Positions 1 to 33,755 of a DNA stretch of 33,755 nucleotides are shown piece after piece. The DNA lies in IMG/VR virus record IMGVR_UViG_3300036770_001242, positions 1 through 33,755 of that record. The stretch is one strand, 5' to 3'. The translations under genes were made by a program, and so were the position numbers. The notes beneath the pieces are model-generated. The model was not told where the DNA came from, searched no databases, and saw only the letters and a list, made by a program, of their open reading frames with translations. The first letter of the stretch is position 1, and every line of letters begins with the position of its first letter. The stretch is from a virus.

Positions 1-1158
1 AACTCTGCATCGGCTGCATCTACCTCTGCTACTTCGGCTGCTAACTCGGCAACTGCAGCATCTTCATCAGAAACTGCAGCAGCAACCTCAGCCTCATCGG
101 CTAGCACCTCAGCATCTTCTGCCTTAACTTCGGCTAACTCAGCCAGCACATCAGCATCATCAGCACTTACCTATGCCTCAACTATGGCAGCCAGCGTAAC
201 TGCTGCTCAGTCTTCAGAAACTGCTGCAGCATCTTCTGCTACTGCTGCTGCTACCAGCGCAACAAGCGCTGCTGCTAGTGCAACGGCTGCTGCTACTTCT
301 GCTTCATCTGCTTCTACTAGCGCTGCTAGCGCATTGACTTCTGCTAACTCGGCTAACGCCGATGCAATTACTGCTGCTGCTTCAGTAGCAACTATTGCAG
401 GGTATGCGGACGCAGCATCTACTTCGGCTACATCTGCAGCAACAAGTGCTACATCTGCAGCAACATCTGCCTCAAGTGCTGATACTTCAGCAACTGCTGC
501 AGCAACAAGTGCTGCTTCTGCAGCAACTTCAGCAACCAGTGCTGCTACATCTTTTGATGACTTTGACGATAGATACCTAGGCGCTAAGTCATCTCCCCCG
601 TCTGTAGACAATGACGGCAACGCACTTCTAACTGGTGCTCTTTACTGGAACACAGTTGACAATCAGATGTATGTCTGGAGTGGTAGCGCTTGGGGTGGTA
701 TCTCCTCAACTGCTCAGTTGTTCCGCTATCGCTACACCTTATCTGGCGGAGAGACTAGCGTTTCGGGTCCAGATGATGATGGCGTAACTCTTTCTTATCT
801 TGCTGGTAAGGAGCAGGTATACCTAAATGGTGTACTTATGGTTCGTACCGAAGACTATACAGCAACTAATGGCACAAGTATCACGGGCTTTAGCCCTGCA
901 CTTGCTGCATCTGATGTTATAGAGATTATTACTTTCACAGCATTTGATGTTGCTACAGCAATTCCTAACAGCATCTTAGATACTAAGGGTGACTTAATCG
1001 TAGCAAGCAGTGCCGATACCCCTGGTAAACTTGCTGCAGGAACTAACGGCTATTTCTTAAAGGCTAACTCAGGTGCAACGCTTGGACTTGAGTGGGCTGC
1101 TGTACCAGAACCAGACTTAACATCCATTGAAATAATGTCTATAATGGGAGCATACTAA
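1..1158 (+). CDS. Tail fibre protein, Ala/Ser-rich shaft (5' partial)
   Basis: The frame is open from base 1, so the gene begins upstream and the internal ATG at 184 is not the true start. The first ~185 residues are almost only Ala, Ser and Thr with scattered Asn and Glu, in short degenerate repeats, as in the trimeric shafts of phage side fibres. A globular part follows, with Tyr/Trp-rich text (LYWNTVDNQMYVWSGSAW) typical of fibre modules, then a segment around YLNGVLM. The C-terminal ~50 residues hold the module KGDLIV...NGYFLKANS...GLEWAA, which recurs in the next gene. It ends in TAATG, sharing one base with that gene. Receptor recognition is inferred from fibre architecture; the exact family is not assigned. 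Confidence 0.8.
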   Translation, partial: NSASAASTSATSAANSATAASSSETAAATSASSASTSASSALTSANSASTSASSALTYASTMAASVTAAQSSETAAASSATAAATSATSAAASATAAATSASSASTSAASALTSANSANADAITAAASVATIAGYADAASTSATSAATSATSAATSASSADTSATAAATSAASAATSATSAATSFDDFDDRYLGAKSSPPSVDNDGNALLTGALYWNTVDNQMYVWSGSAWGGISSTAQLFRYRYTLSGGETSVSGPDDDGVTLSYLAGKEQVYLNGVLMVRTEDYTATNGTSITGFSPALAASDVIEIITFTAFDVATAIPNSILDTKGDLIVASSADTPGKLAAGTNGYFLKANSGATLGLEWAAVPEPDLTSIEIMSIMGAY

Positions 1159-1859
1159 TGACAAAAGCAAGAACGCTCGCAGATAATTATGCTGCGGATA
1201 TATCTGGGATTACCGCAGGTACAGGTATTACAGGTGGTGGTACATCAGGTACTGTAACCATTACCAATGATATGGCTACCACTATAGCAGCCAAAGGTGA
1301 CTTGGTTGTAGGTACAGGTAATGATACCTATGCTGCCTTGACCGTTGCCTCTACTGCTGGTTACTTATTGACAGTTGACTCTGGCGAAACGACAGGATTG
1401 AAGTGGGCTGCGCCTGCTGCTGCGGGTTTTGTGGGTTGTTCTTTGTATAAAAGTGGAAATCAATCCATATCAAATACAACAGCAACAATAATAACTTTTG
1501 ATTCTGAATTATTTGATACCGATTCATTTCATTCAACAGTAACAAACACAGGCCGCATCACAATTCCAGCAGGCAAAGGTGGTTATTATAGTTTTTGCGC
1601 TTATGCGGTATGGCCTGACGGAAGTTGGGCTATTTCTAACGTTACATTGAAAAAGAACGGCACAGTCATAAAGAGTGATTGGTTAAATGTTGGTTCTGGC
1701 ACTTATAACACTCAAGGATTTGCAACTATTGTTAGTGCGGTTGCAACTGATTATTTTGAAATAGAAGTTTATCACAACAAAGGCAGCAGTACTAACATTC
1801 TTGGTGATAACAATGGAGCAGGCGCAACTCGTTTTGAGTGCGTTTATTTAGGAGCATAA
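1158..1859 (+). CDS. Tail fibre / receptor-binding protein with C1q-like C-terminal domain
   Basis: 233 residues. The N-terminal ~30 residues lead into a Gly/Thr-rich stretch (GITAGTGITGGGTSG), then the fibre module KGDLVVGTGNDTYAALTV...GLKWAAP shared with the preceding gene. From about residue 92 a beta-sandwich pattern appears (QSISNTTATIITFDSELFDT, RITIPAGKGGYYSFCAY, FECVYLGA at the end) that matches C1q/TNF-like head domains found at the tips of many phage fibres. The start overlaps the previous stop as TAATG, suggesting coupled translation and a shared fibre complex. Receptor or glycan binding at the tail tip is the likely role. Confidence 0.75.
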   Translation: MTKARTLADNYAADISGITAGTGITGGGTSGTVTITNDMATTIAAKGDLVVGTGNDTYAALTVASTAGYLLTVDSGETTGLKWAAPAAAGFVGCSLYKSGNQSISNTTATIITFDSELFDTDSFHSTVTNTGRITIPAGKGGYYSFCAYAVWPDGSWAISNVTLKKNGTVIKSDWLNVGSGTYNTQGFATIVSAVATDYFEIEVYHNKGSSTNILGDNNGAGATRFECVYLGA

Positions 1860-1862
1860 AAA

Positions 1863-2033
1863 ATGGAATTATGGCAAAAGATTATTGAAGCATATCCTGA
1901 AATAAATCCGACAGATGATTTTCGGCAACTAGGTATTTACTTGCAAGATGACTCAGACGGCAAAGGTGCTTACATTGCCAAATGGGAATACTCAAAGCCA
2001 ATTCCCGAAGGACTTAAACTAGGCAAGAACTAA
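1863..2033 (+). CDS. Small hypothetical protein in the tail-fibre cluster (56 aa)
   Basis: This 56-residue protein starts three bases after the C1q-like fibre gene stops and is too short for usual ORF cut-offs. It is acidic and aromatic: MELWQKIIEAYPEI near the start, then LGIYLQDDSDGKGAYIAKW, then a Pro/Gly-rich end (KPIPEGLKLGKN). The dense aromatic and charged pattern and its place inside a fibre operon suggest a real protein, perhaps a fibre assembly factor, but I do not recognise a named family. The ATG has the preceding gene's GGAGCATAAAA as a plausible ribosome binding context. Confidence 0.65.
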   Translation: MELWQKIIEAYPEINPTDDFRQLGIYLQDDSDGKGAYIAKWEYSKPIPEGLKLGKN

Positions 2034-2054
2034 CAGAAAGGTATGTAGTAACTA

Positions 2055-2369
2055 ATGGCTACAACATCTAAGGTACTCGCTCGCACAGCAGCAGCGACTA
2101 CATCAACAACCCTATACACCCAACCGAATACCAGCACTACGACTATTGTTACCAACCTACTGGTGACTAATACGACTGGTAGCACGGCTAACTTCACACT
2201 CACTATTGCTGGTGTAACTGCTGCCTCATCGGTATCCGTTGGTGCCTATGACACTACAGTAATTGATATGAAGCAGGTCATTCCTCCAACTAACCCTGCT
2301 ACTACTATTACTGGTCTTGCTTCTACAACTGGTGTAAGTTTCCATATCTCGGGAGTGGAAATATCTTAG
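2055..2369 (+). CDS. Hypothetical beta-rich virion protein (104 aa)
   Basis: A Thr/Ala/Val-rich 104-residue protein with almost no charged residues and alternating hydrophobic beta-strand text (TTIVTNLLVTNTTGSTANFT, SVGAYDTTVIDMKQVIPP). Such composition is common in small virion beta-sandwich proteins that decorate tails or fibres. AGAAAGG lies 12 bases before the ATG. It sits between fibre genes and a homing-type endonuclease. No catalytic motif is visible; a structural role is inferred from composition and neighbours only. Confidence 0.6.
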   Translation: MATTSKVLARTAAATTSTTLYTQPNTSTTTIVTNLLVTNTTGSTANFTLTIAGVTAASSVSVGAYDTTVIDMKQVIPPTNPATTITGLASTTGVSFHISGVEIS

Positions 2370-2370
2370 A

Positions 2371-2736
2371 ATGCAAACCCTGACTGAAAAACAAAAGCAA
2401 GATAGGAGAGATGCTCAACGCCGTTGGCGAGAGCGTAATCCAGAAAATGCTAAAAAAAGAAATAGGGATAACGAATATCGTAGAAAGTACGGCATTAGCC
2501 TTGAACAATACGATGATATGTTAAAAGCCCAGCAAGGGGTGTGTGCTATCTGTTTTGCATCCTGTGATACAGGTATGAACCTAGCAGTAGACCATTGCCA
2601 TATAACAAATAAAGTTAGAGCATTGTTATGCAAAAACTGCAATACAGCACTAGGGCTCCTAAAGGAGAATATAGAAACTATGACAAAAGCAATAGATTAT
2701 ATTAAATTTCACACTCTAACGGGGGAAATTTCCTAA
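2371..2736 (+). CDS. Recombination endonuclease VII-like HNH nuclease
   Basis: 121 residues. After a very basic N-terminus (KQKQDRRDAQRRWRERNPE) comes the signature of the endonuclease VII family: YGISLEQYDDMLKAQQGVCAIC, then AVDHCHITNKVRALLCKNCN and ALGLLKEN. The CxxC...DHCH...CxxC set forms the zinc site and the His-Me finger active site. Family members cut branched DNA (T4 gp49) or act as free-standing homing endonucleases. Here it lies between two virion genes, one base after the upstream stop and overlapping the downstream start as TAATG. That isolated position inside a tail operon looks more like a mobile homing nuclease than the packaging resolvase, but the sequence cannot decide. Confidence 0.85.
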   Translation: MQTLTEKQKQDRRDAQRRWRERNPENAKKRNRDNEYRRKYGISLEQYDDMLKAQQGVCAICFASCDTGMNLAVDHCHITNKVRALLCKNCNTALGLLKENIETMTKAIDYIKFHTLTGEIS

Positions 2737-3878
2737 TGACACCTGTATATAAATTATCTGCCAGTAGTATAAAAGGCAGAACCAATTATGGGAGTATGCT
2801 GGCTGGGAATACTGCGTATGTGCCAAAAGAATTTTTTGCACTAAATTATTTGGCTACCGCACCTTATCAAAGTGTATGGAATTTAAGCGGAGCATCTTTT
2901 GGTACAAAGTTAACCGACCCTGCATCTCTTGCTAATGTTACTGCTACTTCGCTTGCGCCAGGTTATTTTTGGAGCAGAGGAAAAACATCTGTTGCTTTTG
3001 GTCCAAATGCTAGTCCATTTATTGCTGCATATAAATGGAACGCTGGCGCAAGTCCTGGATGGGGAACAAAATTTTCTGACCCAGCAACATTGCCTGGAGG
3101 AACTACAAACTCTCCAACTTTTACAAACAATGATATTGTTGTTGCATCAAATACAACTCCATATGTTTTATCATATAAATGGTCTGATGATTCTGGATTC
3201 GGAACCAAATATTCAAATCCAGGAACATTACCAGGCGCTGCTACAACAGGAAGATTAAATTATGCGGGAACCGAGTGGGCTGGTGGTTTTGCTGCAAGCC
3301 CTTATGCAATAGCGTATCCATATACAAATGGAACAGGTTTTGGAACTAAGTACTCTGACCCAGCCACATTACCTGGAGCATACGCTACTGCTGGAAATGG
3401 TATGGCTTGGAATAGAGGAGGAAGTGCTATATGTATTCCATATCAAACTACATCTGGTGCTGATAGCGGAACACACGGAATTTGGAAATGGTCATCTGGT
3501 TGGTCAACTAAGTATTCTGACCCTTCTCCAGCACCAGACAATTATTATTCTTCCATACAGCCAGAATGGAATCATAACGATACCGCCTTTGGGTGGGCTC
3601 AATACTCTAAAGTTGCTGGAAATAAAATACAAGTATACGCCTGGGACAATACTAACGGATATGGAACTAAGTATTCACAACCAGCAGCAGGAGATGTAAA
3701 TGATGGTCGTGGATTTGGATGGAATGACGATAGCACGGCAATATCATATTCAAGCAATACATCGCCCTATGTTCATTTATGGGCTTGGAGTAATTCTACT
3801 GGCTTTGGAACGAAGTCGGCAGACCCCGCTACACTACCAGGTGGTTTAGGTGGCGGACAAAGAATGACAAAAATCTAA
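2736..3878 (+). CDS. Seven-repeat beta-propeller virion protein
   Basis: 380 residues built from seven copies of a ~50-residue unit whose most conserved part reads GFGTKYSDPATLPG. The seven copies start near protein residues 54, 110, 155, 205, 254, 307 and 359. Between them lie strand-like texts such as AFGPNASPFIAAYKW and ISYSSNTSPYVHLWAW. Seven equal blades of strand-rich sequence ending in W-x-x-x-GFGTK suggest a closed seven-bladed propeller. No catalytic residues stand out. Its place between the fibre genes and a glycosyltransferase suggests a tail-tip adhesin or baseplate part. The start overlaps the endonuclease stop as TAATG. Function is inferred from repeat architecture and context. 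Confidence 0.7.
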   Translation: MTPVYKLSASSIKGRTNYGSMLAGNTAYVPKEFFALNYLATAPYQSVWNLSGASFGTKLTDPASLANVTATSLAPGYFWSRGKTSVAFGPNASPFIAAYKWNAGASPGWGTKFSDPATLPGGTTNSPTFTNNDIVVASNTTPYVLSYKWSDDSGFGTKYSNPGTLPGAATTGRLNYAGTEWAGGFAASPYAIAYPYTNGTGFGTKYSDPATLPGAYATAGNGMAWNRGGSAICIPYQTTSGADSGTHGIWKWSSGWSTKYSDPSPAPDNYYSSIQPEWNHNDTAFGWAQYSKVAGNKIQVYAWDNTNGYGTKYSQPAAGDVNDGRGFGWNDDSTAISYSSNTSPYVHLWAWSNSTGFGTKSADPATLPGGLGGGQRMTKI

Positions 3879-3892
3879 CAAAGGAAAAATAA

Positions 3893-4222
3893 ATGGCTGA
3901 ACTACCAACAACAGAAGGCACTGCAGTTCCAAACCCACTTGAGGCTCGCCGTGCCGAAGTAGCACAATACGAAAAGAATATTCAGATATACACAGCATTG
4001 GCTGCAACTTTGCCAACTGAGTATCCTGCTCATCTTGAAAAATATCGCACTGCTACTGACCGTCACGCAGCAGCAGCGGAAATTACAAACCTAGATGATG
4101 TTCAATTACTCGCTGACCTATGGTATGGCGATGACTGTCGCCGTCTTGTCCGTAGCGAAATTGTTGAAATGAGAAAAGCAAAAGCAATTCTTGCAATGCT
4201 TGAGGCTGAAGCACAGAACTAA
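3893..4222 (+). CDS. Hypothetical helical protein in tail region (109 aa)
   Basis: This 109-residue protein is mostly charged, predicted helix (EARRAEVAQYEKNIQIYTALAA, SEIVEMRKAKAILAMLEAEAQ) with an aromatic acidic segment ADLWYGDDCRRLV near the middle. AAAGGAAAAATAA precedes the ATG at good spacing. It follows the propeller gene by 14 bases and precedes the glycosyltransferase. Small helical proteins directly after a fibre or adhesin gene are often fibre-assembly chaperones, so that is a reasonable guess, but no family is recognised and nothing in the sequence proves it. Confidence 0.6.
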   Translation: MAELPTTEGTAVPNPLEARRAEVAQYEKNIQIYTALAATLPTEYPAHLEKYRTATDRHAAAAEITNLDDVQLLADLWYGDDCRRLVRSEIVEMRKAKAILAMLEAEAQN

Positions 4223-4242
4223 CTTAAAGAATAGGGGACAAT

Positions 4243-4965
4243 ATGATAGGTAAGAATGACACAGTAGCCCTCGGTTGGTGCGACAATGGCACCACCGATG
4301 GCAAGTTTACCGAAGGACTAACCACAGCGTTAGTTGCTGGACCAGGTAATGGTATGCCAATACATACCACTATCAGAGTCCAAGGTAATCAAATCGGCAG
4401 ACAACGCCAGAATCTATTTGACCATTGGGCAGATAAGATTAAGACTGACTGGCTACTCTGGGTTGACTCAGACATAGTGCTGAACTTAGAGTCTATGAAG
4501 AAACTCTGGCAGACAGCAGATAAGATTAACAAGCCAGTAGTAAGCGGTGTCTACTTCATCTCTAAGGAGAATGAGGGCACGCTAATGCGCCCATTCCCTT
4601 GTCTGTTTAATGATGTCTCTGAGTATCAGATTCAATACCTACACCCACTACCTGACAACCAAGTAGTCAAGGTAGACAATGCTGGCTTTGGTTTTGTCTT
4701 AATGCATAAGTCTATTGTGCCCAAGATGCGTGAGGCTAACCCTGGCAAGGGTATGTTTATGGAGACTGGTGATGGTGTAGATGACCATTTCATTGGTGAA
4801 GATATTATCTTCTTCCGCCGTATGAAGAAGGCAGGCATACCACTACACGCCCACACTGGGGCGCTAGTCAAGCATATGAAACGCTTTAGCGTTGACTTTG
4901 ATTACTACGCATTGTACTGGACTAACGAACAATTAAAAGAAAAGTTAAGAGAACAACAAGGCTAG
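4243..4965 (+). CDS. Glycosyltransferase-like protein, GT-A fold
   Basis: 240 residues. The text DWLLWVDSDIVLNLESMKKLW carries a DSD motif at residues 75-77, the metal and nucleotide-sugar binding DxD of GT-A glycosyltransferases. A preceding RQRQNLFDHW and a later NAGFGFVLMHKSIV and GEDIIFFRRMKKAGI (acidic residues, then an aromatic-basic stretch) fit this fold. Start ATG is preceded by AATAGGGGACAAT. It lies within the virion gene block, so it may sugar-coat fibre or capsid proteins, or alter host surface glycans; the acceptor cannot be read from sequence. Length is short for the fold but common for phage members. Confidence 0.7.
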   Translation: MIGKNDTVALGWCDNGTTDGKFTEGLTTALVAGPGNGMPIHTTIRVQGNQIGRQRQNLFDHWADKIKTDWLLWVDSDIVLNLESMKKLWQTADKINKPVVSGVYFISKENEGTLMRPFPCLFNDVSEYQIQYLHPLPDNQVVKVDNAGFGFVLMHKSIVPKMREANPGKGMFMETGDGVDDHFIGEDIIFFRRMKKAGIPLHAHTGALVKHMKRFSVDFDYYALYWTNEQLKEKLREQQG

Positions 4966-4973
4966 GAGAGTAA

Positions 4974-7190
4974 GTGGCTGGTCGTGATATTACCGAAGGT
5001 CGTGCAAGTCGCGCAGTAGCGGTAGATGTAGGCGTACTTACAGATACTTCTGTTTGGGTTAATACTGATGTCGCCTACGATGTAGCACTTGGCGGACAGC
5101 CATTCATCTATGCAATCAGCGATGGACGTCCTTATATAAGACAGACCGCTCCTTTCCGTAAAGAACAATTTGATAATCAAACTGAACCTGGTGAGCAAAG
5201 CCTTACAGGTTGGTGGATTAGAAGCCAGTCCTCGTTCCATAACGGAGCGGGGATTACTTTTTTCGACCCTGCTTTAGTAGCCAATGAGGGTGCATATCGC
5301 TTTGCCGATAGCCGTAACGTAGATGTCTGGACTCAGGGCGAGGTAACTCTTCTTAACGCCGTAAGTCAGGAACATAATGTGACTGGCGCCCTACAGACTA
5401 ATGGCAAGACTAATCAGAAACTACGCTCAATCAGGTGGAATAACACTGAGGGTGTATTATTAAAAGATGAATATGATGTGGATAAAATCGATACTGCTGG
5501 CAATGTTACGCACTTTATCGACTACATTTCTGGTACTGATTATCCTGTCTTTGATATATGTGATGATGGTACTACTGCCTATTGGGTTACTCGAATACTT
5601 GACTCGGGTGTAGATAAGACTGCTGTATATAAGAAGGCTTTAACTGGCACATCTGCCACAACTGCTACCGCTATGTTTAATAGCAGCAGCATCGTGGTAA
5701 ACACAGCAGTTATGGAATACGTCAAAGAGCGTATCGTTATGTGTGTCAATGAAAAGGTTTACGAGTTTGCACCTAATGCCACAGCGCTACCGTCTGCTGT
5801 GTATACACACCCGTCCTCAGCCCACGTTTATACCAGCATTGCAGCATCTGGTTCGGCTATCTATGTTTCTGGATACAACAACATCCAGTCAACAATATTA
5901 AAGTTTACCCTTTCTTCGGTTGGAGTAATGCCAACCTTGACTCAGGCAGTAATTGCTGCGGAGTTCCCAGTGGGCGAGATAGTCCATAAGATTCACTACT
6001 ACCTTGGCTATATGGTCATTGGAACCAACAAGGGTCTAAGAGTTGCAACTGTATCTGATGTTGACGGCTCAATCAACTATGGTCCTCTAATCGTAGAGAC
6101 TGACCAGCCAGTGTATGACTTCTGTTCACGCGACCACTATGTATGGGCAACTACTGGAGTCGATGGCTACCCTGGTCTAATTCGTATTGACTTAAGTCAG
6201 CAAATTGAACCATTGGTATTTGCTTATGCGAATGATGTTTACTATGGAGATTCATTAGGTCACGAGACTACCTCTTGTGCCTTTGCTAATGGAACTGACC
6301 AGGTTGTATTTACATCTCGGGCTAATACCGTAGGTGGAACTATTACTAATAAAGAACTCACAAGCAACGTAGCCACATTGACTACAGCATCTGCTCACGG
6401 TCTTGAGGTAGATGACGAAGTATGGGTTCAGGGTGTTGACTCAACATTCAACTCAAGTACTGGTCCTTATACGATTACTGCTGCCACAACTACCACATTC
6501 TCGTACACAAAGGCAGCAACCAACGTAGCCTCTACTGCAGTAACATCGGCAACAGCGCTAGCAAATGTACCTGGTTATACCTACATTGAAAGTGCAACGG
6601 AGAAGGCTGCTAGTGGTTACCTAACCACAGGATATATCCGATACAACACACTAGAACCTAAGAACTTTAAGCGCCTCGTAGGGCGCGGTGATTTCACCTA
6701 TGGCTCTATGACTCTAGAGACTGTTGATGCCGACGGCACTGAGTACGACATTATTTCTTACGATGCAACTGTTCCTCCTGTTGAGGTAACAACTACTCAG
6801 CCATTCGATGCTCAAGAGTATCTGGCATATAAGTTCCTTATGTTCAGAGATGGTACAGATAATACAAAGGGTCCTGTATTCAAGGGCTATCAAATCAAAG
6901 CGACTATCGCTACTCCTCGCCAGAGAGTAATCAGGTTTCCTGTCTACTGCTTCGACGTAGAGACCGACAGATATAACGTCCTCGTAGGGTATGAAGGCAG
7001 GGCTTTCGACAGATTGTCAACACTAGAGACAATCGAAGAAAATGGTGACGTAGTAACTTGGCAAGACTTAACCACAGGTGAGTCACGTCAGTGCGTCATC
7101 GAACAAATCTCATTCACCCGACTAACGCCACCAGACAGAGGGTTCTCTGGCTATGGTGGTGTAATTGATATAACCATAAGGACCGTATAA
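4974..7190 (+). CDS. Large virion protein, probable tail or baseplate protein (738 aa)
   Basis: It starts at GTG behind TAGGAGAG, eight bases after the glycosyltransferase stop. The 738 residues are beta-rich throughout, with repeated strand-turn units (for example VYVSGYNNIQSTILKF, VWATTGVDGYPGLIRIDLSQQ) suggesting a propeller or stacked beta-sandwich core over roughly residues 100-430. An Ig-like Thr/Val-rich insert covers about 455-530 (TNKELTSNVATLTTASAHGLEVDD). The C-terminal third is a different beta domain ending VIDITIRTV. No enzyme motif is visible. Size and position between fibre genes and lysis genes suggest a tail spike, nozzle or baseplate component. One CTTAAG site (6191) lies inside. 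Confidence 0.6.
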   Translation: MAGRDITEGRASRAVAVDVGVLTDTSVWVNTDVAYDVALGGQPFIYAISDGRPYIRQTAPFRKEQFDNQTEPGEQSLTGWWIRSQSSFHNGAGITFFDPALVANEGAYRFADSRNVDVWTQGEVTLLNAVSQEHNVTGALQTNGKTNQKLRSIRWNNTEGVLLKDEYDVDKIDTAGNVTHFIDYISGTDYPVFDICDDGTTAYWVTRILDSGVDKTAVYKKALTGTSATTATAMFNSSSIVVNTAVMEYVKERIVMCVNEKVYEFAPNATALPSAVYTHPSSAHVYTSIAASGSAIYVSGYNNIQSTILKFTLSSVGVMPTLTQAVIAAEFPVGEIVHKIHYYLGYMVIGTNKGLRVATVSDVDGSINYGPLIVETDQPVYDFCSRDHYVWATTGVDGYPGLIRIDLSQQIEPLVFAYANDVYYGDSLGHETTSCAFANGTDQVVFTSRANTVGGTITNKELTSNVATLTTASAHGLEVDDEVWVQGVDSTFNSSTGPYTITAATTTTFSYTKAATNVASTAVTSATALANVPGYTYIESATEKAASGYLTTGYIRYNTLEPKNFKRLVGRGDFTYGSMTLETVDADGTEYDIISYDATVPPVEVTTTQPFDAQEYLAYKFLMFRDGTDNTKGPVFKGYQIKATIATPRQRVIRFPVYCFDVETDRYNVLVGYEGRAFDRLSTLETIEENGDVVTWQDLTTGESRQCVIEQISFTRLTPPDRGFSGYGGVIDITIRTV

Positions 7191-7192
7191 CT

Positions 7193-7396
7193 ATGACACC
7201 TGCTAATTGGGCAGCACTTGCCGTATCCATAATGACGATTGTAGTTGGCTTCGCATCATTAGTGCGATGGCTAGTCAAGCATTATCTATATGAACTCAAG
7301 CCCAACGGCGGGTCATCGATGAAAGATAAGGTTAACGCCTTAGAACACAAAGTAGATTTACTAACCGACTTAATCAAGGAAGCATTGAGGAAATGA
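7193..7396 (+). CDS. Small single-pass membrane protein, lysis cassette
   Basis: 67 residues: an N-terminal hydrophobic segment at about residues 5-27 (WAALAVSIMTIVVGFASLV), a short basic turn, then a charged helix with heptad character (DKVNALEHKVDLLTDLIKEAL). One membrane span followed by a short cytoplasmic or periplasmic coiled coil is common in small proteins placed just before endolysins. It may be a second holin-like or antiholin protein, or a spanin-like regulator. It begins two bases after the 738-aa gene and ends directly against the endolysin start. Confidence 0.6.
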   Translation: MTPANWAALAVSIMTIVVGFASLVRWLVKHYLYELKPNGGSSMKDKVNALEHKVDLLTDLIKEALRK

Positions 7397-7948
7397 ATGA
7401 AACCTGTAGTGAAGGTCGCGAGTCCTGCTGCTATTGCTGTTCTACGTCAGGCGACAGCATTGTTTCCCAAGCGGAAGAAACTGTCAGACGGATTATTGCC
7501 ATCAGCAGCACATCTGAAACTGAGTCCCAACAGCGACCACAACACGGGTCTTGCTGTTGATTTGACCCACGACCCAAAGAATGGGGTTGACTGTGCGAAA
7601 CTATTTGAAGAATTTAAGGAAGACCCTAGAGTTAAATATCTTATCTTTAACAAAAAGATTTGGTCTAAGGATAAGAGTCGCGCTGGCAATCGTCCTTATA
7701 GTGGGTCTAATCCTCATACTAAGCATCTACATATTTCTATTGAACCTGATATGGCTAGTGATACTAGCCCTTGGTTCTGGTGGATGAATCAACCTAGTCT
7801 TACAAACCAAGTGGTTGCTAAGTTGCAACCTAAGCCGAAGAAGAAGGTGGCAAAAGGTGTCAATCCTCCACCTGCTAAAGAGGCAGTGGTATGCACCTGT
7901 TGCAAACTACATACCTGGTCTGTGAGTATCGAAAGAAAGGCAATCTAA
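7397..7948 (+). CDS. Endolysin, M15-family peptidase (L,D- or D-Ala-D-Ala endopeptidase type)
   Basis: 183 residues. The zinc-site motif SDHNTGLAVD covers residues 46-55 (His48 and Asp55) and the second ligand block HTKHLH covers 107-112. This SxHxxGxAxD...HxH spacing defines the M15 (VanY-like) peptidases that cut peptide cross-links of peptidoglycan. After residue 120 comes a basic Pro/Lys linker (QPKPKKKVAKGVNPPPAKEA) and a short Cys-containing tail (VVCTCCKLHTW) that might bind cell wall or form disulfides. No signal peptide is seen, so release needs the holin that follows, which shares its stop/start as TAATG. Confidence 0.85.
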   Translation: MKPVVKVASPAAIAVLRQATALFPKRKKLSDGLLPSAAHLKLSPNSDHNTGLAVDLTHDPKNGVDCAKLFEEFKEDPRVKYLIFNKKIWSKDKSRAGNRPYSGSNPHTKHLHISIEPDMASDTSPWFWWMNQPSLTNQVVAKLQPKPKKKVAKGVNPPPAKEAVVCTCCKLHTWSVSIERKAI

Positions 7949-8133
7949 TGGAACAACTAAAGCAAGTATCGCTGACCTGGTTCCGTGCTGCAGCCTCCGC
8001 TGCCATAGCACTCTACCTAGCGGGCGAGACCGACCTTAAGACTATCGGTATGGCAGCCCTCGCAGGGTTCCTCGGACCAGTACTTAAGTGGCTTGACCCA
8101 TCTGCAAAGGAGTTTGGCAGAGGCGCAGAGTAG
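7948..8133 (+). CDS. Holin-like protein (61 aa)
   Basis: 61 residues with two hydrophobic stretches, roughly residues 9-25 (TWFRAAASAAIALYLAG) and 32-47 (IGMAALAGFLGPVLKW), separated by the acidic turn ETDLKT and followed by a charged tail. This two-span pattern next to an endolysin is typical of class II holins. An upstream in-frame extension to 7891 overlaps the endolysin deeply and has no ribosome site, so ATG 7948, overlapping the endolysin stop as TAATG, is preferred. Two CTTAAG sites fall within it (8035, 8083). A terminator follows 38 bases later. Confidence 0.75.
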   Translation: MEQLKQVSLTWFRAAASAAIALYLAGETDLKTIGMAALAGFLGPVLKWLDPSAKEFGRGAE

Positions 8134-8170
8134 CCCTGTAAACGGGCTTAAACGCCCTTTAGAGACACAA

Positions 8171-8221
8171 AGACCCCCGACCTAAGGTATCTACCTTGGG
8201 AAGGGGGTTCTTTTTGTTTTT
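8171..8221 (+). terminator. Rho-independent terminator ending the late/tail transcript
   Basis: ACCCCC at 8173-8178 pairs with GGGGGT at 8202-8207, with an inner arm CTAAGGTA/TACCTTGG and a two-base loop. A T-rich run (TTCTTTTTGTTTTT) follows at once. A weaker GGGC/GCCC hairpin lies just upstream (8145-8157). It closes the tail and lysis operon and separates it from the early promoter 30 bases downstream. Confidence 0.85.
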
Positions 8222-8248
8222 ATCGGCGTGTCGGATTGGACAAAAACC

Positions 8249-8279
8249 TTGACAGTCAGTGTATAATTAGATATATAAT
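8249..8279 (+). promoter_or_regulatory. Sigma70-like promoter for the rightward early operon
   Basis: A perfect -35 TTGACA (8249-8254) is followed 17 bases later by TATATA (8272-8277), with TATAAT overlapping at 8274-8279 (19-base spacer). It lies directly after the terminator and about 150 bases before the first early gene, so it probably drives the DNA-metabolism genes with the host housekeeping sigma factor. Confidence 0.65.
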
Positions 8280-8340
8280 ATATAATAATATATAGGGGCG
8301 AAGCCCCTTATAGATATATAATATAATATATTATATATAC
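8268..8340. repeat. AT-rich palindromic block with GC hairpin
   Basis: Runs of TATATAATATA on both sides flank the GC hairpin GGGGCGAAGCCCC (8295-8307). The AT arms are themselves roughly inverted copies of each other, so the block can fold as a long cruciform. A similar AT-rich array with a GC hairpin occurs at 19423-19510, the other transcription boundary. It could be a replication origin, a protein-binding region or an extended leader RNA structure; the sequence does not decide. Confidence 0.5.
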
Positions 8341-8350
8341 AACTTAATAT

Positions 8351-8417
8351 TCCTAGCCTGAGCGTTGAGTACTCTCCTGTCCTCCGTTTCAGGCTAGGAT
8401 ACCTTTACGACAGGAGA
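8351..8417 (+). promoter_or_regulatory. Leader hairpin with loop complementary to the downstream ribosome binding site
   Basis: TCCTAGCCTGA (8351-8361) and TCAGGCTAGGA (8389-8399) form a perfect 11-bp stem. The 27-base loop contains TCTCCTGTC (8373-8381), an exact 9-base complement of GACAGGAGA (8409-8417), which is the ribosome binding site of the first early gene (ATG at 8422). The mRNA can therefore form a pseudoknot that hides its own Shine-Dalgarno. Because GACAGGAG precedes nine other early genes, the loop could also pair in trans. The pairing is read directly; regulation is inferred. Confidence 0.65.
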
Positions 8418-8421
8418 TAAA

Positions 8422-8610
8422 ATGATTCAATTACAGGGGTATGAACTACCTCCACACATTTCGTACTCAGCCTTTACTACCTACCTGACCTGTGGTTATC
8501 AGTATTACCTAGGTCGACTACTTCAGATGCCTGAGGAACCTAGCATCTGGTCTGCTGGTGGCAGGGCATTTCACGCAGCGACAGAACAGTGGGACTTAGC
8601 AAATGACTAA
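8422..8610 (+). CDS. Cas4/RecB-like nuclease, N-terminal part (split gene)
   Basis: 62 residues carrying the first half of a Cas4/RecB-type PD-(D/E)XK nuclease: ISYSAFTTYLTCGYQYYLGR with Cys24, then GGRAFHAATEQWD with the family's conserved His. It stops at TAA and the family text continues at once in the next gene, in the +1 frame. Its Cys24 corresponds to the first iron-sulfur ligand of this family, while the other three cysteines are in the next protein. The ATG sits six bases after GACAGGAGA, the shared early ribosome site. A functional two-chain enzyme, frameshift fusion, or a broken gene are all possible. Confidence 0.75.
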   Translation: MIQLQGYELPPHISYSAFTTYLTCGYQYYLGRLLQMPEEPSIWSAGGRAFHAATEQWDLAND

Positions 8611-9205
8611 CGAATTATGGGCTAAAGCCTGGGCACAAGAGACAAAAGATTTAGACCTGAGTACAGCCCGCGTTGCGGGCAGAGCAACAAAGGCTAACCC
8701 GAATAAAGAAGATGCTAACTGGTGGAACGAACAAGGACCACTATGGGTGGAGCAATACATCCAATGGCGCAAGGGTAATCCTAACTGGAAGATTTGGAAG
8801 ACACCTCAGGGTGCCAAGGCAATCGAACTAGAACTCAATCCCAAAATCGCAGACGTGCCTGTGAAGATGGTGATTGACCGTGTCTTTGAGGTTGATGGCG
8901 AACTCGTCATTGTTGACCTTAAGACATCATCGCGCAGACCTACATCTGACCTACAACTTGGCTTCTACAAAGTCGGGCTTGAGCAGATGCTTGGTGTCAA
9001 AGTCAATCTAGGAAACTACTGGATGTCCCGCGATGCGGGGACAGGAGAGATGATTGACCTATCGAGATATACCTTGGATATGCTTGAATATCTTGTGTCG
9101 GGCTTTGATAAGGCACGGCAGGCTGGTATATTTCTCCCCAACCTATCCAGTTGCAGTTACTGTGGACTCACAGAACACTGCACATTTACGAAAGAGAAGC
9201 AATGA
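8603..9205 (+). CDS. Cas4/RecB-like nuclease, C-terminal catalytic part (split gene)
   Basis: 200 residues with the catalytic half: Asp92 (VIDRVFEVDGE), Asp105 and Lys107 in VIVDLKTS, and the QxxxY helix (Gln118-Tyr122), which together match PD-(D/E)XK nucleases of the RecB/Cas4/AddB group. The end SSCSYCGLTEHC has Cys184, Cys187 and Cys193, three of four iron-sulfur ligands; the fourth lies in the preceding protein. Start ATG overlaps the upstream stop within ATGACTAA, with no strong ribosome site, so translation is probably coupled or frameshifted. Role: 5'-3' or end-processing exonuclease in recombination or replication. Contains the CTTAAGACA site at 8918. Confidence 0.8.
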   Translation: MTNELWAKAWAQETKDLDLSTARVAGRATKANPNKEDANWWNEQGPLWVEQYIQWRKGNPNWKIWKTPQGAKAIELELNPKIADVPVKMVIDRVFEVDGELVIVDLKTSSRRPTSDLQLGFYKVGLEQMLGVKVNLGNYWMSRDAGTGEMIDLSRYTLDMLEYLVSGFDKARQAGIFLPNLSSCSYCGLTEHCTFTKEKQ

Positions 9206-9576
9206 ATAACGACGAATGGAAACTGCAAGTTTCCTACAAAACTCCTAGCGGAGATATGATAAACATTCGGGCTAATACTGCTGACGAACTCAGCGTATTG
9301 CTTGAAGGCATTGGCGATTACTCGACACAGATTGTGGCAGTCCAGAAACTATTGACTGGAGCGTACAACGTAGCCCCTTTATCCACGCCGAGTTCCACGC
9401 CAAGCATAAAGCCACCAGTATCATCGGTTCCAGACCAGGCAAAAGCAGCATCCCCTACCTGTATTCACGGACCGCGAGTATTCCGAAGTGGCATAAGTAA
9501 AAAGACAGGACAACCATACGCGTTCTGGTCTTGCCCTCAACCACAGGGTGCGGACCAGTGCAAACCAGTTAACTAA
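9202..9576 (+). CDS. Hypothetical early protein with C-terminal Cys motif (124 aa)
   Basis: Starts at ATG 9202, overlapping the nuclease stop as ATGA; an alternative in-frame start at 9151 lies deep in the nuclease gene and has no support. Residues 1-55 look like a small alpha/beta domain (WKLQVSYKTPSGDMINIRAN). A Pro/Ser-rich linker covers about 57-84. The C-terminus reads CIHGPRVFRSG...GQPYAFWSCPQ...DQC, a Cys/His pattern similar to topoisomerase-type zinc ribbons. Such a layout suggests a nucleic-acid binding helper for the neighbouring nuclease and ATPase, but no family is firmly recognised. Confidence 0.7.
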   Translation: MNNDEWKLQVSYKTPSGDMINIRANTADELSVLLEGIGDYSTQIVAVQKLLTGAYNVAPLSTPSSTPSIKPPVSSVPDQAKAASPTCIHGPRVFRSGISKKTGQPYAFWSCPQPQGADQCKPVN

Positions 9577-9598
9577 CTACTTACTGGGGACATCACGG

Positions 9599-9631
9599 AA
9601 CCACCTGCCGACGGGGAAGCGGTGGGTGGTT
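9599..9631 (+). promoter_or_regulatory. Intergenic stem-loop before the ATPase gene
   Basis: AACCACC (9599-9605) pairs with GGTGGTT (9625-9631), with an inner CCG/CGG pair. No T-run follows, so it is unlikely to be a strong terminator. It lies five bases before the CTTAAGACAGGAG element and may shield the 5' end or modulate translation of the ATPase gene. Confidence 0.5.
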
Positions 9632-9635
9632 TCAA

Positions 9636-9648
9636 CTTAAGACAGGAG
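9636..9648 (+). promoter_or_regulatory. CTTAAGACAGGAG element: repeated motif fused to ribosome binding site
   Basis: This is the full composite of the two signals repeated in the early regions: the palindrome-based CTTAAGACA and the extended Shine-Dalgarno GACAGGAG, overlapping in GACA. It ends four bases before the ATPase ATG. The same 13-mer occurs on the minus strand before the genes at 16982 and 17929. Confidence 0.7.
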
Positions 9649-9652
9649 TAAA

Positions 9653-10435
9653 ATGAAAACATTAGCAAGAAGCATCGGCAGAGCCGACATCGGTGGTGAA
9701 CCATTGCCACATATCTTCAAATCCTTTGAAGGCAACAAGATTATATTTCGTAGGGCAGAAGTATCTATGCTTGCGGGAACTCCAGGTGTAGGTAAGTCAA
9801 CGTTAGCCCTAGCATTGGCACTTAAGATGAGAGTGCCTACGCTTTACATCTCAGCAGATACCAACGCACACACTATGGCTATGCGCCTAGCGTCAATGAT
9901 TAGCGGTAAGAATCAGACTGATGTTGAGCATCTGCTACAGAATGATTTAGGTTGGACTAAAGCAACACTTGCCCGAGGCAGTCACATCGTCTGGTCATTT
10001 GAGTCTAGTCCTAGCCTTCAAGATATTGACGAGGAAGTGCAAGCCTTCGAAGAACTATGGGGTTGCCCTCCTGTTGCTATCTTTGTTGATAACCTTATGG
10101 ACATAGCAACTGATGGGGGCGAAGAGTTCGCCTCGATGAGGGCGATTATGAAGGAGTTGAAGTTCCTTGCTAGAGCGACTAATACTGCGATTATCGTATT
10201 ACATCATACATCGGAGGCTGTGGAAGGCAAACCTTGCCAGCCGAGGTCGGCACTCCAAGGAAAGGTGGCTCAACTCCCAGCGCTTATCTGCACTCTCGGA
10301 GTTGTCGGAACTGCTATGGCAGTTGCACCAGTCAAAAATAGGTATGGTCGAGCGGATGCTAACGCGAATCTTACGGCGTGGCTAGCGTTCAACCCTGAGT
10401 TTATGTACATAGAAGACATCCCCGAGTCAGCATAG
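9653..10435 (+). CDS. AAA+/RecA-fold ATPase, DnaB- or RepA-like replicative helicase or loader
   Basis: 260 residues. Walker A GTPGVGKST is at residues 42-50; Walker B is the hydrophobic strand VAIFVDNLMD (141-150, Asp146). A RecA-type sensor strand TAIIVLHHTSE and a C-terminal VAPVKNRYGRAD (basic finger) follow, an order seen in RepA/DnaB-type hexameric helicases and AAA_25 proteins. It lacks the DnaB N-terminal domain, so it may be a minimal helicase or a recombinase-like loader. Split primase genes follow within 600 bases, which supports a replisome role. The upstream CTTAAGACAGGAG provides its ribosome site. Confidence 0.8.
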   Translation: MKTLARSIGRADIGGEPLPHIFKSFEGNKIIFRRAEVSMLAGTPGVGKSTLALALALKMRVPTLYISADTNAHTMAMRLASMISGKNQTDVEHLLQNDLGWTKATLARGSHIVWSFESSPSLQDIDEEVQAFEELWGCPPVAIFVDNLMDIATDGGEEFASMRAIMKELKFLARATNTAIIVLHHTSEAVEGKPCQPRSALQGKVAQLPALICTLGVVGTAMAVAPVKNRYGRADANANLTAWLAFNPEFMYIEDIPESA

Positions 10436-10443
10436 GAAGAACA

Positions 10444-10632
10444 ATGGACGACGATTACTTAGAGATACACGCAAAAGAAATAGCGTATGCAGAAGTAAAG
10501 AACCAAGTTGCAAAGTTCATAAAGAAGATTGATGAGGCTAAGGTTCCTATCAAGGATGAGTACACACAAGGTGTGCACGATGGTCTTGATTGGGCAATCA
10601 GAATCTTGATGAAAGATAAGAGCGCTTCATAA
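10444..10632 (+). CDS. Small acidic early protein (62 aa)
   Basis: 62 residues, helical, rich in Lys, Asp and Glu (MDDDYLEIHAKEIAYAEVKNQ, FIKKIDEAKVPIKDEY) with a short aromatic end HDGLDWAIRILMKDK. GGAAGAACA precedes its ATG. It lies eight bases after the ATPase gene and overlaps the following nuclease start as TAATG, so it belongs to the replication operon. No family recognised; a protein-protein adaptor is a plausible guess only. Confidence 0.65.
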   Translation: MDDDYLEIHAKEIAYAEVKNQVAKFIKKIDEAKVPIKDEYTQGVHDGLDWAIRILMKDKSAS

Positions 10633-10982
10633 TGGCTAACCCCAACGGGCGCAAGGGCGCACAGTTTGAGACCGATGTTATGAAATGGCTGAGGTCTAAA
10701 GGTGTGACAGCCGAGCGCTTAACCAAAGCGGGAGCCAAAGATGAAGGCGACCTCGTGACCATAATCGCAGGTCAGACCTACATTTTAGAACTTAAGAATA
10801 GAAAGAAATTAGACCTTCCTGAGTTTTGGGAAGAGGCACAGGTGGAGGCGGACAACTATGCTAAGGCGCGTGGTATGTCCTATACTCCGCCATCATTCGT
10901 AATAGTCAAGCGTAGAAATCACGGAGTTGATAGAGCGTGGGTTATTCAGGACTTAAGACAATGGCTCGAAGAGAGGCAGTAG
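10632..10982 (+). CDS. PD-(D/E)XK nuclease, Holliday-junction-resolvase-like
   Basis: 116 residues. Glu13 in GAQFETDVMKWLRSKG, Asp40 in KDEGDLV, and Glu53 and Lys55 in YILELKNRKK make the E...GD...ExK pattern of archaeal Hjc-like and VRR-type nucleases, with the usual small size. The basic N-terminus (NPNGRKGA) fits DNA contact. It is the likely junction or replication-intermediate resolvase of the phage. It overlaps the primase zinc-finger gene by 22 bases; the shared stretch includes the CTTAAGACAATGG site at 10952, which encodes DLRQW here and leads straight into the next ATG. Confidence 0.75.
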   Translation: MANPNGRKGAQFETDVMKWLRSKGVTAERLTKAGAKDEGDLVTIIAGQTYILELKNRKKLDLPEFWEEAQVEADNYAKARGMSYTPPSFVIVKRRNHGVDRAWVIQDLRQWLEERQ

Positions 10983-11347
10983 GTGGAGACTTACCAAGTA
11001 TCGGAGACATTCTCCGTCACTACGGTGCGAACATACGAAGCACTCACGGGCAGGTTAATCTCCGATGTCCGTTCCATTCGGACACTCATCAGAGTGGAAC
11101 AGCCAACCTCGACAAGAACATCTTTATCTGTTTCGCCTGCGGAGTTCAGGGAAACAGTTTACAAATCATAGCCAGACAGGAGAACGTAAAGATAAATGAA
11201 GCAAAGCGCATTGCAGAAAGAATTACTGGGGAAAGCAACGGAGAAGTACGCGGGAAGTATTCATCTGGCGGAAGATTACCTCAAGCAAAGAGGAATTCCT
11301 CTGGAGGTAGCACGTCTGGCGCGATTAGGCGTAGTCGAGGTACCTGA
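10961..11347 (+). CDS. DNA primase, CHC2 zinc-finger protein (split primase, N-part)
   Basis: 128 residues from ATG 10961, the start that gives a proper CHC2 domain; the upstream in-frame alternative at 10937 is weaker. Cys36, His39, Cys57 and Cys60 (RCPFH...FICFACG) match the DnaG-type zinc finger that reads template initiation sites, with the GNSLQIIARQE helix after it. After about residue 78 the text becomes Ser/Gly/Arg-rich and looks like the out-of-frame reading of the next gene, which overlaps by 152 bases. The polymerase half is that next gene. Together they would supply primer synthesis for the ATPase/helicase. Confidence 0.8.
   Translation: MARREAVGGDLPSIGDILRHYGANIRSTHGQVNLRCPFHSDTHQSGTANLDKNIFICFACGVQGNSLQIIARQENVKINEAKRIAERITGESNGEVRGKYSSGGRLPQAKRNSSGGSTSGAIRRSRGT
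11175..11182 (+). promoter_or_regulatory. GACAGGAG ribosome binding site inside the zinc-finger gene
   Basis: The shared early ribosome binding sequence lies within the CHC2 coding region, 13 bases before ATG 11196 of the TOPRIM gene. It argues that the polymerase half of the primase is translated from its own start rather than only by frameshift. Its spacing is longer than at most other copies. Confidence 0.6.
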
Positions 11348-11816
11348 GATTGGGCACGAACAGTATCAAGGAAGGTTGAGTATCCCTTATGTTACCAAGA
11401 CGGGCGTGGTTGATATTAGATTTCGTTCTCTCAATCCCGCAGTTGAGCCGAAGTATATGGGGCTCACTGGGGCTGAGACTAAAATGTATAATGTCCTTGA
11501 CGTTGAGCGTGCTGGTGATTTTATTGGTGTTTGTGAAGGTGAACTGGATACTCTTACTGTCTCTGCTTGTGTTGGGATTCCTTGCGTTGGCGTACCTGGA
11601 GCGAACTCGTGGAAGAAACATTATACGAGACTCCTCGCAGATTTCGAAAGAGTCTATGTATTTGCAGACGGAGACCAACCAGGACGAGAGTTCGCTGCTA
11701 GCCTCGCTAGAGAACTACCGTGTACTATCGTCCAATTCCCCGACGGAGAAGATGTTAACTCGTATTATATTGGAAACGGGTCAGAAGCAATCCTCGAAAA
11801 AGCAGGATTCAGATAA
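11196..11816 (+). CDS. DNA primase, TOPRIM catalytic protein (split primase, C-part)
   Basis: 206 residues. The N-terminal AEDYLKQRGIPLEVARLARLGVV is the helical lead-in of phage primases. GRLSIPYVT...VDIRFRS follows, then the TOPRIM site: Glu114 in GVCEGELD and the DxD pair Asp158/Asp160 in VYVFADGDQPG. These bind the metal ions for primer synthesis. No helicase domain follows, so helicase work must come from the ATPase at 9653 or the host. It is in the +1 frame relative to the zinc-finger gene, overlaps it by 152 bases, and has its own GACAGGAG site. Confidence 0.85.
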   Translation: MKQSALQKELLGKATEKYAGSIHLAEDYLKQRGIPLEVARLARLGVVEVPEIGHEQYQGRLSIPYVTKTGVVDIRFRSLNPAVEPKYMGLTGAETKMYNVLDVERAGDFIGVCEGELDTLTVSACVGIPCVGVPGANSWKKHYTRLLADFERVYVFADGDQPGREFAASLARELPCTIVQFPDGEDVNSYYIGNGSEAILEKAGFR

Positions 11817-12181
11817 TGGATAGCCCACTAGATAATTACTGTGATGGTTGCGGTGAATCCTTTGACAATGCGTTTGAATATGTCGACCATTTTATTGAGG
11901 ATGATGACGAGGAGTTCGACCCATACATTGCGTTGCCCAATGGGGTGAAGTTAATGATTGGTTCGCTACTTAGATTTATGTACGAAAGAGCAGACAAGCC
12001 AGAGGAAATCAGACAAATATCACAATCCACATATGTTACACTATTCGCTGCTGAGACAGAATTCCCTGGTCTCGAAGAGATGATTGAGGACGTAGTAGTG
12101 GAGAACGAAATGTTAAGGTTCGATGATTCCTTAAGACATCTATTAGAAGAGGGACCTGATGACAACGAGAGTAGAGCGTGA
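11816..12181 (+). CDS. Acidic hypothetical protein with N-terminal zinc-knuckle motif (121 aa)
   Basis: 121 residues, strongly acidic. Residues 8-31 read YCDGCGESFDNAFEYVDHFIEDDD, a Cys-x2-Cys...His arrangement like half of a C2H2 finger. The rest is helical (GSLLRFMYERADKPEEIRQI) with a very acidic tail. It may be a DNA-mimic or partner-binding protein. It overlaps the primase stop as TAATG and so belongs to the same transcript. The CTTAAGACA site at 12130 lies inside. No family recognised. Confidence 0.65.
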   Translation: MDSPLDNYCDGCGESFDNAFEYVDHFIEDDDEEFDPYIALPNGVKLMIGSLLRFMYERADKPEEIRQISQSTYVTLFAAETEFPGLEEMIEDVVVENEMLRFDDSLRHLLEEGPDDNESRA

Positions 12182-12187
12182 AGAGAT

Positions 12188-12559
12188 ATGGCAGATTACA
12201 ACCCATCTAGAAAATTTGGGCTACAAGATTACGTCACTGAAGTCTCAGGACGGGATGCTTACGGTCACCCTATCAATCCCTCTTCTTTCCTCAAGAACGT
12301 AGAGGATACCTTCAATGAACTCCAAGAGTTACTCGTCAAAAAAAATCTTGATTACGGTCCGAAGAATATTTCAGAATCACCAGGTGGACCTATCAATGGA
12401 TTGCGAGTACGTATGCACGACAAATTGGCAAGGATTAACAACCTCGTCGACAAAGGTGTGTCCAACCCACAATACGAATCACTCGAAGACTCCTTCAAAG
12501 ATATGGCGAACTACGCAATCATAGGTCTTTTAGTCTTAAGAGATAAGTGGGACAGATGA
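12188..12559 (+). CDS. Nucleotide modification-associated domain 1 protein (DUF1599-like)
   Basis: 123 residues. LLVKKNLDYGPKNISESPGG (50s-60s), GLRVRMHDKLARINNL and the later ESLEDSFKDMANYAIIGLLVL match the conserved blocks of nucleotide modification-associated domain 1, a helical MazG/dUTPase-related fold with Asp/Glu metal ligands. Members are found in phages that make or handle unusual nucleotides. No base-modifying synthase is seen in this window, so the substrate is open. GAAGAGAT precedes the ATG; the stop is shared with the next gene as ATGA. Confidence 0.7.
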   Translation: MADYNPSRKFGLQDYVTEVSGRDAYGHPINPSSFLKNVEDTFNELQELLVKKNLDYGPKNISESPGGPINGLRVRMHDKLARINNLVDKGVSNPQYESLEDSFKDMANYAIIGLLVLRDKWDR

Positions 12560-13062
12560 TAATTGAACTTAGCAAGGATGAGGTAAGAGTCTGTGCCAAC
12601 CTCGCAGTTGAGCGCTGGCTGACTAAGTTTGGTTCAGTTGATAGACCGAACTATGCTGACGGCAAAAAGGCTGGCAGACTAGAGCCTGAGATTAACGCAA
12701 ACATCAGAGCCAATGTAGCAGAGTGGGCAGTTGCCAGAGCATACAACCTTCAGTGGTCTGTGCCCTGGTATCCGAATGAGTTCCACTTAAGACGTAAAGA
12801 TATTCCTGATGTAGGTAATAACCTGGAGGTCAGGACTGTGCGCACACTAGATTCCATTCCATTCTGGAAGAAGGATGCTGGCAAGACTATCGTTGGAGTA
12901 AAGGTTCTTGATGAAGAATACTACTCAGAGGTAGAAATCTATGGTTCATTTGTAGCAGATTACTATATGAACGATACATACTATCGGGCGGACATTAGCG
13001 GATGGCGTGTCCCAATACAAGAGATAAGAGAACAATTCAATGAACGAACAACAACTCTTTGA
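12556..13062 (+). CDS. Hypothetical early protein, possible PD-(D/E)XK-like fold (168 aa)
   Basis: Start set at ATG 12556, overlapping the previous stop as ATGA; a GTG at 12547 adds three residues but lacks support. After an N-terminal helix, EINANIRANVAEWAVARAYN places a Glu in a helix, and DIPDVGNNLEVRTVRT follows with a PD...ExR arrangement, then beta strands (TIVGVKVLDEEYYSEVEIYGS). This is reminiscent of restriction-endonuclease-like proteins, with Arg in place of the usual Lys. Nuclease activity is therefore uncertain. It sits between a nucleotide-modification protein and a clearer nuclease, overlapping the latter by 23 bases. Confidence 0.6.
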   Translation: MIIELSKDEVRVCANLAVERWLTKFGSVDRPNYADGKKAGRLEPEINANIRANVAEWAVARAYNLQWSVPWYPNEFHLRRKDIPDVGNNLEVRTVRTLDSIPFWKKDAGKTIVGVKVLDEEYYSEVEIYGSFVADYYMNDTYYRADISGWRVPIQEIREQFNERTTTL

Positions 13063-13438
13063 TTGGCTAAAGACCAATCATTTCCCCGACCTTAATAAGT
13101 CAGAGTCTGAGTTCGACGGCTTCGATTGCCAGTCAGACGAGAAGAAACTATTCATAGAACTTAAGTCACGAAAGACTCACTATGATGAGTTGATAATCGA
13201 GAAGTATAAATATGATTTTCTTGTGACCGAAGCGGGTAAGTTATCTTATGCGCCTTGCTACATAAACTACACCCCACAAGGGGTATATTTTTTTGACCTT
13301 GAGAAATTACTTAAGACTGAATATGATTTCAAGTGGCAGGACAAGTGGCTACCAATCACTACTGAGTTTGCTAATAACAATAATAGGATTAAGAAGGTTG
13401 GAATGTTGCACACTGATTGGGCGGTGAAGTTAGTATGA
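13040..13438 (+). CDS. Restriction-endonuclease-like (PD-(D/E)XK) protein (132 aa)
   Basis: 132 residues. FDGFDC (Asp26, Asp29) followed by KKLFIELKSRKTHYDEL (Glu40, Lys42) and the helix IIEKYKYDFLV form the D...ExK core of the PD-(D/E)XK fold. The rest is alternating strand/helix with many aromatics. It is a candidate DNA endonuclease, perhaps for host DNA degradation or branch processing. It overlaps the gene before it by 23 bases and the sigma-like gene after it by the 4-base ATGA, so translation is coupled. Two CTTAAG sites (13160, 13310) lie inside. Confidence 0.65.
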   Translation: MNEQQLFDWLKTNHFPDLNKSESEFDGFDCQSDEKKLFIELKSRKTHYDELIIEKYKYDFLVTEAGKLSYAPCYINYTPQGVYFFDLEKLLKTEYDFKWQDKWLPITTEFANNNNRIKKVGMLHTDWAVKLV

Positions 13439-14091
13439 TGAGCGCGAACTGGGATGACATTCAGAAGTGGGATTACGTTGTTGATAGCGTAGCCTTAGAA
13501 TACTCCCGCAAGTTTGATATGGTAGAGATTTCAGACTTAAGACAAGTGCTGTGGATGTGGTTCTCTGAGCACCCTAACAAACTAAAAGAGTGGGAAGCAA
13601 AGGGTGAGAAGGATGCGAAGAATCTAATCTATCGTAGCCTTAGAAACCAGGCTCTTGATTACTGTCAGAAGTGGAAGGCTAAGACTATTGGCTATGATGT
13701 ATCTGACCTGTATTACTACGCACCTGAAATGGTCGAAGCCCTGTTGCCCTCTGTCTTAAGAAGTGAATACAACACAGCACATAAGTTAAACCTGGGTAGG
13801 GTTGGTCGCCCATCGGCTCCTGCTGAAGGTGGCAACCTCGTTGCTATGATGATTGAGGTTGACTATGCCTACTGGAAACTAGGCAAGGAAGATAGGAAGA
13901 TTCTCTTTATGCGTCACGCAGAGTCTATGGACTTCAAAGAGATGGCTAACTTCTTAAGTCTTGGAACCGAAGACGCTGCTCGTATGAGACACAAGCGCAG
14001 TATCAATCGGTTGATTAGAAAACTCGGTGGCTTCAAGCCATTCCCCGATTATGATTCAGAAGAATCTAAAGAGGAAGAGCAAGAAGACTAG
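13435..14091 (+). CDS. Sigma-factor-like transcription regulator
   Basis: 218 residues from ATG 13435 (ATGA overlap); a TTG 18 bases upstream is less likely. The part around residues 60-85 (DAKNLIYRSLRNQALDYCQKWKAK) resembles the core-binding region 2 of ECF-type sigma factors. Residues ~150-198 (GKEDRKILFMRHAESMDFKEM...RHKRSINRLIRKLGG) form a region-4-like helix-turn-helix. The tail is acidic. It is the last rightward early gene, a usual place for a regulator that switches on later genes. Its promoter target is unknown. Three CTTAAG sites lie inside. Both its stop and that of the convergent gene sit in the palindrome CTAG. Confidence 0.65.
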   Translation: MMSANWDDIQKWDYVVDSVALEYSRKFDMVEISDLRQVLWMWFSEHPNKLKEWEAKGEKDAKNLIYRSLRNQALDYCQKWKAKTIGYDVSDLYYYAPEMVEALLPSVLRSEYNTAHKLNLGRVGRPSAPAEGGNLVAMMIEVDYAYWKLGKEDRKILFMRHAESMDFKEMANFLSLGTEDAARMRHKRSINRLIRKLGGFKPFPDYDSEESKEEEQED

Positions 14092-14258
14092 CGGTTATCT
14101 GTCTTGTAGAAACCTGAGCCTTTGAATTGGATGCTTGGTGCTGACCATTCGCGCTTCATATTCCTGCCACATTGGACGCACTCTGGACCACACTCGTAGT
14201 GCTCCGTCGTTTCTACATAAGACTTACATTCATCACATCTGTATTCGTATCTTGGCAT
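14088..14258 (-). CDS. FmdB-type zinc ribbon miniprotein (56 aa)
   Basis: 56 residues beginning MPRYEYRCDECKSYVETTEH, the hallmark start of FmdB-family zinc ribbons, with Cys8-Cys11 and Cys27-Cys30 as metal ligands, and ending SAPSIQFKGSGFYKTDNR, which also matches the family's common FKGxGFY ending. Family members are small regulators or nucleic-acid binders of unclear role. It is the last gene of the leftward operon. Its TAG lies in the CTAG that also contains the sigma-like gene's TAG, so the two convergent transcripts meet exactly at their stops with no room for a terminator. Confidence 0.8.
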   Translation of the reverse strand: MPRYEYRCDECKSYVETTEHYECGPECVQCGRNMKREWSAPSIQFKGSGFYKTDNR

Positions 14259-14262
14259 TGTC

Positions 14263-14430
14263 CTAGTCTATCTCGGTAGGAGCGGTGGCGATAGCCCCGC
14301 ATTGTTTGCATTCTTGTCTTAAGTCATACCATCCTACGGCACGAGACTCCTCGTCCCACATTACGGTTATGTTCCACATCTTTGAGCCACATACGCAGAC
14401 CATAGTTGGCTCACCAGTTAAGTCAATCAT
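14263..14430 (-). CDS. Zinc ribbon miniprotein (55 aa)
   Basis: 55 residues with two Cys pairs, Cys12-x-Cys14 (VCVCGSKMWNITVMWDEESR) and Cys41-x2-Cys44 (LRQECKQCGAIATAPTEID). The pattern of a short treble or ribbon with central beta strands suggests zinc binding and perhaps nucleic-acid contact. Its ATG shares one base with the stop of the transglycosylase gene (TGATG). The GACTTAAGACA motif at 14318 is within the gene and encodes the same DLRQ tetrapeptide seen in the unrelated resolvase and sigma-like proteins. Confidence 0.75.
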   Translation of the reverse strand: MIDLTGEPTMVCVCGSKMWNITVMWDEESRAVGWYDLRQECKQCGAIATAPTEID

Positions 14431-14846
14431 CAGTAGTAGTTATGCCTTAAGTGGAAGTTCATTGCTTTGCAGGGCGTTTCGTATCTGTGCTTGATGTATT
14501 TGTAGGTGTGGAGTATTTGGGTAAGCGGGTCTGTGCTAGTTTCCTTAAGACGCTGACCAATCCCAAACGCTGATGAACCTTGCCTGTTCTTCGCCAGGTG
14601 GTCATACCTGCTCTCCTTCATAATGATGTAGTCTATACATCTCCACTCCATCTTACGCCATCCATAACCTGCCCAGGCTACACGTTTAGCGAGGGCTTTG
14701 TTTGCTTTCTTCTCTTCCCACGTTGCGTGTCTTGATTCTATTGCTGGCTTTTCTTTCGGTCTTAAGACTGGGGAAAGGGTGTGTGGCATTGACACCAGGA
14801 GAAGAGCACCAACCCCCACACCCACAATCGTCTTTCGTTTCATCAT
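14430..14846 (-). CDS. Exported lytic transglycosylase-like protein
   Basis: 138 residues. A basic N-terminus and hydrophobic stretch (MMKRKTIVGVGVGALLLVS) form a signal peptide or anchor. A charged linker follows, then EWRCIDYIIMKESRYDHLAKN with catalytic Glu78 and QGSSAFGIGQ, the lysozyme-like core seen in actinobacterial aggregation-promoting factors and SLT proteins. The end YKYIKHRYETPCKAMNF is the usual last helix. It would cut glycan strands, complementing the M15 endolysin, and because it is exported early it might remodel the wall or help exclude other phages. Its start overlaps the WhiB stop as ATGA. Confidence 0.75.
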   Translation of the reverse strand: MMKRKTIVGVGVGALLLVSMPHTLSPVLRPKEKPAIESRHATWEEKKANKALAKRVAWAGYGWRKMEWRCIDYIIMKESRYDHLAKNRQGSSAFGIGQRLKETSTDPLTQILHTYKYIKHRYETPCKAMNFHLRHNYY

Positions 14847-15190
14847 CTAACACCTTTGTTCAGTATCTTTCTGACGCTCCGAATTAGAATCCATTCGTTC
14901 CTATACGAGTGAAGTTTCTTTACGCCTGTTAGTTTGATTCTCTCTAGGGTAAATAGCCCACCCCAAATTATACCAGGCACCAGATTCTCCCGCTCCATTC
15001 CTTGCTCTAAGCATTGAGCCCTAACGGGGCAATCGTTGCAATACTCCAGCGCTTCTACTAGTCTTAAGACTTGAAGACGTCGCTCATCGGGGTCGTGATA
15101 ACCTTTGTAAGACCAGAGGTCAGGGTCAGGGTGCGCTTGGCATAGTGCTTGCTCGTGCCAATCAGGCACTTTTTTAACTCCCTGTATCAC
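14843..15190 (-). CDS. whiB: WhiB-like iron-sulfur transcription regulator
   Basis: 115 residues. Cys17, Cys51, Cys54 and Cys60 (LCQAHPDPDLW; YCNDCPVRAQC) form the four-Cys iron-sulfur site, and GIIWGG at 73-78 is the family's G(V/I)WGG turn before the basic C-terminal tail. WhiB proteins are almost confined to Actinobacteria and their phages, so this gene is the best host marker here. Family members bind the housekeeping sigma factor and change promoter choice; phage copies can shift host transcription. GTG start overlaps the previous stop as GTGA. The perfect palindrome GTCTTAAGAC at 15061-15070 is inside. Confidence 0.9.
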   Translation of the reverse strand: MIQGVKKVPDWHEQALCQAHPDPDLWSYKGYHDPDERRLQVLRLVEALEYCNDCPVRAQCLEQGMERENLVPGIIWGGLFTLERIKLTGVKKLHSYRNEWILIRSVRKILNKGVR

Positions 15191-15408
15191 GGCACCACCC
15201 TTAGGTTGCTCCGTAATTCAATGACCGACACGGCTTTGCCGTAGTCAATGTCCTCTGCGTGAAGGACGGAATACTCTTGGTTTTCATAGAGCCACTCGTC
15301 CTGTTCTTCTGTCTTAAGACTATTCCAATTCTCAGGAAGTTCGCCCTTTGTTGTGACATCTATAATGCGAACTCCCTTTAATTCGTAAGTGACTCTATGA
15401 GTTGTCAC
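15187..15408 (-). CDS. Hypothetical early protein (73 aa)
   Basis: 73 residues starting at GTG, overlapping the preceding gene by 14 bases and the WhiB start by 4. It reads as a small alpha/beta protein (RVTYELKGVRIIDVTTKGELPE, WLYENQEYSVLHAEDIDYGKAVSVIEL). No family recognised. A fully palindromic GTCTTAAGAC occurs inside (15311-15320). Confidence 0.6.
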   Translation of the reverse strand: MTTHRVTYELKGVRIIDVTTKGELPENWNSLKTEEQDEWLYENQEYSVLHAEDIDYGKAVSVIELRSNLRVVP

Positions 15409-15685
15409 TCTCTAACTCCTTTTCTGCTAGGTCGTGAAGGTAGGAATCAACTGCTAACTCTGCCTTTTCTTCTTGCTTCTCGAAATAAATCTCTGCATCA
15501 GTTATGCAATCTGTGATGTAGTCCTCCATTTGGTAGCGGTTATTCTCGCTGTCGTAGATTTCTACTGCCTTTTCCCATACCTCATACGAGGTCTCTTTGA
15601 AGTTTGCGTCCCACCACGCCACCATAATTTCATCATAAGGCGAGTAGTTCTCTGTGAGTTTCTTGATTACATCAATGACTTTCAT
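15395..15685 (-). CDS. Hypothetical acidic early protein (96 aa)
   Basis: 96 residues, acidic and aromatic: MKVIDVIKKLTENYSPYDEIMVAWWD near the start, then long acidic helices. The opening (DVIKKL...YDEIMVAWW) resembles small phage proteins of unknown role. GACAGGAG lies eight bases upstream of its ATG, within the end of the preceding 54-residue gene, with which it overlaps as ATGA. Confidence 0.65.
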   Translation of the reverse strand: MKVIDVIKKLTENYSPYDEIMVAWWDANFKETSYEVWEKAVEIYDSENNRYQMEDYITDCITDAEIYFEKQEEKAELAVDSYLHDLAEKELESDNS

Positions 15686-15846
15686 TGTTGTGCTCCTGTC
15701 TGTAGTTGTTGGATTTGTTCTGCTTTTTCTAGCATTAAGTTATGATACCTGTCGAAGTCTTCATTAGTCAAGGAATCATTACGCAATTCTCTTGCGTTCT
15801 TGTATTCTTTCTGAAGTTCTTTTAATCTCTGCCCCCGATTTATCAT
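15682..15846 (-). CDS. Hypothetical helical miniprotein (54 aa)
   Basis: 54 residues, almost fully helical and rich in Gln, Glu and Lys (MINRGQRLKELQKEYKNARE... DFDRYHNLMLEKAEQIQQLQ), consistent with a short coiled coil. The start follows GACAGGAAAAGG, a variant of the shared early ribosome site, and shares one base with the previous stop (TAATG). Its last codons include the GACAGGAG that serves the next gene. Function unknown. Confidence 0.65.
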   Translation of the reverse strand: MINRGQRLKELQKEYKNARELRNDSLTNEDFDRYHNLMLEKAEQIQQLQTGAQQ

Positions 15847-16001
15847 TATCCTTTTCCTGTCTTAAGACGTTTGATTAAATCGTTGATAACTATTGAGCCC
15901 CACCAGAAGAGCACGGCGGTAGCGAATAAGATGAAGACATACGCGATTAGTTGTAGCAAGGCAGGGAGCCAAGCCAGTTGTATCTCAGTTAAAAAGTCCA
16001 T
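15846..16001 (-). CDS. Small membrane protein (51 aa)
   Basis: 51 residues with a long hydrophobic stretch (LPALLQLIAYVFILFATAVLF, about 12-32) ending at WW and a basic tail (INDLIKRLKTGKG). One inner-membrane span with positive residues on the cytoplasmic side is expected. The tail LKTGKG is encoded by a GTCTTAAGACAGGA element, so the repeated motif is accommodated within the protein. AAAGGAGAAATCAA precedes the ATG. Possible roles are host membrane modulation or superinfection exclusion; nothing specific is visible. Confidence 0.65.
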   Translation of the reverse strand: MDFLTEIQLAWLPALLQLIAYVFILFATAVLFWWGSIVINDLIKRLKTGKG

Positions 16002-16092
16002 TTGATTTCTCCTTTATCTCTATCTGTCCGTGTTCTATAATTTCAATTAGTAGTTCAGTTATGCGGGTAAGTTGCCTTATGTGTTCGAACAT
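15985..16092 (-). CDS. Hypothetical miniprotein (35 aa)
   Basis: A 35-residue frame (MFEHIRQLTRITELLIEIIE...) whose ATG shares one base with the upstream stop (TAATG) and whose end overlaps the membrane protein gene by 17 bases. It forms a short amphipathic helix. The tight junctions match its neighbours, which is the main support; at this length it could be fortuitous. Confidence 0.45.
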   Translation of the reverse strand: MFEHIRQLTRITELLIEIIEHGQIEIKEKSNGLFN

Positions 16093-16388
16093 TAGTCGTC
16101 CTCTCTAATCTCGCCCGCTAGTTTCATAATACTTTCAAGATGCTCGAGCGCTTGCGTTTTTCTTTTGTAGTTTGTACCGAGTAATTGGTTCGCAACTTTT
16201 AAGGTGTTTACATTTCTTGAGATTTTCGCTTTTGTCTTAAGTTCTAATTTCATAGATGAGTGTAAGTAGTGAAGGCGTAGAAGGTCGATAGATTTCTCGC
16301 CTCCGCAACCCGTAAAGTTGCCCTCTGTGTCGTACCTAAATCCCTCGCGTCCTTCTGTTAGTGCGTCGAGTGTCTTGCTTGGTATCAT
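16092..16388 (-). CDS. Hypothetical early protein (98 aa)
   Basis: 98 residues. N-terminal part MIPSKTLDALTEGREGFRYDTEGNFTGCGG, then basic helices (MKLELKTKAKISRNVNTLKVANQLLGTNYKRK) that could contact nucleic acid or a partner, and an acidic end. GACAGGAG ends seven bases before the ATG. CTTAAGACA (16236) lies inside. No family recognised. Confidence 0.65.
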   Translation of the reverse strand: MIPSKTLDALTEGREGFRYDTEGNFTGCGGEKSIDLLRLHYLHSSMKLELKTKAKISRNVNTLKVANQLLGTNYKRKTQALEHLESIMKLAGEIREDD

Positions 16389-16420
16389 TTCCGTTCTCCT
16401 GTCTGTTGGTTGGTCTTGCT

Positions 16421-16630
16421 TTAGTTGTAAACTACTCTTGACTTGCTACGTTGTCCAGGCTTTCGCCTGTGATGTCTGACACTTTCTTTGTGATGACATT
16501 CATTGAGCGGAACTAAACAATCTCCGCACATTGGGTTATGTCTTAAGGCTTGGGAATCATCCTCGCATTGGTAGGCGTGTTTAATTATGAGGTCACCGTA
16601 GCGTTGCCCACATACTCCACATTTAGGCAT
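16421..16630 (-). CDS. Cys/His-rich zinc-binding protein (69 aa)
   Basis: 69 residues with three Cys groups: KCGVCGQRYG (Cys4, Cys7), HNPMCGDC (Cys35, Cys38) and NECHHK, ending in a basic tail HHRRKPGQRSKSR. Two zinc knuckles with a basic tail suggest a DNA- or RNA-binding miniprotein. It overlaps the end of the gene before it by eight bases (ATGCCTAA). CTTAAGACA at 16542 is inside. Confidence 0.7.
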   Translation of the reverse strand: MPKCGVCGQRYGDLIIKHAYQCEDDSQALRHNPMCGDCLVPLNECHHKESVRHHRRKPGQRSKSRVVYN

Positions 16631-16781
16631 TGACTCGTTCTCCTTTCTTAATTTCTTTTAGTATCCAGGTAAGAGAATCTTCCCACCCTCTAAGGAATGC
16701 TAGGTCTGAGTTGCCGTCTGCTTCTGCTCGGCTCATCTCGCCCCGCACTTTCTTTAGTTCTCTCTCTAGTTTCTCTTTCAT
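16623..16781 (-). CDS. Hypothetical helical miniprotein (52 aa)
   Basis: 52 residues from an ATG overlapping the previous stop as ATGA. A longer in-frame reading to 16808 exists but ignores this coupling. It is a charged helical hairpin: MKEKLERELKKVRGEMSRAEA, a GNSD turn, then LAFLRGWEDSLTWILKEIKKGE. It looks like a coiled-coil partner protein. Function unknown. Confidence 0.65.
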   Translation of the reverse strand: MKEKLERELKKVRGEMSRAEADGNSDLAFLRGWEDSLTWILKEIKKGERVNA

Positions 16782-16897
16782 TCCACCGCCTCGCATTCTT
16801 GCTTGCATTCATTACAAGAAAAGCGGTCTAACTCTCCAGGGTTGCTAATAAGTGTCACTTCATTATCGCAACAATCACTGCCTAATGGTCTACTCAT
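16778..16897 (-). CDS. Cys-rich miniprotein (39 aa)
   Basis: 39 residues, MSRPLGSDCCDNEVTLISN..., with Cys9-Cys10 and Cys28, Cys31 and Cys35 (FSCNECKQEC). The spaced Cys pairs fit a small zinc ribbon. Its start overlaps the 30-residue gene by eight bases and its stop overlaps the next start as ATGA. Too short for usual gene calls but locked into the operon by both junctions. Confidence 0.6.
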   Translation of the reverse strand: MSRPLGSDCCDNEVTLISNPGELDRFSCNECKQECEAVE

Positions 16898-16982
16898 TGT
16901 CTTTCCCTTTCTCGCAAGTGTGGAAAATAATCGCCTCTTTAGAGGTCAATTCTGCGCCACACTGTAGGCATTTTTTATTCAT
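16890..16982 (-). CDS. Zinc-knuckle miniprotein (30 aa)
   Basis: A 30-residue frame with Cys5-x2-Cys8 and His21-x-Cys23 (KCLQCGAELTSKEAIIFHTC), a complete single zinc knuckle in one of the smallest possible proteins. CTTAAGACAGGAG, the full composite element, lies upstream with 13 bases between GGAG and ATG. Its stop overlaps the next start by eight bases. The metal pattern supports a real gene despite its size. Confidence 0.6.
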   Translation of the reverse strand: MNKKCLQCGAELTSKEAIIFHTCEKGKDNE

Positions 16983-17017
16983 TGTCTTTCTCTTTCTCCT
17001 GTCTTAAGTCGTTAGGT

Positions 17018-17359
17018 TTATCGGGTTTCTTCGTAGGTCTTGATTGCTTCGCGGGCTATGATGTCGAAAGGTAGCGAACCCCAACCCTGCAGAAATTGCT
17101 TGATGTAAAGCGACGCGGTCTCGCTGATTTTCTCGGCTACGAGTTCGCCTACTTGCTCGGCTAGGCGTTCCCAATCTTCCCGCAATTTATCGGAAAGGCT
17201 CGCAACACTTGCGCCCTCTGCGTCCTCCATTAGTTGCCGATAGGCGTCGCTGTCGTTCATTGTGACGAGTTGCCACTCACTAGCGAACCAATCCGAGACC
17301 ACTAGGCGAGTGACCTCGGGGCTTAGTGTGTCCGCTTGAACCTGTGCCATTGTTTCCAT
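17018..17359 (-). CDS. Hypothetical early protein (113 aa)
   Basis: 113 residues, acidic and helical (SPEVTRLVVSDWFASEWQLV, MEDAEGASVASLSDKLREDWERL, GSLPFDIIAREAIKTYEETR). GACAGGAGAAAGACAAA precedes the ATG, and a 105-base structured leader precedes that. GC content and Arg/Ala use are higher than in the neighbouring rightward genes. No family recognised. Confidence 0.65.
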   Translation of the reverse strand: METMAQVQADTLSPEVTRLVVSDWFASEWQLVTMNDSDAYRQLMEDAEGASVASLSDKLREDWERLAEQVGELVAEKISETASLYIKQFLQGWGSLPFDIIAREAIKTYEETR

Positions 17360-17464
17360 TTTGTCTTTCTCCTGTCGTGCTGTGGGCGGATACTTTCCGC
17401 CTCGTGCCCCGCTATTGTCTCGAACAATGCGCCCTCTGTAAAGGGTGCGGGGCTGTGAGTTCCC
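17360..17464 (-). ncRNA. Structured intergenic RNA: three-way junction flanked by hairpins
   Basis: On the minus strand the gap folds almost completely. First, GTGAG-GGAA-CTCAC (17453-17466, including the TGA stop). Second, a three-way junction closed by GCCCCGC/GCGGGGC (17447-17453 and 17406-17412), with arms CCCT-ttacag-AGGG and ATTGT-TCGAG-ACAAT. Third, GGCGGA-AAGTA-TCCGCC (17385-17401). Then comes GACAGGAG and the next gene. The second arm can be drawn with a tRNA T-loop-like TTCGAGA. It lies at the same kind of position as the two hammerhead-like RNAs upstream, but has no hammerhead core. Class unknown. Confidence 0.55.
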
Positions 17465-17929
17465 TCACTTTTTGAGCAGTGCCTCTTCTCTCTTCTGTTG
17501 TGCTTTGAGGTATTTATCTTTGAGGTTCTCGGCTAGTGCGTCCAACTTTGCGCGGTCTACGCGGTGGATTCTTCTAGCCTTCTCGCTTTGTGCTAGGTAA
17601 TCGGGGTCATTCCATACCACCGAGTAAATCTTATCCGTCTCGGCGTTTGCTGTGGCGTGGATTTCTTTTTGCTTCTGTCTTAAGGCGTTAATCTGCTCTT
17701 CAATCTCGTCGGTTGCTTCTCTCGCCTTGTTCTGTATCTCTTCAATCTGTGGCAGTAGTTCCCTAATTTTGGCGTCTTTGATTGCTTCCGCCTTGTTGTT
17801 CTCGGCGTAGTATTCCTTCGAGAGGCTCGTGCGCTCCAGTCTGCTATAAGCCTCCCAGAATGCTCGGGCACGTGGCTTGCTTAGGTTTTCTTGAGCCCAA
17901 GCCCAGGGGTGGATTTTCTCGGTTGTCAC
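17465..17929 (-). CDS. Coiled-coil early protein (154 aa)
   Basis: 154 residues from GTG 17929, eight bases after CTTAAGACAGGAG. The central 60-110 region is a long charged coiled coil (KIRELLPQIEEIQNKAREATDEI, EEQINALRQKQKEIHATANAE). The N-terminal part reads HPWAWAQENLSKPRARAFWEAY and the C-terminus is basic. It may be a scaffold or partner-binding protein. It is preceded by one hammerhead-like RNA and followed by the unclassified structured RNA, so its mRNA has folded elements on both sides. Confidence 0.65.
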   Translation of the reverse strand: MTTEKIHPWAWAQENLSKPRARAFWEAYSRLERTSLSKEYYAENNKAEAIKDAKIRELLPQIEEIQNKAREATDEIEEQINALRQKQKEIHATANAETDKIYSVVWNDPDYLAQSEKARRIHRVDRAKLDALAENLKDKYLKAQQKREEALLKK

Positions 17930-17964
17930 TTGCTTTTCTCCTGTCTTAAGTCTGAAAAGTTCTG

Positions 17965-18028
17965 AGGCTCATCAGGCAGGGCGCTTACCCTGCGACCGTC
18001 GCCCCCTTGCGGGGGCTAGGTTTCGCCT
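17965..18028 (-). ncRNA. Hammerhead ribozyme, type II arrangement (downstream of SprT gene)
   Basis: On the minus strand, in order: AGGC (18028-18025), GAAA (18024-18021), stem III starting ACC and ending GGT with arm GCCCCC-GCAA-GGGGGC, the cleavage triplet GTC (17996-17994), stem I GCAGGG-TAAGCG-CCCTGC (17993-17976, perfect), CTGATGA (17975-17969), and GCCT (17968-17965). AGGC and GCCT form a 4-bp stem II. All conserved core bases (C3-A9, G12-A14, A15.1-U16.1, C17) are present. Predicted cut is between 17994 and 17993. It begins at the last A of the SprT stop codon TAA. Confidence 0.85.
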
Positions 18029-18648
18029 TATGCTCTGAAATACTCTCCGCAATTGTCGCACTTTGGGGCGCACTTTTCAAGCACCGTAGCCGATAGGCGG
18101 ATGACGCCACCGCACCCGCACCGCGCCGATTGCAGGTTCTTATTTCTGCCCTTTTTCTTGGCTTTCTCGTCGGCGCTAGCCGTTAGGCGTAGAGCGTTTT
18201 CGATAATGTCGTGAGCCTCTTGCCACCTTGTCACGCAAGAATCGGGCACCTTGGTGTCTGTCCATCCCTTGCCCTTCACTTGCCCGATTTCTAGCCCGAG
18301 ACTCTCGGCGGTAGCCTTAAAGTTCTTATTGTGATACCCGTCGCCCGAGGTGCCTTGGATTCCATTTTGAAGGTCTAGGGAGTGCGCTACCTCGTGGAGA
18401 AGAGTTCCGAGGGTGGCACGGGCGCCCCTTGCGAATGAGGGAGCGGATAGGAAAATCTCGTGAAAGTTCTCCTCGCCTGCCTGCCAGGGCTTATAGTTGG
18501 TGAAATGCCCGTGAACCTTGGAAGAGCGCCCGACGCTAATCGTGGCGCGAGGTGCTCCCGTCTTCTCTCGGATAATCGCGTGAGCGTCCTCGAGTGCCTT
18601 AGTAATCACCGAGAGATTCTCGGTCTTTTCGATTGTTGCGGTGTTCAT
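18028..18648 (-). CDS. SprT-like zinc metalloprotease
   Basis: 206 residues. HEVAH at residues 85-89 (LGTLLHEVAHSLDLQNG) supplies two zinc ligands and the catalytic Glu; His106 in GYHNKNF is the likely third ligand, at the spacing of SprT/Spartan-type proteases. The C-terminus (RCGCGGVIRL...KCAPKCDNCGEYF) is a zinc ribbon. SprT relatives act on DNA-bound proteins in cells (SPRTN removes DNA-protein crosslinks), so clearing host DNA-binding proteins is a possible role. GACAGGAG ends eight bases before ATG. A hammerhead-like RNA lies immediately on each side, an unusual setting. Confidence 0.8.
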   Translation of the reverse strand: MNTATIEKTENLSVITKALEDAHAIIREKTGAPRATISVGRSSKVHGHFTNYKPWQAGEENFHEIFLSAPSFARGARATLGTLLHEVAHSLDLQNGIQGTSGDGYHNKNFKATAESLGLEIGQVKGKGWTDTKVPDSCVTRWQEAHDIIENALRLTASADEKAKKKGRNKNLQSARCGCGGVIRLSATVLEKCAPKCDNCGEYFRA

Positions 18649-18672
18649 CTTTCCTTCTCCTGTCGTTAGCCT

Positions 18673-18728
18673 GTCTCATCAGAGGCGGGGGGCTAATCCC
18701 TACCTGACCCCCTCGCGGGGGTTTCGAC
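18673..18728 (-). ncRNA. Hammerhead ribozyme, type II arrangement (upstream of SprT gene)
   Basis: On the minus strand: GTC (18728-18726), GAAA (18725-18722), stem III ACCCCC-GCGA-GGGGGT (18722-18707), cleavage C at 18706, stem I (AGGT...GCCT plus GGG/CCC around a 7-base loop, 18705-18683), CTGATGA (18682-18676) and GAC (18675-18673), which pairs with the opening GTC as a 3-bp open stem II. The full core is intact. Stem I has one A-C mismatch and one G-T pair. Predicted cut is between 18706 and 18705, 42 bases before GACAGGAG of the SprT gene. It begins at the last G of the upstream TAG stop. Confidence 0.8.
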
Positions 18729-18844
18729 TATTTACTACAGCAAAAAAAATTTCCTTCTTGAAACTCTTTTATCTCTTCCGCCTTATCTGTCCTATAACCG
18801 CAAACCAAACACCCGACGATTTTAGGGGCTTTTTTCTCTGTCAT
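18728..18844 (-). CDS. Zinc ribbon miniprotein, first gene of the leftward operon (38 aa)
   Basis: 38 residues: MTEKKAPKIVGCLVCGYRTDKAEE...NFFCCSK, with Cys12-Cys15 and Cys35-Cys36 as metal ligands. The ATG is chosen because GACAGGAG lies seven bases upstream; a longer in-frame start at 18919 would read through that ribosome site and a conserved hairpin. It ends at the base where the first hammerhead begins, so its mRNA would end in the ribozyme's stem III after cleavage. Nucleic-acid or protein binding is inferred only from the Cys pattern. Confidence 0.65.
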   Translation of the reverse strand: MTEKKAPKIVGCLVCGYRTDKAEEIKEFQEGNFFCCSK

Positions 18845-18866
18845 TTTCTTTCTCCTGTCTTTCTGA

Positions 18867-18881
18867 GCGGATACCTTCCGC
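18867..18881 (-). repeat. Leader hairpin repeated at 17385-17401
   Basis: GCGGA-AGGTA-TCCGC on the minus strand, seven bases before GACAGGAG of the 38-residue gene. Nearly the same hairpin, GGCGGA-AAGTA-TCCGCC, lies eight bases before GACAGGAG of the 113-residue gene. Same stem, similar AAGTA/AGGTA loop and similar spacing at two loci suggest a functional 5'-UTR hairpin. Confidence 0.55.
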
Positions 18882-19422
18882 CACTCCCTCAGGGTCTCAT
18901 TTTCCGCCTTAAGTTTCAACTTTTAACCCCCTTAAATTTTGTTGCGTCGGTCACATTTTCCCTCGAACATCTGTTCTATAGATTCCCCCCTCATCTATTG
19001 GATTATTAGTTGAACTTTCAACCATTCCCGATTCATTCTAGATTCATAGCCCGCGCCTAGGGTGTCGGGGGAGGGAGTCACCTTCCCATAATTCCCTTAC
19101 ACTCCGAGAAATTGCTACGCATTCATTCTTAATCTGCTCAAAAGTCTATTTATTTATTTGTCGACAATTCTCTTATGCCTTAAGAAGAAAGAAGGGTCTG
19201 CCGTAGGAAGTGAGTCTGCCTAGATGGAGGAACCGCCTAAGGCGGTTTGACCCCACACTCGTTAAACTCTGACGTTTATATAATATATACTCACCCTAAA
19301 TATTTCTGTTATATCCCCCTAATATCTATACAATTCGGACATATAGGAGCCCAAAGGGCGACTTTCTAAAATATTTCTAGAAAAACCGTTCGGTTTTCCG
19401 ATTTGAACAGGTTATCTTATAT

Positions 19423-19460
19423 GTATAGATATTTATATATCTATACGGAGCGTCGCTCCG
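19423..19460. repeat. Paired palindromes in the divergent region
   Basis: GTATAGATAT-TTAT-ATATCTATAC is a perfect 10-bp inverted repeat (19423-19446). It runs directly into CGGAGC-GTC-GCTCCG (19446-19460). AT-rich dyad plus GC hairpin resembles the arrangement at 8268-8340. Possible operator or origin element. Confidence 0.55.
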
Positions 19461-19528
19461 CCTCTTGCGGGCTACGCGACGTAATATAATATATATAAAT
19501 AATTATATATAACTCAGGTGCCCATATT

Positions 19529-19557
19529 CTGACCGTTTACAAAGGGGCGTTTATAGT
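19529..19557 (+). promoter_or_regulatory. Candidate promoter of the head operon
   Basis: CTGACC (19529-19534) and TATAGT (19552-19557) are separated by exactly 17 bases and lie 22 bases before the terminase ATG. Each box departs modestly from the sigma70 consensus, so it may need an activator or the phage sigma-like factor. The terminase ribosome site is the G-run GGGGGT. Confidence 0.5.
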
Positions 19558-19578
19558 AGTTTTTAACGGGGGTATCTG

Positions 19579-21444
19579 ATGGGACGAAAAGCAGGAAAAG
19601 TCGACATACCAAAGCACGAAGCCCAGGAGCGGGTGCTTCAGCAACTGAGCCAAGGGTCGACGATTAAGGCGGCGATGGAGTCGGTTAACCGCAATGAGGT
19701 GACCTTCCGCCAGTGGGTAATGGCTAACCCTGACTTTAAGGAGAGAGCCGATAAGGCTCGCCTAGAGGGCAAAGGGGTCAAGGCTGACCTAAAGAACCTA
19801 AAAGAGATTTCCTTTGAAGAATTCTCTGAACAGTTCTTAGATACGAAGATTTTTCCTCACCAGAAGACCTGGATAGATTTACTTGAGGGACGGGAACCCA
19901 GTTGGGTCCACCCGTCTATGATTTTTGAACAAGGGGCTCATAACCGAGTTCTGATTAACGTACCCCCTGAACACGCCAAGAGCACGGTACTGACGATTAA
20001 CTACGTCACCTACCGAATTGCCACAAACCCTAACATCAGAATCATCCTGGTCTCCAAGACCCAGGGTATGGCACGTAAGTTCCTTTCAGCGATTAAGACC
20101 AGATTAAGCCACCCGTCCTGGATTAAACTCCAGATGGCTTTTGGTCCTAACGGCGGATATAAGGCGGACTCGCCTACGTGGTCCGCCGATATGATTTATC
20201 TAGGTACAGGTCGAGACTCTGGAGAAAAAGACCCTACGGTTCAAGCCCTAGGCTTTGGTTCTCAGATTTACGGTGCTCGTGCTGACCTGATTATCCTAGA
20301 CGATGTCGTGATGAACTCCAATGCCCACGAGTGGGAGAAGCAAATTGAGTGGCTTCAGAAAGAAGTTATCACGCGTTTGGGACGGCACGGGAAACTACTT
20401 ATCGTAGGTACCCGTGTTGCTCCCGTCGATTTATACAAGCAGATACGGGACGGCTCTAACTGGACTGGTGGTAAATCGCCATTCACTTATATGGCTATGC
20501 CAGCGGTCCTCGAGTTTGATGAGAAGCCTGCAAACTGGAAAACGTTGTGGGCAAAGACAGACCGCCTTGAGGGCGAGAATGATGAACCAGATGCTGACGG
20601 ACTTTATCCGAAATGGGATGGACCCGCGCTCTTTACTCGGCGTAGTGAAGTCGCTCCGAGCGTCTGGGCTATGGTCTACCAACAAGAAGACGTCATCGAA
20701 GACGCTATATTCGCGCCAGCAGCAGTTGCAGGATGTGTCAACGGTATGCGAAAGCGCGGACCGCTTAAACCTGGTACTCCAGGTCACCCAAAACAAATCG
20801 AGGGCTATACCGTTATAGGACTTGACCCAGCGATGACAGGAAATACCGCTGCGGTAGTTGCGACCTACAACAAGGTCGATTCGATGATTTATATTTTAGA
20901 TTGCGTCAATATGACCGACCCGACGCCTATGAAGATTAGACACCTGATTGAAGATTGGGTAGAACGCTACAGACCACAGGAACTACGAATTGAAATCAAT
21001 GCACACCAAAAAGCGTATGCGCTCGACGACGACCTGCGAAACTGGTTGTCGATGCACGGGTGCCAACTCAATTCTCACTTCACTGGTAAAAACAAGTGGG
21101 ATACTGGCTTTGGTGTGGCTTCTATGTCAACTCTTTTTGGCACTCTTAGAGATGGAAGATTCCAGGATAACAATTTAATAGAACTACCAAGCAATGAAGG
21201 TAGCGAAGGTCTTAAGGCGCTAGTCCAGCAGTTGATTACCTGGAAGCCTGAGACTAGAAATGCTACCGACTGCGTGATGGCTCTTTGGTTTGCCGTGATT
21301 CGCTTACGCGAAATGATGCAGACTGGAACCCAGCAACAGCGTTGGGTACAGAACCGATGGGCAACTAGAGCACAGACTCAGCGCAGAATGTCAGTGAATT
21401 TAGATGAAGCCATTGCCGAACAATGGCAAGAGATATACGGATAG
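19579..21444 (+). CDS. terL: Terminase large subunit with N-terminal helix-turn-helix
   Basis: 621 residues. The first ~65 residues (QGSTIKAAMESVNRNEVTFRQWVMANPDFKE) form a helix-turn-helix like that of small terminase subunits. The ATPase follows: Walker A-like PPEHAKST (129-136, Lys134) and Walker B LIILDD (Asp241, Asp242), with a coupling motif LLIVGTRV. The nuclease domain has VIGLDPAMTGN, LRIEINAHQKAY and the final DCVMALWFAV acidic residue. It translocates and cuts DNA at the portal. No separate small subunit is seen upstream, so the N-terminal domain may supply DNA recognition. The portal gene follows after six bases. Confidence 0.9.
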   Translation: MGRKAGKVDIPKHEAQERVLQQLSQGSTIKAAMESVNRNEVTFRQWVMANPDFKERADKARLEGKGVKADLKNLKEISFEEFSEQFLDTKIFPHQKTWIDLLEGREPSWVHPSMIFEQGAHNRVLINVPPEHAKSTVLTINYVTYRIATNPNIRIILVSKTQGMARKFLSAIKTRLSHPSWIKLQMAFGPNGGYKADSPTWSADMIYLGTGRDSGEKDPTVQALGFGSQIYGARADLIILDDVVMNSNAHEWEKQIEWLQKEVITRLGRHGKLLIVGTRVAPVDLYKQIRDGSNWTGGKSPFTYMAMPAVLEFDEKPANWKTLWAKTDRLEGENDEPDADGLYPKWDGPALFTRRSEVAPSVWAMVYQQEDVIEDAIFAPAAVAGCVNGMRKRGPLKPGTPGHPKQIEGYTVIGLDPAMTGNTAAVVATYNKVDSMIYILDCVNMTDPTPMKIRHLIEDWVERYRPQELRIEINAHQKAYALDDDLRNWLSMHGCQLNSHFTGKNKWDTGFGVASMSTLFGTLRDGRFQDNNLIELPSNEGSEGLKALVQQLITWKPETRNATDCVMALWFAVIRLREMMQTGTQQQRWVQNRWATRAQTQRRMSVNLDEAIAEQWQEIYG

Positions 21445-21450
21445 GAAACT

Positions 21451-23238
21451 ATGGCACTAACAGTTGAGCAAGTTGCTGCGCGAGTTGAATCTCTGCGCTA
21501 CCGCGCTGCAGAACGCGACGCTCGCAATCTTGACGTACTTGCTGTACGTAAGGGGCAGATTGCCACAGTCTATCCTGACTTCTTTCCAGATGGGGTAGAC
21601 GCGAATGTCGTTGCAAATTTTGTGGATGTTGTTGCACGAGACCTCTCAGAGGTTATGGCGCCACTACCAGCGGTTAACTGTAACGCGGCGAATTCGGTTT
21701 CTGACCGTGCTCGCAAGTTTGCTGATACGCGTACTCGCATTGCCTCTAACTATTTTGCTCATTCAGATTTATCTGTACAAATGTATCAAGGGGCGGACTG
21801 GTATATCACATATGGATTCCTCCCGTTCATAATTGAACTGGATGAAGAAGCAAAACTGCCGCGTATCCGCCTAGAAAACCCAATAGGTGCTTACCCTGAC
21901 TTTGACCGCTATGGTCGGTGCGTTGCTTTTGCGAAACGCTACTCAATGACACTAGGCGAATTGGTTTCACAATTTCCTGAGTTTGAGTATGAGTTGCTCG
22001 GCAAACTTCGCTATGAGCAAGACTTAAACACTCAGGTTGAGATGATTCGCTATTACGACAAAGACCAGTCGATGGTTTACTTGCCGACAAAGAGCAACCT
22101 AGTTCTTTCTAAGGCTAAGAATCCATTAGGCAAGATGATGATTGTCGTAGCCCGCAAGCCATCTGTTGATGGTGAAATGCGTGGTCAATTTGATGACATC
22201 ATCGGTATCCAGTTGCTACGCAACCGCTTTGCGTTGCTTGCAATGGAAGCAGCAGAGAAGTCTGTTCAGGCTCCTATTGTTCTGCCTTCCGACGTACAAG
22301 AACTTATGCTTGGTGGAGATGCGGTTATCCGTACTAACTCACCAGCGGGCGTTCGTCGTGTAGAACTCACATTGCCACAAGGTGCATTTACCGAGCAGAC
22401 ATTGCTCAATCAAGAAATGCGTGTAGGCGCTCGTTATCCTGAAGGACGTACTGGAAACATCGATGCTTCTATTGTCACGGGACAAGGCGTACAGGCTCTT
22501 ATGGGTGCATTCGATACCCAAGTCAAGAGCGCTCAAGCAATATTTGCTAGCGCATTGCGCGATGTAATTCAGGTTTGTTTTGAAGTAGATGAAAAGATTT
22601 TCCCTGAGCAAAAGACCATTCGTGGTGTTGATGCTGGTAGCCCATATGAAATAACATATAATCCTCGTAAGGATATTAAGGGTGACTACTCAGCAGACGT
22701 CCGCTACGGAATGCTCGCTGGACTAAATCCAGCACAAGGTCTTATCTTTATGCTCCAGGCTCTCGGTGGTGGTTTGATTTCTAAAGACTTGGCTATGCGC
22801 GAACTTCCCTTCACAGTCAACGTCACACAAGAACTTGAAAAGATTGAAGTTGAGAATATGCGTCAGGCTTTGCTTGGCTCACTTACTGCATATACGCAGG
22901 CAATCCCTGCGATGGCAACACAAGGTGGAGACGCATCCGAAGTTGTACGCAAGATTGCTTCAGTCATCAAGGCTCGCCAACAGGGACAGGCGCTCGAAGA
23001 TGCGATTGAGGAAGTATTTGCTCCTCAAGAACAGGTTCCTTCCGCTGGAGTTGCCCCTGAAATGGTTGAGCAACCGTCCCCTGCTCCCTTAGGCGCTCCA
23101 GTGGAAGGCGCTCCTTCACCAGAAATGATGGGAGCACCAGCACCCGCAGCAGGAGCACCAGACATTCTAAGCCTATTATCTTCACTATCAGGTGGAGGAG
23201 AAGCAAGCGCAAGCGTAAGAACTATTCGACGACGATAA
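21451..23238 (+). CDS. Portal protein
   Basis: 595 residues directly after the terminase, the normal portal position. The helical N-terminus (VARDLSEVMAPLPAVNCNAA), the beta-rich middle (FLPFIIELDEEAKLPRIRLENPIGAYPDF) and a long helical barrel region resemble phage portals of actinobacteriophages. The C-terminal ~75 residues are Pro/Ala/Gly-rich (PAPLGAPVEGAPSPEMMGAPAP), ending in a basic RTIRRR tail, probably disordered. It forms the dodecameric gate for DNA entry and exit and nucleates head assembly. Confidence 0.8.
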   Translation: MALTVEQVAARVESLRYRAAERDARNLDVLAVRKGQIATVYPDFFPDGVDANVVANFVDVVARDLSEVMAPLPAVNCNAANSVSDRARKFADTRTRIASNYFAHSDLSVQMYQGADWYITYGFLPFIIELDEEAKLPRIRLENPIGAYPDFDRYGRCVAFAKRYSMTLGELVSQFPEFEYELLGKLRYEQDLNTQVEMIRYYDKDQSMVYLPTKSNLVLSKAKNPLGKMMIVVARKPSVDGEMRGQFDDIIGIQLLRNRFALLAMEAAEKSVQAPIVLPSDVQELMLGGDAVIRTNSPAGVRRVELTLPQGAFTEQTLLNQEMRVGARYPEGRTGNIDASIVTGQGVQALMGAFDTQVKSAQAIFASALRDVIQVCFEVDEKIFPEQKTIRGVDAGSPYEITYNPRKDIKGDYSADVRYGMLAGLNPAQGLIFMLQALGGGLISKDLAMRELPFTVNVTQELEKIEVENMRQALLGSLTAYTQAIPAMATQGGDASEVVRKIASVIKARQQGQALEDAIEEVFAPQEQVPSAGVAPEMVEQPSPAPLGAPVEGAPSPEMMGAPAPAAGAPDILSLLSSLSGGGEASASVRTIRRR

Positions 23239-23252
23239 TCTAGGAGGGGACG

Positions 23253-23789
23253 ATGACGACGATTATTGGAATTGAGTACGACGATAAGAGCGTCCTCGTA
23301 GCCGATAGCCGAGTGATTGATGATTCAGGAAGAATCTATGCTCACAAGGTAATGAAGAAAATTGCATCACGTGGTGCGTTACTAATCGCAGGAGCAGGAG
23401 AAGTTGCACCTTGCGACATAGCCCAGAATATCTGGATGCCACCACAGTTTACTCAGAAAGACAAAAAAGACCCGTATCGCTATATGATTGTTAAGGCGAT
23501 GCCATCACTTCGCAAATGCCTAGTTGAGAATGGCTACAACTTTGACGAAGACAAAAAAGATGGAATGAGATTCCAGTTCTTGATGGCGGTAGGCGGAGAA
23601 CTATTTGATGTAGATGAAGATTTGTCAGTTATGAAAAGTGACGACAACATCTACGCAATAGGTTCAGGTGGAGCATTCGCGCTAGGCGCGTTATATGCAG
23701 GAGCCGAGCCTATGCAGGCGATGGAGATTGCATCTAAGGTTAGCGCTTACTCAGCGCCTCCATTCTATGCAGAAGAACAATCGAAATGA
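23253..23789 (+). CDS. Proteasome/HslV-like Ntn-hydrolase, candidate head maturation protease
   Basis: 178 residues. MTTIIGIEYDDKSVLVADSR is the classic start of proteasome beta subunits and HslV: Thr2 would become the N-terminal nucleophile after Met removal, Asp18 fits Asp17 of HslV, and Lys35 or Lys36 (HKVMKKIAS) the catalytic lysine. LLIAGAGEVAPCDI matches the AGxxGxxAD strand. A later IGSGGAFALGALYAGAEPMQAMEIASKVSAYSAPPF matches the conserved GSGGxxAxGAL helix. Placed between portal and capsid genes, exactly where other phages keep their prohead protease. AGGAGGGG precedes the ATG. Cleaved targets are unknown. Confidence 0.75.
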   Translation: MTTIIGIEYDDKSVLVADSRVIDDSGRIYAHKVMKKIASRGALLIAGAGEVAPCDIAQNIWMPPQFTQKDKKDPYRYMIVKAMPSLRKCLVENGYNFDEDKKDGMRFQFLMAVGGELFDVDEDLSVMKSDDNIYAIGSGGAFALGALYAGAEPMQAMEIASKVSAYSAPPFYAEEQSK

Positions 23790-24013
23790 GCAAGTTCACA
23801 GAAGCCATAGATAATGCTATGCGAATTCTTGCTGAAGAACTAGATGATTCAGAGAGCCAAATCTGTACAGGATGGGTTCTTGTTAGCGAGTGGTCAGATT
23901 ATGAGGGCACTCGATATTTAATGACAGACGTTAGCGATAATATGAATCCTTGGCTTGCCAAAGGAATGCTATTAAGCGCTGAAGAATATTCGTACACACC
24001 AGAGGAGAAGTGA
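23786..24013 (+). CDS. Hypothetical head-region protein (75 aa)
   Basis: 75 acidic residues (FTEAIDNAMRILAEELDDSESQI, GWVLVSEWSDYEGTRYLMTDVSD, NPWLAKGMLLSAEEY). The middle looks like a short beta meander. It overlaps the protease stop as ATGA and the next start as TGATG, so it is co-translated with the head genes. No family recognised; it could be a protease adaptor or head accessory. Confidence 0.6.
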   Translation: MSKFTEAIDNAMRILAEELDDSESQICTGWVLVSEWSDYEGTRYLMTDVSDNMNPWLAKGMLLSAEEYSYTPEEK

Positions 24014-24522
24014 TGGTAAGCGGAGGATTTCGCCCTGAAGCAAGTCAGAACAATCCGTTCTCTGTTTCTGGTAGTGGTGGTAATGGACAGTCAGGAAAGT
24101 TTGTGGCAGAAAAGGTTGCTAAGGCAACACAACTTCGCCCCTCAGGTTTTGCTCAAGGAGAAAATAGGGCTATGGCACAACAGATTTCAGAAGGCGGCAA
24201 CGTGGCTGGCACAGCAAGCGCAGCAAATCCAGCATCTGAGGTACCAGCGCCTTCTATGAACTTTGCTAACTTGATGTCGGCTATCGAGCCACTTGATGCA
24301 GAACCAACAGAATATCTTCCGATTACAGATGGCGTAGAAGGCGTAGGACCTGGACGAGGTGGAGAAGCGCTACCAAGAAGTCTTAACCCTGATATGCGTC
24401 AGATTGAGAATGTAGATTTAATCAAAAAGTATGGACCAGACCTGATGAACGCAGCGCGTATGCCAGGTGCACCTGATTCATACAAGCGAATGATTAACGC
24501 CTTATTCAGAGAGTTAATGTAA
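24013..24522 (+). CDS. Hypothetical Gly/Ser-rich head-region protein (169 aa)
   Basis: Start set at ATG 24013, well spaced from GAGGAG; a GTG one codon earlier is too close to it. The first ~110 residues are Gly/Ser/Ala-rich and likely disordered (FSVSGSGGNGQSGKF, NVAGTASAANPASEV). The end is a compact helical segment (NVDLIKKYGPDLMNAARMPGAPDSYKRMINALFREL). It may be a small head or scaffold accessory protein. Confidence 0.55.
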   Translation: MVSGGFRPEASQNNPFSVSGSGGNGQSGKFVAEKVAKATQLRPSGFAQGENRAMAQQISEGGNVAGTASAANPASEVPAPSMNFANLMSAIEPLDAEPTEYLPITDGVEGVGPGRGGEALPRSLNPDMRQIENVDLIKKYGPDLMNAARMPGAPDSYKRMINALFRELM

Positions 24523-24524
24523 CT

Positions 24525-24728
24525 GTGTGGTTAGAGAATACATTCTTTGACCATCTAGACAAATTCGGTAACTCCCTAGGTTACGATAACTTTGGGATTG
24601 CTTTTATGCTGTCTATGGTTCCTTGGGAAAGTCCAACTGATAGAGATAATTTTATCAGAGAAATTACAGGTCAAGACGTTAAAGGTGGAGAACCTTCTAA
24701 CTTCAATCCAGAGATTTTGGAGTTCTAA
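24525..24728 (+). CDS. Hypothetical head-region protein (67 aa)
   Basis: 67 residues from GTG 24525, two bases after the previous stop. Aromatic and acidic (VWLENTFFDHLDKFGNSLGYDNFGIAFML, WESPTDRDNFIREITG). The next ATG follows directly after its stop. Lack of a strong ribosome site suggests coupling. Function unknown. Confidence 0.5.
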   Translation: MWLENTFFDHLDKFGNSLGYDNFGIAFMLSMVPWESPTDRDNFIREITGQDVKGGEPSNFNPEILEF

Positions 24729-27700
24729 ATGGCATTTTGGGATAACTTCAAGAAGTCTCTTGGCGGTGACCGTGATGCAATGCAGAAGATTGTTGACACT
24801 CTTTCGCCTTGGAATATAGCCAAAAGAAACATTCAAGATAATACAAAGCGTGTACTTGGCGTAGCCAAAAAGGCTGCAGAAGTAGGGCAACCAGTAATTG
24901 AGCCAGTAGGCAAGGTTGCAGGATTTCTTGGTAAAGGCGCAATGGCGCCATTTCAAGCACTGGGCATTATGCCAGGTGCAGGTACTGGCGGTACAGCACT
25001 TCGTGCTGGTGCAAGAATTGGAACAACTCGCGTTGGTCAACAGATTGCACAACAAACTGGTACCGATATAAATGCAATTCTTAAAGACGGTATGGATGAA
25101 TATGCAGCCCAAACTGCTGCAGAGGCTGCGATTCCTTTTGACCCACTATTGCAAGTGGCTGCTGTTGCTGAAGAAAAAGTATTTAGCCCACTTGTAAAGC
25201 GTCCTATCTCAACTGCTGCACTTCTTACTGACCCAGAAAGCCCACTATTCGAGGACGATGCTTACGGCAAAGGCTTTCAACTTAGTGATGTTCAGACAGC
25301 ATATGACCGCTCTAAAGAAGTATCACTTGGTGTAGCCCTTACAAAGTCTTATCTAAATCCTTTCCACGTTACAGGAATATCAGATGCCATCCTTGAAGAT
25401 GGTGGTATTGATATTGACCGAGTCAACCTGTGGGATGACCAAGACATTCAGGCTAACTTTGTAGATAATACAACTGGTCGCTGGATGACTGGATTTACCG
25501 ATGCCCTAGTTGGTAACGTTGCAGTTGTTGGAGCAGTTAATCGCTCAGTATCAGCGCTACGTGCAGCAGCACGAGCAGCAGGCTTCAACAACAGAATCAA
25601 TGTCTATGACGCTGATGCTATCAATAAACTTGAGAAATTAGCAGATGACCACATAAGCGGTCAGACTCAGACTGTATTCGGCTCAGATGTTGTAACTCTT
25701 GCCAATACAAAAGACATAGTTTTAATTAACAGAATCCTAAAGCCACATACAAATAACCCTCGTTTGGCTAGCCTTATCAAGGAAACAGAAGACCCAACGT
25801 TTGTTCGTGACTTGCTTCTTGCAGATAAGGGCTATGCACCTGCTATCAATCGCCTAATGGGCGCAAGAAAAGCAGACGATTTGTGGTATTCATCTAATGC
25901 TGCCGATGAGATTTTCGCTGACTTTGCTAAGACTGGTCAATATCGTTCATATAATGCCCAGGCTAAAGAGCGCTGGAGTCAAGCATTTGATGATGCTATC
26001 GCTAAAAACCCAGAGTCTCAACGCGTCTTTGATGCGTTTATGCGTGACCAATTCGACGCACAGACTGGCAGATTCATACCTGAGCCAAGAGTTCTAGGTA
26101 CAACCTATAAGCCAGTAGAGCCAATCGTAGGACGCGAAGCCCTAATCAAGGGACGTGAGTTTAAGCAACGCTTTGGTGCTGCCACAGAGGTACGCGATTA
26201 CAGCAATATCGGTGGCGTAGTGCAGACAATTATCGGTAGCGGTAAGCGCGGTGGCGCTGCAACTGCCTTGATTCACTTTACTGGTAGCAAATTACCTAGA
26301 GGAATTATTAGCAACTCAGGTCTTCGCCCTGGAGATATGGTCGAAGAACTAAATGCTTGGCTAGACGATATTCCATTATTTGCTCGAGGAACAAACCAAG
26401 TTCGCTTAAACGATGGTACAGTTATGAAGGCTTCTGATTATCGTCGTAACTTAATTGACAAAGCCTTAGTGCTTAAGACGGATGGACAGCGCGAATCATT
26501 CTTCCAGAATATGAACGAAGAAGTCGCTATCGATGTATTTGCAACAATGGGCATAGGTAGGGTACAGGCAAAGCAATTCATCGATAATATCAATGAGAGT
26601 ATTTATAAGTATCACGGCGACCTAAAACGTGACTCATATGCAATGGACCCAAGTGGTGTTCGTGCAGTTATAAGCCCACAGACTCAGCGTCAGTTATCCA
26701 ATGCAACTCCATTGGTGCCACTAGGTAAGATTGTCCGTGAGGCTTTAAGAATAAAAGGTTCATTTAATCCTGTAGATAATGTCTTTACTGACTTAGGCAA
26801 GGGATTGTTTGAGGCAGGAAATAAGTTATTTTCATTTACACAGTTAGTGCGTCCAACATATATTCCAAAGAACTCAATTTTTGAACCTTTGCTTTCGGCG
26901 GTTCAGTCGCAGGGTTCACAGTTTTTATTTGATAGTGCTGAAACGTTTGCAAAGAATGCAATGTTCAACAACCGTAATCGCTTTAATCAGTTGGTTAATA
27001 AGGCTAACATTAAGAGCAGCGCAAGACGCAAAGCCCTCAAAGAAGAATACGCACAGTATACCGAGCAGTATGATAGGGCTGTTGACCTAGTTGATAACTC
27101 TGTAGCCGAATGGGTAGAGTTCTTTATCAACCCTGCTGCTCGCTCACCAGTAACCAGGGCTGAGTTTGCTGACATTGTTAAGGATGACCTACGGGCAGCA
27201 GAGCGTCTTATCAATAATCTTGAAGGAAAGATGCGCGTTCGCGCTAGAGAGTTTGGTCTTCAGAGAGAAGAAGTTCCAACCCTATACGGTCTTGTCCGTC
27301 GTGTTCAGTATCTTAAGACACTAAAAGACCCAAAGATTGCAGGCGATATTCGCGCTGCTGAGTTGGCTATCACAAAGGCTTCAGGTGATATCAATACACT
27401 AGCACCTGATTTGAACACCTTAAATGCCACAATCAAGAAGGCTTACGACGATATTGACAAACTACTTGTTGATATGGGTCCAAGCCGTAAGAAGTTAGCA
27501 GATGAATTCTCGGTTGTAGATAACGCCAGAATCCGTCGTCGCGGACGTCAAGAGCCAGATGGCTATGTGATGAGCAATGGTGAGACTGTAAAGATTCCTC
27601 GCCTTGAAAACGAGAATAGTCTAGGTACTTCCTATAAGGCTGAAATCTCTAACCGTCACACAAGAGAAATGGAACTCCTTGGCGATAAGACATTCGCTAA

Positions 27701-29960
27701 AAGGACCCAGATTCTAGGTCGCAGAGATGCTAACCGCATAACCGATGTAACTGACCCATTATACTTTGACGAGTTAGCCTACGTAGCCAACAACTATATG
27801 CGAGGCGATGTACTGATTGACCAGATTCTTGCTGGTCGTACCAGGGATGAGATTATTCAGAACTGGGGTATGAAGCGCGGTGGGCGTTCATATGCCGAGG
27901 AGTTTGGTCGAGATTCATCTGAAATCATAGATATGATTGATGACCAGATTGCGTATGTCAATCGCTATCTACCTACTCTAGAAGCAAAGGCTGCGGTAGC
28001 AGCAGGTGAAGTTCGTGGTAATCAATTAGCACAACTTCTTGGTGATAAGTTAGATAGACTTACCCCTATCAACCCGCTTGATAACAAGTATTCAACACCC
28101 ATTGAGCAGTCTAAAAACTTTTTAGAGGCTATTGACCGAGCCTCAAGCAAGGCTTGGACAGCAATCGGTGCACCTGAAAATGCAATTCGTTGGGCTTGGG
28201 GCAGCGTAGAACTACGCAATAGAACTATAGATAAACTTGAGATGCTTGCTGCTCAGGGATTTGAAGTTAATACTGGCACAATAAACTCGGTTCGTCAGGC
28301 TGCTGCTGTTGAAATGGTTAAAGAAGCAGAGAAAACTTTCTATTCGATTCGTCGCCAGAACCGAGCACTTTATCTAGCAAGAACAGTTCTATCGTTCCCT
28401 GCAGCATCTGCTAGCGGTATATATCGCTATACAAGATTCGCAGCCAAATCGCCACAGCGTATGTCTGGATTCCTTAATTCATACTATGGTATCTATAACT
28501 CCTTCGGAGTAGACAAGTATGGCAATCCAGTAGATGATGTATTTGATGCTGAGTATTTATTAGTTCCAGGTACAAAGGAACTAGGTCTTAATGCTGGCAA
28601 GGGCATTATGGTTGGAACTAGAGCAGTTAACTTTATTGCTAACTTTGCTGGACCAGCATATACCGTTCCAATCGCAGTGGGTCAGGTATTGGCTCTTAAG
28701 CCAGGTAATGACCAGGTGCTACAGAAGGCTATCGATGATACCTTTGGTAAACTTCCAGGTTATTCTTATAAAGAACTATTCCCATTTGGAATTGAGACTG
28801 ATTTAGGTAAGGCTGCAACACAAGCCTTTACCCCAGCCTGGGCTAGAAACTTCTTGCTATATCTAAATGGAGATGATTCCAAGAAGGATTGGGTAGATAC
28901 CTTTACCTCTGAGTGGAATTATCAGATGGCTTTGTATGAAATGGGTATTGGCGTAGCGCCAACTGAAGAACTGGTTGCAAAGCAATCAAGAAAGAAATTC
29001 CTTGAGAAGGCTTTATGGCAGTTTGCCTCACCCCTTGGTACAGCAGCAGTTGTTGATATGCGTAAAGATAGCATCTTTAGAACCTATTACAACGCAGCCG
29101 TTGAGAAGTATAAGGCTCTTGGCTTTAGCGACAGACAGGCAAAGGGTGCAGCAGAGTCTGACTTAAACACGAGAATGTCTATGCTTGGCAAAAAGGTTGA
29201 GTTCCCAATGGACCGACTTTACTTTGGTTCAAAGCGTAGACCTAAGGCTGCATATGTAACCCCAACAGCCGAGGCATATAACCGAGTTTGGGAAGAGTTC
29301 TCTGGTTTAGCAAACGAACTTGGCAAAGAAGATAAGAACCTTATTGGTCTTATTACCGCAGACCTTCGTGGTTCTGAGTCGGATGCAAACATAGCCAGAC
29401 TATTAAATCGCCCAGGAACAACACTTCCTGATGGCACAACTCTTAACTTGCCACTTGTTACGGTAGAAGATGTTGAAAGGGACATTGAAGTATCTCGTGT
29501 ATGGAAGGCTTATGGCGAATACAAGAGACAACTCAATGACTTGGCTAAGTCAAAGGGCTATGCAACCTACTCTTCAGTTCCTGAACTACGCGAAGCGCTT
29601 AAGGCTTACGCTCTTCAATTAGGTCAGTTCAGTGATTCCTGGCTCTTTGAATATAACAGAAGAGCATCCGAGGATGTCTCTTACAAGTATGCCTGGGGCT
29701 TGACCAAGATTGTCAAGGATGACAAGTTTATGGAGAAGCACGGCAATAGCCAGTTCTGGGTTCACGCAGAAGCAATTATGCGCTACCGCAGAGACTATGT
29801 AAATCTCTACAAAGAGGCTCCAACGGGCTACAAGTCAGTAGTGCAGAATGCTTGGAGAGATTACGTTAACTCAGTTCTAGATGTAGTCGACCCTAAGTTG
29901 GCTGACATCCTTGATAGATATTTTGAAAACGACAACCTAACAGAGGTGAACATTGACTAG
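24729..29960 (+). CDS. Giant virion-associated protein (1743 aa)
   Basis: The largest gene, occupying about 16% of the window. The protein is mostly helical, with Ala/Gly-rich hydrophobic patches near residues 60-85 (GKVAGFLGKGAMAPFQALGIMPGAGTGG), 255-290 and 1270-1330 (VNFIANFAGPAYTVPIAVGQVLAL), and long charged coiled coils at about 780-930. Such size, helicity and dispersed hydrophobic patches resemble internal (ejected) virion proteins that form a channel during DNA entry. A tape-measure role is less likely from its place among head genes. No catalytic motif was found on reading. Three CTTAAG sites occur before 28700. Confidence 0.6.
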   Translation: MAFWDNFKKSLGGDRDAMQKIVDTLSPWNIAKRNIQDNTKRVLGVAKKAAEVGQPVIEPVGKVAGFLGKGAMAPFQALGIMPGAGTGGTALRAGARIGTTRVGQQIAQQTGTDINAILKDGMDEYAAQTAAEAAIPFDPLLQVAAVAEEKVFSPLVKRPISTAALLTDPESPLFEDDAYGKGFQLSDVQTAYDRSKEVSLGVALTKSYLNPFHVTGISDAILEDGGIDIDRVNLWDDQDIQANFVDNTTGRWMTGFTDALVGNVAVVGAVNRSVSALRAAARAAGFNNRINVYDADAINKLEKLADDHISGQTQTVFGSDVVTLANTKDIVLINRILKPHTNNPRLASLIKETEDPTFVRDLLLADKGYAPAINRLMGARKADDLWYSSNAADEIFADFAKTGQYRSYNAQAKERWSQAFDDAIAKNPESQRVFDAFMRDQFDAQTGRFIPEPRVLGTTYKPVEPIVGREALIKGREFKQRFGAATEVRDYSNIGGVVQTIIGSGKRGGAATALIHFTGSKLPRGIISNSGLRPGDMVEELNAWLDDIPLFARGTNQVRLNDGTVMKASDYRRNLIDKALVLKTDGQRESFFQNMNEEVAIDVFATMGIGRVQAKQFIDNINESIYKYHGDLKRDSYAMDPSGVRAVISPQTQRQLSNATPLVPLGKIVREALRIKGSFNPVDNVFTDLGKGLFEAGNKLFSFTQLVRPTYIPKNSIFEPLLSAVQSQGSQFLFDSAETFAKNAMFNNRNRFNQLVNKANIKSSARRKALKEEYAQYTEQYDRAVDLVDNSVAEWVEFFINPAARSPVTRAEFADIVKDDLRAAERLINNLEGKMRVRAREFGLQREEVPTLYGLVRRVQYLKTLKDPKIAGDIRAAELAITKASGDINTLAPDLNTLNATIKKAYDDIDKLLVDMGPSRKKLADEFSVVDNARIRRRGRQEPDGYVMSNGETVKIPRLENENSLGTSYKAEISNRHTREMELLGDKTFAKRTQILGRRDANRITDVTDPLYFDELAYVANNYMRGDVLIDQILAGRTRDEIIQNWGMKRGGRSYAEEFGRDSSEIIDMIDDQIAYVNRYLPTLEAKAAVAAGEVRGNQLAQLLGDKLDRLTPINPLDNKYSTPIEQSKNFLEAIDRASSKAWTAIGAPENAIRWAWGSVELRNRTIDKLEMLAAQGFEVNTGTINSVRQAAAVEMVKEAEKTFYSIRRQNRALYLARTVLSFPAASASGIYRYTRFAAKSPQRMSGFLNSYYGIYNSFGVDKYGNPVDDVFDAEYLLVPGTKELGLNAGKGIMVGTRAVNFIANFAGPAYTVPIAVGQVLALKPGNDQVLQKAIDDTFGKLPGYSYKELFPFGIETDLGKAATQAFTPAWARNFLLYLNGDDSKKDWVDTFTSEWNYQMALYEMGIGVAPTEELVAKQSRKKFLEKALWQFASPLGTAAVVDMRKDSIFRTYYNAAVEKYKALGFSDRQAKGAAESDLNTRMSMLGKKVEFPMDRLYFGSKRRPKAAYVTPTAEAYNRVWEEFSGLANELGKEDKNLIGLITADLRGSESDANIARLLNRPGTTLPDGTTLNLPLVTVEDVERDIEVSRVWKAYGEYKRQLNDLAKSKGYATYSSVPELREALKAYALQLGQFSDSWLFEYNRRASEDVSYKYAWGLTKIVKDDKFMEKHGNSQFWVHAEAIMRYRRDYVNLYKEAPTGYKSVVQNAWRDYVNSVLDVVDPKLADILDRYFENDNLTEVNID

Positions 29961-31071
29961 GTATAGGAAGACTAATTTACCTCCTGCTCCTCAACTGCCT
30001 ACTATTACAGGCAAAGGAAGCACGAAGACTATTAACTATATCTGGATGCCAGATAAGGATGGAAACCTAGTCAAGAAAGATTCTGCGATTGTCAAGCGTA
30101 CATTCGCTAAGTTATCTGAAGCAGCACAGTCTGCTCTTGCTGAGTACATCATTGCGGTTCAGAACCGTCAACCTACCGATGCTAGCCGTAAGACAGTATT
30201 CAATGGCTTAGTAGATGCAGCAGTTGCTTCCTTCAAAGAAGGCAAGAAGCAAACCCCTTGGGATATTCTTAAGATTCAGTTGGACAATGCCCCTAAGATT
30301 ACCGACAAGACTATTGCTTATTCGGTATACGACAAGGCTACTACCGATGCTACCCTTCGTAAGATAGCAAAAGACCTAGGATTTGCAGAGGGCGGATTCG
30401 GTCAGTTCGGTGAGCAAGACCTACAAGATTTCTTTAACAAGGTTCAAGAGGCATCTAAGGCTGGAGCCAAAGAGACTCAGGTAATTATTCGCCCTGATGG
30501 AACTCAAGAGACAATTACAGTTCCTGCAGCATTTGACCTAGGTTCATTTGCACAAAACTATCTTTGGTCAAAGGTTAATATCGGAGACCCTAAGACTCTA
30601 CCTAGTAGCGTTATCAATCAGACTGGCGCATTGCGTTCATTGCTTCGCGCAAATGGTTTACAACTAAGTGACAAAGAACTCAATCAAATAAGTTATGACC
30701 TTACTCGTGGCAATAAAGATATGACTGCTTTGCAGTCTGAGTTTGCTGAGATGGCAGCCAAGTTATATCCACAATACGCAGACCGTCTTCGCAACACCCC
30801 TGGTTTAACTGTCCGAGAAGTAGCATCACCAATTCTTAATACGATTGCTAATGCTTGGGAAATTGACCCAGATACATTAGAACTTGATGACCCAATGATT
30901 GACCAATTCATTCGTCCAGACGGAGTAGTTGGCAAGGCAGCGCCTAAGTCTAACTATGAAGTTTATACCTGGGCGATGAATCACCCTAACCGCGAAAAGA
31001 CTATGGCTGAGATTCAGCGAGCACAGCAAGCAGCAACTCAGTTAGCGTCAGCACTGGGATTCGGAGTATAA
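29953..31071 (+). CDS. Virion-associated protein (372 aa)
   Basis: Starts at TTG 29953, overlapping the giant gene by eight bases, with AGAGGTGA at proper distance; a rare start in this phage. 372 residues, mixed helix with PWDILKIQLDNAPKITDK and a long helical C-terminus (EWAMNHPN-type text, AQQAATQLASALGFGV). The KxLGFAEGGFGQFGEQDLQDFF region is Gly-rich. With its two neighbours it forms a block of large proteins inserted between portal and scaffold. No family recognised. Confidence 0.55.
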   Translation: MTRYRKTNLPPAPQLPTITGKGSTKTINYIWMPDKDGNLVKKDSAIVKRTFAKLSEAAQSALAEYIIAVQNRQPTDASRKTVFNGLVDAAVASFKEGKKQTPWDILKIQLDNAPKITDKTIAYSVYDKATTDATLRKIAKDLGFAEGGFGQFGEQDLQDFFNKVQEASKAGAKETQVIIRPDGTQETITVPAAFDLGSFAQNYLWSKVNIGDPKTLPSSVINQTGALRSLLRANGLQLSDKELNQISYDLTRGNKDMTALQSEFAEMAAKLYPQYADRLRNTPGLTVREVASPILNTIANAWEIDPDTLELDDPMIDQFIRPDGVVGKAAPKSNYEVYTWAMNHPNREKTMAEIQRAQQAATQLASALGFGV

Positions 31072-32586
31072 ATGGCTAGAGAGACAAAAGAAGAACGTCG
31101 CGCTCGTATCGAGAAAGAAGTTGCAGAACGTTCGGCTGCCCGTAAGGAAGCATATTTTGAGAAACAGGCTGAATCCAAGGCAGCAGCGCAGGCTATTGCT
31201 ACCCCTCTTCCAAAGCCTGATGCGTTCAACTATACCTATGCTTGGAAGCAAGATGTAGGCGCACCAACTGGTGAAATAACTTTAGTAAAAACTCAGAATC
31301 CATATTATGACGCGTCTACAAATACAATCGTAGACCCAGCAACAGGTGAAAGAACTCCTGCTACGCAGTCAATGTGGTCAGGTCCAACAACATTTAGAGG
31401 CGATGGAACCCAAAAGCCTTTTGTTCCAACAGGTAGCAGCGACCAACTTTATGCCAACAAGTATGCAGCAGGTTATGGAATAGATAACGCTGGTAACCAA
31501 TATCGCGGTACGGGAACAACAGCAGACCCATTTACTATGAACGGACAACCATTCACTGGTTCCTGGAGTGGTAAAACATATCAAAATGGAATGCTAGTTT
31601 CTGGCACTCGAGTTGGTGGAACTGGAGATGGATTTACTGGTACTGGTTCTACGGGTACTGGTTCTACTGGCTTTACTGGCGTTGCAGCAACTGGTCCAAC
31701 ATTAGCAAGAGATGTGTTCAAGAATACCCTTGCTACATTCTTTGGACAGGCTGAATTAACCAAGCCTTGGATGGATGCCCTATATGACGTTGTTTCAAAG
31801 TTCTATAAGGGCGGGTCAGATATTGAAACTTCAATCAATTTATCTTTGCAGGATGCCCGCAACAATCCAGCACTGAAACCATTTACTGACCGCTTTAAGG
31901 GTATCTACGCACTTCAAGACTTAAGACAGCAAGGCAAACCAGTGACAGTTCCTACTGTCAGAGAATACGTATCTTCTCAATCAAAGATGGCAGATATATT
32001 CCGCGAGGCTGGTCTAGGCGATTTAGCAACTGAAGAGTTTACTGGTGATTTAATTGGCAAAGGAAACTCAGTTAGCACTATAGCCGACAGAATTGCTAAG
32101 ACTTTCTATCGCATTGACCAGGCTCCTAAGATTATCAAGGATACCTTGAGCCGTTACTTCCCAACAGTAGATAGAGTAACTCTTGCTAGAACTCTACTAA
32201 CTGGAGCAAAGGGCACAGAAGAGTTATTAGACGAATTGTCTCAATACGAAGTATTGGCTGCAGCAGAAGCACAAGGACTTGGCGTCCCACTAGAGCGAGC
32301 AAGAGAATACGCTCGTGCAGGTGGAACATTTGGCGGATTACTTCCTAAATTCGGACAAGTAAGAGCCGTAACTCCTGAAGTTTCTAAGTTAGCAGGAATC
32401 TCCAGAAGAGCCGACATCGGTCAGGTTGGCGTAGAGCAAGCAATCATCAGTGGTCTTGCTCAACCTATGGAAGAGATTCAACAACTAGGCGAGGAAGAAC
32501 TTTCTCGCTTTAGTGGTAGAGCAGGTATCGCCCAAGGCGGACTTGCATCACAGCGCAGAGCAAGCAGAACTAGCCGCGCATTCTAG
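31072..32586 (+). CDS. Virion-associated protein with Gly/Thr linker (504 aa)
   Basis: 504 residues, start directly after the previous stop. N-terminal basic coiled coil (TKEERRARIEKEVAERSAARKEAYFEKQ), then a Gly/Thr/Tyr-rich segment with a short tandem repeat (GFTGTGSTGTGSTGFTG, about 190-207), then a helical domain (QSKMADIFREAGLGDLATEEF...) and an Arg/Ser-rich end (SQRRASRTSRAF). The two-part build with a flexible linker suggests an internal head or connector protein. One CTTAAGACA site (31920) encodes DLRQ here again. Confidence 0.55.
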   Translation: MARETKEERRARIEKEVAERSAARKEAYFEKQAESKAAAQAIATPLPKPDAFNYTYAWKQDVGAPTGEITLVKTQNPYYDASTNTIVDPATGERTPATQSMWSGPTTFRGDGTQKPFVPTGSSDQLYANKYAAGYGIDNAGNQYRGTGTTADPFTMNGQPFTGSWSGKTYQNGMLVSGTRVGGTGDGFTGTGSTGTGSTGFTGVAATGPTLARDVFKNTLATFFGQAELTKPWMDALYDVVSKFYKGGSDIETSINLSLQDARNNPALKPFTDRFKGIYALQDLRQQGKPVTVPTVREYVSSQSKMADIFREAGLGDLATEEFTGDLIGKGNSVSTIADRIAKTFYRIDQAPKIIKDTLSRYFPTVDRVTLARTLLTGAKGTEELLDELSQYEVLAAAEAQGLGVPLERAREYARAGGTFGGLLPKFGQVRAVTPEVSKLAGISRRADIGQVGVEQAIISGLAQPMEEIQQLGEEELSRFSGRAGIAQGGLASQRRASRTSRAF

Positions 32587-32706
32587 AATCCTGAGCGGAC
32601 CGACCAGCCCCGCCAGCGTAACAGACTGGTAGTAAGAGCCAGCCCATTTCCCCGAGTGGCAACTGAGGCTTACGACTAACAACAAATAGAAGGGTGGAAC
32701 GTTGCT
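32587..32706 (+). other. Gap before the scaffold gene, possibly structured
   Basis: 120 bases without a convincing gene. ACCAG/CTGGT and a longer GTAAGagCC/GGCTTAC pairing with an inner GCC/GGC can form, so the leader of the scaffold and capsid genes may fold. No terminator T-run and no clear promoter were seen. GAAGGGTGG precedes the scaffold ATG. Confidence 0.4.
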
Positions 32707-33177
32707 ATGAGCAACAACTACTGGGATGATGAAGACGACGACCTAGATACTCCAGAAGTTCTAGACGGTAATGACTTAGTTAAGAAACTAAGAAAAGCCA
32801 AAAGAGCAGATGAGAAACGTATCAAGGAACTTTCAGAACAACTAGAGGGATTCCTCAAGGAAAAGAAAGAATCAACAGTTCGTCAAGTCCTAGAAAAGAA
32901 GGGCGTAAACGCAAAGGCTGCTCGCCTAATTATGAAAGACCTGGAAGACGTTAACGAAGAGGCAGTTAATAACTGGCTCGATGAGAACGCTGACCTGTTT
33001 GGCATAAAGGTGACAGACGCCCCTGCAGTAGATAAGAACGATTTGGCTGCACTACGTAATCAAGATGTTCTTACTCAGGGAGCAGTTACTCCCGACAAAG
33101 CAGAAGACTTTGAGATGCGTCTAAACAACGCTTCCTCAGCAGAGGAAATCTTAGGTCTACTGCGTTCACAACAATAA
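32707..33177 (+). CDS. Scaffolding protein
   Basis: 156 residues, very acidic at the N-terminus (NNYWDDEDDDLDTPEVLDG), then a coiled coil (KKLRKAKRADEKRIKELSEQLEGFLKEKKES), a small helical domain and an acidic-to-hydrophobic end (SSAEEILGLLRSQQ). An acidic, helical protein directly before the major capsid gene is the standard scaffold pattern. It would guide procapsid assembly and then leave or be cut, possibly by the Ntn-hydrolase at 23253. Confidence 0.7.
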   Translation: MSNNYWDDEDDDLDTPEVLDGNDLVKKLRKAKRADEKRIKELSEQLEGFLKEKKESTVRQVLEKKGVNAKAARLIMKDLEDVNEEAVNNWLDENADLFGIKVTDAPAVDKNDLAALRNQDVLTQGAVTPDKAEDFEMRLNNASSAEEILGLLRSQQ

Positions 33178-33207
33178 CTCGTTCATAGTCTAGGAGACTA
33201 AAAACTA

Positions 33208-33755
33208 ATGTCCAACCAATATACCTCAACCGCGAGCACATCGCTCGGCGGTACAGTTGGTGGCGCTGGTCTCGTACAGAAGGCGTATGACCGCCTTCTC
33301 GAGTTTGCTCTCCGTTCCGAACCACTACTTCGTTCGGTCGCGGATAAGCGTCCAGCCCGTCAAGCATTCCCAGGCTCAACCGTAGTTCTACAACGCTACG
33401 TTGACTTGGACCAGAAGACATCAACTCTGACAGAAACAACTGACCCAGATGCAGTTGCGCTGTCAACACCAACATCTGTAACCATTACTCTTAACGAGTA
33501 TGGTAATGCAGTACTCGTAACCCGCGCTCTTGAGTTGTTCTCACTCGCAGACGTAGACCCAGCCATTGCAAACATCATTGCATACAACCTCGCTGACTCT
33601 ATCGATGCAGTTGTTGGAACCACTCTAACTGGCGGAACAAATGTAATCTACAGCGGTTCCACCGCTACAAGCACAGCAACAATCGCTGCTGCTGCAACAA
33701 TCGACTCGGCTGATATTCGCCGTGCAGTTGCTAAGTTGCGTGCCAACAAGGCAAC
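33208..33755 (+). CDS. Major capsid protein, N4-gp56-like (3' partial)
   Basis: The first 182 residues are in the window; the gene continues past the right edge. Start ATG 33208 follows TAGGAGACTAAAAACTA. The text SVADKRPARQAFPGSTVVLQ, RYVDLDQKTSTLTETTDPDA and VTITLNEYGNAVLVTRALEL matches the N4-gp56 family of HK97-fold major capsid proteins. An N-terminal Ser/Thr/Gly-rich arm precedes it. Position after the scaffold gene supports the call. Confidence 0.8.
   Translation, partial: MSNQYTSTASTSLGGTVGGAGLVQKAYDRLLEFALRSEPLLRSVADKRPARQAFPGSTVVLQRYVDLDQKTSTLTETTDPDAVALSTPTSVTITLNEYGNAVLVTRALELFSLADVDPAIANIIAYNLADSIDAVVGTTLTGGTNVIYSGSTATSTATIAAAATIDSADIRRAVAKLRANKA

Follow-up and report, generated by a model that had tools for sequence, protein, structure and literature searches.

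Two minus-strand RNAs that bracket a sprT-like gene in a phage operon were identified as type II hammerhead ribozymes. They belong to a family that likely punctuates this operon and separates its cistrons, each RNA probably folding and cutting itself after the C of its GUC. The window, i.e., the whole stretch of phage DNA analysed, was 33,755 nt long. The features of the sprT block, all on the minus strand, were as follows.

17406..17453, minus strand: three-way-junction RNA after the 154-aa gene (own model, fold z-score, family covariation)
17465..17929, minus strand: next gene after sprT, 154 aa, function unassigned, first cistron 3' of ribozyme B
17938..17964, minus strand: ribozyme B tail, conserved in relatives (UUCAGACUUAAGACAGGAG), with the ribosome-binding motif of the next gene at its end
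17965..18028, minus strand: type II hammerhead ribozyme B, 3' of sprT (model of relatives, covariation; predicted cut 17994/17993)
18028..18648, minus strand: sprT-like gene encoding a 206-aa zinc protease (HExxH motif, C-terminal Cys pairs)
18657..18664, minus strand: ribosome-binding motif of sprT, GACAGGAG (overrepresentation in the window)
18666..18696, minus strand: pseudoknot of ribozyme A, loop I with 3' tail (sequence and covariation in relatives)
18673..18728, minus strand: type II hammerhead ribozyme A, 5' of sprT (Rfam RF02276, covariation; predicted cut 18706/18705)
18728..18844, minus strand: 38-aa gene upstream of ribozyme A, with ATG at 18844 behind GACAGGAG at 18859-18852

Structure and setting of the two hammerhead ribozymes

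The 38-aa gene ended in a TAG stop (18730-18728) and the sprT-like gene in a TAA stop (18030-18028). Ribozyme A began at 18728 and ribozyme B at 18028, each on the last base of the stop codon. In ribozyme A, the 5' part of stem II (GTC, 18728-18726) was followed by GAAA (18725-18722), a stem III of one A-U and five G-C pairs with a GCGA loop, the GTC ending at C18706, the stem I hairpin (18705-18683), CTGATGA (18682-18676), and GAC (18675-18673), which closed stem II. Its stem II was 3 bp long, and stem I was imperfect, with one G-U pair and one mismatch. Ribozyme B consisted of AGGC (18028-18025) as the 5' part of stem II, GAAA, a stem III with an internal loop, the GTC ending at C17994, a 6-bp stem I, CTGATGA (17975-17969), and GCCT (17968-17965), which completed a 4-bp stem II. 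The core CUGANGA, the GAAA, the A15.1-U16.1 pair, and the NUH site were present in type II order in both copies, with stems I and III closed and stem II open with at least 2 pairs (3 and 4 bp). Direct reading agreed with the earlier note on the full, correctly ordered cores of both minus-strand RNAs and their positions, on their start at the last base of a stop codon (18728 and 18028), on the 6-bp stem I and 4-bp stem II of the copy at 17965-18028, and on the predicted cut sites 18706/18705 and 17994/17993. Type II hammerhead cores cut after NUH and leave a 2',3'-cyclic phosphate and a 5'-OH.

Copy A also had a 6-bp loop I-tail pseudoknot, absent from the earlier note, in which UUAGCC of loop I (18696-18691) paired with GGCUAA of the 3' tail (18671-18666). 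The loop I-tail pairing of copy B was 4 bp (UAAG/CUUA) and no better than that of shuffled tails. The covariance-model scan that had been proposed gave a divided result: Rfam Hammerhead_II (RF02276) scored copy A (18729-18665) at 38.8 bits (E 1.2e-4), above the cut-off of 37 bits, and copy B at 21.1 bits, below it. Model R2, which was built from class A copies only, detected copy B of the window with 25.4 bits (E 4e-4). A match of Rfam RF00008 at 17935-17995 (14.8 bits, E 0.057) was at chance level and was rejected. Single-sequence folding did not favour the whole hammerhead fold of copy A.

With a loose descriptor (any hammerhead type, stems of at least 3 bp), 40 shuffled windows produced 6 type II matches, one of which had at least 12 total pairs. 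The window itself had two type II sites and no more, located at the two cistron junctions of a single gene. No minus-strand terminator-like site was present from 16900-19600, which ruled out intrinsic terminators as an alternative to these elements.

The SprT-like protein (PHROG 6361) matched the Pfam family with an E value of 4e-5, but its score of 23.8 bits lay under the cut-off of 25.6; the HExxH motif and the Cys pairs were conserved. The extended ribosome-binding motif GACAGGAG occurred at 12 sites in the window, with 1 expected (e.g., 18664-18657 and 17945-17938), and was common to the window and the related phages. Where the hammerhead stem I was absent, this motif was often directly preceded by a short hairpin (e.g., GCGGAAAGTATCCGC); hairpins of this type were found near 17390 on the minus strand of the window and upstream of the first genes in loci L002, L004, and L030. 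CTTAAG occurred at 37 sites in the window (e.g., 17945-17950, 17003-17008, and 15861-15866), with 11.5 expected in shuffles, often as CTTAAGAC directly before ribosome-binding sites and also within genes.

The phage of the window is of freshwater type, and a gene of the WhiB-family regulators at 14843-15190 (minus strand) points to a putative actinobacterial host. A pattern scan of host genomes returned 21 matches, none of them a relative. Among named phages, the sprT block had no DNA match, and only distant relatives of the SprT protein were found.

Covariation and placement in related loci

The SprT search yielded 31 viral contigs, and DNA patterns added further relatives. About 47 distinct type II hammerheads (24 of class A and 23 of class B) were obtained from these metagenome contigs, which belong to one phage group, and the counts are not independent events. 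The covariation score was 0.368 for class A (19 relatives) and 0.199 for class B (18 relatives), compared with 0.02-0.07 and 0.01-0.08, respectively, with slid partners. Stems I and II covaried, as did one pair of stem III in class A. Double changes were found in 10/22 class A pairs, 3/5 of the counted pseudoknot pairs covaried (19 relatives), and all six stem I pairs of class B were compensatory (18 relatives). The two pseudoknot halves changed together (UUAGCCU/AGGCUAA, UUGGUCU/AGACCAA, and CUAGUC/GACUAG). The compensatory stem changes that the earlier note had suggested seeking in relatives were thus strong across the roughly 47 distinct copies, the loop I-tail pseudoknot included. The tail of ribozyme B, UUCAGACUUAAGACAGGAG, was near-invariant (18 relatives).

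The hammerhead core was imposed by the finder in several scans. In a scan whose pattern did not demand CTGANGA, this motif was present in 20/20 phage-junction copies and absent from 4 matches inside unrelated sequence; with a pattern that did not demand the 5' half, GAAA, the stem III hairpin, and UH were present in all 7 copies with enough sequence. Nucleotide 17 was C or A in the phage-junction copies, within the NUH rule. The expectation that the core is kept with the gene held for every core base wherever a hammerhead was present (20/20); in more distant phages, sprT was kept with another structured RNA instead. The RNAs might be kept simply as hairpins, serving mRNA stability, translation control, or spacing, and be hardly or not at all catalytic in the cell, in line with the score of copy B below the Rfam cut-off and with the 5' hairpins that also precede first genes without a ribozyme. 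However, hairpins alone would not need the catalytic core, which was invariant in the set not demanding it, and compensation in the pseudoknot is specific to fast hammerheads; this explanation is improbable.

All 23 class B copies lay directly behind sprT, and the genes that followed came from many unrelated families. Class A copies lay behind small variable genes and before sprT or other small genes; stem II overlapped the stop codon in 21/23 of them, and GACAGGAG then followed at once. Two same-strand hammerheads bracketed one phage-operon gene in the window and in about 15 related loci. Fifteen loci had the 5' ribozyme, and in every one a gene ended about 80 bases before sprT. Of the loci without it (21, one incomplete locus being left out), 2 had an upstream gene and none was detected in the rest; several loci without an upstream gene had a promoter-like TTGA(C/A) site. 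Among class B carriers only, the upstream gene was present in 15/15 loci with the 5' ribozyme vs 2/6 without it (p about 0.0025, Fisher's test, relatedness ignored). In L006, the upstream gene was present, but the class A slot held a hairpin-rich spacer of another kind (864-940), for which Rfam gave no convincing family match. In L054, a gene overlapped sprT and the ribozyme was further upstream.

Cistron separation is the probable task of these ribozymes: each follows a stop codon and precedes the next ribosome-binding site, and loci in which sprT comes first lack the 5' one. A 5' ribozyme that occurs only where a cistron lies upstream is what would be expected of a cistron separator, and it is the strongest argument for the putative intergenic cutting. 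Covariation, core conservation, and placement strongly support the type II identity proposed in the earlier note and, as judged from these comparisons of sequence, the suggested role in which intercistronic cutting would free a sprT mRNA.

RNAs with 5'-OH and 2',3'-cyclic phosphate ends are substrates of RtcB. Two ribozymes around one gene, the 3' one fixed to sprT, have the geometry that gives ligatable ends, and active hammerheads could serve RNA circles if an RtcB-type ligase joined the ends of the sprT RNA into a stable circular mRNA. Bracketing was not required, since the 5' ribozyme was absent where sprT was the first gene, and spliced or circular products were sought in similar phage arrangements and none was found (Perreault et al., PMC3088659); circularization is very unlikely. 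Neighbour genes turned over at conserved element positions, as joints for small-gene shuffling would allow if short conserved gene-end sequences aided phage recombination and ribozyme activity were secondary, but the core bases were intact and selection acted on the RNA fold, stem sequences changing while pairing was kept, which would leave less DNA identity for recombination and makes this the least credible account.

A three-way-junction RNA at the same gene end

The 3' junction of sprT carried a hammerhead in 23 loci and a three-way-junction RNA in 20, never both. More distant relatives kept sprT without any hammerhead and had the three-way-junction RNA behind the sprT stop, whereas hammerhead phages usually also carried this RNA one or two genes downstream (17453-17406 in the window). 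The window copy scored 70.3 bits with model R1, which had this copy among its own sequences, and had a fold z-score of -5.3. The RNA consisted of a 7-bp stem (GCC...GGC), a short hairpin, and after it a second hairpin of 5 bp whose loop was [U/G]C[A/G], and was flanked by ACA and AC(G/U/A)(A/G). An invariant C was located in the last loop and another two bases past the outer stem.

In phage gene gaps, 89 distinct copies were found (e.g., L005 2543-2599, L008 3640-3697, and L094 3768-3826); they mostly lay 6-16 bases past a stop codon, and starts followed after about 47 bases. Double changes occurred in 15/17 pairs, and the covariation score was 0.443 vs 0.03-0.11 with slid partners in the 89-copy alignment, which was fitted to the structure; the first MAFFT alignment of 35 members gave 0.360 vs 0.02-0.07. 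No match to Rfam was obtained even at E 10. A pattern scan for the window type of this RNA gave no match, the pattern probably being too strict. The deposited phage record OX376640.1 had three copies, placed around small genes in an operon of similar kind; the 5.2 kb examined contained no SprT-like ORF.

The 7-bp acceptor-like stem and a distance of 12 nt from loop to stem end were shared by 42 of the 44 elements with a UUC/UGC loop, and both the fixed distance and the stem resemble the acceptor-T arm of tRNA. In contrast to the canonical T-loop UUCRANN, the [U/G]C[A/G] loop had a variable first base and A, C, or U at position 58, and the 3' flank AC[G/U/A][A/G] was unlike the CCA end of tRNA. 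A tRNA or T-loop was rejected on the loop statistics, and because the loop is not a canonical T-loop the element is not confidently called tRNA-like. ARAGORN found no tRNA in the window, and Rfam gave no tRNA match for this RNA. A theta (HDV-like) ribozyme was also rejected, as the pairs expected after the 7-bp stem were absent by reading.

Other phages of the group apparently meet the same need with this different structured RNA. It is conceivable, although somewhat doubtful, that two interchangeable processing elements punctuate the operon, namely type II hammerheads and a 48-nt three-way-junction RNA that would itself be a novel self-cleaving ribozyme or else a minimal tRNA-like RNA cut by a host RNase; interchange at the same gene end would then mean that both cut the mRNA or cause it to be cut. 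In mitochondrial transcripts, tRNA punctuation works by RNase P and RNase Z cuts at structured RNAs in the gene gaps, which free single mRNAs. This offers a possible analogy for the three-way-junction RNA, whose cutting is hypothetical and which is itself no tRNA.

Predicted processing of the operon and comparison with known systems

When the minus-strand operon is transcribed, each ribozyme would fold and cut after the C of GUC, giving an mRNA of the 38-aa gene, a 712-nt sprT mRNA, and a downstream mRNA. On the predicted sprT mRNA, the 5' terminus would be formed by the ribozyme A stem I hairpin and bear a 5'-OH, and the 3' terminus by the ribozyme B stem III hairpin with a 2',3'-cyclic phosphate. 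Each released cistron would retain its own ribosome-binding site, and the hairpins at the new mRNA ends may slow nucleases.

The arrangement, which the earlier note considered unusual, is not new: Perreault et al. (2011; PMC3088659, Figure 3) described prophages in which multiple hammerheads flank single genes or short blocks of genes and proposed that these ribozymes process long phage transcripts, so that both a hammerhead-bracketed phage gene and its interpretation were already published. There, three phage-like loci were reported to show cleavage in vitro and one in E. coli, which raises the prior for cutting here. The prophage hammerheads and those of the window share the permuted type II architecture, several copies that bracket single phage genes, and the loop I-tail pseudoknot (copy A in the window). 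This pseudoknot, described for type II hammerheads in PMC3088659, is a hallmark of the type, although common rather than universal. The published copies are associated with other genes (ardA and others), and the main text does not mention sprT. Class B differs from them in lacking a strong pseudoknot and in a conserved internal loop in stem III.

In gut phages, theta (HDV-like) ribozymes at tRNA 3' ends (PMC10879173) are likewise small self-cleaving phage RNAs for RNA processing, but they belong to a different ribozyme class and do not lie between protein genes. Searches of the open-access literature returned no account of hammerheads next to sprT and none of the three-way-junction RNA, and subscription papers may differ.

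What is new here is that the ribozyme is fixed to a gene, depends on a cistron upstream, and is exchanged for a previously undescribed RNA. Compared with the 2011 report, the 3' copy keeps to a single gene in many phages, staying with sprT in the loci compared despite the turnover of its neighbours; the 5' ribozyme appears tied to an upstream gene; and a second kind of RNA replaces the 3' copy in relatives. The purpose of intergenic phage hammerheads has been a standing question since 2011, and a ribozyme that is tied to one gene, is confined to loci with a cistron upstream to separate, and is exchanged for another RNA in relatives makes the operon-cutting idea directly testable. The exchange also draws attention to a new structured RNA, which may be a ribozyme of a new kind or a cutting signal that resembles tRNA.
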